Of a stretch of DNA of 57,356 nt, positions 1 to 57,356 are shown in pieces (position 1 is the stretch's first letter; the number at the start of each line of letters is the position of its first letter). Source of the stretch: Nanobdellati archaeon (GTDB taxonomy: Archaea; Nanobdellota; Nanobdellia; Woesearchaeales; JAADFO01); the NCBI GenBank assembly GCA_013152815.1, contig JAADFO010000072.1:1-57356 (forward strand), written 5' to 3'. The notes under the pieces were generated by a model. It searched no databases. It had not been told where the DNA came from and saw only the letters and a program-made list of their open reading frames with translations. The position numbers were made by a program, and so were the translations under genes.

Positions 1-1785
1 ATGGAAAAGATCATCATCCTGGACATGGGCGGCCAGTATGCCCATCTCCTCGCACGCAGGATACGCCAGCTGGGCGTCTATTCAGAGATCCATCCCAGCG
101 ACACCGACGTGGAGAGAATCGACGGGGTGAAGGGCATCATCCTTTCGGGAGGTCCCTCCTCGGTCTATGAGAAGGATGCTCCGCAGCCGCACCCCGGGCT
201 CTTCAAGGAACCGGTCCCTGTCCTGGGTCTCTGCTACGGCCACCATCTCATGGCAAGGCATTTCCGGGGGGAAGTGGCTGCAGGGAAGGTCAAGGAATAC
301 GGCCTTGCCGAACTGAAGGTGATCAAGGAGGAAGGGATCTTCTCCGGGCTGGACAGACAAGAACAGGTGTGGATGAGCCATGGAGATGAGGTGAAGACCC
401 TTCCGGAGGGTTTCGATATCATCGGCAGCACCGAAGACTGCCCCATCGCTGCCATCGCAGATCCCCTAAGGAAGTACTATGGGTTCCAGTTCCATCCTGA
501 GGTGACCCATACGCCCCATGGCATGCAGATGCTGGACAACTTCATCAGGATAACAGGAGCGAAGCGAGACTTCTCAGTAGGCAGCTACAGGAAGATCATC
601 CGCAGAGAGATAGAAGAGACTGTCGGCGAAAAGAAGGTCTTCCTGCTGGTGTCAGGAGGGGTCGATTCCACGGTCTGCTTCGCACTGCTCGAGAAGGTGT
701 TGGGACGAGACCGGGTGGTCGGACTCTTCATCGACAACGGACTTCTCAGGAAAGAGGAAGGGAAGAACGTCAAAGAGTCTCTCGACAGGCTCGGTTTCAG
801 GAATCTTCAGGTATATGATGCATCTGACCTCTTCCTTGCGCATCTTGAAGGGGCCCATGAACCTGAGGAGAAGAGGAAGATCATCGGAGAGACGTTCATC
901 GAGGTCCAGCAGAAGGTCTTCGTGGAGATGGGATTTGAGGAGAAAGGATGGCTCTTGGCCCAAGGAACCATCTATCCGGACACCATCGAAACTAAAGGAA
1001 CGAAGAATGCAGACCTCATCAAGACCCATCACAATCGCATCCCCCTCGTCCAGAAGATGATCGACAGGGGACAGGTCATCGAACCGCTCAAAGGCATCTA
1101 CAAGGATGAGGTACGGGAGCTTGGTAAAGAGCTCGGGCTTCCCAGGGAGATCGTCTGGCGCCACCCGTTCCCCGGACCCGGCCTCGGAGTCCGATGTCTC
1201 TGCATGAAGGAACCGGTCAGCATAGACAGGGAAGAGAAAGGCATCGTCGCCGACCTGGCAGAAGAGCTGCAAATCCCCATGGATGTCCTTCCCCTGAAAA
1301 GCGTCGGCGTGCAGGGGGATTCGCGCACCTACCGGCATCCTGTATCCATAGAGCATGACCTTGACTATGATGCCCTGGACGACCTGAGCAGGACCATCAC
1401 CAACCGCCTCAAGACGGTCAACCGCGTCCTGCTCTGGCTGGGCGGCAGGAGACCTCCAGCCATGTCGGGCAAGGTCGCATATCTGACCAGGGAACGCCTC
1501 GACCTGCTGAGGGAGGCCGACGACAGGGTCATGGGACTGCTCCGGGAACATGGGCTCTACGACAGCATATGGCAGTTTCCGGTGATAGCCGTCCCCTTTG
1601 GAGCAGAAGGAGAGAGCATCATCCTGAGGCCGGTGACGAGTACAGAGGCCATGACCGCGAGGTTCGGCAGGATCGATGAGCCTGTCCTCAGGGAGATGGC
1701 CGACGCGCTTCTCGGCATCCAGGGCATAGACGCGGTCTTTCTGGACATCACCAACAAGCCGCCGGGCACCATCGAATGGGAATGA
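1..1785 (+). CDS. guaA: GMP synthase (glutamine-hydrolysing), long form
   Basis: Converts XMP to GMP using glutamine and ATP, the last step of GMP synthesis, in the cytosol. The 594-residue protein has a class I glutamine amidotransferase domain (residues about 1-190; nucleophile C78 in LGLCYGHH, then FHPEV) fused to an ATP pyrophosphatase domain starting at the P-loop SGGVDST near residue 219. IKTHHN and RHPFPGPGLGVR follow. Many archaea encode these two halves as separate genes. The C-terminal part is about 70 residues longer than bacterial GuaA and ends KPPGTIEWE; its extra subdomain resembles that of the human enzyme. The start lies at base 1 and the N-terminus MEKIIILDMGGQYAH looks complete, though upstream sequence is not visible. 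Confidence 0.95.
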   Translation: MEKIIILDMGGQYAHLLARRIRQLGVYSEIHPSDTDVERIDGVKGIILSGGPSSVYEKDAPQPHPGLFKEPVPVLGLCYGHHLMARHFRGEVAAGKVKEYGLAELKVIKEEGIFSGLDRQEQVWMSHGDEVKTLPEGFDIIGSTEDCPIAAIADPLRKYYGFQFHPEVTHTPHGMQMLDNFIRITGAKRDFSVGSYRKIIRREIEETVGEKKVFLLVSGGVDSTVCFALLEKVLGRDRVVGLFIDNGLLRKEEGKNVKESLDRLGFRNLQVYDASDLFLAHLEGAHEPEEKRKIIGETFIEVQQKVFVEMGFEEKGWLLAQGTIYPDTIETKGTKNADLIKTHHNRIPLVQKMIDRGQVIEPLKGIYKDEVRELGKELGLPREIVWRHPFPGPGLGVRCLCMKEPVSIDREEKGIVADLAEELQIPMDVLPLKSVGVQGDSRTYRHPVSIEHDLDYDALDDLSRTITNRLKTVNRVLLWLGGRRPPAMSGKVAYLTRERLDLLREADDRVMGLLREHGLYDSIWQFPVIAVPFGAEGESIILRPVTSTEAMTARFGRIDEPVLREMADALLGIQGIDAVFLDITNKPPGTIEWE

Positions 1786-2127
1786 GAGACAGGCCCGGAG
1801 AAGACCTCAGTCGACGTCGATGGATTCCATCCAGCACGCCGGAAGACGGAAGAGCCGCAATAGAGGAAATGCCTTATCCTGAAGTCCGGCAGGTCGAGAA
1901 GCCTGTCGATCCGGCGAAGCTGTTTCTGCACCTTCTTTCTGCATCCTATCCATACAGCAGGCCATGGCATCTGGGTTCTGGTCAAAGCTCTTGGCATATC
2001 AGCATGCTCCTCTGACGAGCGTACGAGTATATTTATGGGAAAGCCGCTTAATAAAGATTTTGCTCATGGGGCCAATATGAAATCCTGCAAGAACATGCCA
2101 AATACATGACCTACTCCATCGACGATG

Positions 2128-2146
2128 CTCAGCAACAAGTTGCTGG
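2128..2146. repeat. Dispersed palindromic repeat, copy 1
   Basis: The 19-nt string ctcagcaacaagttgctgg holds the inverted repeat cagcaac-aa-gttgctg. An identical 19-nt copy lies at 15955-15973, also in a non-coding stretch beside repeats. Function unknown; it could form a hairpin in RNA or bind a dimeric protein. Confidence 0.6.
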
Positions 2147-2160
2147 CACCAAAGGGAACC

Positions 2161-2186
2161 GTATACGTTGCATGTATACGTTGCAT
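2161..2186. repeat. 13-bp tandem duplication
   Basis: gtatacgttgcat occurs twice back to back with no mismatch. It is one of several short tandem duplications in the intergenic DNA of this window. Confidence 0.7.
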
Positions 2187-2349
2187 ACGAACCCCGTCGA
2201 TTACGTCTGGCCAGCCATCATTGTCCTCCTTTCAGTCGGAAATGCTGACATTGATGGCGCAGACGATCATGCATTCGGCAAAAAAGCAGAGGATTCCATA
2301 ATAGCCGCTCATGGTGTAGCCTGGTGTAGCCATATCTGAGGCCAACAAA

Positions 2350-2359
2350 GCATATAAGA
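2350..2359 (+). promoter_or_regulatory. TATA box for the lyase gene
   Basis: catataag predicts a transcript start near 2380, downstream of the ATG at 2376 but upstream of the ATG at 2418. This supports the second ATG as the true start. Confidence 0.5.
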
Positions 2360-2417
2360 CTGTTTCCCGTCGTCGATGAGAGGGAAAGGCTTCGGGAAGG
2401 AAAAGAGGAGAACAGAC

Positions 2418-3896
2418 ATGAGAAGAGAGAGGGAAATCTTTCGCCGTTTTCAGGAGGAGACAGGGAACAGGAGGCCCTACCGGAACGCCATCGTCAGGAT
2501 GAGGAAGAGTGTTCCCACCAGGGTCAGGGTGAAAGCCCTGAGACAGGCCGGGCTCAATGTCTTCCTGTATCCTGCAGCACGTGTGGATGGCTGCGACCTC
2601 CTTTCTGATTCTGGCACCGGCGCCATGACCACAGCACAGTGGGCAGAACTCATAGAGGGAGATGAGAGCTACGGCAGCAACGAAGGGTATTTCCTCCTCA
2701 GGGAGCAGCTGGTCCGCACTTTCGGAGAAGCATGGAGACAGAAGGATCCGCGCAGGCCGAACCTCTTCATCTTCCATCAGGGCAGGGCTGCAGAGCATGC
2801 GCTCTTCACCATCATCGGAAAGACAGGGAACAACCTCATCATCCCAAGCAACGGGCATTTCGATACGACCGGAGCGAACATCGAGGCCAATGCGATCACA
2901 GCAGTGAACCTTTTCTCCAAGGAATTGAAGCAGCGCAGAGACCATCCTTTCAAGGGAGATATGGACGTGGGACGGCTCAGGACCCTGCTCTCCGAGAAGA
3001 AGCAGAAGAAGCAGATCCCTCTCGTCTTCCTGACCATCACCAACAACACAGGAGGCGGCCAGCCGGTATCCATGGCCAACATCAGACAGGTCAGCCGTAT
3101 CTCCCACCGGAACGATATCCCGCTCTTCTTCGATGCCTGCCGGTTCGCCGAGAACGCCTATTTCATCAAGCAACGGGAAAGAGGCTATGCCAAGAAGAGC
3201 ATCCCTGCCATCGTCAGGGAGATGTTCTCCCATGTGGACGGATTCACCGTCTCCTGGAAGAAGGACGGTCTCTCCAACATGGGCGGTTCCATCGTCCTCA
3301 GGCCGGGAGGGCTGTTCATGAAAAGATATCCAGAGCTTCTCGAACAGATCACCGACCATCAGATCCTTACCGAAGGCCATCCTACCTATGGAGGGCTCAC
3401 CGGCCGTGACCTCAAGGCCCTGGCGAGGGGGATAGCCACCATAACCGATGAGGGGTATCTCGCCCACCGTGTCGGACAGGTAGCCAGGTTCGGCGAGAGA
3501 TTGCAGCGAGCAGGAGTTCCGGTCCTCACCCCTTTCGGCGGCCATGCTGTCTACCTTGACATGAACCGCTTCTTTGAGGGCACAGGACTGGCGAGGGAAG
3601 ACTATCCCGGGATTGCTTTCACAGCTCTGCTGCTGGGCAGCTACGGGCACCGGCTCTGTGAACTGGGAGACTTCGCCTTCGGCCGCGAGAAGGATGGAAA
3701 GCAGGAATTCCCAGAGGTGAACTATGTCAGGGCAGCCATACCACGGCTGGTCTATGAGGACCAGGATCTTGCTGCCTGTGCCGATGCCATCATTTCCCTG
3801 TACCGAAGAAGGGAGAAGATACCGGGAGTTGTCGTCACCTATGGCAGGGACAAGACCCTACGACATTTCAAGGCTCAGTTCCGGCTCAGGACGTGA
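2418..3896 (+). CDS. Tryptophanase / tyrosine phenol-lyase family enzyme
   Basis: PLP-dependent beta-eliminating lyase that would cleave tryptophan (or tyrosine) to indole (or phenol), pyruvate and ammonia. The 492-residue protein has family motifs LTITNNTGGGQPVSM, FDACRFAENAYFIK and a VSWKKDGLSNMGG segment, where one of the lysines near residues 281-282 should bind PLP. Length is close to the usual 460-480. I chose the ATG at 2418 because aagaggag lies 7 nt upstream and the TATA box fits; the ATG at 2376 would add 14 basic residues. Which amino acid it uses cannot be read from the sequence. The family is mainly bacterial, so transfer is possible. It stands alone and converges on the next gene. 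Confidence 0.88.
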   Translation: MRREREIFRRFQEETGNRRPYRNAIVRMRKSVPTRVRVKALRQAGLNVFLYPAARVDGCDLLSDSGTGAMTTAQWAELIEGDESYGSNEGYFLLREQLVRTFGEAWRQKDPRRPNLFIFHQGRAAEHALFTIIGKTGNNLIIPSNGHFDTTGANIEANAITAVNLFSKELKQRRDHPFKGDMDVGRLRTLLSEKKQKKQIPLVFLTITNNTGGGQPVSMANIRQVSRISHRNDIPLFFDACRFAENAYFIKQRERGYAKKSIPAIVREMFSHVDGFTVSWKKDGLSNMGGSIVLRPGGLFMKRYPELLEQITDHQILTEGHPTYGGLTGRDLKALARGIATITDEGYLAHRVGQVARFGERLQRAGVPVLTPFGGHAVYLDMNRFFEGTGLAREDYPGIAFTALLLGSYGHRLCELGDFAFGREKDGKQEFPEVNYVRAAIPRLVYEDQDLAACADAIISLYRRREKIPGVVVTYGRDKTLRHFKAQFRLRT

Positions 3897-3910
3897 TGGG
3901 CCATGATGGG

Positions 3911-4468
3911 TCAGTGATGGTTGAGGTCGTTCTTAAGGATAATGTCCAGGCTGTCATAACGAAGGGTTGATGCATCCTCAGGGAGGATATCCTTGATGGC
4001 CATCCTGAAACGGTGAGGGGTCAGACGCAGGATAGGATACCCAACAGAAGGCGTATCATATCCTGTCTGGAAGGTGATGATGCCGCTTTTTTTCTCTCCT
4101 TCCTCGAAAGAGATCAGTTTCCTGAACTTCGCTGCGGTCTTCGTGTCGCCATAGATATCCACATCATAGATCGGATCGGTGATATCCTCTATCCGGTTGT
4201 AGGCAGTGCGGCCTCCCATCCGCAGGAGGGGATGATAATCACGATGAGCCAGGTTCAGCTCAAGGAGTCCTGCAAACTCGACGAGCCATCGGTCGAGGGC
4301 AAAGGATTCTGATTTCTTGTTCAGTGACCGTCCATCAGACCAGATGACATAGTCACGACCTCGGGGATAATAATAGCTGATGACCTTCTTCCTTCCGTTT
4401 CCATAGCCATCATGAAGATCGACCTTCTTGACTTCTCTGCCTGTCTTGCTCTTCGTTGCCTTAGCCAT
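3911..4468 (-). CDS. Hypothetical protein, 185 residues
   Basis: I do not recognise this family. The protein is soluble, basic at the N-terminus (MAKATKSKTG) and rich in aromatic residues, with no signal peptide or membrane segment. It stands alone, convergent with the lyase gene and with its stop 14 bp from that gene's end. A TATA box centred 28 nt before the ATG indicates a leaderless message, which supports expression and the chosen start. Confidence 0.65.
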   Translation of the reverse strand: MAKATKSKTGREVKKVDLHDGYGNGRKKVISYYYPRGRDYVIWSDGRSLNKKSESFALDRWLVEFAGLLELNLAHRDYHPLLRMGGRTAYNRIEDITDPIYDVDIYGDTKTAAKFRKLISFEEGEKKSGIITFQTGYDTPSVGYPILRLTPHRFRMAIKDILPEDASTLRYDSLDIILKNDLNHH

Positions 4469-4490
4469 ACGCTGAAGCTAATCGATGTCT

Positions 4491-4501
4491 GTATATAAAA
4501 T
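4491..4501 (-). promoter_or_regulatory. TATA box, leaderless hypothetical gene
   Basis: On the minus strand the element reads attttatatac, centred 28 nt upstream of the ATG at 4468. Confidence 0.55.
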
Positions 4502-4609
4502 ATGAGGGTAATCAAGCTATGATGTCGATGGTGCCTTGATGGATGCACTGGTGGTTGGCACTGCAATAACGGACGTAGGAAGGTTCCCTGAAGCGAAGCA
4601 GAAAGGCAT

Positions 4610-4685
4610 CCAGGAATCAGGACGATTTCTGAGCATGTTCAAATTCGGGCTGACCTCATTGTAAGTGAACGCCGTAGCCCGGATT
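4610..4685. repeat. 76-bp direct repeat, copy 1 (carries a tRNA-Ser 3' end)
   Basis: This copy matches 4712-4787 at 74 of 76 positions, offset 102 bp. Its last 16 bp repeat the discriminator, acceptor strand and start of the T arm of tRNA-Ser, so it is a detached tRNA 3' end plus its downstream flank. Between the copies is an imperfect hairpin (cctcat at 4686, atgagg at 4704). Confidence 0.8.
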
Positions 4686-4711
4686 CCTCATGAGTTGGAA
4701 CGAATGAGGTG

Positions 4712-4787
4712 CCAGAAATCAGGACGATTTCTGAGCATGTTCAAATTCGGGCCGACCTCATTGTAAGTGAACGCCGTAGCCCGGATT
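4712..4787. repeat. 76-bp direct repeat, copy 2 (overlaps tRNA-Ser 3' end)
   Basis: The intact partner of the copy at 4610-4685; it runs from flanking DNA into the 3' 16 nt of the tRNA-Ser gene. Such a boundary at a tRNA 3' end resembles an integrase attachment overlap, but only 26 bp separates the two copies and no integrase is present. Confidence 0.8.
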
Positions 4788-4902
4788 TGAACCGGGATAT
4801 CCCGAAGGAAACTGGCTGTTTTGGGTAAGAGGCTGAAAGACCTCAGCAATCAGCTTGCTTGCCGCTCAAGGCCAGCGCAATACCGAGTTATGCGACTACG
4901 GC
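4772..4902 (-). tRNA. tRNA-Ser(TGA) with a 47-nt intron
   Basis: Acceptor strands GCCGTAG and CTACGGC pair, with discriminator G as expected for serine. The anticodon stem CTGGC/GCCAG encloses loop CTTGAG...A, giving anticodon TGA at 34-36. An intron at 4818-4864 follows position 37, the canonical archaeal site. The variable arm is long (class II) and the T arm is CCCGG-TTCAAAT-CCGGG. CCA is not encoded. Confidence 0.9.
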
Positions 4903-4930
4903 AGGTCTATGGCCCGCATGAACACCATCT

Positions 4931-4941
4931 CATTTATAAAT
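4931..4941 (-). promoter_or_regulatory. TATA box for tRNA-Ser
   Basis: The element tttataaatg on the minus strand lies about 33 nt upstream of the tRNA 5' end. Confidence 0.5.
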
Positions 4942-5032
4942 TCTTTCGCAAGGCTTAAAACAAGCATGAGTGCCTTTCTTTTAAATAACTTACTGAAAAA
5001 AAGGAAAGCAATAAATATGACTTCTGTATCTC

Positions 5033-5062
5033 TTTTTAAATCTATCGACGTTGTCAACGTCG
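5033..5062 (+). promoter_or_regulatory. TFB promoter with overlapping palindromic operator
   Basis: The TATA box tttttaaat (5033-5041) is followed by a perfect inverted repeat, cgacgttg-t-caacgtcg (5046-5062), between it and the predicted transcript start near 5063-5066. That is where archaeal repressors usually bind. The leader of about 70 nt also has a small hairpin, gtacc-ttat-ggtac (5103-5116). Confidence 0.6.
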
Positions 5063-5135
5063 TGTGATAAAAGATGGGGAGTGATGGATGATGATCATAG
5101 AAGTACCTTATGGTACCTACGGAGTGTGATGTGGC

Positions 5136-6062
5136 ATGACCAATCTCATCAAGAAATGTCCAGAGTGCGGATCTATCAATCTTTTTTGGAACAAGGAGAA
5201 AGGGGAGATCGTCTGCAGAGATTGCGGACTGGTCGTCGAGGACAAGATGGTCGACTTCGACCAGGAATGGCGTGCCTTCGACTCGAACCAGGCAGCCCAG
5301 CGTCGCAGGACCGGCGCTCCCATGACCTATACCCAATATGACCAGGGACTGGGAACAGAGATAGGACGTAAGGCTGACATCTACCAGCTCGGTTCCAAGG
5401 ACCGCAACAAGTTCTTCAGGCTGCGGAAATGGCAGTACCGCATCTCTACAGCCATCGAACGGAACCTCAAGCTTGCCTTGGCAGAGCTCAAGCGGGTCTC
5501 TTCATACCTCAAGCTTCCCAAATCTGTCGAAGAGGAATCGGCGAGGATCTACACCCTTGCTGTGCAGAAAGGCCTCGTACGCGGACGATCCATGGAATCG
5601 GTCGTCGCAGGTGCCCTCTACGCTGCCTGCAGACGCCACGATGTCCCCCGGACTCTTGACGAGCTTTCTGAGGCGTCAGGCATCGAGAAGAAGGAGATCG
5701 GCAGGACCTATCGCTTCGTGACCAGAGAACTGGGGATCACCATCCTTCCGAGCAATCCTGCAGACTACATCGCAAGGTTCTGCTCGGCCTTGAAACTGGC
5801 AGCCAAGACCCAGAGCAGGGCCATCGAGATCCTCGAGCAGGCCCAGAAGGCTGAATTGACGTCAGGAAGAGGCCCCACGGGGATCGCTGCGGCCTCTTTG
5901 TATGTCTCGGCACTCATCCATGGCGAGAAACGCACCCAGCGGGAAGTCGCCGACGTCGCCGGTGTCACCGAAGTCACCATCAGGAACCGCTACAAAGAGC
6001 TTCTTGAGGAGCTTGATCTGGAGAAGGAGATCAAGAAGACCAAAAAGAAGAAGAAAGACTGA
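5136..6062 (+). CDS. tfb: Transcription initiation factor TFB
   Basis: Archaeal homologue of TFIIB: it bridges the TBP-TATA complex and RNA polymerase. The 308-residue protein has an N-terminal zinc ribbon (CPEC at about 9-12, CRDC later, all four cysteines present), a linker containing DFDQEWRAF, and two cyclin-like repeats (about 110-295), including [14 protein letters not shown] and a helix-turn-helix [20 protein letters not shown]. It ends in a short KKTKKKKKD tail. ggag occurs 12 nt upstream of the ATG. The gene is monocistronic, with its own TATA box and a palindrome suggesting repression, so TFB supply may be regulated. Confidence 0.95.
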
Positions 6063-6086
6063 AGAAATATTAAAGAAAGAGAAAGA

Positions 6087-6404
6087 CTATCGCAAAGCAG
6101 GAGGAAAGCGGTAGACCTTGTTCTTGAAATCCTGTATCTTTCCATCTGTTATGCAGATGCCCTCGCTCCGCAAAAATCGTCCCTTCTGAGGATTCTCAGG
6201 CATCCCCTGATAGCCTCCCAGCGATCCGTCGCTGCGCACCACACGATGACAGGGCACGGCAGGAGCATGAGGATTATGACGAAGTGCCTGACCCACGGCA
6301 CGATAGGCATGGCCGCCAAGAAACCGGGCGATCTCCTGGTAGGTGGACACTTTCCCCCGGGGGATGGAGCTGCATGCCTGCCACACCTGTTCCTGAAAGT
6401 TCAT
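6087..6404 (-). CDS. ogt: Methylated-DNA--protein-cysteine methyltransferase
   Basis: Suicide enzyme that moves the alkyl group from O6-alkylguanine in DNA to its own cysteine. The 105-residue protein is the minimal alkyltransferase domain: helix-turn-helix with RAVGQALRHNP, active site PCHRVV (C52), then GGYQGG-like GGYQGM. It lacks the N-terminal domain of Ada/Ogt. An ATG at 6446 would add 14 residues but lies upstream of the TATA box, so 6404 is preferred, giving a leaderless transcript. It is divergent from the HIT gene and shares its promoter element. Confidence 0.9.
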   Translation of the reverse strand: MNFQEQVWQACSSIPRGKVSTYQEIARFLGGHAYRAVGQALRHNPHAPAVPCHRVVRSDGSLGGYQGMPENPQKGRFLRSEGICITDGKIQDFKNKVYRFPPALR

Positions 6405-6426
6405 GGCGATGATGAAGGAGAGGGAA

Positions 6427-6440
6427 TGTTTTAAATATTC
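6427..6440. promoter_or_regulatory. Symmetrical TATA element shared by two divergent leaderless genes
   Basis: The only TATA-like sequence between the genes is tgttttaaatattc, built around the self-complementary core tttaaa at 6430-6435. Its centre is about 28 bp from the ogt ATG (6404) on one side and about 28 bp from the HIT gene ATG (6460) on the other. Confidence 0.55.
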
Positions 6441-6459
6441 TCTCAATTATTGGGTGCTC

Positions 6460-7194
6460 ATGGAACTCACCGAAGAGCAGCTGAGACAGATGACACCCGA
6501 GCAGCTCCAGGAGCTCCAGAAAGCGAACTGCGTCTTCTGTCATATCGCAGCAGGGAAGGTCCAGTCCAAGAGGATCCATGAGGATGATATCTGTCTCGCC
6601 GTCCTCGACATCAACCCCTGCAACCCCGGTCATGTCCTCATCTTCCCGAAAGAGCATTATGCCATCCTTCCCCAGGTGCCTGAGAAGGTCCAGGGCCATC
6701 TGATCAATGTCGCCAAGAACCTCTCGGCGGCCAGTCTCCGGGCGCTCAAGACGCAGGGGACGAATGTCTTCATCGCCAACGGCGTATCGGCAGGCCAGAA
6801 GGCCCCTCACGTCCTTATCCATCTCATCCCGAGGACCGATGGCGACGGCATCACAAGCTTTGACCTGAAAAGGAAGAGACTGGATGATGATCATGATGAT
6901 CTGGCGAGGAAGCTGCGCCAGCGACTGTTGAAGGATCAGAGGAGCGGCACGGACAAAGAGAAAGAGGGACAGGAGGAAGAGACGCAGGAGAAACAGAAGG
7001 TGCCGGAAGAGCAGGAGGGAGACGAGCAGAAAGGGCAGGAGGAGCAGAAAGAGGAGAAGGGACAGCAGCACAAGGACGATGAAAAGAATCCCGATGAGAG
7101 GCTGAAGAAAGAGGAGACGAAGAAAGAAGGGACAGAGAAAGAAGGCGGCTCCCTTGATCTGGACAATATAGCGAAGGTGCTGGGATTAGGATGA
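6460..7194 (+). CDS. HIT-domain protein with acidic/basic tail, catalytic His replaced
   Basis: HIT proteins hydrolyse or transfer nucleotides. This 244-residue protein has the HIT fold at about 20-140 (CVFCHIAAGKVQS, NPGHVLIFPKEHY) but the triad region reads HVLIHL instead of H-x-H-x-H, so the central catalytic His is Leu. Residues about 160-225 are a low-complexity Glu/Lys/Gln tail, probably disordered. The ATG at 6460 fits the shared TATA box; the upstream ATG at 6403 lies before the predicted transcript start. The stop overlaps the next gene's start (ATGA), so the two HIT genes are likely co-translated. It may bind nucleotides without classical catalysis. Confidence 0.8.
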   Translation: MELTEEQLRQMTPEQLQELQKANCVFCHIAAGKVQSKRIHEDDICLAVLDINPCNPGHVLIFPKEHYAILPQVPEKVQGHLINVAKNLSAASLRALKTQGTNVFIANGVSAGQKAPHVLIHLIPRTDGDGITSFDLKRKRLDDDHDDLARKLRQRLLKDQRSGTDKEKEGQEEETQEKQKVPEEQEGDEQKGQEEQKEEKGQQHKDDEKNPDERLKKEETKKEGTEKEGGSLDLDNIAKVLGLG

Positions 7195-7757
7195 AGACGA
7201 CACCCTTCACCGAGCTCATCGACGACCAGGACTACCTGAAGGTCCATGAGGATGACCTCGTCGTCGCCATGCTCGACCCGAAACCAGTGGTTCCTGGCCA
7301 CGTCATCGTAGTCCCCAGAGAACCGCACCCCATTCTCGAACTGACGCCGGATGAGGTCCTGGCGAAGATGCTCACAATCGCGAACAGGGTGTCCATGGCC
7401 ATGTTCGAAGAGCTGCGATGCACCGGCACCGACATCCTCATCTCCAACGGCATACCTGCAGGGCAGACCGTGCCCCATCTGAGCATCAATGTCATCCCGC
7501 GGCAGGAGGATGACGGTCTTGATTTCAGCTGGAAAGGGAAACAGCTTTCCCAGGAAGAGCTTTCGGTGGTCGAGATGAGGCTCCGGGAGGAGGTCGCGGA
7601 AGAAGATCAGGGAACGACCTCCACGAAGCAGGAGCCGGAAGCAACAACGCAGACTGGAGAGGAGCAGGGCACGTCAGAAGAGAAAGATGAGAAGGGAAAA
7701 GAGAATACCCAAGACGACCTGAGGCTAAAGCGTCTCGACAGGATCCCCCGCTGGTGA
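7191..7757 (+). CDS. Second HIT-domain protein, degenerate active site
   Basis: Diverged tandem paralogue of the preceding gene (188 residues). The HIT fold is recognisable from YLKVHEDDLVVAMLDPKPVVPGH and NGIPAGQTVPH, but the triad reads HLSIN, leaving only the first histidine. The zinc CxxC of its neighbour is absent. Residues about 140-180 are a charged low-complexity tail like that of its partner. The shared tail and start/stop overlap suggest the two work as one unit, possibly a heterodimer, since HIT proteins usually dimerise. That is inference. Confidence 0.75.
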   Translation: MKTTPFTELIDDQDYLKVHEDDLVVAMLDPKPVVPGHVIVVPREPHPILELTPDEVLAKMLTIANRVSMAMFEELRCTGTDILISNGIPAGQTVPHLSINVIPRQEDDGLDFSWKGKQLSQEELSVVEMRLREEVAEEDQGTTSTKQEPEATTQTGEEQGTSEEKDEKGKENTQDDLRLKRLDRIPRW

Positions 7758-7792
7758 GGTTCTTTGTCTTCAGATCTTCAGTCTGAACAGGT

Positions 7793-8221
7793 CTAGAGCG
7801 GATCGATGAATTCAAAGTATGATTTCTTCTTGACAAGACCAAGAGATTCATAGAAGGCCATTGCTCCTGGATTGTCGGTCGCGGCAAAGAGGGCGATGCT
7901 ATCTGCTCCTGCCTCTTTTGCCCGCTCTTTCAGCGCTGCCATGAGCTTTCTGCCGATGCCCTTCCTCTGATGTACATCCTTGACGTAGAGTATGTCGATA
8001 TAGAAGATGTTGCCGGCAGTTATCTCGGCCAGCGCATAGCCTACCCATGTCCCTTCTTTCTTGGCGATGAGGAAGACTCCCTTTTCTTTATACCCTTTGA
8101 TGTACCGATACCCGCCCCCATCGTCCAGACCATGATAGGACGTGAAAGAAGGGACATCCCTGGATGCTTTGAAACATGCCCGGATATCAGCTTCTTCTCC
8201 TGGGCGTATGAGCAAGGCCAT
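7793..8221 (-). CDS. GNAT-family N-acetyltransferase
   Basis: Transfers an acetyl group from acetyl-CoA to an amine; substrate unknown. The 142-residue protein has the GNAT core: YIDILYVKDVHQRKGIGRKLM with the R/Q-x-x-G-x-G/A acetyl-CoA loop, then DNPGAMAFYESLGLVKK, as in RimI-like enzymes. The ATG at 8221 overlaps the nucS stop as TGATG, indicating translational coupling; the TTG one codon earlier is less likely. It is convergent with the HIT pair. Confidence 0.85.
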   Translation of the reverse strand: MALLIRPGEEADIRACFKASRDVPSFTSYHGLDDGGGYRYIKGYKEKGVFLIAKKEGTWVGYALAEITAGNIFYIDILYVKDVHQRKGIGRKLMAALKERAKEAGADSIALFAATDNPGAMAFYESLGLVKKKSYFEFIDPL

Positions 8222-8952
8222 CAAAAATCACCCAGCCGCGATTGGGATTTTCCATATTGCTCCAGGAACCGGGGAGGTTCGACGCGCTTGAAAGCATACC
8301 CTTTCTCACGGAGCATGGTCTCTGCGTTCGCAGAGATGGTCGGGGCTGCGATGACGCCCTGGACCTTGGAGAGCCCCTTCGCCTTCTTGATACGATGGAC
8401 ATAACGTTCGAGCTGGGAGACAGCAGCGAAGTCAGCCTTGTCACGCTTGCACTCGACGACCACCAGATCGCCGTCCCTGTCGTAGCCGAAGACGTCGATG
8501 AAACCGAATTTGGTATGCTCCTCCCTGCTGAGAGGGCGAAAGCCCGGAGAGATGAGCGAAGGGTTCTCGAAGATCATGTCAGACATGTCCTTCTCGGTCC
8601 CGGCAAGAAGCAGCTTCTCCTGGTCCAGCAGGGTCAGCGACTCGATGAAATGGATCCTTCGGATAGTGATCTCCATGAATTCTTTCTGGGCAGATGATCT
8701 GCTCGTGATCACCAGATGCCCGCCCACATTCTTGAGGCGATGGGTCGCGCCGCCTTTCATGTAGTTGACCGGGCTTGCCCCGAAAGGTGTATGCACAAGC
8801 AGGGTCCCGTCCTGCTTGATCATGATGAGCCGGTCCCCGAATCCGAGATAGCTCTGCGCTCTTCCGTTGTAGGCGATGGAGCAGTTCGCTGAAAAGATCA
8901 GGGTCTCCTTTGCCCGGAGCGCATCATTGATCCTGAGTTCATCTGTCTGCAT
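8221..8952 (-). CDS. nucS: Mismatch-specific endonuclease NucS/EndoMS
   Basis: NucS cuts both strands at mismatches and replaces MutSL repair in many archaea. The 243-residue protein has an N-terminal beta domain and a C-terminal RecB-like nuclease domain with the metal motif GFIDVFGYDRDGDLVVVECKR and the downstream Q of QLERYV. Length matches the family. A TATA box 27 nt before the ATG implies a leaderless message. It is co-transcribed with the acetyltransferase gene. Confidence 0.92.
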   Translation of the reverse strand: MQTDELRINDALRAKETLIFSANCSIAYNGRAQSYLGFGDRLIMIKQDGTLLVHTPFGASPVNYMKGGATHRLKNVGGHLVITSRSSAQKEFMEITIRRIHFIESLTLLDQEKLLLAGTEKDMSDMIFENPSLISPGFRPLSREEHTKFGFIDVFGYDRDGDLVVVECKRDKADFAAVSQLERYVHRIKKAKGLSKVQGVIAAPTISANAETMLREKGYAFKRVEPPRFLEQYGKSQSRLGDF

Positions 8953-8973
8953 CTTGAGGATGAAGAGCCGTCG

Positions 8974-8983
8974 ATTTTTAAAA
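8974..8983 (-). promoter_or_regulatory. TATA box for nucS
   Basis: ttttaaaaat on the minus strand, centred about 27 nt before the nucS ATG. Confidence 0.5.
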
Positions 8984-9019
8984 GTTCCCTCGGAGATGTG
9001 CGAGAGAGACCATGCAAAA

Positions 9020-9030
9020 CATTTATAAAG
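9020..9030 (+). promoter_or_regulatory. TATA box for tRNA-Pro and the downstream operon
   Basis: catttataaag lies about 32 nt upstream of the tRNA-Pro 5' end. The L37Ae ATG begins only 20 nt after the tRNA, so tRNA and operon may share this promoter. Confidence 0.55.
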
Positions 9031-9056
9031 GGGCCAAAGTTCCTAAGCACAATCTT

Positions 9057-9160
9057 GGGGCTATGGGGTAGTTTGGCTATCCTTTCCGGTTTGGGGCCGG
9101 ATGACCCCGGTTCAAATTGGACGTTCACACCAGGACTCCATGAAAGTCCGGGTAGCCCCA
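9057..9160 (+). tRNA. tRNA-Pro(TGG) with a 30-nt T-loop intron
   Basis: Acceptor GGGGCTA/TAGCCCC, discriminator A. The anticodon arm TCCGG-TTTGGGG-CCGGA is uninterrupted and gives anticodon TGG. The T arm is split: stem CCCGG (9106-9110), loop TTCAAA, then 30 extra nt (about 9117-9146), then T and CCGGG (9148-9152). Removing them yields a normal 74-nt tRNA. The insert folds back (GGACGTTCA against TGAAAGTCC). The exact cut is uncertain by 1 nt because both junctions carry a T. Confidence 0.88.
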
Positions 9161-9179
9161 TGTTATCGGATGCACAAAA

Positions 9180-9398
9180 ATGGCAGACACGACCAAATCA
9201 CCGGCAAAGCGCCTTGGTTCCCGCTATGGGCGACGGGTGCGTCACAAACTCAAAGATATCGAGATACTCCAGAAGAAAAGTTATAAATGCCCCTATTGCA
9301 ACGCCATCCGGGTAAGACGGTTGGCGGCGGGGATATGGCAATGCAGCAAATGCAAAGCCAAATTCGCCAATAAGGCCTATACGGTCAAAGCAGAGTAA
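9180..9398 (+). CDS. rpl37ae: 50S ribosomal protein L37Ae (L43e)
   Basis: Zinc-ribbon protein of the large ribosomal subunit (72 residues, usual length). It has the expected GSRYGRRVRHKL start region and both zinc pairs, CPYC and CSKC. First gene of a conserved archaeal cluster with RpoP, Pcc1 and prefoldin beta; it starts 20 nt after tRNA-Pro. Confidence 0.95.
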   Translation: MADTTKSPAKRLGSRYGRRVRHKLKDIEILQKKSYKCPYCNAIRVRRLAAGIWQCSKCKAKFANKAYTVKAE

Positions 9399-9415
9399 AG
9401 GAGTGATGAGATCCG

Positions 9416-9550
9416 ATGAATTATACCTGTTTCAACTGCAACAAGAGCGTCGATTTTTCTTTCCTGAGAAAACGTATCAGATGTCCCTATTGCGGATCCA
9501 AGATCCTGTTCAAGCCCAGGAAAGACATCACCAAAGTCCAGGCACGATGA
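9416..9550 (+). CDS. rpoP: DNA-directed RNA polymerase subunit P (Rpo12)
   Basis: The 44-residue protein begins MNYTCFNCNKSVDF and continues RIRCPYCGSKILFKPR, the signature of Rpo12/Rpb12, a zinc-ribbon subunit of the polymerase assembly platform. Both CxxC pairs are intact, in contrast to the zinc sites of A' and B' in this genome. Its stop overlaps the start of the next gene (ATGA). Position between L37Ae and Pcc1 is conserved in archaea. Confidence 0.92.
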   Translation: MNYTCFNCNKSVDFSFLRKRIRCPYCGSKILFKPRKDITKVQAR

Positions 9551-9783
9551 AGTACCGCCTCGATCTGTCCGTGAGTGATCCCGCAGTGAAAGGTCTGCTT
9601 GGACCAGGACATGCTAAGTATCAGAACAGCCGCTCGACAGTGCACATCGAGGGCGATGAGAAAGAGACCAGGATCAGGATTGAAGCCGATGATCCCGTGG
9701 CGCTCCAGGCGTCCATCAACGGCATCATCAACCTCATGAGGGTCGACGAGGCAGCAAAGGGTGTGATCGATGAATTCTCCTGA
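9547..9783 (+). CDS. pcc1: KEOPS complex subunit Pcc1
   Basis: Pcc1 is the dimerisation subunit of KEOPS, which makes the t6A modification at position 37 of ANN-decoding tRNAs. The 78-residue protein has the typical small alpha/beta pattern ending SINGIINLMRVDEAAKGV. The ATG at 9547 overlaps the rpoP stop. A longer reading from 9403 would overlap the whole of rpoP with non-homologous sequence and is rejected. Confidence 0.85.
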   Translation: MKYRLDLSVSDPAVKGLLGPGHAKYQNSRSTVHIEGDEKETRIRIEADDPVALQASINGIINLMRVDEAAKGVIDEFS

Positions 9784-10102
9784 ACAGCAGAAGAAGCTCC
9801 AGCAGCTGCAGATGATCGAGCAGAACCTCACCAACCTGCTCATGCAGCGTCAGCAGTTCCAGGGTCAGATTGCCGAAGTCGAGTCTGCCCTGAAGGAACT
9901 CAGGGGAAAGGACCATGCGTTCAAGATCATCGGCAATATCATGGTGAACACCAAAGCATCTGACCTCACCGTGGAGCTCACCCATCGGAAACAGCTCCTG
10001 GAGATACGGACCAAGACGCTGGAGAAGCAGGAGCAGCAGCTCAAGGCAAAGGCCAACCAGATGCAGGAAGATGTTCTCAAGGCCATGAAAAAAATGAAAT
10101 GA
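9770..10102 (+). CDS. pfdB: Prefoldin subunit beta
   Basis: Beta subunit of the hexameric chaperone that hands unfolded proteins to the thermosome. The 110-residue protein is two long coiled-coil helices joined by a beta hairpin around KIIGNIMVNT, with length typical of the family. It starts inside the end of pcc1 (14-bp overlap), preceded by ggtgtgatc as ribosome-binding site. Confidence 0.92.
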   Translation: MNSPEQQKKLQQLQMIEQNLTNLLMQRQQFQGQIAEVESALKELRGKDHAFKIIGNIMVNTKASDLTVELTHRKQLLEIRTKTLEKQEQQLKAKANQMQEDVLKAMKKMK

Positions 10103-10130
10103 ATGAAATGACTGTGGAGAAGTGAAGACA

Positions 10131-10379
10131 ATGCAATCCGTCAATGTGGAAGGGGTCATCGAACTCATAGAAGAGCTCGCCCTGGACAACACGGTCCCGA
10201 AGAACGTGAAGAACAAGCTGAACGCGGTCCTGAGCATCCTCAAGACAGAAGAGGATCTCAAGGTCAGGGTCAACAAGGTGTTGAACGACCTTGACGATGT
10301 CGTCGATGATCCCAATCTCCAGTCTTATACACGGACACAGCTGTGGAATATCGTCTCGGTTCTTGAGAAAGTAGAGTGA
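10131..10379 (+). CDS. UPF0147 family protein
   Basis: Small helical protein (82 residues) conserved in archaea with no established function; DNTVPKNVKNKLN and LQSYTRTQLWNIVSVLE fit the family. The ATG at 10131 is preferred over GTG at 10122 because ggag lies 11 nt upstream rather than 2. It closes the L37Ae operon. Confidence 0.8.
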   Translation: MQSVNVEGVIELIEELALDNTVPKNVKNKLNAVLSILKTEEDLKVRVNKVLNDLDDVVDDPNLQSYTRTQLWNIVSVLEKVE

Positions 10380-10421
10380 TTGGAGCGATGAGAGAAAGTT
10401 GCGCAGGCAGCAGAAGGATTT

Positions 10422-11033
10422 TCACGACCCTTTCTTGCCGGATCGGACACGCGTCCCACGCTTCCCCTTTTTCCTGCCAGAGGAAGGGCTGCCAAGTTTC
10501 ATGAATTCTTTTTGGGTCAGGAGCGCGTTGGGGATGAAAAGCTGGTCCCTGTTCCGGGTCTCCACCTTGGTCTCCAGAAGCGACACCCGGATGACCTTTC
10601 CTTCGATGTTCTGGAAACGGATACGGTCGCCTATTTCTATCTGTCGCCGCCGCAGAAGGAAAAAGCCTGCCATGATGTTGGGGATGAAATCCTTTATCGA
10701 CAGGAAGACGGAAAGGATGATGATGATCAGGAATGCCACCGAGATGATGTTGATGATGTAGGTCTTCAGCCCCATCTGGTCCAGGGCAGTGAGGACGGCG
10801 ATGAGATAGATGGTGTAGGAGACGAACTTGCCGAAGAAGTCCTCTATCTTGAGGTCGAAGCCGGTGGACTGGGCGACGAGCTTGGAGAGCGAGAACTCGC
10901 TGAGGAAACGCTGCGTGAACCGGCCGAACAGCTTCCCGAGGATGAATCCTATGAGGATGATGATAAGTGCAAGGAGGACGTCGGAGAAGACCGGCCGAAG
11001 GGTATCGGCAATCCATTGGATGATCGCTGCCAT
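10422..11033 (-). CDS. Small MscS-family mechanosensitive channel
   Basis: Membrane channel that would release osmolytes under hypo-osmotic stress. The 203-residue protein has three membrane helices (about 15-38, 65-88, 92-112), a pore-lining segment SIKDFIPNIMAGFFLLRRRQIEIGDRIRF and the beta domain (GKVIRVSLLETKVETRNRDQL). It ends shortly after FIPNALL in a basic tail, so the C-terminal alpha/beta vestibule of E. coli MscS (286 residues) is missing. A TATA box 29 nt before the ATG indicates a leaderless transcript, divergent from the Drg GTPase gene. Confidence 0.85.
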   Translation of the reverse strand: MAAIIQWIADTLRPVFSDVLLALIIILIGFILGKLFGRFTQRFLSEFSLSKLVAQSTGFDLKIEDFFGKFVSYTIYLIAVLTALDQMGLKTYIINIISVAFLIIIILSVFLSIKDFIPNIMAGFFLLRRRQIEIGDRIRFQNIEGKVIRVSLLETKVETRNRDQLFIPNALLTQKEFMKLGSPSSGRKKGKRGTRVRSGKKGS

Positions 11034-11056
11034 GACAGAGAGGAAGGGGAAGACAG

Positions 11057-11066
11057 GTATAAAAAG
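11057..11066 (-). promoter_or_regulatory. TATA box for the MscS-like gene
   Basis: ctttttatac on the minus strand, centred about 29 nt before the ATG at 11033. Confidence 0.5.
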
Positions 11067-11092
11067 CTATTGGCAGCAGGAAAATGACAATC

Positions 11093-11101
11093 CTTATATA
11101 C
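11093..11101 (+). promoter_or_regulatory. TATA box for the Drg GTPase gene
   Basis: cttatatac, centred about 36 nt before the ATG at 11133; predicts a leader of roughly 10 nt. Confidence 0.5.
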
Positions 11102-11132
11102 ACTTTTTCCACACGTTTTCTTAGGCAAGACC

Positions 11133-12230
11133 ATGGTCAATTACATCGAAGAGATAAAAGAGCTGGAAAAAGAGCTGGCCACGACCCCCTATAACAAGCG
11201 GACCCAGCATCATGTCGGCCTCATCAAGGCCAAGATAGCGAGACTGCGGGAATCCCAGATCAAGAGAAGCTCTTCGAAGAAGAAAGGGGAAGGCTTCTCA
11301 GTACGCAAGACCGGGGACGGGACCGTCATCCTGGTCGGCTATCCCAGCGTCGGCAAGTCGACACTGCTCAATGCCCTGACCAACGCGCGCTCGAAGATAG
11401 CAGCCTATGCCTTCACCACCCTGACCGTCATCCCGGGCCTCATGGTCTACGAGCATGCGAAGATACAGATCCTGGATGTCCCGGGCATTGTCAAGGGAGC
11501 TGCCCTGGGGATAGGAAGGGGAAAAGAGGTCCTCGCGGTCATGCGCAATGCCAACCTCGTCGTCTTCATCATCGACATCAACAGCCCCGGACATCTGAGG
11601 ATACTGCAGAAAGAGGTGCATGACACCGGCCTGCGGGTAAACAAGAGAAAACCGTTCGTGAAGATACGGAAGACCGCCAGGGGAGGCATCAGGATAGGTG
11701 CCACGGTGAAGCTGACCAGGATAACGAAGCAGACCATCACTGCCATACTCCACGAGTTCAAGATAAACAATGCAGATGTGCTCATACGTGATGACATCGA
11801 TGCGGAAGACCTCATCGACTGCATCGAGGACAACAAGGTGTATATCCCTGGCATGGTGGTCCTCAACAAGATCGACATGGCGACTCCTGCTCAGGTGAAG
11901 AAGGTGATGAAGGAGACAGGGGCAGACCTCGCCATATCTGCATCGATGAAGACGAACACCGAGAAGATGAAAGCAAGGATCTTCAGGGGACTGAATTTCA
12001 TCAGGATATACCTCAAGGAGCCCAACAAGCCGGCCGATACAGAAGTGCCATTGATCATGTTCAAGGGATCCACGCTGCACACGCTCTGTGAGAAGCTCCA
12101 CAGGGACTTTGTCACCCGGTTCAGGTTCGCGAGGATATGGGGCCCTTCTGCCAAGTTCGACGGCCAGAAGATGGTCAATCTCCGCCATGCCATCAAGGAC
12201 AAGGACATCATCGAACTGCACATAGCCTGA
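11133..12230 (+). CDS. drg: DRG-family GTP-binding protein
   Basis: Developmentally regulated GTP-binding protein, an Obg-related GTPase linked to the ribosome in archaea and eukaryotes. The 365 residues are the usual length: a helical N-terminus (EEIKELEKELATTPYNKRTQHH), G1 GYPSVGKST at about 69, G2 near AYAFTT, G3 DVPG, G4 NKID, and a C-terminal TGS domain ending in the typical IIELHIA. All motifs are intact. It is transcribed alone. Confidence 0.95.
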   Translation: MVNYIEEIKELEKELATTPYNKRTQHHVGLIKAKIARLRESQIKRSSSKKKGEGFSVRKTGDGTVILVGYPSVGKSTLLNALTNARSKIAAYAFTTLTVIPGLMVYEHAKIQILDVPGIVKGAALGIGRGKEVLAVMRNANLVVFIIDINSPGHLRILQKEVHDTGLRVNKRKPFVKIRKTARGGIRIGATVKLTRITKQTITAILHEFKINNADVLIRDDIDAEDLIDCIEDNKVYIPGMVVLNKIDMATPAQVKKVMKETGADLAISASMKTNTEKMKARIFRGLNFIRIYLKEPNKPADTEVPLIMFKGSTLHTLCEKLHRDFVTRFRFARIWGPSAKFDGQKMVNLRHAIKDKDIIELHIA

Positions 12231-12388
12231 GGAGAATCTCCTGTCAGGAAGATATCTGCAAAGGGAATATTTAAAAAGAGGCGATGTTTAATGCATACAT
12301 TCTTCTCAGAAGGAGGGCAAAGACCCGGAAATGACGATGAGAAGGCCATTCCATTCGGACAGACCAATCGACAGACGACGGTGATCAC

Positions 12389-12619
12389 ATGACGAACAAG
12401 GAAGCGAACCAGGATGAACAGGTAGGTTTCCATAAGGGATCGTTGAGCGTCCTCATCAAGGAGAGGCAGGAGATGATGAAGATCCTCCAGGTAGTGGAAC
12501 AGCTCATGCAGGTCCATATCACTGCACTGAAAGAGCTGGGCATAGACCTTGAGAAAGAGGCCAAGGCATTGGAGAAGACCTCCCAGAAGAAGAAGCCCAT
12601 AGAGGATATGCTTAAATAA
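12389..12619 (+). CDS. Small helical hypothetical protein
   Basis: The 76-residue product is charged and almost entirely helical (KERQEMMKILQVVEQLMQVHITALKEL region), probably a coiled coil. I do not recognise the family. ggtgatc lies just upstream of the ATG, and a TATA box at 12267-12277 predicts a leader of about 90 nt. It sits between the Drg GTPase and eIF5A, but eIF5A has its own promoter. Confidence 0.6.
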   Translation: MTNKEANQDEQVGFHKGSLSVLIKERQEMMKILQVVEQLMQVHITALKELGIDLEKEAKALEKTSQKKKPIEDMLK

Positions 12620-12674
12620 GAGGGAAGAGACCTTTCAGACCAGGCCTTGACAGGGCGGCATTTGCTGACGAAAC

Positions 12675-12685
12675 CTTTTTAAAAG
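12675..12685 (+). promoter_or_regulatory. TATA box for eIF5A
   Basis: ctttttaaaag, about 38 nt before the ATG at 12718. Confidence 0.45.
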
Positions 12686-12717
12686 GAAGGAAATCTCTCA
12701 GAAGAGGTATACATACG

Positions 12718-13113
12718 ATGGAAACCAAGCTCACCAGCGTAGGATCGTTGCAGAGAGGAAGCTATGTCATCGTTGATGGGGTGGCGAGCAAAGTCACCGA
12801 TACCCAGACGTCACGGCCAGGAAAGCACGGCCACGCCAAGGTACGGCTTTCGGCTGTAGGACTCATCGACGGCAAGAAACGCATCATCGTCATGCCTGGT
12901 CATGACAATATCGAAGTGCCCATGATCGGAAAGAAGACCGCACAGGTGCTCTCGGTAACGCAGGACAAGGTGAGTGTCATGGATATCGAGACCTATGAGA
13001 CCTTTGAGCTGGACATCCCAGACGAACTCAAGGGCCAGGATTTTGAAGGAAAGAATGTGCTCTACTGGCAGATCCTGGCTGACAGGGTCCTGAAACAGGT
13101 CAAGAACGATTGA
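12718..13113 (+). CDS. eif5a: Translation initiation factor 5A
   Basis: Archaeal eIF5A (EF-P homologue) relieves ribosome stalling. The 131-residue protein has the hypusine loop SRPGKHGHAK, in which K36 is the modified lysine, followed by an OB-fold domain. Length is typical. It is followed 22 nt later by L40e, probably in the same transcript. Confidence 0.95.
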   Translation: METKLTSVGSLQRGSYVIVDGVASKVTDTQTSRPGKHGHAKVRLSAVGLIDGKKRIIVMPGHDNIEVPMIGKKTAQVLSVTQDKVSVMDIETYETFELDIPDELKGQDFEGKNVLYWQILADRVLKQVKND

Positions 13114-13135
13114 GCGACATGCTGAGTGAACACCG

Positions 13136-13297
13136 ATGGGAAAATTTCCAGAAGCTGAGAACAGGATTCTTCGGAATATCTTTATCTGCAGGAAATGCAA
13201 GTCCAAGATTCGCACCACGAACATGAGAGTGCTCGCGAAGAAGGTCTCCTGCAGGAAATGCAACGGAAAATCCTTCAAGCCCATGCGGAAGAAGTGA
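13136..13297 (+). CDS. rpl40e: 50S ribosomal protein L40e
   Basis: Translation of this short frame gives a 53-residue protein starting MGKFPEAENRILRN, with zinc pairs CRKC (18-21) and CRKC (39-42) and a basic C-terminus. The PEAE start and both CxxC pairs identify L40e. It lies just after eIF5A. Confidence 0.9.
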   Translation: MGKFPEAENRILRNIFICRKCKSKIRTTNMRVLAKKVSCRKCNGKSFKPMRKK

Positions 13298-13392
13298 ACG
13301 AACAGGTCAATGCTTCTTTTTCCTTTTCTGGAGGAGTGTAGGAGCAGCTGTTTGGGCAATACTGTCAGACCAAAAGAGGGGAACTGTCACCT

Positions 13393-14595
13393 ATGGCCAT
13401 GGATGTCAATAATGTAGCAGGAATTCTTTTTATCATCATTCTCAGCATTGTGCTTTATAAAGAACGGAAGAAGCTCGACATGGAGAAGATTGCTTTTCCT
13501 CTTCTTTATTTTGTCATGTATCGGGCCAAATGGGGAGTCAAGGCCATGGACCGCATGGCCAAGAGGTATAAGCAGACAGTCAAGTGGTTCGGCCTCATAG
13601 GCATAGGGTTCGGTGTCGTCGGCATGCTCCTCATGTCCGTTGAGCTGGTCCGCAACGCCATCATGGTCTTCATCACCGAAGAGGTCATCCCCGGCGTCGG
13701 TGTCGTCCTTCCCATCCAGGCGAAAGGAGTCTTCTTCGTTCCGTTCATCTACTGGATCATCAGCATCTTCCAGGTCGCGTCGGTCCATGAATTTGCCCAT
13801 GGTGTCGTGGCCAGGAGATTCGGCATGAAGATCAAGAATTCTGGCCTTGCGTTCCTCGGCATCATCGTCCCGTTGGTCCCTGCAGCATTTGTCGAACCGG
13901 ACGACAAGCAGATGGCCAAGAAGAGGCATCTGCATCAGCAGGCCATGTTCTCGGCAGGACCCTTCATAAATATCATCATGGGAGGCCTGTTCTTCCTCCT
14001 GCTCATAGGCATCATGATCCCCCTTGCCCAGGACATCAGCAAGGTGGATGGCATGGAGGTCGTCATCCTGGCCAAAGGAGAAGGGGGAAAGATGTTTCCT
14101 GCAGAGGCGGCCGGCCTGAGCGTGGGTGATGTCATCACCACCCTCGATGGCGTACCCATGGATGCCCTGGAGAATTTCACGTCCATCCTCCGTGACAAGC
14201 ATCCTGGCGACACCCTGGCGGTCGAGACCAGCACCAAGGGCAAGGAGCACCTCACCATCACCCTGACCCAGAAGCCGAAGAACGCTTCTCTGGCGTATTT
14301 CGGCCTTTCGGTGAGTCCGCATTCGATCATCGCCCCTGCGGTGAAAGAACGCTACGGAATCCTCGCTGATGCGTTCCTCTGGACGACGAGCCTCATCTTC
14401 TTCATGTTCCTGCTCAACCTCGGCATAGGCCTCTTCAACCTTCTTCCCATGGGTCCTGTGGATGGAGGGAGGATGCTCAAGCTCGCTTCCACCGACCTGT
14501 TCGGAGAGAAGAGAGGCATCCTCGTCTGGAAGGCCGTATCCTATTTCTTCTTCGCTGTATTGCTGTTCCTGCTCTACAACTCTTTTTTCGGATAG
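13393..14595 (+). CDS. Site-2 protease family zinc metalloprotease (M50)
   Basis: Intramembrane protease that cleaves membrane-anchored substrates. The 400-residue protein has several membrane helices, the zinc motif HEFAH (H132, E133, H136), a PDZ domain at about 215-290 (AGLSVGDVITTLDGVP) and the second motif NLLPMGPVDGGR, whose Asp is the third zinc ligand. All catalytic residues are present. Substrate unknown. The gene begins 95 bp after L40e; the start could be 13393 or the in-frame ATG at 13399. Confidence 0.9.
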   Translation: MAMDVNNVAGILFIIILSIVLYKERKKLDMEKIAFPLLYFVMYRAKWGVKAMDRMAKRYKQTVKWFGLIGIGFGVVGMLLMSVELVRNAIMVFITEEVIPGVGVVLPIQAKGVFFVPFIYWIISIFQVASVHEFAHGVVARRFGMKIKNSGLAFLGIIVPLVPAAFVEPDDKQMAKKRHLHQQAMFSAGPFINIIMGGLFFLLLIGIMIPLAQDISKVDGMEVVILAKGEGGKMFPAEAAGLSVGDVITTLDGVPMDALENFTSILRDKHPGDTLAVETSTKGKEHLTITLTQKPKNASLAYFGLSVSPHSIIAPAVKERYGILADAFLWTTSLIFFMFLLNLGIGLFNLLPMGPVDGGRMLKLASTDLFGEKRGILVWKAVSYFFFAVLLFLLYNSFFG

Positions 14596-14604
14596 GTTTA
14601 TATC
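14596..14604 (+). promoter_or_regulatory. TATA box for the SpoU-type methyltransferase
   Basis: gtttatatc is centred 27 nt before the ATG at 14627 and overlaps the end of the protease gene region, supporting a leaderless start. Confidence 0.5.
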
Positions 14605-14626
14605 TGAGCCAGAGATTCCCACGTCA

Positions 14627-15322
14627 ATGATAGATGTCATCCTGATGGAACCAGAGCATCCGGGAAATCTCGGTGCAGTGGCAAGGGCAGTCAAGAATTT
14701 CGGGATTGCCGGGTTCGTGCTGGTGGATCCGAAAGCAGACAGGGATGCAGAAGAAGCCATCAACAGGGCAAAATGGGCCAAAGACATCCTGAAGGCAGCA
14801 AAGGTTATCAAGAAGGAGGAACTGGGGGCCTATGATTATCTCATCAGCACATCGGCGAAGATGGGGACAGACTATAACATCCCCCGTTCTCCGCTGGACC
14901 CGTCGCAGCTCGCGAAGAAGATAGTCAGAAAGCCGATGCAGAGGAAGAAGATCGGCATCCTCTTCGGCAGGGAAAGCTCGGGCCTGACCAATGAAGAGAT
15001 AGGGATGTGTGATTTCCTGGTGAGCATCCCCGGGCACAAAGGCTATCCTGTCTTCAATCTTTCCCATGCAGTGGCCATCATACTCTATGAACTGTTCAAG
15101 GAGAGCCAGAAAGAGAGTTCGGTCTCTCACATACGCATGCTGTCTGGAAAAGAGAAGAACATCCTCATCGGGCACGTCGATGCAGCCATCAGGGCGTTGG
15201 ACTTCAAGCCGAAGGAGAAGGCAGAGACCCAGAAGAAGGCATGGAAGCATGTCATCGGAAAGGCCATGCTGACCCGGAGAGAAGGCTTCGCCCTCATGGG
15301 ATTCTTCAGAAAGATCAGATAA
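14627..15322 (+). CDS. trmJ: SpoU/TrmJ-family RNA 2'-O-methyltransferase
   Basis: SPOUT methyltransferase that methylates a ribose 2'-hydroxyl, in archaeal TrmJ at position 32 of tRNA. The 231-residue protein has motif 1 EPEHPGNLGAVARAVKNFG, motif 2 GILFGRESSGLTNEE and motif 3 YPVFNLSHAVAIILYE, with a helical C-terminal extension as in TrmJ. The open frame extends upstream to 14462 but the conserved start MIDVILMEPEHPGN and the TATA box fix the start at 14627. tRNA specificity is inferred from family. Confidence 0.88.
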   Translation: MIDVILMEPEHPGNLGAVARAVKNFGIAGFVLVDPKADRDAEEAINRAKWAKDILKAAKVIKKEELGAYDYLISTSAKMGTDYNIPRSPLDPSQLAKKIVRKPMQRKKIGILFGRESSGLTNEEIGMCDFLVSIPGHKGYPVFNLSHAVAIILYELFKESQKESSVSHIRMLSGKEKNILIGHVDAAIRALDFKPKEKAETQKKAWKHVIGKAMLTRREGFALMGFFRKIR

Positions 15323-15518
15323 GATCGATAGAGACACAGGGCACCCACAGCAAGACAGAGAGCATACACGCATATACAAAACATATATATACCAGCAGAA
15401 CATTAATAATCGTGGCGATAGGATACAGAGACAACAATGATGACCGTAAGGCGAATACACAACCATTGAGTTCCTGGACACCCTCGAGAACATCTACATC
15501 GTCCCTCCTGATTCTTTC

Positions 15519-15938
15519 ATGGGCCGCGACATTGCAGAGTCCTCTGAGTTCCATGACAGGATTATCGAACTCATGCGAACCCCGCAGGCAGGCATCATCT
15601 ATGACCTTCGCGGAACAAAGGGGGGCAATGGATATGGACAGCTTTCTCAGATCATGCGTGACTACAGGGATATAATGCATGACTATCCAGCTGGACGAGT
15701 ACCCATCGCAGTGCTCACCGATTCAAAGGCACTGCTCATGATGATGAAGCAGGCCCACATGGATAATCTGATCATCATCGGCTCTGATATGGATGCAGTG
15801 AAAGAGTCGATGCTCGAGAGGATTGCCGACCAGAAGGAAGAGCACAGAGAGCAAGACCTTTCCCAGATGCCTGTGCATCCTCCAGAATACGCGAAGAATG
15901 TCATCATCCTGAACATGCTGAATTCTTATAAAGAATAA
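15519..15938 (+). CDS. Hypothetical protein, possibly STAS/SpoIIAA-like; 5' end disrupted
   Basis: A 139-residue frame (from MGRDIAESSEF) with alternating strands and helices, IIYDLRGTKGG and IAVLTDSKAL. The pattern suggests a SpoIIAA/STAS-like fold, but I am not sure. The same frame stays open for 23 codons upstream (15450-15518; ...EFLDTLENIYIVPPDSF, protein-like) back to TAA at 15447, without ATG, GTG or TTG. An ATG with plausible spacing lies at 15437 in another frame. Deleting one A from the gtaagg at 15446-15451 would join them into a protein of about 166 residues. So this is either a frameshifted gene, a sequence error, or an internal start. Confidence 0.6.
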   Translation: MGRDIAESSEFHDRIIELMRTPQAGIIYDLRGTKGGNGYGQLSQIMRDYRDIMHDYPAGRVPIAVLTDSKALLMMMKQAHMDNLIIIGSDMDAVKESMLERIADQKEEHREQDLSQMPVHPPEYAKNVIILNMLNSYKE

Positions 15939-15954
15939 GATGGACCTGCCGGTT

Positions 15955-15973
15955 CTCAGCAACAAGTTGCTGG
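15955..15973. repeat. Dispersed palindromic repeat, copy 2
   Basis: Identical to 2128-2146 over 19 nt (inverted repeat cagcaac-aa-gttgctg). It lies between the STAS-like gene and tRNA-Ala, beside a second hairpin (tgcgacc-caac-ggtcgca, 15990-16007) and a 12-nt copy (15941-15952) of the tRNA-Ala 3' end. Confidence 0.6.
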
Positions 15974-16009
15974 TTCGTCAGGACCATCATGCGACCCAAC
16001 GGTCGCAAC

Positions 16010-16127
16010 TGGACCTGCCGGGATTCGAACCCGGGGCTTCCGCCTCACCCGGCGCACGCCGGAATGTCTATGACCCCGTCGTTGCGCATGCGAAGGCAGC
16101 ACTCTAGCCGGACTGAGCTACAGGCCC
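16010..16127 (-). tRNA. tRNA-Ala(CGC) with a 43-nt intron
   Basis: Acceptor GGGCCTG/CAGGTCC includes the G3-U70 wobble pair that identifies alanine tRNAs; discriminator A. Anticodon stem CTGCC/GGCGG, loop TTCGCA...A, anticodon CGC. The intron (16046-16088) follows position 37, the canonical site. T arm CCGGG-TTCGAAT-CCCGG. Confidence 0.9.
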
Positions 16128-16184
16128 GAAGGAAAATTGTTCTATCATTTTCATGCATACAAGGCCCTAAGAAAATGCTTCTCT

Positions 16185-16505
16185 TTATGACGTTTTCCTT
16201 TTCGCGAAATAGTCCTTGATCCTCCTGTCCATGCCTGGCTTCGCTTTGCTCCCCAGGCAATAGTAGGTCTTCTTGGCCATCTCACCCCAGGAATACTCTC
16301 CTTTCTCTATCTGCACATCCTCGACCTTGAACTCGCCGATGGAGGTCCCTTTCTTCAGATGGTAGTAGATGCTTCGCATGGTGACCGGAGGATAGAGTTC
16401 ACGATAGGCCTTATAGATCTCATACCCGTATCCTTTCCCCATGAAAAAAAGAAGCTCCACCATGTTCTGACGGATCTTTGAATAGGTCGGTCTCCCTTTG
16501 GGCAT
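16185..16505 (-). CDS. Hypothetical protein with winged-helix character
   Basis: The 106-residue basic protein begins MPKGRPTYSKIRQNMVELL and contains GYGYEIYKAYRELYPPVTMRS followed by IYYHLKKG, a pattern like the winged helix of PadR-type regulators (Y-G-Y-E-I, then recognition helix). DNA binding is plausible but unproven. A TATA box centred about 26 nt before the ATG makes it leaderless. It lies beside tRNA-Ala and is divergent from the next gene. Confidence 0.65.
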   Translation of the reverse strand: MPKGRPTYSKIRQNMVELLFFMGKGYGYEIYKAYRELYPPVTMRSIYYHLKKGTSIGEFKVEDVQIEKGEYSWGEMAKKTYYCLGSKAKPGMDRRIKDYFAKRKTS

Positions 16506-16524
16506 AGGATGACGAAGCCAGCAT

Positions 16525-16536
16525 CATTTAAATAAT
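16525..16536 (-). promoter_or_regulatory. TATA box, winged-helix-like gene
   Basis: attatttaaatgat on the minus strand, about 26 nt before the ATG at 16505. Confidence 0.5.
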
Positions 16537-16583
16537 TTTCCATATACACAATAACTCATAATAACTCATCACCTGCCCAAAAA

Positions 16584-16593
16584 GTTTTTATAT
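16584..16593 (+). promoter_or_regulatory. TATA box, membrane protein gene
   Basis: gtttttatat, about 26 nt before the ATG at 16615. Confidence 0.5.
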
Positions 16594-16614
16594 CTTCAGG
16601 ACGCATCATGGTCC

Positions 16615-17181
16615 ATGGACCTCAAAGAGAAACTCCTGTCCCTGGCCATCGCCATCATCTTCGTCTTCTTCATCGTCTATGGGTACAATACGTTCATCCC
16701 CGAGCCTCAGAGAGACGCTTTCTGCAAAGACATCTCTTATCAAGTCGCTGTGGACGATTGCCCTGGCTGGCAGGCAGACCGAAAAGGGCCGCTCCCCAGG
16801 CCACAGGCAGAGGGAGAGTGTTGGTGCAACCAGGACTGCTCATCCGGCACCTGCCAGAAGACCGACTGTTTTGCGCAAAACCCTGCCTATGCTGCATGTG
16901 AGCAGGAATATGACCATGCTTCTGAAGCGCGAAACCGGATGATCTTCATAGCCTCTCTCATCATCGGCGTCATCGTCATCGTCGCAGGAGGGATGTTTCT
17001 CAAGGCTGAACCGGTCTCCATCGGCATGATGGGCGGAGGCATCCTGACCATCATCTATGGGACACTCAGATACTGGGGACGGCTGGAGGATGTCGGCAGG
17101 TTCCTCATCCTGGGGATTGTCCTGGGTATTCTCATCTGGGTCGGATACCGGAAGTTCTCTGCAGCTCCCAGGAAAAAATGA
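16615..17181 (+). CDS. Membrane protein with a cysteine-rich outer loop
   Basis: Unrecognised 188-residue protein. One membrane helix near the N-terminus (about 8-26) is followed by a loop of roughly 75 residues with eight cysteines (DDCPGW, CWCNQDCSSGTC, DCF, ACEQ), then three more helices (about 108-128, 134-150, 160-178). The even cysteine count and position suggest disulfides outside the cell. Its stop overlaps the start of the tRNA methyltransferase gene (ATGA), so the two are co-transcribed from a leaderless promoter. No functional link is evident. Confidence 0.7.
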   Translation: MDLKEKLLSLAIAIIFVFFIVYGYNTFIPEPQRDAFCKDISYQVAVDDCPGWQADRKGPLPRPQAEGECWCNQDCSSGTCQKTDCFAQNPAYAACEQEYDHASEARNRMIFIASLIIGVIVIVAGGMFLKAEPVSIGMMGGGILTIIYGTLRYWGRLEDVGRFLILGIVLGILIWVGYRKFSAAPRKK

Positions 17182-18158
17182 TCCTCATTCTCCACAGTCA
17201 GGAAGACCTTAGACTGGCCCATGCAGAGACACAGGCCCTTATGCCAAAAGCGGTCTCCCACGGCCTGTGGTCAACGGTGAAGAGAGCCTCACCGACCATC
17301 CGACGGCTTGCCTATTCCCGGATGGCCCTAAGAATCCTCTGGGAAGGACGTGCCGGTTCCTTCTGGAAAAAAGGGCCGCCTGATTTTACGAGAGCGATGC
17401 CAAAGGGCAGTTTTGCCGTGCGTTTCCGTTCTCTCGATGGAGACAGCGGCAAGACAGGATCAGGAAAGCTCGATGCCAGGAAGGTGATAGAAAGAGTTGC
17501 GGCCGGCTGCAGGGGGAAGAAAGTCGATCTCGCTCATCCCAGGAACACCATCTGGTGCATCACCCAGAAGGACCGACTTTTCATCGGGCTCCAGACCTGG
17601 AAGAACGAAGAGCGCTTCGCAGGACGGAGGAATCATCTCAGGCGTGCAAGGGCACCGGTCTCGCTCCATCCCAAACTTGCCAGGGCGATGGTCAATCTCA
17701 CCGGAGTGAGAACGTCAGGAATGATCCTCGATCCGCTCTGCGGGACAGGAGGCATCCTCATCGAAGCTGGGCTCATGGGCATCAGGGTGACAGGCCAGGA
17801 TATTGATCGGGTGATGGTCGATCGGACGAAAAAGAACCTTGCAGGGTTCAGGATACAGGGAAAGGTAATCCAAAAAGACGTCTTCCTGAGCAGACAGGCA
17901 GTCTCCTATGTGGTCACCGATCCTCCCTACGGGAAGAACACGTCTATTCGGGGAGATGCTGCCGTATTCTATGCCCGGATCATCAGGAAGCTTGCCGCCA
18001 TCACGAGGAAAAGGATCGTGGTCTCATTTCCCCGGACATACGATCCCCGTCCGACGGCAAGAACCTGCAACCTGAAACTTGTCGGAGTGTTCGACCATGT
18101 GCTTCACCGTTCTCTGACCAAGGTCATCTATGTGTTCGAAAAGGACTCCCGACGATGA
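17178..18158 (+). CDS. trmG10: THUMP-domain tRNA (guanine-10-N2)-methyltransferase
   Basis: Methylates N2 of G10 in tRNA (archaeal Trm-G10/Trm11 family). The 326-residue protein has an N-terminal RNA-binding region with THUMP features (about 60-130), then a class I methyltransferase fold: MILDPLCGTGGILIEAGLMG as the SAM-binding motif near residue 183 and catalytic DPPYG near 253. Length is normal. It overlaps the upstream membrane-protein gene by 4 bp. Given the many tRNA introns here, its targets are relevant, but no direct link is visible. Confidence 0.9.
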   Translation: MILILHSQEDLRLAHAETQALMPKAVSHGLWSTVKRASPTIRRLAYSRMALRILWEGRAGSFWKKGPPDFTRAMPKGSFAVRFRSLDGDSGKTGSGKLDARKVIERVAAGCRGKKVDLAHPRNTIWCITQKDRLFIGLQTWKNEERFAGRRNHLRRARAPVSLHPKLARAMVNLTGVRTSGMILDPLCGTGGILIEAGLMGIRVTGQDIDRVMVDRTKKNLAGFRIQGKVIQKDVFLSRQAVSYVVTDPPYGKNTSIRGDAAVFYARIIRKLAAITRKRIVVSFPRTYDPRPTARTCNLKLVGVFDHVLHRSLTKVIYVFEKDSRR

Positions 18159-18401
18159 GAAGAAGAGGAAACCGGCAGAGGACGGTTCAGGAAGCAGCGT
18201 ATGCATCGTCATCGACGATGGACGACCTGTGGAGCAGCAAGAGCATCCTCGGGTTCCCGGTCATCGAAAGGGTTCGCCCCGTAACCTACCCAGACCCACC
18301 GCTCTGGACGGCGGGGAAGAAGATGTTTCAGCAGGAGAGATAGCATATTGGCCTCGGAGCGTATCTTGTGTATCTTGTCTGTCTTTTGGCTGTAATAAGG
18401 A

Positions 18402-18539
18402 TCACTCTGCGAAGAGGTCATCCATCTCAAATCCAGAGAGCTTGCGTTTGTTGATGAGCTGGCTGAAGCTCTTCTTGTTCTTCTTTTTCTGCATCGCGCT
18501 GAGGATGTTGTGGTCATCCTCGTCCATGATCGTTTCCAT
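18402..18539 (-). CDS. Small basic/acidic hypothetical protein, 45 residues
   Basis: A short frame starting METIMDEDDHNILSAM and ending SGFEMDDLFAE with a lysine-rich centre. It is preceded by a strong ribosome-binding site, aaggagct, 6-8 nt before the ATG, and follows the GH15-like gene by 34 bp, so it looks like a real downstream cistron. Family unknown. Confidence 0.5.
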   Translation of the reverse strand: METIMDEDDHNILSAMQKKKNKKSFSQLINKRKLSGFEMDDLFAE

Positions 18540-18573
18540 GGTATCAGCTCCTTGTCGTTTCTTGATCGTCGGC

Positions 18574-19578
18574 CTAAGAGAGGGCACAGATGGCGAGGGC
18601 CGTACTCCATCCGAAGGAAGTGTTTTCGTTGGCCCTGCTGGTCCCTGCATAGTAAAGTTCTGGCATGACAGCACCCCTGTGCAGAAGACCGATGGTCCTC
18701 CGGAGGTAGTGTGCATAACGGTCTTTCTTTCCCATGTTCCGATAGATGACCGCCAGCCAGGGAAATCCGAATGTCCATTCTGCCTCTGACCCGTTGGAAT
18801 AGTACCAGTCGCCGTGGTATCGTACCACGCCCCGTTCTCGTACGAGATGGTTCTCGACGTTTCTGATGATGAGGTCCCTCTGCTGGTCATCGACGATGGC
18901 ATAGGGGAAGATGAGGCTCAGCAACGAGAGGTCGACCTTCCGCTCAGAGGTCTCATAGGGGAGAAGCTTGTCCAGGGCATCCTTGCCGTGCCTGAGCAGT
19001 CCGGGATCGACATTCACATAGGCAGATATCTTTCCCAGACCTGCGAGGCAGGCGCCGACAGAGGATGAACGGACCGCCAGTTCCTGCTCCCACATACCTG
19101 AATCCGGATTGTGCCAATATTCTATCTTTCCCAGATAATCGACCAGCTTCTGAAGTATACGACGGTCATCCTCACCACGTATGACATGGATTCCCCTGTC
19201 CTCGAGATCGCCAACCTTGAAGAGGAAGACACCGACAGAATCGTGCTGCCTGTTGGCCCAGGGACCCGGCACCTGTTCCAGGCTCACCGGACAGTATCGT
19301 GGATGGATATAATCGTCGTCATGGAGCCGTTCGCTCCGGAGAGCCCGGTCGATCTGGCTTTCATGCTTCAGAAAGATGTCGAACAGCCCCCCATAGACCG
19401 CCCGGAGAGCATCATGGTCTTCGGCATCTTCCAGGCCCAACGATTCATAGACATTGTCCCGCACCCATGCCTTGTCATAGCCGGTGGAGAGGTCGCCCGA
19501 TGCGCTGAGGAGTCCTGTCTTGTGCTGAAGCCGTCTGAGCTCGTTCCTGAGGCGGTTCCTGATGAGATGCTTTATCAT
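18574..19578 (-). CDS. GH15-like (glucoamylase / phosphorylase kinase alpha) protein
   Basis: The 334-residue protein resembles the (alpha/alpha)6 barrel of glycoside hydrolase family 15: TGYDKAWVRDN, PGPWANRQHDSVGVFLF, a GMWEQE segment, EAEWTFGFPWLAVI and a C-terminal PELYYAGTSRANENTSFGW. The N-terminal beta-sandwich domain of archaeal glucoamylases is absent, so it is only the barrel, without signal peptide and probably cytosolic. I cannot assign both catalytic glutamates with confidence. It is leaderless (TATA about 31 nt upstream). Confidence 0.8.
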   Translation of the reverse strand: MIKHLIRNRLRNELRRLQHKTGLLSASGDLSTGYDKAWVRDNVYESLGLEDAEDHDALRAVYGGLFDIFLKHESQIDRALRSERLHDDDYIHPRYCPVSLEQVPGPWANRQHDSVGVFLFKVGDLEDRGIHVIRGEDDRRILQKLVDYLGKIEYWHNPDSGMWEQELAVRSSSVGACLAGLGKISAYVNVDPGLLRHGKDALDKLLPYETSERKVDLSLLSLIFPYAIVDDQQRDLIIRNVENHLVRERGVVRYHGDWYYSNGSEAEWTFGFPWLAVIYRNMGKKDRYAHYLRRTIGLLHRGAVMPELYYAGTSRANENTSFGWSTALAICALS

Positions 19579-19601
19579 TTTGTTACCCTACAATAGTAAA
19601 A

Positions 19602-19618
19602 ACTTATATATATAGTTT
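19602..19618 (-). promoter_or_regulatory. TATA box for the GH15-like gene
   Basis: aactatatatataagtt on the minus strand, about 31 nt before the ATG at 19578. Confidence 0.5.
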
Positions 19619-19759
19619 TCCATCGGAGCACCACTTGTGAGTGAAACAGGCAGGTGTTCTTTTTAAATAGAAATAGGGGGTCTGGGCAAAGGAAGCATAT
19701 GCAGCTGTCCATCTCCAAGAGAGCGTTGTCAACAGCAGGGAAAAGAAGAAGAGAATCAT

Positions 19760-20533
19760 TCAATGCTTTGATTTGGTCAGGGAGACTTTTTTCCCGGTCT
19801 TTTCCCGTTTAGAGACACCGAAATCCTCATTTTTGTAGAGGTCTTCACCCCTGAAGACCGGGCCGTCGTAGCATACCATCCTGTCGCCGAGAACACATTT
19901 TCCACAGATGCCAAATCCGCAGCTCATGTAGCGCTCCAAGGAAAGTTCGCAGGGAACATGGGCCTGTCTGCAGATATCGAGGACCCTGGCGAGCATCGGC
20001 TCAGGGCCACAGGCCAGGACGAGGGGGGGCTTCTTCGTTCCATCCAGAAGACGCTGCAACGGGAGTGTGACAAAGCCTTTCTCACCTGCGGATCCGTCAT
20101 CGGTCACGAGTGTTGCCGACGCATATCGCTTCCTGAAGACAAGGCCGGCAGCTGTCACCGCGCCGATGATGATCCGGGCATCGGCTGTCAGGTCGATGGC
20201 TGTCGACAGGGACGCCATGCCGACGCCGCCTCCGACGAAGAGCGCTCCCTTGGTGATGGTGAAATGGTTGCCATAGGGACCGGAAAAGCCCACCCAATCA
20301 CCTTTTTTTGCCTTTGAGAGCGCCCTGCTGAACGCTCCGAAGCGCTTTATGGTGATCCCGAAGCCTTCAGCATCATGGTGGCTGAGAGAATAGGGTTTTT
20401 GGTTGATGCCAGGCAGCCAGACCATATAGAACTGGCCAGGCCGGTAGGGAAGCAGGCCTCTGAAATGAAGAGTGACCACGTCCTTCGCCTCTGGAACCGC
20501 ACGGTCTATCTGGAACATGATAGGAATGCTCAT
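19760..20533 (-). CDS. pyrK: Dihydroorotate dehydrogenase electron transfer subunit
   Basis: Flavin and 2Fe-2S subunit that passes electrons from class 1B dihydroorotate dehydrogenase to NAD+. The 257-residue protein has a ferredoxin-reductase fold: FAD site around YSLSHHD, NAD site GGGVGMASL, LACGPEPML, then the cluster motif MSCGFGICGKC plus a fourth cysteine in MVCYDGPVF. I chose ATG 20533 since upstream in-frame codons reach into pyrD; a start at 20575 is possible. It is the second gene of a pyrD-pyrK operon. Confidence 0.9.
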   Translation of the reverse strand: MSIPIMFQIDRAVPEAKDVVTLHFRGLLPYRPGQFYMVWLPGINQKPYSLSHHDAEGFGITIKRFGAFSRALSKAKKGDWVGFSGPYGNHFTITKGALFVGGGVGMASLSTAIDLTADARIIIGAVTAAGLVFRKRYASATLVTDDGSAGEKGFVTLPLQRLLDGTKKPPLVLACGPEPMLARVLDICRQAHVPCELSLERYMSCGFGICGKCVLGDRMVCYDGPVFRGEDLYKNEDFGVSKREKTGKKVSLTKSKH

Positions 20534-20567
20534 GCGCCTGTCATGGTGAGGTGCCCTCAATGCAGGG

Positions 20568-21482
20568 TCATCCATGGACAGCACCTATCAGTCTTTTTAC
20601 TGAAGAATAGCCGTTCTGTCCCATCCACTGCCGCATCTCTTGCAGAGCATCTCCAAAGACCTCCAGACCATGATAATAGATGGCGCTGCCGAGCTGCACA
20701 GCATGGGCTCCGGCCATCATCATCTCGATGGCATCCTTTCCAGAAGAGACACCGCCACAGCCGATGACAGGGATATCCACCGCCTTATAGACATCAGAGA
20801 CACAGCGGAGCAGGACCGGAAAGATGGCAGGACCGGATACGCCTCCCAGGCCGAACCCCATGACCGGCCTTCTTGTCTCGATGTTTATCCGCATGCCCGG
20901 ACCGAGAGAGTTGCCCATGGTGATGCCGTCTGCACCTGCTTCCTGGGCCGCCTTGGCAGCCTCTCCGATGCCTTCGCTGTTCGGCGAGAGCTTGATGAAG
21001 AGGGGGAGCTTGGTGACGTCGCGGACCGCCGCAGTTATCCTGTAGGTGTTGTCAGGTGTCGTCTGACCGGCAAGCGTGCCGTATCCGGGCGTATGGGGAC
21101 AGGAAAGCGGCAACTCGACAGCAGAGAAGTCGTTCCCTTCGGTGAGATGCCCGACCACCAGGGCAAAGTCCTCAGGCGTCTTACCGATGGCAGATGCGAT
21201 GACCGGCCGTTTCAGCTTCTTAAGTTCTGAGAACTCCATCCGAGCATCTTCCATGCCCTGGTTGGCATAGCCGATGGCATTGATGAGGTAGTCACCGTGC
21301 TGGATGACGGCAGGGTTGGGATGACCTTCACGGGGTTCTCTGGAGATGGACTTGATGACCGCGCCGCCTGCTCCGGCAGCGAGGACACGACCGATGCTTT
21401 CCTTGCTGACCCCCCAGATGCCCGAGGCAAGCATGAGAGGATTATCCAGTCTCAGCTTTCCTAGTCTTGTTGAGAGTCGCAT
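20568..21482 (-). CDS. pyrD: Dihydroorotate dehydrogenase, class 1B catalytic subunit
   Basis: Oxidises dihydroorotate to orotate in pyrimidine synthesis. The 304-residue TIM-barrel protein has the N-terminal NPLMLASGIWG, catalytic cysteine in ELPLSCPHTPGYG, GADGITMGNS and the FMN phosphate site GCGGVSSGKDAIEMMMAGA. The catalytic Cys is the class 1 signature, and pyrK next to it places it in class 1B. A TATA box (21544-21554) predicts a leader of about 40 nt. Confidence 0.95.
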   Translation of the reverse strand: MRLSTRLGKLRLDNPLMLASGIWGVSKESIGRVLAAGAGGAVIKSISREPREGHPNPAVIQHGDYLINAIGYANQGMEDARMEFSELKKLKRPVIASAIGKTPEDFALVVGHLTEGNDFSAVELPLSCPHTPGYGTLAGQTTPDNTYRITAAVRDVTKLPLFIKLSPNSEGIGEAAKAAQEAGADGITMGNSLGPGMRINIETRRPVMGFGLGGVSGPAIFPVLLRCVSDVYKAVDIPVIGCGGVSSGKDAIEMMMAGAHAVQLGSAIYYHGLEVFGDALQEMRQWMGQNGYSSVKRLIGAVHG

Positions 21483-21543
21483 CGTGAACCCGCCCTCATC
21501 AGAGGTGGAGGATCCCCTGATCGTGGAACGCAGGGTATGGCAG

Positions 21544-21554
21544 GGTATATAAAT
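21544..21554 (-). promoter_or_regulatory. TATA box for pyrDK
   Basis: atttatatacc on the minus strand lies between the Hel308 fragment and pyrD, about 67 nt before the pyrD ATG. Confidence 0.45.
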
Positions 21555-21604
21555 GTTCTTCCTTGATCATATTCAGGAGACCAAAGAGACCGTCCAGGAA
21601 GGCA

Positions 21605-22267
21605 TCAGGGAAAGCTCAGGGTCCCGTCAAGATACACGCCCTTGTCGAGCTGCACAGGTCTCCAACGATCCTCGACCAGCACGGCATCAAGCCAGGAAGC
21701 AAGCTCTTCAGGATTGCCTATGGTCGCGGAAAGCCCTATTATCTGGATGCCCGGACAGACCGAACGCAGCATGGTGATGAGCATCTCCAGCGTAGGACCT
21801 CTTCCGGGATCGTTGAGCAGGTGGATCTCATCGACGACCATGACGCCTATCTGTTTCAGCCAGGGGCTGTGATGACGGATGAGCGAATCGAGCTTCTCTG
21901 CTGTGCAGATGATCAGATCCCGGTCGGCAAGATAGGGATCGGCAGAATCCAGGTCGCCTATCGAAAGGGCGATCTTCATGAAGGTTCCATAGCGTCTCTT
22001 GAAATCTTTGTTCTTCTCGATCGCCAATGCTTTCAGGGGGACTATATAGACAGCTTTTCTGCCTTGCTCGAGGATCATCCCTGTGGCAGCCAACTCTGCC
22101 ACCAGGGTCTTTCCCGACGCGGTGGGTGTACAGACGAGCAGGTTCTTTCCTTCGAGAAGCCCTGCATCGATGGCCTTCTCCTGGGCAGGTCGCAGGGTAT
22201 GGACCTCGTCCTCGATGGCAGCATAGACCTTTTCAGGAATCTTATCCTTGAGCGCAGAGAGTTCCAT
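21605..22267 (-). pseudogene. hel308: Hel308-type helicase, N-terminal fragment
   Basis: Encodes only the first RecA-like domain (220 residues) of a Ski2-like DNA helicase that normally has about 700. Visible are Walker A TPTASGKT, Ia PLKALA, II DEIH and III SATIGN. The frame stops after GVYLDGTLSFP, before the second RecA domain (motifs IV-VI), the winged helix and the ratchet domain; the next 120 bp lead straight into the pyrD promoter. Without the second domain it cannot be a motor. It still has a leaderless promoter (TATA about 26 nt before the ATG at 22267; the ATG at 22288 lies inside the TATA region). It is either a decayed remnant or a retained single-domain ATPase. Confidence 0.75.
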
Positions 22268-22288
22268 GGCATTGCAGGAAAAGGCCAT

Positions 22289-22297
22289 ATTTATATG
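22289..22297 (-). promoter_or_regulatory. TATA box of the Hel308 fragment
   Basis: catataaat on the minus strand, centred about 26 nt before the ATG at 22267. Confidence 0.45.
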
Positions 22298-22395
22298 CTT
22301 AATGATAAGATATGCTGATAAGATATGCCTAATGATGAGTGTGATGATATGCCCAAGTCATGGACATGACAAGACAAGACCACCAGCGAGATCAT

Positions 22396-22902
22396 TCAGC
22401 CCTGCACTGCCTGGATCTCCTTGATCTTCATTTTCAGCTGCTCGACAGTCCGCTCATTGTTCTGGTTGTCGAGCACGGTCCCGCATTCAGGACAGGTGAA
22501 ATTCACCGATGCCGCCCGCTCGAAATTCATCCGCACACACATATTCTTGCAGAGATAGAAATTATTGAGATAGGCAAGTTCCTCCTCGAGCCTCTGCTGG
22601 TAACGTTCAAGCTCGGTCGCGTTCATATCCTGGTAGAGAATTTTTGCATGTCGCTTGTTGAAAGTCCAATAGCCGATATACCATCCTTTTTTCCGGTCCT
22701 TCACGCGCTTGTAGGATACCAGATCATGCTTGTGGAGCCGGTAAAGGATGTTCCTGATGACCTGTATGTCCTGCTTGAGTTTCTTTGATATCAAGAACTC
22801 AGAGACGTTCTCGTCGTCCTTTATCATATCAACGACAGGAACAGCCTCAGGACCGATAAGACGTTCCACTAATCCCTTGATTCGTTTAGCCGTAAGTTTC
22901 AT
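22396..22902 (-). CDS. tfe: Transcription factor E
   Basis: Archaeal TFIIE-alpha homologue that stabilises the open promoter complex through the polymerase clamp. The 168-residue protein has an N-terminal winged helix (about 15-95, with DIQVIRNILYRLHKHDLVSYKRVKDR) and a C-terminal zinc ribbon (CKNMC and CPEC). The first pair is CxxxC rather than the usual CxxC. The reading from MKLTAKRIKG at 22902 fits the family; an upstream extension is non-homologous. T-rich DNA with a weak TATA (22918-22930) precedes it. Confidence 0.92.
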   Translation of the reverse strand: MKLTAKRIKGLVERLIGPEAVPVVDMIKDDENVSEFLISKKLKQDIQVIRNILYRLHKHDLVSYKRVKDRKKGWYIGYWTFNKRHAKILYQDMNATELERYQQRLEEELAYLNNFYLCKNMCVRMNFERAASVNFTCPECGTVLDNQNNERTVEQLKMKIKEIQAVQG

Positions 22903-22971
22903 GTTTTCCCCCCCGTTAAAAAAATAAAACCCCGTACCATGGAAGGCATAAGAAAAGAGGTGATCCAAAAC

Positions 22972-23067
22972 CTATGCAATCCATGGCAGGGTAAATCTCA
23001 ACATGATCGCTTTGATGACGATGAATGATGAGAAGACCAGCATGAAGAGACTGAAATCTGCAGTCAT
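22972..23067 (-). CDS. Possible 31-residue single-helix membrane peptide
   Basis: A short frame starting MTADFSLFMLVF and containing one strongly hydrophobic stretch. A clear TATA box on the minus strand (23112-23126) predicts a transcript start about 24 nt before its ATG, and no other gene explains that promoter before tfe. There is no clear ribosome-binding site. Tentative. Confidence 0.3.
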   Translation of the reverse strand: MTADFSLFMLVFSSFIVIKAIMLRFTLPWIA

Positions 23068-23171
23068 CACAAACTAATCTTCATTCCCCCGTCATGATTT
23101 CTGGCATCTGACATATATAAACTTTATGGTACTCAAGAATATACATCAGGCACCAGGCAATTGCCGACAGA

Positions 23172-24434
23172 TTACCAGGAGCTGAGAAAGGCCTTCTTTC
23201 CAAGCTCATCTTCGATGCCCAGGAGCCGGTTGTATTTGGCAGTGCGTTCACTACGGGCGACAGCACCGAATTTGCTCTGCCCGGTCCCCAGTCCTACGAC
23301 AAGGTCGGCGATGAAAGGGTCCTCAGTCTCTCCTGAACGATGAGAGACCTGGACTTTCCAGTTCTTGGACATCGCGAGCTGCGAGGCTTTGATGGCTTCG
23401 GTCAGCGTACCTATCTGGTTGACCTTCAGGAGCAGGACATCACAGGAATGCTCATCGATCGCCCGAGCGATGCGCCTCTGGTTCGTGCAGAGAAGATCGT
23501 CGCCGATGACCTGGAATTTCCCTCTTGCCTTGGGCATGAAGGCTTTCCAGGCAGCCCAGTCTTCCTCGTCGAATCCGTCTTCTATGGAGACCAGCGGATA
23601 GGCATCGGCAAGTCCGAGATAATGGTCGGCCAATGAATCTGCATCGAAGATGTGCTCTCCAAGCGAATAGGTTCCTTTCCTGTAGAACTCTGATGCTGCA
23701 GCGTCCAGGGCGAGCTTGACCTCTCCGTCGTGCCCGGATGCATCGATGGCCTCAAGGATGAGATCGAAACGCTCTTCCACGGTCTTAAGCGGAGCGACAA
23801 ATCCGCCTTCGTCGCCGAGCAGGATAGAAGAGGGACCGTATCTTTTCTTGAGCATGGCTTTGAGGGTGTGATAGACCTCTGCGCCGGTCTGAAGAAGTTC
23901 ATGGAATGTCTTTCCTTTCACCGGCACGATCAGGTGTTCCTGTGCATCATGGGCCTGACCTGCATGTTTACCGCCGTTGATGATGTTCATGAAGGGATGA
24001 GGAAGAATCATTTTTTTGGTGCCTGCCAGGTTTGCGATATGGGTATAGAGCGGTTTTTCCAGGATAGCAGCTCCTGCTCTGGCAGCGGCAAGGCTCACGC
24101 CCAACAGTGCGTTCGCGCCAAGCCTGCTTTTGTCGGCTGTGCCATCAAGCGCGATCAAGGCCTCATCGATGGATTGCTGGTCAGCGGGATCCATTCCTAT
24201 GATCTTCTTTGCGATGATGTCGTTCACATGGGAGACAGCCTTCCTGACCCCTTTTCCCCCATATCTCTGGTCATTGTCCCGTAGCTCCACCGCTTCATGT
24301 TTACCCGTACTGGCCCCGCTCGGAACAAAGCCATGATACCAGGCACCTTCTGCCTTCAGACTCGCACAGAGGGTGGGATTTCCACGTGAATCAAGAATCT
24401 CTCGTGCAGAAATATCCTGTATTGATGAATCCAT
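23172..24434 (-). CDS. eno: Enolase
   Basis: Interconverts 2-phosphoglycerate and phosphoenolpyruvate. The 420-residue protein has the family motifs AREILDSRGNPT, GASTGKHEA, metal ligands in LALDAAASEF, SIEDGF and GDDL, the catalytic lysine in LLLKVNQIGT and SHRSGETED. Length is normal. It lies downstream of the lysine-repeat gene, separated by a T-rich stretch on the transcribed strand that may end that message. Confidence 0.95.
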   Translation of the reverse strand: MDSSIQDISAREILDSRGNPTLCASLKAEGAWYHGFVPSGASTGKHEAVELRDNDQRYGGKGVRKAVSHVNDIIAKKIIGMDPADQQSIDEALIALDGTADKSRLGANALLGVSLAAARAGAAILEKPLYTHIANLAGTKKMILPHPFMNIINGGKHAGQAHDAQEHLIVPVKGKTFHELLQTGAEVYHTLKAMLKKRYGPSSILLGDEGGFVAPLKTVEERFDLILEAIDASGHDGEVKLALDAAASEFYRKGTYSLGEHIFDADSLADHYLGLADAYPLVSIEDGFDEEDWAAWKAFMPKARGKFQVIGDDLLCTNQRRIARAIDEHSCDVLLLKVNQIGTLTEAIKASQLAMSKNWKVQVSHRSGETEDPFIADLVVGLGTGQSKFGAVARSERTAKYNRLLGIEDELGKKAFLSSW

Positions 24435-24460
24435 GGTGCATAACCTCGGGAAAATCAGTT

Positions 24461-24477
24461 AAAAAAAAGAGAAAAAA
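24461..24477 (-). terminator. Oligo-T terminator after the lysine-repeat gene
   Basis: On the minus strand the sequence is two T runs (T7 and T8) separated by ctc, starting 13 bp after the stop codon at 24491. Archaeal RNA polymerase terminates at such tracts. Confidence 0.5.
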
Positions 24478-24490
24478 ATGAATGAAGAAA

Positions 24491-24760
24491 TCAGCGCCTT
24501 CGTTTTGCTTTCTTCTTGGCCTTCTTCTTCACGACCTTCTTCTTCGCTTTCTTCTTGACCGTCTTCTTCTTGGCCTTCTTCTTGACAGCCTTCTTCTTCG
24601 CTTTCTTCTTGACCGTCTTCTTCTTGGCCTTCTTCTTGACAGCCTTCTTCTTCGCTTTCTTCTTCACGACCTTCTTCTTCGCTTTTTTCTTGACAGTCTT
24701 CTTCTTCACCGATCGCTTCTTAGGGGCCTTCTTCTTCGCGACCCTGCGCTTAACAGCCAT
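24491..24760 (-). CDS. Lysine-rich histone H1-like repeat protein
   Basis: An 89-residue protein made almost only of Lys, Ala, Val and Thr. After MAVKRRVAKKKAPKKRSVKK it consists of seven 9-residue repeats of the form xVKKKAKKK (x is T, V or A), ending KRRR. It resembles the C-terminal tail of histone H1 and bacterial H1-like proteins, which bind DNA or RNA by charge. A nucleoid role is inference. gaggtg precedes the ATG, and a TATA box lies at 24817-24828, so expression is likely. The long Phe/Leu-rich frame on the other strand is its shadow. Confidence 0.8.
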   Translation of the reverse strand: MAVKRRVAKKKAPKKRSVKKKTVKKKAKKKVVKKKAKKKAVKKKAKKKTVKKKAKKKAVKKKAKKKTVKKKAKKKVVKKKAKKKAKRRR

Positions 24761-24816
24761 GTCGTTTCACCTCTTTGGTTCATTGAAACAGAACTTTGTG
24801 CAATTATTAGTTTCTT

Positions 24817-24828
24817 CATTTAAATACT
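24817..24828 (-). promoter_or_regulatory. TATA box for the lysine-repeat gene
   Basis: gtatttaaatga on the minus strand predicts a leader of about 35 nt that contains the gaggtg site. Confidence 0.45.
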
Positions 24829-24953
24829 TTTCTATTTTTATTAAGGAAACCTTTGATGAGACATTTCATGACGAGGAACAAAAGAAAAAAGCAGAAAAAA
24901 AGATCTTCTTGAACGATGACAAGAAGGATGACAGGAAAGATATGACGAAGAAA

Positions 24954-25760
24954 TCAACCGATGTAATCAACATCTGTCGATAATTTTCCTTTCAATCTCT
25001 TGAGCGCGGTCGACTTGGATATCTGCTGCAGGTCATCGGTCCGTTTCATCAGTTCGCGTTCGACCGCCCTGATCTCTTTTTCCATCTGCGTAAGCGAAAG
25101 GGAAAGACCGAATTTCTTCTTGAGAGTCTTCAGCATCTCACCGGAAGCTTTGATTCCGAGATACATCGGATGCGCCGCTGTCTCTCCCAGCAGAGCGACC
25201 GCTTTTATCGCTCTCTTGGTGGCGAGTGCAAGCAAGAGGCCGGTGATGCCGATGATCGGACCGACCAGCCCATAAAGGCCTGTCTTCAGCGACGTTCCCT
25301 TGACAAAGGAAGCCACATGGACAGGGTCATTTCCCGTGCAGTAGACTTTTGGTTTCTTCGGAGCGATGGGAAGGCCGATACCTCCCAGGGTGATGATCTC
25401 CTCCACACCGCATTTTTCACAGAGGTCGAGGATGGCATCGGTAAGCCCGTAGGAAGCGACCTCGTCCACCGGTTGCACGTCGCCAAGGATGAGTATGAGG
25501 TCGTGACCGTTCTTCAGAACAGAAGATGGGATCCAGACCGCCTCGATGGAGGGGAGCTTGATGAGATTGTCCTCTGTGACGAACACAGAATGAGGAAGTG
25601 TGGGAGAGAAGAAAGAAGCGAGCGGCTTTGCCTTGAGTTCTGCTGCCAGAAAATCAGCGACAATCTTTCCGACGTTGCCGATGCCCGGCAAGCCTTCTAT
25701 GAGGACCGGCATCTTCATCCGAGGAAGACGCTTGTTTTCCCAGGTGATGGTCCAGGTCAT
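24954..25760 (-). CDS. PAC2-family protein (proteasome assembly chaperone-like)
   Basis: The 268-residue protein belongs to the PAC2 family, whose archaeal members include proteasome-assembly chaperones. Features: GLPGIGNVGKIVADFL near the N-terminus, LILILGDVQP, a glycine-rich middle (TLGGIGLPIAPKKP) and GLYGLVGPIIGITGLLLALA. The C-terminal 60 residues are helical and charged. It closes the conserved archaeal L44e-S27e-aIF2alpha-Nop10 cluster, with ggagaatcac before the ATG. A chaperone role is inferred from family. Confidence 0.85.
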   Translation of the reverse strand: MTWTITWENKRLPRMKMPVLIEGLPGIGNVGKIVADFLAAELKAKPLASFFSPTLPHSVFVTEDNLIKLPSIEAVWIPSSVLKNGHDLILILGDVQPVDEVASYGLTDAILDLCEKCGVEEIITLGGIGLPIAPKKPKVYCTGNDPVHVASFVKGTSLKTGLYGLVGPIIGITGLLLALATKRAIKAVALLGETAAHPMYLGIKASGEMLKTLKKKFGLSLSLTQMEKEIRAVERELMKRTDDLQQISKSTALKRLKGKLSTDVDYIG

Positions 25761-25793
25761 GTGATTCTCCTCATCCTTTATTGTCCTTCATGT

Positions 25794-25858
25794 CCCTGAT
25801 GCCCCTGATGCCCCTGATGCCCCTGATGCCCCTGATGCCCCTGATGCCCCTGATGCCC
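25794..25858. repeat. 9-bp tandem repeat, seven copies
   Basis: The unit ctgatgccc is repeated with a strict 9-bp period (ctgat at 25796, 25805, 25814, 25823, 25832, 25841, 25850), with decayed copies on both sides. It fills the gap between nop10 and the PAC2 gene. A 76-codon minus-strand frame (25771-26001) that starts at the nop10 stop (TGATG) runs through it and would encode GIR repeats; whether it is translated is unknown. Confidence 0.85.
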
Positions 25859-26000
25859 TTCATGCCGTTCACAGCTCTCACGTCCCCCACGTCCTTCACG
25901 CCCTTCACGTGATGAAGACAGAGGCCCGGACCGGGACATTGCTCTCGTCTCTGTCCTGCCTTTCTTTCAAGACGCTGGAAGGCCAAGAGGGAAAGGCACA

Positions 26001-26180
26001 TCAGGAGAGCAGACCCCGTGCTTCCAGCACCGGTCGCTTCACCTTCCGACGATAGGAAGCGTATTTGTCCTCGACAGAATATTTGGGAGGCTTCCGGGAC
26101 AGGGCAGCAGAACCGTCAGGACAGGTGTCTCTGAGCGTATAGGAACGATCAGCGACGCAGTAGAGGATATGATGTGCCAT
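26001..26180 (-). CDS. nop10: H/ACA RNP protein Nop10, cysteine-poor
   Basis: Nop10 is a subunit of the H/ACA particle that makes pseudouridine in RNA together with Cbf5. The 59-residue protein starts MAHHILYCVADRSYTLRDTC and has the signature PPKYSVEDKYASYRR. Archaeal Nop10 normally has four zinc cysteines; here only C8 and C20 remain. Position after aIF2-alpha is conserved. A longer open reading upstream to 26435 is antisense-like noise inside aIF2-alpha. Confidence 0.85.
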   Translation of the reverse strand: MAHHILYCVADRSYTLRDTCPDGSAALSRKPPKYSVEDKYASYRRKVKRPVLEARGLLS

Positions 26181-26271
26181 GGTGATGACCGTTTGGAAGA
26201 TTTCTTTTGTGATAGGCTCCTGGAAATAAGAGGGGTTTTTGGAAAGAAGCTCCCCCCTTCCGGCTCTGCAG

Positions 26272-27057
26272 CTAGCGTTCTTTTCGGGTGATGATGATGA
26301 TGCCCTCTTTTTTTTCCATGAAGGATTCTGCCTTCTCCTTGATGGCTGCCAGGATAGACTCGGCAATCTTGTAGTCGGGGCTGATGATGACGAAATTGAA
26401 ATGACCGGCACCTGCGTAGAAGATGGAGAGGGCATCTCCCCCTGCTTTCTTGATCACTTCCAGCGTCTCTTTGACGACCTCGACCCCGTCATAGGCAAAG
26501 CTTTGGAGCGAGACGGTGCCGGCGATGCGTACTTCAGGAGGTTTGATGCGCTGTTTGATGACATCGAGCAGGTCCTTCTTGATGGTCGCATCCATCTTGA
26601 GGAGGTCGAACGCAGACTCATCCTCGACAACTTCTTCGAAGAAAGGATAGAGCTGATCGAACTCTTCCTGGATGGACAACATGACCTCGTCGTAGATGGC
26701 CTTTGCGTCCTTCTTGTACTTCTTCCCGATGAACTCGAGTATCTTCTCGGCCATCTGTTCCTGCTTGATGCCGTTGACCTTCTCCCGTCGCTGATAATCC
26801 GAGACCCGACGGAGAGAAAGATCGATATGATGACGTTCCCTGTTTATCCTCAGAACCTTGCAGACCACGACCTTCCCTTCTTTCACATAGTCATGTATGT
26901 TCCTTATGCGTCCGGGAGAGATCTCAGAGATATGGATCATGCCCTGTTGACGGTCATATTCCATCAGTTGGACGAAGACAGAATTATATTGGACAGTGGT
27001 CACCTTACAGAGGACAAGTTCACCTTCTTCAGGAAATCCTGTCTTCTGATAGAACAT
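26272..27057 (-). CDS. aif2a: Translation initiation factor 2 subunit alpha
   Basis: Alpha subunit of aIF2, which delivers initiator tRNA to the small ribosomal subunit. The 261-residue protein has an N-terminal S1/OB domain (GELVLCKVTTVQ, GMIHISEISPGRIRNI), a helical middle and a C-terminal alpha/beta domain. Usual length. Its ATG directly follows the rps27e stop. Part of the L44e-S27e-aIF2alpha-Nop10-PAC2 cluster. Confidence 0.95.
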   Translation of the reverse strand: MFYQKTGFPEEGELVLCKVTTVQYNSVFVQLMEYDRQQGMIHISEISPGRIRNIHDYVKEGKVVVCKVLRINRERHHIDLSLRRVSDYQRREKVNGIKQEQMAEKILEFIGKKYKKDAKAIYDEVMLSIQEEFDQLYPFFEEVVEDESAFDLLKMDATIKKDLLDVIKQRIKPPEVRIAGTVSLQSFAYDGVEVVKETLEVIKKAGGDALSIFYAGAGHFNFVIISPDYKIAESILAAIKEKAESFMEKKEGIIIITRKER

Positions 27058-27243
27058 TTACTCGAGGACCTCCAGAATCCTCGCCTTGATCTTGGTCTTT
27101 CCTCCAGTCGAATCAGCCAGATGCTTGCCGCAGACAAGGCAAAGGATTTTCGATGCGCTCTTGCCGAACACAATCTGTTCGTTCTTGCACTTGGGACATC
27201 GTATCTTGATGAATTTTGAGCTCGGCTCTTTGAATTTTGTCAT
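27058..27243 (-). CDS. rps27e: 30S ribosomal protein S27e
   Basis: Zinc-ribbon protein of the small subunit (61 residues). Both zinc pairs, CPKC and CLVC, are intact, spaced as in the family. The start is the ATG at 27243, preceded by gaggttg; a longer reading to 27342 is not homologous. Confidence 0.93.
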   Translation of the reverse strand: MTKFKEPSSKFIKIRCPKCKNEQIVFGKSASKILCLVCGKHLADSTGGKTKIKARILEVLE

Positions 27244-27399
27244 AGCAACAACCTCTTCTCGATGGTATTTCTCATGATATCTCTTGACCGTAGACACGCA
27301 CAATGAACAAGGCCATAAAAGGCAATTCCGACACCGACACATCGCGACGGAAATGATACGTCAGGACAAACAAGCTTCAGGACAGTCGGATAGCAGGGA

Positions 27400-27708
27400 T
27401 CAGACCAGTTCCAGCCGCTTCGCCCTTCTGCCTTTTTTCTGGGTATGTCGCTTCTTTGACTCCATGCATTCATAGACGATGTCAAATTTCTTGGTCGTCT
27501 TTGCACCCGTGAGCTTGAATTTGGTCACAGCTGGCTTGGAATATCGTCCCAGATTTCCCGCGCCGCGGGCCAGTCCTCGTTTCCTGGCTCTCTTCTTCGA
27601 ACCGTAGGAGAGGGAAGAGGCCTGTTTCTTCTTGACGATGATGACCTTATGCTGCGTGTGCTTCTTCAGGAAAGGGCTGTATCGCATGATGATTTTTGGC
27701 TTTTTCAT
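27400..27708 (-). CDS. rpl44e: 50S ribosomal protein L44e lacking most zinc cysteines
   Basis: L44e lies near the ribosomal E site. The 102-residue protein matches the family through SSLSYGSKKRARKRGLARGAGN, GRYSKPA and a C-terminus RHTQKKGRRAKRLELV. The first zinc pair (normally CPxC after Y) reads SPFL and the second (CxxC) reads CMES, so only one of four ligands is left. First gene of its cluster, with a TATA box at 27736-27747. Confidence 0.9.
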   Translation of the reverse strand: MKKPKIIMRYSPFLKKHTQHKVIIVKKKQASSLSYGSKKRARKRGLARGAGNLGRYSKPAVTKFKLTGAKTTKKFDIVYECMESKKRHTQKKGRRAKRLELV

Positions 27709-27735
27709 GGTCCTGGAAACCCCTGAATTAGGTTT

Positions 27736-27747
27736 CCTTTATAAAGC
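27736..27747 (-). promoter_or_regulatory. TATA box for the L44e-S27e-aIF2alpha-Nop10-PAC2 cluster
   Basis: gctttataaagg on the minus strand, about 33 nt before the L44e ATG. Confidence 0.5.
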
Positions 27748-27780
27748 TTTCCCCCTCAGAAAAAGGTCATGAAAAGAGTT

Positions 27781-28608
27781 TCATGGTGGTCCAGACCTCG
27801 ACTTTTCCACCCTTTTGGCCTTTCCCCTTGCCAGCAGAAGTTCTGCTATGGGTAGCGGAAGGCTGACCTGCTGACCAAGCGCATAGGGACCATAGGTGTC
27901 CATCTCAGGACCCATGAACCCGGGAACATCCATAAGCAGCTCCAACGACAAGAGAGGGCCCTCTGAGCCAGGGACTTCTTTGGCATCCTTTCGCTCTGCA
28001 CCTTCTGCACTTTCGGTCGTCACCACAGCCGCTTTTCCTGCGGCTGCCGCAGCTGCCAAGGCGTCTCCTGCCGACCCTTCTTTCCCTGCGTCTCCTGTAC
28101 GTTCATCTGTATCAGCAGATATCGGCAGTTCCGATGGTGGCTGTTGTTCTTCAGGATGGGCGACTTTCTGAGAACCGGAGGATTTTATGCCCTGGGGTTC
28201 TGGGATGTCCTCTTTCCGGGATGTGGCGATGGCCTTCTTTCTGGCCATGAGAAGTTCAAGCACCTTTGTGAAGAGCTCCTTTTCAGGAGGGAGCATGTTC
28301 TTGGTCTGTATCTTTGTGTGCCTGCTCTTTGATTGATAGAGCGCCAGAGTGAGTATCTTCTTCTCCCGCCGGTCATTGAGTTCTGCGAAGAGCTTCTCGG
28401 TATTGTTTATCTGGATAGAGACCTTCTCTGCATCCATATGATTCCCTGCCTGGTCAAAACGTACTTTCAGGGCGGTCTTCTCGCTGACATACTGCTGCAG
28501 GTCCATATAGATGGTCGGACTCAATTCCTGGAGCTCGTCCCGGTTCTTCTCTCTTCTGAGAAGCTCGAAGAGGACTTCAAAAGTTATCGCTATCTCGTTT
28601 TCAGCCAT
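27781..28608 (-). CDS. GINS complex subunit (Gins15/51-type)
   Basis: GINS joins MCM and Cdc45/RecJ in the replicative helicase. The 275-residue protein has the N-terminal helical A domain (FELLRREKNRDELQELSPTIY) and a small C-terminal B domain (DTYGPYALGQQVSLPLPIAELLLARGKA, about 240-268), the order seen in archaeal Gins51. Residues about 140-225 are a low-complexity Ala/Glu/Ser linker, longer than usual. It is leaderless (TATA 28631-28640). Confidence 0.82.
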   Translation of the reverse strand: MAENEIAITFEVLFELLRREKNRDELQELSPTIYMDLQQYVSEKTALKVRFDQAGNHMDAEKVSIQINNTEKLFAELNDRREKKILTLALYQSKSRHTKIQTKNMLPPEKELFTKVLELLMARKKAIATSRKEDIPEPQGIKSSGSQKVAHPEEQQPPSELPISADTDERTGDAGKEGSAGDALAAAAAAGKAAVVTTESAEGAERKDAKEVPGSEGPLLSLELLMDVPGFMGPEMDTYGPYALGQQVSLPLPIAELLLARGKAKRVEKSRSGPP

Positions 28609-28630
28609 GCTATCGATGGAATCCCTGTAG

Positions 28631-28640
28631 ATATTTAAAG
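28631..28640 (-). promoter_or_regulatory. TATA box for the GINS gene
   Basis: ctttaaatat on the minus strand, about 28 nt before the ATG at 28608. Confidence 0.5.
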
Positions 28641-28689
28641 TATTCGAGGGAGGGGATCCCGACCGGCAGGGTCAGGAGAGCAGATGACA

Positions 28690-28700
28690 ATATATTTATA
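28690..28700 (+). promoter_or_regulatory. TATA box for the radical SAM gene
   Basis: atatatttata, about 27 nt before the ATG at 28723; leaderless start predicted. Confidence 0.5.
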
Positions 28701-28722
28701 GCCTGCTTGGCTGGCCAGCAGA

Positions 28723-29949
28723 ATGGCAACGATCAGCTTCCAGGACATGGCGTTCACCAAGGAAGAAAAAGGACTGAACGTCATGCTCTATAAACTTTAT
28801 ACGTTTACCATCCCTGAGGATGAGCTTGAATCCATGGGCTCGTATGCTGTTGAAGACGCCCACACCCTGAACTTTCCGGGGATGAAGCAGGAGAAAGCAG
28901 AGCGACGTTTCTCGCAGCTCATCGCCAAGCACATCCCTGACCTCCGGTTGGCCATGAACAACGTCCCTGCGCGGTACATCCACCAGGCCTCGGGCATACC
29001 GCTCATGGGGACGAACTATTTCGGCCTGGTGGACAGGGACACGAACATCATCGAATTAAAGCCGATGACCGGCTGCAACCTCAACTGCATCTACTGTTCT
29101 GTCGACGAGGGAAGACGTTCCTCGAAGGTACAGAACTACATCATCGAAGAGGAGTATCTTGTCGAAGAGTTCAAGAAGATTGTGGCCCTCAAGGAATGCG
29201 ACCAGATAGAGGCGCATATCGGAGGCCAGGCAGACCCGTCGCTCTACGCCAGGCTCCCTGAGCTCATCAGCGATCTGCAGGCCATCGAAGAGGTGAAGAC
29301 CATCTCCATCGACACCAACGGGGTGCTGCTATCAGGCAACAGGTCATATCTTGATGAAATCCTTGATGCAGGGCTCACCAGGATGAACCTCTCGCTCAAC
29401 GCGCTTGACCCTGAAATGGCGAAGAGGATGGCAGGGACACCCTATCCTGTCGAACGGGTGAAAGCGCTCGCCGCCTATGTTCTCAGCCGTATCGACCTCA
29501 TAATAGCCCCTACGCTGCTCCCTGGCGTGAACGAGGAAGAGATGCCGAAGATCATAGAATTCGCGAAATCCATCAGCACCCCGAAGAGGGAAGCAAAGGT
29601 CAGGATCCAGAACTTCCTGAGATACCCCCACGGAAGGAACCCGGTGAAGCCCAAGGATTTCGAATGGTTCTTCTCCCGATTGAGACAGTGGGAACGGCAG
29701 CATGAGGTCAAGCTCACCATGATGGACGATGATTCCTTCGTCTTCCTCAAGACCAGGAAGATCCCTAAACCGATGAAGAAAGATGAAGTGGTCCAGGTGG
29801 AGCTGCTCATGCCCGGCAGGCGTAGAGGTGAGATGCTGGGGAAGGCCAGAGGAAGGATGGTCTCGCTTCCGGGATGCAGGAAGCTGCGAGGGACGGTCAG
29901 GGCCAGGATCACCCGCAGCAAGCACAATATCTTCACTGCGAAGGTCTAA
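28723..29949 (+). CDS. Radical SAM protein with C-terminal TRAM-like domain
   Basis: The 408-residue protein has the radical SAM cluster motif CNLNCIYC near residue 117, a GGQADPSL segment and a TIM-barrel-like core ending around residue 320. The last 60 residues (QVELLMPGRRRGEMLG...GTVRARI) resemble a TRAM-type RNA-binding beta domain. It looks like the archaeal group of predicted Fe-S oxidoreductases of unknown function, possibly acting on RNA. It is transcribed alone and converges on the S-layer gene. Confidence 0.82.
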   Translation: MATISFQDMAFTKEEKGLNVMLYKLYTFTIPEDELESMGSYAVEDAHTLNFPGMKQEKAERRFSQLIAKHIPDLRLAMNNVPARYIHQASGIPLMGTNYFGLVDRDTNIIELKPMTGCNLNCIYCSVDEGRRSSKVQNYIIEEEYLVEEFKKIVALKECDQIEAHIGGQADPSLYARLPELISDLQAIEEVKTISIDTNGVLLSGNRSYLDEILDAGLTRMNLSLNALDPEMAKRMAGTPYPVERVKALAAYVLSRIDLIIAPTLLPGVNEEEMPKIIEFAKSISTPKREAKVRIQNFLRYPHGRNPVKPKDFEWFFSRLRQWERQHEVKLTMMDDDSFVFLKTRKIPKPMKKDEVVQVELLMPGRRRGEMLGKARGRMVSLPGCRKLRGTVRARITRSKHNIFTAKV

Positions 29950-30084
29950 AGCTGATTCTCAGTGCTTGATTTCTTTTCAGGGAATGTTTGATGACAGATA
30001 CAGGGTCTATGCTCTCTCAAGAGACAGAGATAGAGCTAGAAAGAAAGAGAGGAGAATAAACAGAGCAGTGATAGAAAGACAGAG

Positions 30085-30106
30085 AAAAAAAAGAAAAAAG
30101 AAAAAA
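30085..30106 (-). terminator. Oligo-T terminator of the S-layer gene
   Basis: On the minus strand this is a nearly pure T tract with only two C interruptions, 10 bp after the S-layer stop codon. It is a strong archaeal intrinsic terminator. Confidence 0.65.
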
Positions 30107-30115
30107 TCAGGCTGT

Positions 30116-32593
30116 CTACTCAGCCGGAGGGTTGTCTGCCGGGACGTCCTGGACAACGACGGTGGGTGCACCAACACTGATGTCTGACAGAGTCGTTCCT
30201 GAAACCTCGACCTCGTCACCGACGAGCTCAGAGGAATACTTGGCGAACTCTGCGACAACCGTGGTGGCTCTCCTGGTGTCCATGGCGCTATAACCAGCCA
30301 CAAGCATGGCGACGTTGCCGTTGGCATGCTCGAACAGCTTGATCATGGCCTTGCCCTCGGTGAAGCCAGAGACGCAGTTTGCAGGGTTGCCCAACAGATC
30401 AGCAGCGGCAGGGTTTGCACAGGGACCGCCGATGACGATGGCGTTCTGTGCAGTGATGTCGCTCACTTCGCTTGCCAGCTTTGAGGCGCTGACAGGGATA
30501 GGCACACTGATCCTTTTGGTGTTGGCTCCTGTGTCTGCTCCCTCAGCAACAGCTCCGCTGGTCACGAAGACGGCCGCAGTGATCTGGTCGTCAGGGTAGA
30601 CGAAGGATGCCTTGCTCTGCGCATTGCTTCCAGAGGGGTCGTCGTATCTCCAGAAGAGACCGTAGACGCCACTGGCATAGCCCAGATAATAGTCGTCGTC
30701 TCCATGCTGGAAGTTTTGGTAGGCAGGGATGCCTGACCAGCTTGTCGAGTTGAGGTCCAGCTGGCTGTTGGTCGTATCCCAATAGGCCTTGATACCGACC
30801 GTATCCCTGCTGGTCCCGTCCTCTGCGGTCTCGGACTGGATGCTGATCCCTGCGTTCTCGCCTGAATCAGACAAAGTTATCTTTGCACCGTACTGGGTGT
30901 AGAGATAGTTCTTGATGCCCGAGTTTCCGTCACCGGTGATGTTGATGTAGGACGAACTGTCGCCCGTACCGGTGATGGTCAGAGAGAACCCGTCGACGAC
31001 CAAGGTTCCTTGGTTGTTCGCGTCATAGGTGACCTCATAGATCTCGTTGGATCCGACGTCCTGGATCTTATAGATGTTGTCGGCGTTCTGGGTCCCTTTG
31101 TACTTGAGGATCCTGCTGAACCCTCCTTCAGAACCATCACCAACAACAACCATGTCCTCGTCATCGACAGATGTGCCTGCAGAGGTGACCAGGTCCCGCT
31201 TGTTGGAACCAGAGACCTTACCGAGGAACACTCCGTCTCCGGATGTCCTTCCGACGATATCTTCACTGATGGTCTGGCCGGCCTTGTTCTTGAAGGTCAG
31301 CTTGTAGCCATCATTGCCCGAAGACTTGAAGACGATGTCTTCGGTCTTCGGTATCTGAAGACCTTCGTAGGTGATGTCGAATCCGTCCAGGAAGACGTTT
31401 CCGCTGTCGCCTTCGACCTCGTCTGCAGCAGCGCTCAGACCCTGACCCGGTGCGATGAACAGCTCCTCAGAGGGCGAATAATAGACCTCCAGTTGGCTGA
31501 TCGTCACGTCTGCTCCGGTGGAGAGTCCTCCGTCAGAGCTGGTCGAGATCTGCGCATAGGTGTTGGCGAGGGTCTCAGAACCGACCTGGACACTGCCAGT
31601 GTCAGTAGTCGAGGACGTATTGGTGTCGGTGATGACGATCTTCTTGGCTCCCAGGTAGAACGTGACGATGTCTGCACCGCCTTCTTCAGTCCCTTCGTTC
31701 TCCATGAGGTCTCGCACACCGATCTCAGATCCGTCATCGAGGACATAGGTCTCTCCCGCCGTGAGCGGATCAGTCACTTCGCCATTGACCTTGAACTTGA
31801 CTTCTGTCGTCGTAATGGCGATGACCTCGACCTTGTACTCCTTGCCGCCTATATTATAGGTCTTGGAGGTGTACTCCTCAAGGGTGTCCTCTGTTGCGCC
31901 GCCCATCAGGGTCAGCTTCAGGCTTTCGACTGCCGGGTGCTCTGCCTTGACGACCGTGTAGGACTTGCCGAGAAGCGTGAGCTTCTTGTTCTCCAGGTCC
32001 TCCAACCGGTCGTTGGCATCGTTGTCTGACTTCAGCGCGGGGGTGAAGGTCAGCTTGTACGTATAGGCCCTGCTGGTGTTGAAGAGCAGGTAGTCTCCCG
32101 GAACCTCATTGTCATGGAAGGTGTCCTTGGTCCAGTTGACATGGGCATTGCTGGGGAGATCGATGTACTGGGTGTACGTGAAGTCACCGAACTCGTTCCG
32201 GACGACGCCTGACTTAAGCGCTGCCAGATCAGACTCGGTCACTGACGTGATTCCCGTGCTGGTCAGAGACTCGCCGAGCTCGAGCTTGTCCGTGGACTGC
32301 TCGATCTTCTTTGAATCTCCGCTCAGGGCGATATCACCCGGATCAGAAATCGTCTCTGTCTTGTAGGCCTGCACCTGCAGGGAAGCTACAACATTGACTG
32401 CGCCGATGACATCTGCGGCGGCAGCTGCGTCTCCTACGACGACAATCCCGTTGAAAGTCCCGTCATCACCGATGAACAACGGTCTGGGATAGTCGGAGAG
32501 ATCTGCAGCTGCAGCACCGAACATAGTCGCTCCAAACATGGAGACTCCGGCACCTAAGGCTAAAATCTTTTTTACTGCCTTTCGCAACCTCAT
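30116..32593 (-). CDS. S-layer protein
   Basis: Main surface-coat candidate. The 825-residue protein starts with a signal peptide (MRLRKAVKKILALGAGVSMF then an Ala-rich end, likely cleaved near AAAA-DLSDYPRP). DLSDYPRPLFIGDDG and VVVGDAAAAADVIGAVN resemble the S_layer_N family known from methanococci and DPANN archaea; AIVIGGPCANPAAADLLGNP and TVVVAEFAKYSSEL resemble S_layer_C. The mature protein is acidic, Thr/Ser/Gly/Asp-rich and has only two cysteines. There is no C-terminal membrane helix. An unusually strong ribosome-binding site, ggaggtg, lies 8 nt before the ATG. Confidence 0.9.
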   Translation of the reverse strand: MRLRKAVKKILALGAGVSMFGATMFGAAAADLSDYPRPLFIGDDGTFNGIVVVGDAAAAADVIGAVNVVASLQVQAYKTETISDPGDIALSGDSKKIEQSTDKLELGESLTSTGITSVTESDLAALKSGVVRNEFGDFTYTQYIDLPSNAHVNWTKDTFHDNEVPGDYLLFNTSRAYTYKLTFTPALKSDNDANDRLEDLENKKLTLLGKSYTVVKAEHPAVESLKLTLMGGATEDTLEEYTSKTYNIGGKEYKVEVIAITTTEVKFKVNGEVTDPLTAGETYVLDDGSEIGVRDLMENEGTEEGGADIVTFYLGAKKIVITDTNTSSTTDTGSVQVGSETLANTYAQISTSSDGGLSTGADVTISQLEVYYSPSEELFIAPGQGLSAAADEVEGDSGNVFLDGFDITYEGLQIPKTEDIVFKSSGNDGYKLTFKNKAGQTISEDIVGRTSGDGVFLGKVSGSNKRDLVTSAGTSVDDEDMVVVGDGSEGGFSRILKYKGTQNADNIYKIQDVGSNEIYEVTYDANNQGTLVVDGFSLTITGTGDSSSYINITGDGNSGIKNYLYTQYGAKITLSDSGENAGISIQSETAEDGTSRDTVGIKAYWDTTNSQLDLNSTSWSGIPAYQNFQHGDDDYYLGYASGVYGLFWRYDDPSGSNAQSKASFVYPDDQITAAVFVTSGAVAEGADTGANTKRISVPIPVSASKLASEVSDITAQNAIVIGGPCANPAAADLLGNPANCVSGFTEGKAMIKLFEHANGNVAMLVAGYSAMDTRRATTVVAEFAKYSSELVGDEVEVSGTTLSDISVGAPTVVVQDVPADNPPAE

Positions 32594-32782
32594 TATCTAA
32601 CACCTCCGAGTTTTTACTCAATCGTGTTGGTTTTTTCCTAATCGCTTTTCGCTTTATCTTTTTTGGATGTGCGTCATCACTTCTCAGGTCATCCCTGTCA
32701 TTCAAACGTTTACATTCGCTCAACAATCCTGAAGATGAGGACTGGATGGACCTGTAAACCAAGGTATCTGATGACCTATCAT
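32594..32782 (-). promoter_or_regulatory. Long 5' leader of the S-layer mRNA
   Basis: The best minus-strand TATA box upstream is at 32783-32794, which predicts a leader of about 160-170 nt ending in ggaggtg. Most other single genes here are leaderless. No terminator-like T tract occurs in the transcribed strand. Long leaders stabilise S-layer mRNAs in other archaea; here this is inference. Confidence 0.45.
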
Positions 32783-32794
32783 CTTTATAAAGTT
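32783..32794 (-). promoter_or_regulatory. TATA box for the S-layer gene
   Basis: aactttataaag on the minus strand. Confidence 0.45.
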
Positions 32795-33075
32795 TTCGCA
32801 AGCTTCCCCGACGACAGATCATACGACCAGCCAGAAAGCACTGAAAGACCCGAATTCTTAGAAATTAACCGTTCACCACTCCCGGATGATTTCACTTTTC
32901 CCATATAAAGAAGCCCTGTTTTCTTTAAATATGAAAGACCCGCATTTTCACATCATCATACATCATCACATCCAAATGAGCGACCAGGAGGACAGGATTT
33001 GGTGTTGTGCATGATGTTTCCCTGAAAACAGACGAGACCGCCACTGGGCGAAGATGCGAAAGATGCGAAGAAAGA
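32795..33075. other. Intergenic region, no gene seen
   Basis: Between the S-layer promoter and the 3' end of tRNA-Leu there are only short frames and AT-rich TATA-like stretches (for example ctttaaatatg near 32925). Confidence 0.4.
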
Positions 33076-33196
33076 TGCGGAGAGCAGGATTCGAACCTGC
33101 GAAGGCACTAAGCCAACAGGTCTCTTCGCAAGATGCGGCAGATAAGCCACATAACGCTCCTAAGCCTGTCCCGTTTGACCGCTCCGGCATCCCCGC
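33076..33196 (-). tRNA. tRNA-Leu(TAG) with a 37-nt intron
   Basis: Acceptor GCGGGGA/TCTCCGC, discriminator A. Anticodon stem ACAGG/CCTGT with loop CTTAGG...A gives anticodon TAG. The intron (33122-33158) follows position 37. The variable arm is long (GGC-TTAGT-GCC), as in leucine tRNAs; T arm GCAGG-TTCGAAT-CCTGC. A palindromic TATA-like element, aacctttttaaaggtt, lies at about 33245-33260. Confidence 0.9.
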
Positions 33197-33387
33197 ATGA
33201 AAGGAAAGGAAATGTAAGCTAACAAAAAAGGGCACAGCCCGACAACCTTTTTAAAGGTTATCATCATATGTCGGGCACTTGAGAAAGTAAGGGCCGGCGT
33301 CCTTCGCGAGGCATCATCCAGTACAGGAGCATCCGGCTACAGGAGCAATACAGGAGTGAAGGGGCAGGCGCATGTCCGATGTCTGTT

Positions 33388-35190
33388 TCATGACCTGACC
33401 AGGAGAGCACGCACCTCTTGGGCGAAAGGACCTCTGGGTGCCAGAAAAAGATACTGTGAAAGCTCTGCTTTCCCTTTCTCCACATCCATCCCCGAGAGGA
33501 CCAGCAACATACCCAGGTTCTTGTGCATCTCTGCATTCCCCGGATCAAGGGACAGCAGGTAGGACATCTCTTCTGCCAATGCAGATGCTTCTTCCGGAGA
33601 AGAGGGCGCTTTGATGGCACGAGGCCCCAGAAGAGAGAAGCCTCTCAGATGCTCGGTGTCTGGCCTGACCGGCACGAAGACCGAGACCAGCTCATCAAAA
33701 TAGACCAGCTTGAACGACCTGTTCCCGAGCAGGTGTCTCTCGAGAGGAGAACCATGGCTCAGGAGGAAACCGTCGATGGCATAAGGGGCCAGGAGGTCTT
33801 CCCATCCGTCCAGCTGCTCGCTGATGATGAGATATCTTTTCATCATATCCTCCCCGTACATATCGATGCGGCCGTCGATGAAGACCTTGGTCCGGGGATA
33901 GCCTTTGAAGATAGCAACACCGCCGTGGGCATAGTCGTTGAAGAGGTCGGGACCGATATCATGGTTCAGGATGAAGTCCATGGCATTGAGAGCGTATTGC
34001 CGTCGGGGAAAAGAGGGAGAAAAAGCCGTCCCTGCATGCACCATGACCGCACCGATGAAGAGGATGAGCACGAGGAAGAGAGGCAGTGCAGCAGAAGACC
34101 GTTCAGACCAGACACGGAAGATGCGCCGTGAAGGCATTCCCGGCCCTGCCATCAGCCGCCTGAGGCGGTCGGCGATGGCGATGATGAGGAAAAAGACAGC
34201 CACAGGCAGGTTCCGCCGCGCATTGAATGCCAAAGGCACCATGACAAGCAGCGGAAGGAGATCTGCGATCCGTATGCCTCGTGTCCTGAAGACCAGGAAC
34301 AGCAACAGGACCAGCAGGAGGACGAAAACGATCAGATGAGGATCTCCAAGGGGAAACGGCTGCCATTCGGCGATGAACTCCTTGCTTTCAGAGATGATAT
34401 GGAACGGGGTGAGAAAGACCCGATAGCTTACCGGATTCAGGAGCGCCGCAAAAGGGAGAGGAAGAAAGGGATACACAGCTTTGAAAGAGCGTGATCGCCA
34501 CCACGCTTCAAGAGCGTAGGAACCGGCGACGAAGAGTCCTATCATCACGCTGGCATGGGCATTCGCCCAGATGATGAAAAGAGGGATGAGCAACAGGGGA
34601 GTCTTCCTTTTTCGCAGGATAAAGAGGGTCAGCAACAGGAAGAGCCAGAAGAACAGGTGGGGCCGGAGCAGCAGATGGAACTGCACGAGAAGCGCAGCAA
34701 TCACCGTCAGGGTCAGCCAGAGATAGGGATACTCTTTCTCCCGGATGAGCGACCAAAGAAGGGACATCACCAGGACGAACACGAAGGCCTTGAACCAGAC
34801 AAGGGCACCGAACCCGAGAAGAGAGGCGACGCCATAGAGGACTATCTCGGAGAGCCATTCGAGAGCGACCCAGGGATGCCCTTCCCGGGTGAAGGAATAG
34901 CTGTCCTGTGAAGGGATGTGCATCTCCTTGACGATGAGCTCTCCGGTCTTGAGGTGCCACCAAAGATCGTTGTTGGTGTCGAAGAAATGCAGCCCTATCC
35001 CAAAAATGAGGAGGAAGGCGAAGGCCATAGCCAAGAGCGGACGGCTTGAGAGAGCGCCCGCTGCACCCTGGCCCGGACGATGTCCATCATGCCCCTGAGC
35101 ATCACGCATCGGCCGCCTCGCCGTCTTCCTCGTGGGACGAACCTTCCTTGGCGGATGATCGGGAGCAGACCTGTCAGGGGGTTTTTTCAT
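33388..35190 (-). CDS. Multi-pass membrane protein, glycosyltransferase-C-like
   Basis: The 600-residue protein has a basic cytosolic N-terminus of about 50 residues, about 11 hydrophobic helices (55-390) and a soluble C-terminal part. The first loop carries DTNNDLWWHLKTGE, acidic/aromatic as in GT-C glycosyltransferases that use lipid-linked sugars; RPHLFFW and WANAHASVMIG follow. The C-terminal part ends in TPR-like helices (SLDPGNAEMHKNLGMLLVLSG). Glycosylating the S-layer protein would fit its position but is a guess. ATG 35190 is chosen because the TATA box at 35221-35230 is suitably spaced. Confidence 0.65.
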   Translation of the reverse strand: MKKPPDRSAPDHPPRKVRPTRKTARRPMRDAQGHDGHRPGQGAAGALSSRPLLAMAFAFLLIFGIGLHFFDTNNDLWWHLKTGELIVKEMHIPSQDSYSFTREGHPWVALEWLSEIVLYGVASLLGFGALVWFKAFVFVLVMSLLWSLIREKEYPYLWLTLTVIAALLVQFHLLLRPHLFFWLFLLLTLFILRKRKTPLLLIPLFIIWANAHASVMIGLFVAGSYALEAWWRSRSFKAVYPFLPLPFAALLNPVSYRVFLTPFHIISESKEFIAEWQPFPLGDPHLIVFVLLLVLLLFLVFRTRGIRIADLLPLLVMVPLAFNARRNLPVAVFFLIIAIADRLRRLMAGPGMPSRRIFRVWSERSSAALPLFLVLILFIGAVMVHAGTAFSPSFPRRQYALNAMDFILNHDIGPDLFNDYAHGGVAIFKGYPRTKVFIDGRIDMYGEDMMKRYLIISEQLDGWEDLLAPYAIDGFLLSHGSPLERHLLGNRSFKLVYFDELVSVFVPVRPDTEHLRGFSLLGPRAIKAPSSPEEASALAEEMSYLLSLDPGNAEMHKNLGMLLVLSGMDVEKGKAELSQYLFLAPRGPFAQEVRALLVRS

Positions 35191-35220
35191 GACGACCAAA
35201 GAGATCAGAGGAAGAGATTA

Positions 35221-35230
35221 AATTTAAAAC
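35221..35230 (-). promoter_or_regulatory. TATA box for the membrane protein gene
   Basis: gttttaaatt on the minus strand, about 35 nt before the ATG at 35190. Confidence 0.45.
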
Positions 35231-35261
35231 TATGCATCAATCATAGAAAGATCATAAGAAG

Positions 35262-35290
35262 AAAGAAAAAGGAAGAAAAAGGAAGAGAAA
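35262..35290 (-). terminator. Pyrimidine-rich terminator after L37e
   Basis: On the minus strand this is a run of T-rich repeats (ttttt separated by cttcc) 10 bp after the L37e stop. It also contains a 10-bp direct repeat. Confidence 0.4.
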
Positions 35291-35299
35291 GAATCCCGA

Positions 35300-35464
35300 T
35301 CACTTCTTCTGCCAGGAATAGCTCCGGAGTTTAGCGCTCTTTCCGTAACCGCAGGAAGAGCAGACCTTTTTCCTCATGTGATAGGTCTTCTGGCCACAAC
35401 GCCTACAGACTATGTGGGTCGTCTTGCCTGATTTTTTTCCGTGGGATGCTGTTCCTTTGCTCAT
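35300..35464 (-). CDS. rpl37e: 50S ribosomal protein L37e
   Basis: Translation gives 54 residues starting [20 protein letters not shown], with zinc pairs CRRC (20-23) and CSSC (35-38) and the terminal [10 protein letters not shown] typical of L37e. It follows the LSm gene, the conserved archaeal LSm-L37e pair. Confidence 0.93.
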
Positions 35465-35577
35465 GGTATCACATCAAATAGCTGAAAGGGAATGTCGGAA
35501 TATCACCGCAAACATTCAGCAGGCATGACCCGACCAGACTGAAAGACCAGACCGAAGGTTTGCGGAAAGGGAATCGA

Positions 35578-35802
35578 TCATGCAGGGGATATCAGGATGA
35601 TGGTGTCTCCTCTGATGAAGACCAGACCGAGTTTTCGCTTGAGCGAACCATCAACCATCTCTTCGGCCTCCTCCAGGACGACATTGATATGGATGTCGAA
35701 CGCCTTGAGCTTGCCGACCAGTCGGGTATGATTCTTCAATTCGACGATGACTCTTTTGTCTCTTGCTCGGTTCAATGTATCTAACGGTCTTGATTGTTCC
35801 AT
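35578..35802 (-). CDS. Sm-like archaeal protein (SmAP/LSm)
   Basis: Ring-forming RNA-binding protein. The 74-residue protein has Sm1 (KRVIVELKNHTRLVGKLKAFDIHINVVLEEAEE) and Sm2 (GLVFIRGDTIILIS; IRGD is the RNA-binding signature). gaggtg precedes the ATG. It is co-transcribed with L37e. Confidence 0.93.
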   Translation of the reverse strand: MEQSRPLDTLNRARDKRVIVELKNHTRLVGKLKAFDIHINVVLEEAEEMVDGSLKRKLGLVFIRGDTIILISPA

Positions 35803-35926
35803 AAAAACACCTCAATCATAATCAATCATCATCCATCTGTGTGCTTGCTTTCTTGATGAGCCTTCCTGATTCTCCTTGAACACAACAAGATAAGGGCTGA
35901 AATCCTGTTCCTGTGAAATATGGTTC

Positions 35927-35936
35927 ATTTATAAAT
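35927..35936 (-). promoter_or_regulatory. TATA box for LSm-L37e
   Basis: The palindromic element catttataaatg predicts a leader of about 100 nt on the minus strand that includes the gaggtg site. Confidence 0.4.
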
Positions 35937-35965
35937 GTTTGCTTTAAAAGAAACAGGAAAAAGGT

Positions 35966-37198
35966 TCAGCAACCTTCAATCTTCTGTTCTCTGAGGGCTT
36001 CCAGGCCCACCAGTTCCTGCCCTGAGAAGAGGACCAGTGAAGCTCCTCCTCCTGTCGAGATATGGGTCATCTTTTCAGCGACCCCTGCTGAGGCCACAGC
36101 CGATGCGGTGTCTCCCCCTCCGATGATACGCACAGATGAGAGAGAGGCAAGATAATGTGCAAGTTCATGGGTAGCATAATCGAAAGGAGGCGTCTCGAAA
36201 GCGCCCAGTGGGCCGTTCCAGATGATGGTCTTCGCCCTGGAGAGCGTCTCCTTGAACAGGACAACGGTCTTTTCGCCTACATCAAAGCCCTTCAGCGAGG
36301 AGGGGATGGCTTCGACAGGCACCTCTTTTCGTGTGGCCTGCTCGGTGAGTTCCCTGGCCACGGCCACATCAACAGGAAGCACAAGACGTTCCCCGTGCTC
36401 CCTGAGCATATCCCTGGCAAGCGCAAGAGAAGTATCGTCGACAAGGGAAGCTCCCACATCGAGACCCCTTGCCTTGAGGAAGGTGAACATCATGGCTCCG
36501 CCTATCAGGAGATGGTCCACAGAGCCAAGAAGATTCTTGATGAGAGGGATCTTGGTCGCGAGTTTCAGCCCACCGACCATGGCCACGAACGGACGTTCTG
36601 GCTTATGGAGCGCCTTCCCGATGAGAGACACCTCTTTGTCCAGCAGGAAGCCAGCATAGCCAGGCAGGAATGAGGTTATGGCTGATATGGAGGCATGGGC
36701 CCGGTGAGAGACAGCGAAGGCATCGTTGCAATAGACCTCACCGAGACGAGAGAGCTTTTTCGCGAAGAGCGGATCGTTCGCCTCTTCCCCAGGATGGAAC
36801 CGGAGATTCTCGAGAAGGATGAGGTCGCCGTCGTCCATGGAAGCTACTTCGTTCTCGACAAGCCTGCCGATGCAATCGTCGAGTTTCTTGACCGGATGCA
36901 TGAGCAGCTCTGAAAGACGGGAAGCCACCGCATCCATCCGAAAACGCCTCTGGAAGGAAGGATCTGAAGGATCTGAAGGATCGATATTCTCCGGCCTCAC
37001 CGGCCTTCCCAGATGGCTCATGAGGACGACCTTGGCATCATGGTCCAGAAGGTAGCGGATGGTCGGCAAAGAGTCAGCTATCCTTTTATCGTCGAGGATG
37101 TTGCCGCTCTTGTCCAGGGGGACGTTGAAGTCGACCCGCACAAGGACGTGTTTATGGGTGACATCTGCCTCATCGATTCGTTGTATGGTCTTACGCAT
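35966..37198 (-). CDS. pgk: Phosphoglycerate kinase
   Basis: Transfers phosphate between 1,3-bisphosphoglycerate and ADP. The 410-residue protein has VLVRVDFNVPLD, SHLGRP, ENLRFHPGEEANDP, GGLKLATKI (normally GGAKVSDKI), IWNGPLGAFE and GGGDTASAVASAG. A small repeat, DPSDPSDPS at about 74-82, comes from three tandem 9-bp units (about 36957-36983). Third gene of the PEP synthase-GAPDH-PGK operon. ggagatg precedes the ATG. Confidence 0.95.
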   Translation of the reverse strand: MRKTIQRIDEADVTHKHVLVRVDFNVPLDKSGNILDDKRIADSLPTIRYLLDHDAKVVLMSHLGRPVRPENIDPSDPSDPSFQRRFRMDAVASRLSELLMHPVKKLDDCIGRLVENEVASMDDGDLILLENLRFHPGEEANDPLFAKKLSRLGEVYCNDAFAVSHRAHASISAITSFLPGYAGFLLDKEVSLIGKALHKPERPFVAMVGGLKLATKIPLIKNLLGSVDHLLIGGAMMFTFLKARGLDVGASLVDDTSLALARDMLREHGERLVLPVDVAVARELTEQATRKEVPVEAIPSSLKGFDVGEKTVVLFKETLSRAKTIIWNGPLGAFETPPFDYATHELAHYLASLSSVRIIGGGDTASAVASAGVAEKMTHISTGGGASLVLFSGQELVGLEALREQKIEGC

Positions 37199-37257
37199 GG
37201 AGCATCTCCAGGCAAGCTATCCTGCCCGAACAGAGGATAAGGTTAAAGAGAGCGTCA

Positions 37258-37273
37258 GCGCGCATTAGCGCGC
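37258..37273 (-). other. Intercistronic hairpin between gap and pgk
   Basis: gcgcgc-atta-gcgcgc forms a six-bp all-GC stem with a four-base loop inside the 88-bp gap between the two genes. It could protect or process the operon mRNA; it lacks a following T tract, so it is not a terminator. Confidence 0.4.
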
Positions 37274-37286
37274 ATCAGTGAGAGCA

Positions 37287-38279
37287 TCATTTCATAAGAT
37301 GCTTGATCATGTCGACCATCCTGGAGGAATAGCCCCATTCGTTGTCATACCAGGCGACGACTTTCACCAGGGTCCCCTGGGACCGGGTCTCCCTGCTGTC
37401 GATGATGCAGGAATGGGGATCGCCGATGATGTCAGAGGACACCAGGGGCTCGTCAGCATAGGAGATGACCCCCCGCAGCTCATGCTCAGCGACACTCCGG
37501 AAGAGCCTGTTCAGCGCGTCGGCATCTGCCGGCTTCTCCAGTTCGGCGACAAAATCGATGATGGACCCGTCCAGCACCGGGACGCGGAGTGCATAGCCGT
37601 CCAGACGCCCCTGGAGTTCTGGCAGAACCAGGGCGACGGCCTTGGCAGCGCCGGTGGTCGTGGGCACGATGTTGCTTGGAGCCGCCCGGGCACGACGGAG
37701 ATCCTTATGAGGAAGGTCCAGGAGGTTCTGGTCGTTGGTCATGGCGTGCACCGTCGTGAGAAAGCCTCGCCGGACCGTGAAATTATCGTGGAGCACCTTC
37801 ACCAGAGGAGCAAGACAGTTCGTCGTGCAGGACGCGTTGGAGATGATATGATGCTTCAGAGGATCATACTCTCCCTCATTGACGCCTTTGACAAGGGTAA
37901 GGTCCGGATCCTTTGCAGGTGCAGAGATCAGGACTTTCCTCGCTCCTGCAGCCAGGTGCTTTGAGGCGCCCTCCCGGTCGCGGAAACGGCCGGTCGATTC
38001 CACCACCACATCCACCTGCAGGTCCTTCCAGGGCAGCTTTGAGGGATCCCGCTCGGCGAATATCTGGACGCGCTTGCCGTCGACGATGAGCGCGTCGTCA
38101 GTGAAGCTGACCTTCTTGTCCCATCGGCCATGGACCGTGTCGTGGGTGAGCAAGTGCGCCAATGTCCGGGGGTCGGTCAGGTCGTTCACCGCCACGAACG
38201 TCAATTCCTCATCGTCGAAGCCTGCCCGGAACACGAGCCTGCCTATCCTCCCGAAACCGTTGATAGCAACATTCACCAT
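37287..38279 (-). CDS. gap: Glyceraldehyde-3-phosphate dehydrogenase, bacterial class I
   Basis: Phosphorylating GAPDH. The 330-residue protein has INGFGRIGRLV, the catalytic cysteine C151 in SNASCTTNCLAP, and WYDNEWGYSSRMVD. These define the bacterial/eukaryotic class I enzyme, not the archaeal class II form. D33 in VNDLTD suggests NAD use. ggtg precedes the ATG after an A-rich spacer. Its neighbours allow glycolytic or gluconeogenic flux. Confidence 0.95.
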   Translation of the reverse strand: MVNVAINGFGRIGRLVFRAGFDDEELTFVAVNDLTDPRTLAHLLTHDTVHGRWDKKVSFTDDALIVDGKRVQIFAERDPSKLPWKDLQVDVVVESTGRFRDREGASKHLAAGARKVLISAPAKDPDLTLVKGVNEGEYDPLKHHIISNASCTTNCLAPLVKVLHDNFTVRRGFLTTVHAMTNDQNLLDLPHKDLRRARAAPSNIVPTTTGAAKAVALVLPELQGRLDGYALRVPVLDGSIIDFVAELEKPADADALNRLFRSVAEHELRGVISYADEPLVSSDIIGDPHSCIIDSRETRSQGTLVKVVAWYDNEWGYSSRMVDMIKHLMK

Positions 38280-38296
38280 TTTTTTTTCACCGTTTG

Positions 38297-40711
<2,415 letters not shown>

Positions 40712-40772
40712 CAACAATCACCCCATTTATTCTCTCCCTTTTGCGAAGGAGAACATGAAAAAAAGAGCAGGT

Positions 40773-40784
40773 CTTATAAAGTTT
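40773..40784 (-). promoter_or_regulatory. TATA box for ppsA-gap-pgk
   Basis: aactttataaga on the minus strand predicts a leader of about 40 nt before the TTG start. Confidence 0.45.
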
Positions 40785-40879
40785 TCTTTTCGGGGAAGAA
40801 AAAGGGGATGGGAGGCAAGGGTCAGGCCGCCATAGTGGAAGGACGACAGGGGGAGAGGATCGAGAAGGTCCCTTCACAC

Positions 40880-40912
40880 GAATGTCACTTGAACGTCACT
40901 TGAACGTCACTT
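40880..40912. repeat. 11-bp tandem repeat, three copies
   Basis: gaa(t/c)gtcactt occurs three times head to tail with an 11-bp period, about one helical turn. It ends 18 bp upstream of the TATA box of the next gene, so it could be an activator site. Confidence 0.75.
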
Positions 40913-40930
40913 CAAGAGAGGGGAACAACA

Positions 40931-40940
40931 AGTTTTTATA
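40931..40940 (+). promoter_or_regulatory. TATA box, coiled-coil membrane protein gene
   Basis: agtttttata, about 30 nt before the ATG at 40966. Confidence 0.5.
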
Positions 40941-40965
40941 GGAGCAGAGTCCCTAATCTGCCCTC

Positions 40966-42240
40966 ATGGAGCACGGCAGGAGGGCAGGGACAGGAAGGGA
41001 TGGCCGGAGAAGAGATGCGCAGAACAGCATCCTGAAGAGAATTCAGACATTGCAGGCAGCCCACCGGTCTCCAGGGATGATCGTCGACCAGCTGGTCAGG
41101 GAGGGCCATGCTCTGCAGGATATCAAGAGGTCCATCGTGTTCCTCCCGCTCACAGAGTATCACGGGTTCTCAGAACTGTTCAAGACAAGGCAGCATCAGT
41201 CCCGGGAAGTGCTTCGCACCTCTGCAGAGAAACAGGAGACAGAGGAGAGGAGAAGGACAACAAAGGAGGATCACCACCTGGTCGTTGAGCAGAAGGAGAT
41301 GCAGGAGGCAAGGCAGCCAGGACAATACCCAGGAACGTTCTTCTTCAACCGGCTGCAGCTCCTGGTGGTGGTCGGCGCACTGCTGCTCTTCTTCGTCTGG
41401 CTCCAGCTGACCACCCAGGCGTCCCTGTTCATCATCCTCGTAGCATTCTTCCCGACCCTGATCACCCTGTCGCTCGCCATCCTGGTCATGGAAAAGCAGG
41501 GAGAGCATTTCCTCTCGTATCTGTGGATCGTCGGCATACTTTTCATCGTGCTGTTCTATTTTCTCATGGACACCACCAACAATCCTCTGGCAACCCAGCT
41601 TGAGCTGGGAGAGGTGGCTGCCCTGAACTTCATCCTGACCGCGATGCTGCTCCTGATATTCAACACCACCATGCTGCGCTCAAGAAGATACATCAAGAAG
41701 ATGGAAAGCATCAGGGCGGAACATGATACCCTCCTGAAGGAGAACAGGGACCTCCACCTGCAGACAAAGACCATGGAAGGGAGACTGCTGTCCCTCGAAG
41801 AGTATGCCCACGCCATCGAAGATAAATGCAAAGCCATCAATTTCGTCATCGGCAGGGTCTACAAGGACAAGCATGGAGGGTCGCCAGAGATGAGGAACCG
41901 GATCAAGATAGACCCCTTATGGTACAATCAGTTCTCGACGGTGAAGAGTTTCAATGCTCCTGAGGACAAGGAGGTGCTCAGGGACATCATCACCAGGATA
42001 CAGGAGACGCTGCATCTTATAGGCCAGACCGAGAACAAGGTGTTCGGCCCGTCGGCCGACAGGCTCAGGGGGCTTGAGCGGGACCCTTCAGGAAGGGAGA
42101 GGGTCATCGAGGTGCTGGCAAAGAACGACAAGGATCCGGTGAAGACCTATTTTGAGAGCGCGAAGACCTTCTGCAGGAATGCGCTTGCGGAACTGGAAGC
42201 ATCACCGAAGAGACAAGAGACATCTTGGCCTGGCCGATAG
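40966..42240 (+). CDS. Membrane protein with coiled coil, unknown
   Basis: Unrecognised 424-residue protein. Residues 1-120 are charged and helical, with an Arg-rich start. Four membrane helices lie at about 128-150, 152-172, 180-200 and 215-235. A coiled coil (about 238-285: RRYIKKMESIRAEHDTLLKE and on) leads to a soluble domain to the end. Both ends are probably cytosolic. The triple 11-bp repeat upstream suggests regulation. No enzyme motif is visible. Confidence 0.65.
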   Translation: MEHGRRAGTGRDGRRRDAQNSILKRIQTLQAAHRSPGMIVDQLVREGHALQDIKRSIVFLPLTEYHGFSELFKTRQHQSREVLRTSAEKQETEERRRTTKEDHHLVVEQKEMQEARQPGQYPGTFFFNRLQLLVVVGALLLFFVWLQLTTQASLFIILVAFFPTLITLSLAILVMEKQGEHFLSYLWIVGILFIVLFYFLMDTTNNPLATQLELGEVAALNFILTAMLLLIFNTTMLRSRRYIKKMESIRAEHDTLLKENRDLHLQTKTMEGRLLSLEEYAHAIEDKCKAINFVIGRVYKDKHGGSPEMRNRIKIDPLWYNQFSTVKSFNAPEDKEVLRDIITRIQETLHLIGQTENKVFGPSADRLRGLERDPSGRERVIEVLAKNDKDPVKTYFESAKTFCRNALAELEASPKRQETSWPGR

Positions 42241-42322
42241 GGAGTCTGGACGAGCGAGAAAGACCATCTAGAGAAGAAGAGAGGAGAGCAAGAGCAACGA
42301 AGGATGCGCTACGGACGAGGTC

Positions 42323-43354
42323 TTACCGGTGCCGTTCTGATGGCAGTGGCAGTGAGGGCATCTTCTTTCGGATGATGTTCACCGGTCTCTTTTTCATCCG
42401 TCTGAGGAGGACAGACCAGGAGAGAAGCTTGTTCTTTGCTCCGTGATGCTCGAGGACAGATTCTGCGTTGGTGACCGCGAGCCTCAGTGCATGCTCAAGG
42501 TCGCCCTTCTTGATTATCCCCGCGAGAAAGGTCGAAGCGAAGGCATCCCCTGCGCCGGTCGACTCGACGATCTTGAACCTGTGGGCTACCGCATGATAGA
42601 GGTGATGTCCGTCGGTGGCCCATGCTCCCCCTGGACCGTCGGTGATGACCACGAGCGGGACCGTCTCCTGAAGTTTCCGGAGCAGATGCTCGATGGGCCG
42701 CTCGGTCTTGAATCCCTCACCGTCAAGCAGGGTCTGCGCCTCTTCCCTGTTGAGCACCAGGATGTGAGAAGCATCCAGCAGAGGCTGTATCTTCTTCTTT
42801 CCCAGACAGACCAGATACTGAGAAGGGTTGAAGCATATCCTGCTCCTGTTCTTTGCGGCATGGACGGCCAGGTCTTTGAGCATATCAAGGGAGGAGCCCA
42901 TCATGGAAGCGAAATAGAACCAGGATGTCTTCAGCCGGGAAGCCTTGAGTCGAGAGAAGCTGCCGCGGTCGTTGCAGCCTTTATAGGTGAGGATGGTGCG
43001 GTCGTGGGCGAGGGAATCCAGGATGATGGAATAGCCTGTCATCTCCTTGCCGACGACACCGAGAAAGTCGATCTTCTCCTTCCTGAGAAAGCTCTGGATC
43101 TGGCTGCCGTTCTCATCATCGCCGATCACTCCCACATAACCGGTGGAGAGACCGAGACGTCTGAGGCAGGTGGCCGTATTGGTGCCGCCGCCGCCGATGG
43201 TGAACATGAGCCTGTTGATGATGATCTTCGAACCAGAAGGGTAAGCGAGGAAGTCTTCTTTGCCGAGCGCACCGGAAAGCGAGATGAGCTCGCTCTTGTC
43301 GGTATGGGCAAAGACATCCACGGTTGCTGACCCGACGGTTATCACATCATACAT
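42323..43354 (-). CDS. PfkB-family sugar/nucleoside kinase
   Basis: Ribokinase-like enzyme that phosphorylates a sugar or nucleoside; substrate unknown. The 343-residue protein has the first PfkB signature (GGGGTNTATCLRRLGLSTGYVG), VITDGPGGAWA and the second signature STGAGDAFASTF with the catalytic Asp. The last 40 residues are a basic extension. Leaderless: TATA at 43378-43386. It is divergent from the permease fusion and shares a repeat-rich intergenic region with it. Confidence 0.88.
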   Translation of the reverse strand: MYDVITVGSATVDVFAHTDKSELISLSGALGKEDFLAYPSGSKIIINRLMFTIGGGGTNTATCLRRLGLSTGYVGVIGDDENGSQIQSFLRKEKIDFLGVVGKEMTGYSIILDSLAHDRTILTYKGCNDRGSFSRLKASRLKTSWFYFASMMGSSLDMLKDLAVHAAKNRSRICFNPSQYLVCLGKKKIQPLLDASHILVLNREEAQTLLDGEGFKTERPIEHLLRKLQETVPLVVITDGPGGAWATDGHHLYHAVAHRFKIVESTGAGDAFASTFLAGIIKKGDLEHALRLAVTNAESVLEHHGAKNKLLSWSVLLRRMKKRPVNIIRKKMPSLPLPSERHR

Positions 43355-43377
43355 GGGAATCCATTGGTCTCTTTCCT

Positions 43378-43386
43378 TTATAAAAG
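43378..43386 (-). promoter_or_regulatory. TATA box for the PfkB kinase
   Basis: cttttataa on the minus strand, about 28 nt before the ATG at 43354. Confidence 0.5.
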
Positions 43387-43398
43387 TTATTATATGCT

Positions 43399-43513
43399 AA
43401 CAGCCATGCGTTGACAGCCATACGTCAACAGCGTTAACAGCATATGCGTTATTAACATGATGGCATCCGACAGGAAACATTATTACAGGAAACATTCTTT
43501 TACTACAGGAAAG
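43399..43513. promoter_or_regulatory. Repeat-rich control region between PfkB and permease genes
   Basis: Two sets of short repeats lie between the divergent promoters. Set 1: three related 14-15-mers (aacagccatgcgtt 43399, gacagccatacgtc 43413, aacagcatatgcgtt 43436). Set 2: acaggaaacatt at 43470 and 43485 and a partial copy, acaggaaag, at 43505. Set 2 ends just before the permease TATA box. They look like multiple binding sites; the protein is unknown. Confidence 0.5.
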
Positions 43514-43525
43514 TATTGAGCTAAC

Positions 43526-43536
43526 TTTTTATAAAT
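43526..43536 (+). promoter_or_regulatory. TATA box for the permease-methyltransferase gene
   Basis: ctttttataaa, about 28 nt before the ATG at 43559. Confidence 0.5.
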
Positions 43537-43558
43537 CTGCACTGTCAGGGAAGTCGTC

Positions 43559-45484
43559 ATGGCTGAACTCAAACGGGTCCTGAACTTTCCCTCCCTGCTT
43601 CTGATCACGATCAATTCCATCATGGGGACCGGCATCTATTTCCTGGTGGCTGCAGGAGCGCGATATGGAGGACCTGCTTCCATCATCTCCTGGGTCATCA
43701 TGGCCTGTTTCGCTGTCTACATCTCTGCCTGTTTCGGAGAGCTTTCAGGCATGTTCCCCAAGGCAGGGGGGGTCTATGAGTATGCCAAACAGACCTATGG
43801 CCGGTTCTTCTCGTTCCTGGTCGGCTGGCTTACGTTCATCCTGGGAAATCTCACCATCGCCATGCTTGTGGTGGGTGCCATCCAGTACCTGCTCCCTGTG
43901 GGGGGAGAGCTCGTGAAGATCGGCATCTCCATCCTGTTCCTCATCATCTTCAACTATATGGCCTACCGCGGGATGAAGACATCGGCCATCATGCTGATAG
44001 CGTTCTCGGTTATAACACTGATCGTCATCTTTTCCATCCTCATCCTCGGAAGCTTCCACATCAACCCTGCAAATTTCCATCCATTCTTCAGCAAAGGAAA
44101 ATTTGCCATCCTCATCACCATCTTCTTCATCATGGAGACATTCTTCGGCTGGGAATCTGCGGTGAATCTCGCCGAGGAGACCAACGATCCTGAGAAGGTC
44201 ATCCCGAAGGCGCTGGTCATAGGGACAGGTATCATCTCGGTCATTGCCATTGCTCTGGCCATCGTGGCCATAGGAACCCTGGGAGCCGACAGGCTCGGGC
44301 AGAGCAGCGCTCCGCTGGCAGATATCATCCTCAGCTTTCTTGGAGAGAAAGGAAGGGAGATCATCACCCTCGCCACCTACCTGGCCATCATCGGCTCGGT
44401 AGCCGGCTGGGTGGTCTCGTCCCCGCGGCTGGTGCTGGCGCTCACCCGGGACAAGCTCTTCCTCTCCCACTTCGACAAGATCCACCCGGTCCATCATACA
44501 CCCTATCGGGCGATCATATTCCAGGGGATCACCTCGGCCATCCTTGTCATCGTCGGCTCGGGGTCCTATACAAAACTGCTGACCCTTCTGGTCCCCATGG
44601 CCCTGATCATGTACTCCATCGTCCTGTTCTCGGTCACCATACAACGTTTCAAGAACCCTGACCATCCCCGGCCGTTCCGGGTCCCCTTCGGCAAGACAGG
44701 GCCCATCCTCATGATATTCGTCTTCGGCGCACTCATGGCGACGTGGCTGCGTGTAGAGCCCGGTGCCATCCATCTCCTGAACCTGGGCCTCTCGCTCCTG
44801 GGAGTGGGTATCCCTCTCTATTTCCTCATAGGCCTTTACTATGACCCTGAGATGATCAGAAACGCCAATGACCTGACCGCCTATTTCTCGCTCTTCACCG
44901 AAGACCTCCTCATCCCCAGGAGGATACGGAAGGAGCTTTATACCATCCTCGGCCCCATCGAGGGGAAGACCGTGCTTGAATACGGATGTGGCGTCGGTAC
45001 GCTCACGGTGGACCTCACTGAGATGGTGGGCCCCGAGGGGAAGGTCTTTGCGGCAGACATGTCCAAGAACCGGCTGAAGATCACCCAGAAGAGATACAAC
45101 AGGGCGCTTTGGGACTCCTATGAACGGAAGCATGGCAGGATGATACCCATCTATGATGAAGAGCTGGTGCTCCGGGTCCATAGCTCCATCAGTCGGGCAG
45201 ACCTCGTGGTCTCCATCGGGATGCTCAGCTATGTCCAGGACATCCATAAGATATTGCGGGAGATGAACAGCATCCTTCCCAACGGAGGGAAGATCATCTT
45301 CATAGAATATGGGGACTACTTCAAGATCGTCCCCAATCCTGAATGGCTGGAGAACAACAGCATCATCGAGAGGATCTTCCGGGAAAGCGGTTTCAGTGTA
45401 CAGGTCGAAAGAAAGAAAGGCCTCTTCTGGAACTACATCTATGTCTACGGCATCAAGAGCGAGAATGATGTCGCGTTCATCTGA
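43559..45484 (+). CDS. APC-family amino-acid permease fused to a SAM methyltransferase
   Basis: A single 641-residue frame. Residues about 1-430 are an APC transporter with about 12 membrane helices (N-terminal signature SIMGTGIYFLVAAGARYGGPAS; ETFFGWESAVNLAEETNDPEKVIPKA is conserved in the family). Residues about 440-641 are a soluble class I methyltransferase: motif I VLEYGCGVGTLTVDL near residue 470, acidic AADMSKNRL, DLVVSIGMLSYVQD and GGKIIFIEYGDYF. No stop or frameshift separates the parts, and there is no internal promoter. Whether the methyltransferase acts on the transported substrate is unknown. Confidence 0.9.
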   Translation: MAELKRVLNFPSLLLITINSIMGTGIYFLVAAGARYGGPASIISWVIMACFAVYISACFGELSGMFPKAGGVYEYAKQTYGRFFSFLVGWLTFILGNLTIAMLVVGAIQYLLPVGGELVKIGISILFLIIFNYMAYRGMKTSAIMLIAFSVITLIVIFSILILGSFHINPANFHPFFSKGKFAILITIFFIMETFFGWESAVNLAEETNDPEKVIPKALVIGTGIISVIAIALAIVAIGTLGADRLGQSSAPLADIILSFLGEKGREIITLATYLAIIGSVAGWVVSSPRLVLALTRDKLFLSHFDKIHPVHHTPYRAIIFQGITSAILVIVGSGSYTKLLTLLVPMALIMYSIVLFSVTIQRFKNPDHPRPFRVPFGKTGPILMIFVFGALMATWLRVEPGAIHLLNLGLSLLGVGIPLYFLIGLYYDPEMIRNANDLTAYFSLFTEDLLIPRRIRKELYTILGPIEGKTVLEYGCGVGTLTVDLTEMVGPEGKVFAADMSKNRLKITQKRYNRALWDSYERKHGRMIPIYDEELVLRVHSSISRADLVVSIGMLSYVQDIHKILREMNSILPNGGKIIFIEYGDYFKIVPNPEWLENNSIIERIFRESGFSVQVERKKGLFWNYIYVYGIKSENDVAFI

Positions 45485-45595
45485 TGCAGATGTGCGTTGA
45501 CGAAGGTCGGATGAATGGCCGGAGAGAAGACAGACAAAGGGAATGGGCGTTCAGAAAGGAGAGAAAAGATGTTCAGTCCATGAATGATCTGATGT

Positions 45596-46198
45596 TTACC
45601 GGCTCGAATCTGCCTGTCTTTCCATCTCGTTCTTCTTGGACAGTGCCAGGGAATGGGAAGAGAGCTCGTAGGCGGCGATGATCTCGTCAGCCAAAGCCTC
45701 TGCTATCGGTTTCTTCTTGTTGAAGGACTTTGCATAGGCACCCTGCACCATCAGCCGGAGCGTTATGTCGATGCGTCGCTGGGGCGCACAGTCGACCGCC
45801 TTGGGATATCTTGCCCCTCCATATTCGATGGTGAGGATCTCTTCCCGGGGTGCTGCATTCACGAGGGCCTGCACATAGACCTCGACAGGGTTCTTCTTGG
45901 TCCGCTGCTCGATGAGCGAGAAGGTGTCCTGGACGATCCGGTAGGCATTATGGACCTTGCCGGTGACATGGCCTGAAGATTTTTGGTGCTTCTTGCCTTT
46001 ATGCCCGGGAACCATGAGCTTATTGATGAGCCGTTCGACGATGGAGACCTTCGACTTATGGAACCGGTTGCCTGCGTAGCGGGCTCCAGAGCGAGGGACG
46101 ATCCGCGGAACGAGCGAGATGTATTTCAGCAGACCAGGGTCGGCTACGGTGATCCCTTCAGTGGAATATTTGTCGAAGATCTTGAGCTCTTGCATCAT
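45596..46198 (-). CDS. rps7: 30S ribosomal protein S7
   Basis: Head protein of the small subunit that binds 16S rRNA. The 200-residue archaeal-type protein has [19 protein letters not shown] and a C-terminal part with [29 protein letters not shown]. Its ATG overlaps the S12 stop (ATGATG). Last gene of the RNA polymerase operon here; EF-1alpha and S10, which often follow, are absent. Confidence 0.95.
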
Positions 46199-46632
46199 TT
46201 TCGTGCCTTCTCCACCTGGCCTTTCCGGAGAGCGAGCAGGGATTGGTCATTGACCTTGATGACCTGCCAGCGGACACCAGGAATGTCGCCCTTGGCCCGT
46301 CCCATCTTGCCGCCGATGCATTCGATGAGGACCTCGTCGTGTTCATCGATGAGCTTGGTGGCTCCGTCTCCAGGAGCAAAGGCAGTTACCTGCTTTCCGT
46401 TCTTGGTGAGCTGGACGCGTACGCACTTTCGCATGGCAGAGTTCGGCTGTTTCGCCTCGAGCTGGATCTTCTCAAGGACGATGCCCCGTGCCTGGGATGC
46501 TCCTCCGAGAGGGTCCGACTTCTTCTTCAGGCCGAGGGTCCTCGTAACATATCTCTTCTCCATCCAATTGGACTTGGAGCGCCTGGACTGCAGCTTTTTG
46601 GCCGCGTTCATTCCCTGTGATTTCTTTGCCAT
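46195..46632 (-). CDS. rps12: 30S ribosomal protein S12
   Basis: Decoding-centre protein of the small subunit. The 145-residue protein carries the conserved [15 protein letters not shown] and [18 protein letters not shown]. Usual archaeal length. Overlaps rps7. Confidence 0.96.
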
Positions 46633-46668
46633 GAAGATGACCTGGTCGACCGTTCAGACGACTTCGAC

Positions 46669-47088
46669 TCATACGACTTTCATGTCTCTGATCGGAAAAT
46701 ACCGCTTGACGATGTTGGTCGTCTGTTTGAGATTCCGAAAATCCCGGCCGATTAATAAACCTTTTGTTTTCGTGTCGCCCCCCTGGATGACGATGTTCTC
46801 ATCGTCAAGGGTGATGCGTTCTGCTTTAAGGGGATAGATGAGATTGGCGACAAACCTGCATATATCCTCATCAAACTGGACAATCCTGACCTTCCTCTTC
46901 AGCAGTTCAGAGAGCTTATGGACATTTGCTGCCTTTTTTCCCAACGCCTTGCCGAGTTCTCCCTTCTTGACCACGAAGACCATGGTCTGATTATGGTCCT
47001 CATAGCAGTCATGGAGGGACGCTCGGGTCACCCTCTCGAAGAGCGACATGAACCTCATGAGCTGAAAGTCATATTTTATTTTGGTCAT
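46669..47088 (-). CDS. nusA: NusA-like KH-domain protein
   Basis: Archaeal NusA consists only of two KH RNA-binding domains. The 139-residue protein has TMVFVVKKGELGKALGKKAANV (first KH, GxxG as GKKA) and a second KH at the C-terminus. Position between L30e and S12 is conserved. It may act in transcription or termination. Confidence 0.92.
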   Translation of the reverse strand: MTKIKYDFQLMRFMSLFERVTRASLHDCYEDHNQTMVFVVKKGELGKALGKKAANVHKLSELLKRKVRIVQFDEDICRFVANLIYPLKAERITLDDENIVIQGGDTKTKGLLIGRDFRNLKQTTNIVKRYFPIRDMKVV

Positions 47089-47122
47089 GGTGCAGGTTCT
47101 GCAAAAAAAAGAGGAAAGATCA

Positions 47123-47401
47123 TCATGCTTTGAGGATGCCCATCACCGATATGGAGAACGGTTTCTTTCCGAGGAGTCCGAGTTCCACATTGTCCATGTC
47201 CACTTCCTGTACTGCGGTCTCTGAAAGATCGGCCAACCGCAGGAGCTCCTTCCTGTCCTTGGGCGGCACAGACTTGGAGAGCACCAGAGTCTCAAGGCTG
47301 GCGGTGGCGAGCCGGGTGAGCGTGCGCTTCATGCCGATCACAGCCCTGCCGGTATCGATGCTTTCTCTGAGCAGTTTCTTGAAGTCTTGCTGTTTCACCA
47401 T
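47123..47401 (-). CDS. rpl30e: 50S ribosomal protein L30e
   Basis: Large-subunit protein of the L7Ae fold (92 residues). It begins MVKQQDFKKLLRESIDTG and contains VIGMKRTLTRLATASLETLVLS. The ATG at 47401 fits the family; the open frame extends upstream without homology. Its place after rpoA2 is conserved. Confidence 0.9.
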   Translation of the reverse strand: MVKQQDFKKLLRESIDTGRAVIGMKRTLTRLATASLETLVLSKSVPPKDRKELLRLADLSETAVQEVDMDNVELGLLGKKPFSISVMGILKA

Positions 47402-47555
47402 GGTCTTACCTGTCCTATCAAGGGAACGAATGAACCAGGTTCCCTTTAAAAGCGTTTGTATTGTTCTCTGTTCTGTACTCGGTATGCTGTTCGTAGAGGG
47501 AAGCGATCCTGGAAAGGCCGGGCAGATCACAGCACAAACAGCACAAACACAGCAC

Positions 47556-48701
47556 CTAGTCTTTCTTCTTCATCTTCACCTCGGTGACAAGGCCGGGAAG
47601 CCCTGTTCCGACAGGCACCGGCTGGTTGATCATGACGTTCTCGACCACCGAGGTCAGATGGTCCTGCTCGCCGATCATCGCTGCATTGATGATATGACGA
47701 AGAGGCGTCTCGAAGGACGCTCTTGCCAGGACCGAGGATTTCAGGTTGACGACACCGTAGCGCGTTATGCCCTTGATCATTCCGCTGATGCACATGGTCT
47801 CTGAGACGAGCATGATATGGCGGATGTCCACGTTCAGCCCCTGGTTCTCGATGACCTTGAACACTTCATTGATGATCGCCTGTCGTGCCGCTTCGATGCC
47901 GAAGACAGCAGCGATCTCATGGATATCATTGGTCATGGACCGCTGGCCGTCGACAAAGTCCAGCTTGAGGAGATCCTTCAGGTTCGACCCGAAGGTCACG
48001 ATGACATATTCGTCCCCGTGCTTCACCGGAAGCACCTGGGTGACGCCCTTGACGCCGCTGATGAAGAGCTTCTTCAGCTTCTCTTTGGTCTTGTAGAGTG
48101 CGTTGATGGTGTCTTCCTTGGCCTTTGCCTTGAGGGTGAAGATGTTCTTGTCATATTTGAGGGTCCAACCCTTGACCGCCTTCTCCATGAGCTTAGCGAT
48201 GCCGGGGACGGTGAGTTCCATATCCTTTATGGTCTCCTGGTTCAGTTCAATCTCGATGAGACCCTCGGCTATGTTGGTCTCGATGGATGCTATGAGCTCG
48301 ACAAGCCGGGTCTCTTTTATTCGGGCGGCGATCTTCTTTATGCCTGTCCCCTTTGCAGCGGCCCCCTTCAGATAGATCTCCATGGTGGGCGTCGATATGG
48401 TCTTCCGCCCGTCGAGAATCTCGATTATCCTTGGAAGCCCTACCGTGACGTTCATCTCAGCGACTCCTGCGAAGTGGAACGTGTTCAGGGTCATCTGGGT
48501 CCCTGGCTCGCCGAGGGATTCAGCAGAGACCATGCCGACACACTCACCGGGGTCGACGGAAGAGAGTGCGATCTCCTTCTTCACCTGCTCGAGGATGGCT
48601 TTGACCTTGGTCTTGCCGGTCTTTGGTGGGATAAGGGACTTTATCTCCTCCATCAAGAGAGGGGAGATGTCCTCCTGGTATTGTTTGAAGAGTTCTTCCA
48701 T
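47556..48701 (-). CDS. rpoA2: DNA-directed RNA polymerase subunit A''
   Basis: C-terminal part of the largest polymerase subunit (381 residues). Contains ECVGMVSAESLGEPGTQMTLNTFHFAG, the trigger-loop and bridge-helix region, and GLPRIIEILDGRKTISTPTM. The split from A' is standard in archaea. It follows rpoA1 after a 94-bp gap that holds short repeats. Confidence 0.96.
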   Translation of the reverse strand: MEELFKQYQEDISPLLMEEIKSLIPPKTGKTKVKAILEQVKKEIALSSVDPGECVGMVSAESLGEPGTQMTLNTFHFAGVAEMNVTVGLPRIIEILDGRKTISTPTMEIYLKGAAAKGTGIKKIAARIKETRLVELIASIETNIAEGLIEIELNQETIKDMELTVPGIAKLMEKAVKGWTLKYDKNIFTLKAKAKEDTINALYKTKEKLKKLFISGVKGVTQVLPVKHGDEYVIVTFGSNLKDLLKLDFVDGQRSMTNDIHEIAAVFGIEAARQAIINEVFKVIENQGLNVDIRHIMLVSETMCISGMIKGITRYGVVNLKSSVLARASFETPLRHIINAAMIGEQDHLTSVVENVMINQPVPVGTGLPGLVTEVKMKKKD

Positions 48702-48749
48702 CGGGGGTCACGTCATTCGGGTTTTCTGAGTTTTTGAGTTTTTTCGGAC

Positions 48750-48784
48750 AGTGTTCCTTTAGTGTTCCTTGATAGTGTTTCTTT
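48750..48784. repeat. 11-bp tandem repeat between rpoA1 and rpoA2
   Basis: agtgttcctt(t/g) occurs at 48750 and 48761, with a third, weaker copy at about 48773. Adjacent is a second short duplication (gagttttt at 48727-48742). On the transcribed strand it is purine-rich, just upstream of the A'' gene. Confidence 0.6.
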
Positions 48785-48795
48785 TGATCGGACAG

Positions 48796-51606
48796 CTAGA
48801 TGCCGAGGACATTCTCGACGATCCTTTTGACATTGATCTTGCCGCCTTCGCTGCGAGAGACGTCGATACCGTCCTCGCCGTACTTGAACTGGATCATCTT
48901 GTTGGTGGCGTCCCGCACAGTATGGTCATAGTCGACCTTGAGGTCCTGCATGGCATTGGCGAGGCGACGGTAGAGGTAGCCTGACTTCGGTGTCCGAAGA
49001 GCCGTATCCATGAGTGAATCCCTTCCGGTCATGCCCATGAAGAAGAACTCGGAAGGGCTCAGGCCGTTCTTGAATCCTGCTTTGATGAATCCTCTCGCCT
49101 CAGAGCTCCGATCATGCTTCTTGAAGGCAGAGAGGGTGGTGTCATTATAGCCGTTATCTATGCGTTTCCCCCGCATGGCCTGCTGACCCACACAGGCTGC
49201 CATCTGTGCAAGATTGAGAAGGTTTCCTCTCGCTCCTGAAGATGCCATGATCATGGTATGGGAGTTCTGGTCAGAATAGGTCGCCACCAGCTGGCCTGTC
49301 TCGTTCCTTGCCTGGTTGAGCGTGTCCAGGATCCGCAGTTCCAGGGTCTCCATGAGACTCCTGCTGGGGAATGCGTCCAACTTGCCGGCATGATAGTCCT
49401 CGATCAGCTGTGCGACCATCACATCAGCTCGGTTGATGACATCCTTGATCTTCGCCTTGGCATGTGCAGGGAGGTCGGTATCAGAGATGGGGGTGGTGAA
49501 ACCATGCAGCTGAAGGACCCTGGTGCCCAGCTTGAAGATGTTTCCGAGTATCTTGATGGTCATGGCAGCGCCATACTTCTTATGGATGGTCCTCAGGAGC
49601 AGGCCTTGCCCTTCTCCCAGGGTCGCCTTGTCCAGATGACCTTTTATGACCTTTCCGTTCTTTATCTTGACCGGCTCTCCGTCGTTCGATTGGCCATTGA
49701 AGGAGAAGTCCGACGGGAGAAGCACCGAGAACAGTTCCTTGCCGGTGATGATGTCTTTCTTGGGAAGCTTGCTGAAGTCGCTTACGCCGATGCTGAAGAG
49801 GAGACCTGCTGCCTGCTGTCGGTCGAAGGAGAGCTCCTTGGTCAGCATATAGTTTCCGGAGATCGCGTCCTGGACACAGCCGATGATGGAAAGCCCGTAA
49901 CGTGGAGAGATGAGCTGGGTCTCGACTTCCATCAGGAGTTCTGCCTCTGCTCTCGCCTCCTCTGTCTGGGGGATGTGCAGGTTCATCTCGTCGCCGTCGA
50001 AGTCTGCATTGTAAGGAGCGCAGACGGCGGGGTTGAGCCGGAAGGTCCTTCCCGGAAGCACCCTGATCCTGTGGCACATCATGCTCATACGATGCAGGGA
50101 GGGTTGCCTGTTGAAGACAGCGATGTCACCGTCCATGAGATGGCGTTCCACATGATACCCCGGCTGGAGCTCTTCGAGGACCTGCTCCTTGGACTCTTCG
50201 GTGATCTTTTTCTTCTTTCCGTCGGGCCGGACGATGTAGTTTGCGCCGGGATAGACACCGGGTCCTCGTTCGACGAATTTCTTCAGATAGGCCATGTTCC
50301 ATTCGGTCAGGGTCTCCGGGACGCTCAGTTTCATGGCCACGACCCTGGGAACGCCGACCTCGTCGATGGCGATCATGGGATCGGGAGAGATGACCGTACG
50401 GGCAGAGAAGTTGGTCCTCTTGCCGGCGAGATTGTAGCGGATGCGTCCCTCTTTGCTTTTGATCCTTTCGGTGATGGTCTTCAGGGGCTGTCCGCTCCTA
50501 TGTCGGGCCGGAGGAAGCTGCGCAACATCATTGTCGAAGAAGGTGGTCACATGGTACTGCAAGAGATCCCAAAGGTCCTCTATGATTATCTCAGGAGCGC
50601 CTGCGTTGATGTTCTCGAAAAGACGCTGGTTGATCCGGACGATGTCTCCCAGCTTGTGGGTGAGATCATCCTCTGAGCGTTCACCGCTCTCGAGGGTTAT
50701 GGATGGCCGCATGGTCACCGGAGGGATCGACAGGACGGTGAGGACCATCCATTCAGGTCTTGCCACCTCGGGATTGAGCCCCAGGAGCTCCAGATCATCA
50801 TCAGGTATCTTCTCCAGACGCGTCCTGATCTCGATGGGGGTGAGCCGCTTATCGTTCTCCATGAAGGTGGATGGCTTCTCGAGGGTGATGGGATACTGTT
50901 TGGCGTTGGAATGGGGTGACTTGGTGGTGGCCTTCATGGTGGCGATGAGCTTCTTGATATAGATCCTCGCCTCTTCTTCGCCCTGTTCGGCCTCGATCTT
51001 CCGGAGTTTCGCCCGATAGACCTTGATCTTGTTCTCAGGGAGCAGGAGCCTGGAATTCTCCCGGTCGATGGAACGGAGTATGTTGAGGATCTTGCTGACG
51101 AACTTTATGTGGATGACCGGCCGGGCGAGCTCGATGTAGCCGAAATGTCCGAGACAGTCCTTGAGCTTCAGCCCGTCGGTGCGGCATTTGAGTCCCGGAT
51201 CGATGACGCCGAGACGGGTATCCATGAGACCGCCGTCCACCGGATATCCCTCCTTGTCGTAGAGCTCTGGCGTCACCACCTTTGCTTTGGCCATCTTCTT
51301 GATGATCTTCGGAGAGAACATGCCGAAGGTGATGGAGGAAATCTTACGATAGATGGGAGCTTCACTCATGACATCCCACGGTTCCTCGGGGGGTGTCTTG
51401 TCCTTTGCCGGTTCTTCCTCTCCGGCAGGAGCAGCGGTGGCTGTATCAGAGGACGTATCCTTCGGGTCGGCTGTGCCGGATGTCCCGGGATCGGCTGCTT
51501 CGGCAGCGGGGACTTCTGTCTCCTCTACTGCGACCGCAGGGTTCTCGTCCGCCGTCTCTACCTTCTCTGCCGTCTCTGCATCGGTTGGCTGTTCTTCTTT
51601 TTTCAT
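48796..51606 (-). CDS. rpoA1: DNA-directed RNA polymerase subunit A'
   Basis: N-terminal part of the largest subunit, with the catalytic NADFDGDEMN loop near residue 530. The 936-residue reading starts with about 78 residues of acidic, Ala/Glu/Pro/Thr-rich sequence not found in the family; conserved sequence starts at SEAPIYRKISSITFGMFSP. A start at ATG 51369 (M80) would give the usual length. Zinc ligands are eroded: site 1 reads CRTD...CLGH (one Cys lost), and site 2 reads DREN...SPHS where CxxC...CPHC is normal, so all four ligands are gone. Third gene of the rpoH-B''-B'-A'-A'' operon. Confidence 0.95.
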   Translation of the reverse strand: MKKEEQPTDAETAEKVETADENPAVAVEETEVPAAEAADPGTSGTADPKDTSSDTATAAPAGEEEPAKDKTPPEEPWDVMSEAPIYRKISSITFGMFSPKIIKKMAKAKVVTPELYDKEGYPVDGGLMDTRLGVIDPGLKCRTDGLKLKDCLGHFGYIELARPVIHIKFVSKILNILRSIDRENSRLLLPENKIKVYRAKLRKIEAEQGEEEARIYIKKLIATMKATTKSPHSNAKQYPITLEKPSTFMENDKRLTPIEIRTRLEKIPDDDLELLGLNPEVARPEWMVLTVLSIPPVTMRPSITLESGERSEDDLTHKLGDIVRINQRLFENINAGAPEIIIEDLWDLLQYHVTTFFDNDVAQLPPARHRSGQPLKTITERIKSKEGRIRYNLAGKRTNFSARTVISPDPMIAIDEVGVPRVVAMKLSVPETLTEWNMAYLKKFVERGPGVYPGANYIVRPDGKKKKITEESKEQVLEELQPGYHVERHLMDGDIAVFNRQPSLHRMSMMCHRIRVLPGRTFRLNPAVCAPYNADFDGDEMNLHIPQTEEARAEAELLMEVETQLISPRYGLSIIGCVQDAISGNYMLTKELSFDRQQAAGLLFSIGVSDFSKLPKKDIITGKELFSVLLPSDFSFNGQSNDGEPVKIKNGKVIKGHLDKATLGEGQGLLLRTIHKKYGAAMTIKILGNIFKLGTRVLQLHGFTTPISDTDLPAHAKAKIKDVINRADVMVAQLIEDYHAGKLDAFPSRSLMETLELRILDTLNQARNETGQLVATYSDQNSHTMIMASSGARGNLLNLAQMAACVGQQAMRGKRIDNGYNDTTLSAFKKHDRSSEARGFIKAGFKNGLSPSEFFFMGMTGRDSLMDTALRTPKSGYLYRRLANAMQDLKVDYDHTVRDATNKMIQFKYGEDGIDVSRSEGGKINVKRIVENVLGI

Positions 51607-51651
51607 GGGATATCCCGCCTGGTGATGATGTCGCTGTTGAAGATGAAGGTC

Positions 51652-53454
51652 TCAATATTTGTTGGTGAGCTTGATCTTCGGATAGACGCCGATACTGGAA
51701 AGCTCGTCGAGGAAAAGCTTGAATGCATAGCTTATCTCAACCAGCGATATCTCTGCATCCGAGCCGTGGATGGGGGACATGAACTGTTTCTTATAGTTGT
51801 CATAGTATCCCATCAGACCGCTCTTCTCGCAGACAGGGACCACGACCTTGTCGGAATCGAAGCGTTCCTTGAGGAGGAGCGAAGCGCCATGGGCGACAAA
51901 GGTGTCCTTCTCCATCTCTCCCAGCCTGAGGCCTCCCTCTTTTGCACGCCCTTCGGTGGGCTGTCGGGTGAGCAGCTGGATCGGACCACGGGCCCGTGAG
52001 TGGAGCTTGTTCGCCACCATGTGCTTGAGCTTGAGATAATACATGTTCCCGATGTAGATCTTGGCATCGAGCTTCTTGCCGGTGACACCGTCATACATGG
52101 TCTCGACGCCGTTCTCCCGGAAGCCCTGTTCCTTGAGCTCGGCCCGCAGATCCTCCTCGCTTTCTCCGTTGAAGGTCGTGCCGTCGATGAACCTGCTCGA
52201 GAGGGCACCGGTCTTGCCTGCGATGAGTTCGATGAGGTGGGAGATGGTCATCCTCGACGGGATGCCGTGGGGTGAGAAGATGATGTCCGGGATGATGCCG
52301 TTGACCGAGAAGGGCATGTCCGACTGCGGGACGACCATCGCGATGACGCCTTTCTGGCCATGCCTGGACGTGAACTTGTCGCCGATCTCCGGGATCCGCT
52401 GATCCCGTATCTTCACCTGGACAAGCTTGTTCCCTTCCTCGTTCTCTGAGATGATGACAAAATCGATGATGCCCTTCTGCCCGTGTTTGATGGAGACCGA
52501 ACTTTCCCTCCTGGTGGAGGAGGCGAGATTGTATTCGTCCATGCTGGAGAGGAACCGGGGAGGAGAGGTCTTGCCTATGATGACGTCTCCCTCGGCGACC
52601 TTTGCTTCGGGAAAGATGATGCCGTCATCGGTGAGGAGACGATAGTCATGTTCGCTCTTGTATCCCTTCACGTCCTTGTCAGGGATGCTGATCTCGTCGA
52701 TGAGCCCTCCGGAATAGCGGAGCTCTTCAGCGACGGCAGGACGATAGTAGGAAGACCTGCCGAGACCCCGGTCGAGGGAGCTCTTGTTGATGACGATGGC
52801 ATCCTCCATATTATAGCCGCCATAGCTCATGATGGCCACGACCATGTTCTGTCCTGCAGGATGCTGTTGATAGTCAGAGATGTCGTGCATGACCGTCTTG
52901 ACGATGGGAACCTGGGGCGTATGGAGCAGGTTGACGTCCATGTCGAGCCGGACAGCGAAGTTCGCTGCATAGAAACCCAGGGCCTGCTTCTGGTTCTTCG
53001 AACCTGCATTGAGCCGGGTGGACTGGTTATAGTTTCCATAGGGGACAAGAGAGGTGGAGAGACCGAGCATGGCAAGTGGGCTTATCTCAAGGTGTGTGTG
53101 CTCCGGAGTCAGATCGGCCTCGGTGAAGGCCACATAGGCAGACTCCTCTTCGTTGGCGTCGAGGTCCTCGATGATCCCCTGGCTGAGAAGATCAGACCAG
53201 GAGAGCTCGTTCCGTTTCAGCTGTTCGAGATGTTTTTCGGTCAGGAGAGGCCTTCCCTCATTGACGACGATCAGCGGACGTCGTGTCCTTCCTTTGGAAA
53301 GGTCGATGAGGATGCGGTCTCCCTGTTCATCATAATGGATGTTCAGGAGCTGAGAGATCTTTCCTTTTCTACGGTCCTGGATGACCCTATGGACATAGTC
53401 CTTGGGGTCTTTGACCAGGCCCACATATTCACCGTTGAGGTAGATGTCGGTCAT
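51652..53454 (-). CDS. rpoB1: DNA-directed RNA polymerase subunit B'
   Basis: C-terminal part of the second-largest subunit (600 residues). Contains SYGGYNMEDAIVINKSS, KFTSRHGQKGVIAMV, FSPHGIPSRMTISHLIELIAGK and GGLRLGEMEKD, all catalytic or structural family motifs. The C-terminal clamp zinc site, normally CxxC...CxxC, reads CEKS...SPIH, so two or three ligands are missing. Split from B'' as in methanogens and several other archaea. Confidence 0.96.
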   Translation of the reverse strand: MTDIYLNGEYVGLVKDPKDYVHRVIQDRRKGKISQLLNIHYDEQGDRILIDLSKGRTRRPLIVVNEGRPLLTEKHLEQLKRNELSWSDLLSQGIIEDLDANEEESAYVAFTEADLTPEHTHLEISPLAMLGLSTSLVPYGNYNQSTRLNAGSKNQKQALGFYAANFAVRLDMDVNLLHTPQVPIVKTVMHDISDYQQHPAGQNMVVAIMSYGGYNMEDAIVINKSSLDRGLGRSSYYRPAVAEELRYSGGLIDEISIPDKDVKGYKSEHDYRLLTDDGIIFPEAKVAEGDVIIGKTSPPRFLSSMDEYNLASSTRRESSVSIKHGQKGIIDFVIISENEEGNKLVQVKIRDQRIPEIGDKFTSRHGQKGVIAMVVPQSDMPFSVNGIIPDIIFSPHGIPSRMTISHLIELIAGKTGALSSRFIDGTTFNGESEEDLRAELKEQGFRENGVETMYDGVTGKKLDAKIYIGNMYYLKLKHMVANKLHSRARGPIQLLTRQPTEGRAKEGGLRLGEMEKDTFVAHGASLLLKERFDSDKVVVPVCEKSGLMGYYDNYKKQFMSPIHGSDAEISLVEISYAFKLFLDELSSIGVYPKIKLTNKY

Positions 53455-53511
53455 TTTGTTATCCTTTTGTTATTCTGATGATGTCTTATGATGATGTCCT
53501 GCGGGAGCAGC

Positions 53512-55020
53512 CTATGCTTTCACAGGGGGCTGCTGGGTCTTCATGCCGAGCAGTTTCAGCTGCTTGAGGATCTCGGGTGAATCAAGGGTGGTGGTGATGG
53601 ATGCGAGGAGGGAAAGGTTCTTCCGGAGACCGATGTTTGTCCCTTCAGGGGTTTCGATAGGACATAATCGTCCAAGATGGGTGGGATGCAGTTCTCTTGC
53701 CTGAAAATTCTCCTGGGTAGCGCTCAGGGGCGAGACGACCCGTTGGAGATGGGAAAGGGTCTCAAGGAAATTGAGCCGCTGGATACGCTGCGAGATTCCT
53801 GTCCTTCCGCCGACCCAGTTCCCGGTGGCCATGGCGCTGTAGATACGGGAGGTCAGGAGCTTGTCCCTGATGACCACCTTGATGGACGGGAATTTCCCAC
53901 GCTTCACGATCCGTTGAAAATTGTAGAGCAGGTCACTGATGAGCACCTTGAGGTTGACCCGGAACAGGTCGGCCAGAAGATCGCCGCTCATCTTGAGACG
54001 CTTGTTGATATAATGGTCCTTGTCGTCGACAGGGATGTCTCCCTCGGAGATGAGGACAAACCGTTTCAGCATCTTGGTGAGGTTGATGGCCTTGGTCATC
54101 CTGGTGTCTGCAGAGACGCCGATGTGAGGGAGCAGGTATTTGTCGAGTATCTCCTTGATGCGGTCGATGCGGATCTCCTTGCTTTGGGTGATGCCGACCT
54201 TCTTCGCGATGAAGTCGAGAGCTTCCTCCTGGGTCTTGATTGGCGCGAACTCCAGAAGATTGAGGACGATCCTGTCCTGATAGTCCTGCAGATCGATGGA
54301 TTCCAATATCTCCTGGTCTTTGATGAGCCCGAGGGCCTTGCAGACGATGATGAGCGGTATCCGGTTCACCCGGGTGAAGGTGAGGTAGTAGATCCCGTCC
54401 TTGAGCTTCTCCATGGTGTGGGGTATCTTGAAGGAACCCCGTTCAGAGAAGAGCTTGCCCATAAAGGCGCTCATCTTCGTCGGCGTGGATTCCACCATGA
54501 ACCGGTTGCTTGCGAGGTCCTCGATGGTCACCAAGACTTTCTCGGTGCCGTTGATGATGAAATACCCGCCGGGATCGTAGGGGTCTTCGCCGTTCTTGAT
54601 AAGTTCCTCTTTCGAGAGGTTGTGGAGATGGCAGTAGCGGGACTTGAGCATGATGGGCAGGTTGCCGATCTGGGTGACGAAAGATTCCCGTTGGACACCG
54701 TTGATGTGGGCGCTCACTTCGATGTACATAGGAGCGGAATAGGTTGTCTTCCGGAGACGGGCCTCGATGGGATAGATGTCACGCTTCGAACCGTCAGCCT
54801 CGGTGATTTCCGGCTTGGTCACCCATATCTTGTCCAGCTTGATCTTGAACTCGTCGATGTTCTGGGGGATGATGGTCGGCTCAATCTCCTTGTTCTCCTC
54901 GATGATCACCTTCAGCTCCTCGTCGATGAGCCTGTTGAAGCTGGCGATCTCAGAACCGACAAGAGAATGTTCCTCGAAATATTTCCGAAACAGCAGCTCT
55001 GTCCGTTCACGTTCATCCAT
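53512..55020 (-). CDS. rpoB2: DNA-directed RNA polymerase subunit B''
   Basis: N-terminal part of the second-largest subunit (502 residues): lobe, protrusion and fork, with GGYFIINGTEKVLVTIEDL and RELHPTHLGRLCPIETPEGTNIGL. The ATG at 55020 gives MDERERTELLFRKYF and overlaps the rpoH stop by 8 bp; an extension to 55191 would run over rpoH. Confidence 0.95.
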   Translation of the reverse strand: MDERERTELLFRKYFEEHSLVGSEIASFNRLIDEELKVIIEENKEIEPTIIPQNIDEFKIKLDKIWVTKPEITEADGSKRDIYPIEARLRKTTYSAPMYIEVSAHINGVQRESFVTQIGNLPIMLKSRYCHLHNLSKEELIKNGEDPYDPGGYFIINGTEKVLVTIEDLASNRFMVESTPTKMSAFMGKLFSERGSFKIPHTMEKLKDGIYYLTFTRVNRIPLIIVCKALGLIKDQEILESIDLQDYQDRIVLNLLEFAPIKTQEEALDFIAKKVGITQSKEIRIDRIKEILDKYLLPHIGVSADTRMTKAINLTKMLKRFVLISEGDIPVDDKDHYINKRLKMSGDLLADLFRVNLKVLISDLLYNFQRIVKRGKFPSIKVVIRDKLLTSRIYSAMATGNWVGGRTGISQRIQRLNFLETLSHLQRVVSPLSATQENFQARELHPTHLGRLCPIETPEGTNIGLRKNLSLLASITTTLDSPEILKQLKLLGMKTQQPPVKA

Positions 55021-55276
55021 CGATGACACCCCTATAATATACCGCCTCGCCGGCGGTAGGACTGGGCCGTATGATCTTGACCACATCATCGGGCTCCAGA
55101 CCAAGATGGGCGATGGCAGGATCAGAAAGCAATATCTTTGGCAACTCTTTGAGCGTGATGTGATATCTCTCGAGGAGTTCCTTCTTCTCACGTTCGCTGA
55201 CCTTCAGATGCTTTGGGATAAGCACATGGGTAAGTGGCGTGGTCCTCTTCTCTGCCTTCTTTTTGCGCGCTACCAT
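55013..55276 (-). CDS. rpoH: DNA-directed RNA polymerase subunit H (Rpo5)
   Basis: Homologue of the C-terminal domain of Rpb5. The 87-residue protein has THVLIPKHLKVSEREKKELL, LPKILLSDPAIAHLGLEPDDVV and GEAVYYRGVI, all typical. The start MVARKKKAEK at 55276 is preferred over an upstream codon. It opens the polymerase operon and starts 31 bp after the 3' end of tRNA-Lys. Confidence 0.93.
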   Translation of the reverse strand: MVARKKKAEKRTTPLTHVLIPKHLKVSEREKKELLERYHITLKELPKILLSDPAIAHLGLEPDDVVKIIRPSPTAGEAVYYRGVIDG

Positions 55277-55284
55277 AAGTTGTG

Positions 55285-55298
55285 ATGCCTCGAGGCAT
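55285..55298. promoter_or_regulatory. Palindrome between tRNA-Lys and rpoH
   Basis: atgcctcgaggcat is a perfect 14-bp palindrome located 8 bp before the rpoH ATG and 9 bp after the tRNA. It could be an operator or an RNA processing element. Confidence 0.4.
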
Positions 55299-55307
55299 GG
55301 AATCATA

Positions 55308-55441
55308 TGGGCCGGACGAGACTTCCGGACGCTCTTGTCGGTCTGCTCTGCTTTCGCGTTTTCGAACTCGCGACCACACGATTAAAAGTCGTGTGCTCTA
55401 GTGCCCAAACCACCAGGTTTTCCAGGCTGAGCTACCGGCCC
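55308..55441 (-). tRNA. tRNA-Lys(TTT) with two introns (D-loop and T-loop)
   Basis: Acceptor GGGCCGG/CCGGCCC, discriminator A. Anticodon arm CACGA-CTTTTAA-TCGTG is continuous and gives anticodon TTT. The D-loop carries 21 extra nt (55401-55421) after AGCCTGG, and the T-loop carries 39 extra nt (55322-55360) between TTCGAA and T. Removing both leaves a standard 74-nt tRNA-Lys with T arm GCGAG/CTCGT. Cut points may be off by 1-2 nt. Confidence 0.9.
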
Positions 55442-55527
55442 AGTGATTGTATGCTATTGTTCAGGAAGTCTCGGGTCCGTGCAGTCATGGTGTGGACCCT
55501 TTGACCGATGATCATTTGATGATGAAA

Positions 55528-55675
55528 CGCCCCGGCCGGGACTTTCTCAAGGCCAGGCACGTCCTGGGCTTGTTTCGAACCCGGGTCGAAGCCTCGACAG
55601 GGCTTCATGATAGTTCTCGCAGGGTTCCAAGGAGATTTCCTGGAGCATCCCTGGGCCGAGCTACACTACCGGGGC
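55528..55675 (-). tRNA. tRNA-Asp(GTC) with two introns (D-loop and T-loop)
   Basis: Acceptor GCCCCGG/CCGGGGC, discriminator G as expected for Asp. Anticodon arm AAGCC-CTGTCGA-GGCTT gives GTC and is uninterrupted. The D-loop has a 41-nt insert (55613-55653) after CTCGGCC and before TATCATG. The T-loop has a 32-nt insert (55542-55573) between TTCGAA and T, ending GAAAG as in tRNA-Pro. Removing both leaves 75 nt. Confidence 0.9.
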
Positions 55676-55995
55676 AATATGGATTGTTTTGTTGATTTCA
55701 TTAGCTAGCAATTGTTCTACGAGTTATCGGAGCTCATTTTCGGCTCTTTTGGCCCAAAGAAAGATTGCTGCAGCATTACGCCTGGGAAACACCATCCATT
55801 TAAAAAGCTTTGCTTTAGTAGGGGAGACCCCCTGCCATCGTCGACAGTTGTCCGGGAATATGATGGTGATTGCAGAGAGTTCATGATGCGTACCAGACCC
55901 CTTGGAGCGTTATGCTCTTCATAAATATTCTTCATGATATTCTTCATGAATATCAATTCTTCATGAATATAAAATATAAATATTCATCAGCAGGA
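55676..55995. other. Intergenic region with AT-rich ttcatgaa repeats
   Basis: No gene is seen between tRNA-Asp and tRNA-Tyr. A TATA-like catttaaaaag lies at about 55797. From about 55918 to 55990 the sequence repeats attcttcatga(a)tat three times plus partial copies; its core ttcatgaa is self-complementary. An unannotated small RNA cannot be excluded. Confidence 0.4.
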
Positions 55996-56122
55996 TCCCC
56001 CCACCCAGACTTGAACCGGGGACCTTTCGGTGACTATGCTGTCTGTTTGTCATCCAATCTTTTTCTAAAGACAGTCAAACAGAATCTACAGCCGAACGCT
56101 CTAGCCACTGAGCTATGGGGGG
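55996..56122 (-). tRNA. tRNA-Tyr(GTA) with a 54-nt intron
   Basis: Acceptor CCCCCCA/TGGGGGG has the C1-G72 pair typical of archaeal tyrosine tRNA; discriminator A. Anticodon stem TTCGG/CCGAA, loop CTGTAG...A, anticodon GTA. The intron (56032-56085) follows position 37. T arm CCCGG-TTCAAGT-CTGGG. A TATA box lies at 56159-56170. Confidence 0.92.
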
Positions 56123-56158
56123 TCATCGTCATGGTTCAGCGCTTCAGGAACTGGAGGG

Positions 56159-56170
56159 GTTATATAAAGT
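56159..56170 (-). promoter_or_regulatory. TATA box for tRNA-Tyr
   Basis: actttatataac on the minus strand, about 43 nt before the tRNA 5' end. Confidence 0.4.
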
Positions 56171-56583
56171 TTTCGCTGCCTTTGCTCGTCGACATGCCGC
56201 AGGGACAAAGGAGGCCGGGCAAATGCCTGCTTCAATCATCCATCTTTCGCCACTTTAGAGTAGATAAGCATAGAAACCTTTAAATATAAAGCGTGGTTCT
56301 CTTTTTGAAGAGTTCAGGCCTTGCAACAGCAGGGGCCATATAAAGAATCGTATAAGAATCGTATAAGAATCACATAAAATTCCCCTGGTTGCCCATTCCA
56401 GATTCGACAGAGAGCTTGAGAGTTCGTACCCGCATCCTGTGCTCTCGGTCTTATCCAGTTCAAGACATTCCAGACAGAAAAGACAGACAGGAAGCCAAAT
56501 CGTTTGTCAAAAAGAGGCTCAAAGGACATCGGAAAAGATGTTGATAGTGACAAATTTACACTGATAAATGAGGAGGCAAAAAA
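56171..56583. other. Upstream region of the TrmB-like gene with 11-bp repeats
   Basis: No gene is seen. At 56345-56377 the unit gaatcgtataa is present twice, with a third copy as gaatcacataa, period 11 bp, preceded by a related catataaag. A TATA-like tttaaatata lies at about 56279-56288. The array is 207 bp upstream of the next ATG. Confidence 0.45.
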
Positions 56584-57356
56584 ATGATCGTTGAGAAAAG
56601 CTTTCTGAATAAGCTCAAAGCCCTCGGCCTTAACAGTTACGAAGCAAAAATCTGGACAGCACTCCTTTCTCGTGGAATATCTTCTGCAGGTGAACTCAGC
56701 GACATATCGAATGTCCCCCGTTCGCGAAGCTATGATGTCCTCGAGAACCTGGAAAAGAAAGGGTTCATCATGATGAAGATCGGCAAGCCCATCAAATACA
56801 TCGCCCTGCCTCCCGAGGACGTCCTTGAACGCGTCAAGAAGACCATCAAGGAAGAGGCCAACAAAGAGGCGAAATCCATCGACGGGCTGAAGAACTCTGA
56901 GATCATGGTCGAGCTCGCCACGCTCCATAACCAGGGTGTCGAGATCGTGGATCCCGCCGACCTGACCGGGTCGCTCAAAAGCCGCGGTCATCTCTATTCT
57001 CAGATAAACTCGCTCATCAAAGGTGCAGAGAAGAGCATTGTCATCATGACTACTTCTAAGGGCCTGAACCGGAAGAACGACTACTTCAAGAATGCGCTCG
57101 AGCGGGCGAAGGAGAGGGGAGTGCAGATCAAGATCGCAGCTCCTGTGACCTCTGAATCCGAGAAGGCTGCGAAGATGCTGGGAGAGTCCTGCAACCTCCG
57201 GCACGTCGACCAGGTGAGAGGACGTTTCATCATCGCCGACGACAAGGAGCTCGTCTTCATGCTTCTGGACGACAAGGTCGATCCGACCTATGATATGGGG
57301 ATCTGGGTGAACTCTCCGTTCTTCAGCAAGGCGCTGACCCAGCTTTTCAACATGGT
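56584..57356 (+). CDS. TrmB-like transcriptional regulator (3' end cut by window)
   Basis: The frame starts MIVEKSFLNKLKALGLNSYE and stays open to the window end (257 codons visible). Residues about 8-80 form a TrmB-type winged helix (YEAKIWTALLSRGISSAGEL, then SNVPRSRSYDVLENLEKKGFI). A helical linker leads to a phospholipase-D-like ligand domain (LIKGAEKSIVIMTTS, GRFIIADDKELVFML). TrmB proteins often sense sugars and control transport or metabolism genes. gaggagg lies 7 nt before the ATG. Its target genes are not visible. Confidence 0.85.
   Translation, partial: MIVEKSFLNKLKALGLNSYEAKIWTALLSRGISSAGELSDISNVPRSRSYDVLENLEKKGFIMMKIGKPIKYIALPPEDVLERVKKTIKEEANKEAKSIDGLKNSEIMVELATLHNQGVEIVDPADLTGSLKSRGHLYSQINSLIKGAEKSIVIMTTSKGLNRKNDYFKNALERAKERGVQIKIAAPVTSESEKAAKMLGESCNLRHVDQVRGRFIIADDKELVFMLLDDKVDPTYDMGIWVNSPFFSKALTQLFNM

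Follow-up and report, generated by a model that had tools for sequence, protein, structure and literature searches.

Results

A tRNA-Lys gene carries introns in its D-loop and T-loop

Positions 55308-55441 hold one tRNA-Lys(TTT) gene with one insert in the D-loop and another in the T-loop, each folding locally into a bulge-helix-bulge (BHB) motif. We consider it very probable that this is a functional tRNA-Lys(UUU) gene whose two BHB introns, at sites 19/20 and 59/60, are cut by a single EndA and whose exons are joined by RtcB, and that it is the local case of a state found throughout the Woesearchaeota. The window (by which we mean the whole stretch of DNA analysed, 57,356 nucleotides) is contig 72 of a 1.49-Mb assembly, 90.8% complete. 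Many Woesearchaeota entries match its RpoB at 60-77% identity, which identifies the organism, a MAG, as a Woesearchaeota (DPANN) archaeon, in keeping with an earlier suggestion that the host was DPANN-like. The features of the locus are as follows.

55308..55441, minus strand: tRNA-Lys(TTT) gene with two introns (exons 55422-55441, 55361-55400 and 55308-55321)
55401..55421, minus strand: tRNA-Lys D-loop intron, 21 nt, site 19/20
55322..55360, minus strand: tRNA-Lys T-loop intron, 39 nt, site 59/60
55015..55276, minus strand: rpoH (RNA polymerase subunit H), directly downstream of the tRNA-Asp/tRNA-Lys pair; synteny anchor, identified by translation and synteny
53512..55026, minus strand: rpoB N-terminal subunit (B''), up to 77% identical to Woesearchaeota; used for placement and for fetching syntenic loci

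The exons measure 20, 40 and 14 nt, with the inserts lying between G19 and U20 and between A59 and U60. ARAGORN makes no call on the unspliced precursor, and names the 74-nt sequence left by removal of both inserts tRNA-Lys(ttt). The anticodon loop (CTTTTAA) is uninterrupted, such that there is no canonical intron at 37/38. A split or permuted tRNA was considered and rejected, the three exons being collinear within 134 nt. Coordinates, insert lengths, spliced length and intact anticodon loop had all been given in a preliminary description of this DNA made from its letters alone, and re-examination returned exactly the same values.

That description had also proposed looking for BHB folds at the junctions, and these are present at both (arrows mark the inferred cut sites). 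In the local minimum-energy fold of the D arm and its insert, the D-stem is followed by a central helix (GCCU/GGGC), a GG↓A bulge, an inner helix (AAACC/GGUUU) and a 3' bulge (AC↓U); the corresponding fold of the T arm and its insert runs from the T-stem through UUCG/CGGA and an AA↓A bulge to an inner helix and an AG↓U bulge. Each junction is therefore a BHB with 3-4-3 spacing, its 3-nt bulges at the inferred cut sites. A fold of the whole precursor keeps the central and inner helices of the D-loop BHB and lacks the T-loop BHB. It is from folds of this kind that we infer splicing, and the positions of the cuts, in this and the other pre-tRNAs described below.

Since standard finders detect no tRNA at the locus, we weighed whether the interrupted genes might be decaying pseudogenes with insertions, the tRNAs being supplied by intact copies elsewhere. 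A search of the 90.8% complete assembly at E up to 10 found no second gene for tRNA-Lys(TTT) or tRNA-Asp(GTC), so the intact rival named in the preliminary description as a possible objection did not turn up (a missing contig could hold a second tRNA-Lys(TTT), given that completeness). The exons moreover fit the consensus after excision, and the same insert sites, with conserved splice motifs, recur in dozens of independent assemblies. We regard decay as very improbable.

Three of the window's six tRNA genes have introns away from the anticodon

A tRNA-Asp gene sits just upstream of tRNA-Lys and, like tRNA-Pro elsewhere in the window, carries introns of the same kind. Run on the window, ARAGORN reports zero tRNAs and Rfam three, tRNA-Lys not among them; a custom tRNA scanner brings the number to six, of which three (Lys, Asp and Pro) are interrupted outside the anticodon. 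Recovery of tRNA-Asp and tRNA-Pro took a scan with looser D-stem pairing and a T-loop splice-motif pattern, as a strict D-stem demand misses both.

55528..55675, minus strand: tRNA-Asp(GTC) with D-loop and T-loop introns (exons 55655-55675, 55574-55613 and 55528-55541), found by scan
55614..55654, minus strand: tRNA-Asp D-loop intron, 41 nt
55542..55573, minus strand: tRNA-Asp T-loop intron, 32 nt
9057..9160, plus strand: tRNA-Pro(TGG) with a 30-nt T-loop intron at 9117-9146, found by pattern search and anchored scan
55996..56122, minus strand: tRNA-Tyr(GTA) with a canonical 37/38 intron, in the Asp-Lys cluster (Rfam, scan)
16010..16127, minus strand: tRNA-Ala(CGC) with an anticodon-loop intron (Rfam, scan)
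33076..33196, minus strand: tRNA-Leu(TAG) with an anticodon-loop intron (Rfam, scan)

The D-loop intron of tRNA-Asp forms its BHB in the minimum-energy local fold (bulges GC↓C and AA↓C, central helix CUCG/CGAG, inner helix CAGGG/CCCUG), and that of its T-loop intron (bulges AA↓A and AG↓U, central helix UUC/GAA plus a G-A mismatch) lies within 1.9 kcal/mol of the minimum. For the tRNA-Pro intron a strict BHB comes within 0.1 kcal/mol of the minimum. The strict motif, with 3-nt bulges around a 4-bp helix, is thus seen in both Lys introns, the Asp D-loop intron and the Pro T-loop intron, and with one mismatch in the Asp T-loop intron. Going beyond the preliminary description, such introns are borne not only by tRNA-Asp and tRNA-Pro but also by a tRNA-Gly(CCC) elsewhere in the genome, with D-loop and T-loop inserts. 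In all four cases (Lys, Asp, Pro, Gly) excision restores a canonical tRNA as judged by ARAGORN, the spliced forms of Asp (75 nt) and Pro being called tRNA-Asp(gtc) and tRNA-Pro(tgg).

Across the genome, introns are present in approximately 23 of the 39 tRNA genes identified, the intron calls having been partly checked by eye; tRNA-Ile(GAT), tRNA-Arg(TCT) and tRNA-Phe(GAA) have inserts that were placed, also by eye, in the anticodon stem or variable region. This census is partial: the assembly yielded no gene for initiator Met, Ala(TGC), Leu(TAA), Ser(TGA), Thr(GGT), Ile(CAT) and some others, which may lie on missing contigs or bear other introns. One further tRNA (L013:1501-1611, genome C71:7883-7993) reads as Ile(TAT), an isoacceptor that is rare in archaea, where AUA is usually decoded with a CAT tRNA.

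The same gene pair differs in intron content among relatives

A scan with RpoB yielded 44 relative contigs for a comparison of synteny. The tRNA-Asp/tRNA-Lys pair stands upstream of rpoH-rpoB in about 40 relatives (most of the Woesearchaeota contigs), so that an orthologue of our tRNA-Lys gene, with different introns, is available from some 40 species. Either gene may have no intron, one in the D-loop, anticodon loop or T-loop only, two, or all three; the full set occurs in the tRNA-Lys of L040 and L073 and the tRNA-Asp of L042, L065 and L067, and at the other extreme both genes of L074 and the tRNA-Asp of L048/L051 are intronless. Content differs already between the near neighbours L064 and L065. 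Mapped onto a quick RpoB tree, the distribution takes a minimum of 11, 9 and 8 changes for the D-loop, anticodon and T-loop introns of tRNA-Lys and 8, 13 and 5 for those of tRNA-Asp; the sum of 54 is a lower bound in which gains and losses are not separable.

The recurrence of the pair, with D- and T-loop introns and the same gene context, in dozens of separately assembled genomes bears on the concern that, the source being a MAG, the inserts might be an artefact of assembly or binning; in view of it we find an artefact scarcely credible.

Three side observations were made on these loci. Extra insert sites occur in the 5' strand of the anticodon stem (around 29/30) and in the T-stem of tRNA-Lys genes (L042, L064, L065, L033 and L071; L061). 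In L071 (2300-2700) the T-loop insert of tRNA-Asp, flanked by TTCAAA and GAAAG↓TCCCG, exceeds 200 nt by a wide margin and is far longer than those of its relatives. At L054:2418-2581 the last exon (TCCCGGCCAGGGCG) is repeated approximately 55 nt downstream of tRNA-Asp, in the manner of a duplicated 3' end.

Splice motifs of the syntenic introns exceed chance

Introns collected by synteny were picked without regard to intron sequence, and only this set was used to prove the motif. Among its 40 T-loop introns the central helix has all four pairs in 28 and at least three of four in 38 (these 40 include unsound entries, the tRNA-Asp of L054, over-extended past the duplicated 3' end, and those of the outgroup L068, all excluded from the inner-helix and base-57 tests below), and shuffled introns reach at least three pairs in a mean of 8.5 cases and a maximum of 15. 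A 4-bp central helix together with an inner helix of at least 4 bp is found in 12 of 29 D-loop introns, compared with 0.25 (maximum 2) after shuffling. With counts so far above the shuffles, the motifs of these inserts are not due to chance. The intron base opposite R57 also follows the tRNA, being C in 8 of 17 introns facing G57 and 1 of 20 facing A57 (Fisher p=0.005, kinship ignored).

The inner helix behaves differently at the two loop sites compared: 18 of 26 anticodon introns have one (3.9 in shuffles), whereas in 37 syntenic T-loop introns the figure is 10, barely above chance (shuffled mean 5.0, maximum 10).

T-loop introns are spread over many isotypes and genomes

A search with the T-loop motif pattern (insert length limit 110) added about 65 tRNA genes, for a total of 96 candidate T-loop introns (two unsound) of 12-91 nt under that limit, in tRNAs with more than 30 anticodons; pattern-selected introns, having been chosen by motif, do not serve as proof of it. 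With a stricter version of the pattern, matches fell in 18 of the 37 genomes that belong to the same order and in 18 of 151 from elsewhere in the class, against approximately 8 of 188 for a backwards control. Outside the order, the pattern also matches candidate tRNA genes of family f44 (G089, G097, G103, G115 and G151), with inserts mostly of about 9-12 nt.

Short T-loop introns of 12-16 nt occur in several species, for instance one of 13 nt in the tRNA-Lys of L043, and eight in the synteny set measure 13-16 nt. With so short an intron at most 5-9 nt remain within the central helix, so that nearly all of them have too little room for an inner helix of 3 bp plus a loop.

One intron type, TATC...GGATTTG(A/G)(A/G)AG, turns up in tRNAs for His, Ala, Glu and Gly in several genomes, a pattern suggestive of transfer from gene to gene, such as has been proposed for Thermoproteales (PMC4033280). 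Both this shared family and the rapid turnover of sites would fit self-splicing (group I or II) or other mobile elements in place of BHB introns. Most of the inserts, at 12-91 nt, are nevertheless far below ribozyme size (those of Lys, Asp and Pro are 21-41 nt), no Rfam group I or II intron matches in the window, and the junctions bear BHB motifs; we accordingly rate such elements as very improbable, and retain the reading as BHB introns.

The genome encodes a single alpha-type EndA together with RtcB

The splicing endonuclease of this genome is one EndA gene of 176 aa, at L031:1474-2004 on the minus strand, with one match each to PF02778 and PF01974 and the catalytic Tyr, His and Lys of alpha4-type enzymes; no second PF01974 match was found in the genome at E up to 10. 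It aligns with 147 residues of the M. jannaschii enzyme (1A79) with no gap. Near its C-terminus the alignment shows an acidic DDEGD segment, DADGD in M. jannaschii and absent in the N. equitans catalytic subunit. Acidic loop L10 joins the subunits of alpha4 enzymes (PMC6379350), and we take DDEGD to be its likely equivalent; retention of the segment lends indirect support to EndA being, probably, a homotetramer.

EndA scores above the family cut-off in 36 of 42 relatives, alpha-type in each and one per genome (in two pieces in G012), and with the Pfam profile no convincing second subunit or three-unit fusion was seen among the 42. Specificity loops are 15-18 aa long in crenarchaeal enzymes and 11 aa in ARMAN (PMC12397907); none of 31 aligned EndAs (two from Diapherotrites) has an insertion of either size, as judged by insertion size rather than by alignment with CSL/ASL sequences.

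RtcB is also encoded, and the genome therefore has both enzymes looked for with BHB introns. The RtcB gene (L212:1-2652; genome contig C15, ~2.2-5.0 kb) contains an in-frame, intein-like insert of about 490 aa (DIN/CLAGDTRI...NFVANGLIVSN/CGVRL) with an LLGYLFGDG motif.

Discussion

We propose that, in the precursor, T-loop bases U54-R57 (or D-loop nucleotides ~15-18) would pair with the 3' end of the intron, creating a 4-bp central helix flanked on each side by a 3-nt bulge that contains a cut site. The single EndA, probably as a homotetramer of the 176-aa alpha subunit, would cleave both bulges, and RtcB would then ligate the exons. Because the central helices consume T-loop and D-loop bases, splicing should come before the two loops dock. 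Throughout the Woesearchaeota, introns would come and go in the tRNA genes of most isotypes, with a preference for three sites, namely the D-loop, 37/38 and the T-loop.

Does this require an enzyme of broad specificity? The preliminary description held that it did, a claim we could not uphold for this locus: the motifs are near the strict 3-4-3 form and the sole EndA is an alpha-type protein without the loops associated with broad specificity, so that for the genes of the window a broad enzyme is not needed. Its interpretation as a whole is thus partly supported. For the clade as a whole such an enzyme is perhaps needed. Relaxed introns are reported to be removed efficiently only by (alpha-beta)2 and epsilon2 enzymes (PMC6379350), and the alpha4 enzyme of another nanoarchaeon, Nst1, cuts canonical introns only (PMC6379350, PMC4033280). 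Set against these published limits for alpha4 enzymes, the short T-loop introns and an inner helix barely above chance make the Woesearchaeota a probable exception to the rule linking enzyme and intron.

One account, which concerns the enzyme and leaves the status of the introns untouched, is that broad specificity arose within the clade's alpha-only EndA, enabling it to cut relaxed motifs with no inner helix although it has neither the crenarchaeal nor the ARMAN loop. The T-loop introns of 12-16 nt, the weak inner-helix signal relative to anticodon introns and the lone EndA gene in most relatives argue for it; the near-strict introns of the window do not call for it, and a diverged second subunit could evade the Pfam profile. 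To us the two sides are evenly balanced. The fuller proposition, that an alpha-only EndA without both known loops removes relaxed introns (12-16-nt T-loop introns included) from nearly every isotype, breaking the coevolution rule and giving broad specificity another basis, we advance tentatively, as a possibility a shade below even.

The clade offers a test of the rule that makes a heteromeric EndA with a specificity loop a precondition for the spread of non-canonical introns, as the rule predicts that this alpha-only enzyme will fail on the short T-loop introns. The same two genes with differing introns in about 40 species likewise amount to a natural experiment on the gain and loss of tRNA introns. 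There is also a practical consequence: half of the window's tRNA genes escape ARAGORN and Rfam owing to D- and T-loop introns, and such tools are thus an unreliable basis for counting tRNAs, estimating completeness or declaring tRNAs absent in Woesearchaeota MAGs.

Archaea already known to have both non-canonical and multiple introns are the Thermoproteales, Thaumarchaeota and Asgard archaea; for ARMAN, non-canonical introns are on record. The earlier view that they occur mainly in some Thermoproteota was therefore too narrow, given the reports from Thaumarchaeota (PMC8450103), ARMAN (PMC4033280) and Asgard archaea (PMC11291895). For Woesearchaeota we found no report of such introns in the open-access literature; GtRNAdb may list some.

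As summarized in PMC8450103 and PMC4033280, the Thermoproteales (Pyrobaculum, Thermofilum; Sugahara 2008, Fujishima 2010) resemble the present case in having non-canonical BHB introns, up to three per tRNA, with families shared across isotypes; relative to those summaries the Woesearchaeota differ in being DPANN, in a strong preference for T-loop 59/60 and the D-loop, and in an EndA that is alpha-type only and without the crenarchaea-specific loop. ARMAN (Micrarchaeota; PMC12397907, PMC4033280) are likewise DPANN with non-canonical tRNA introns, but theirs is an epsilon2 EndA of three units that carries a specificity loop of 11 residues, whereas the woesearchaeal EndA is a single unit of 165-216 aa without the loop. 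Among Asgard archaea, Atabeyarchaeia and Freyarchaeia (PMC11291895) match our case in that most tRNA genes are interrupted, many at non-canonical sites and with several introns per gene; they belong to another phylum, and the endonuclease goes unmentioned in PMC11291895. The closest parallel on the enzyme side is the alpha4 EndA of M. jannaschii (1A79), which shares the 147 collinear residues, the acidic segment and the catalytic residues; that enzyme is rated narrow (PMC6379350), in contrast to the wide intron repertoire of the Woesearchaeota, which extends to introns too short for the strict motif.
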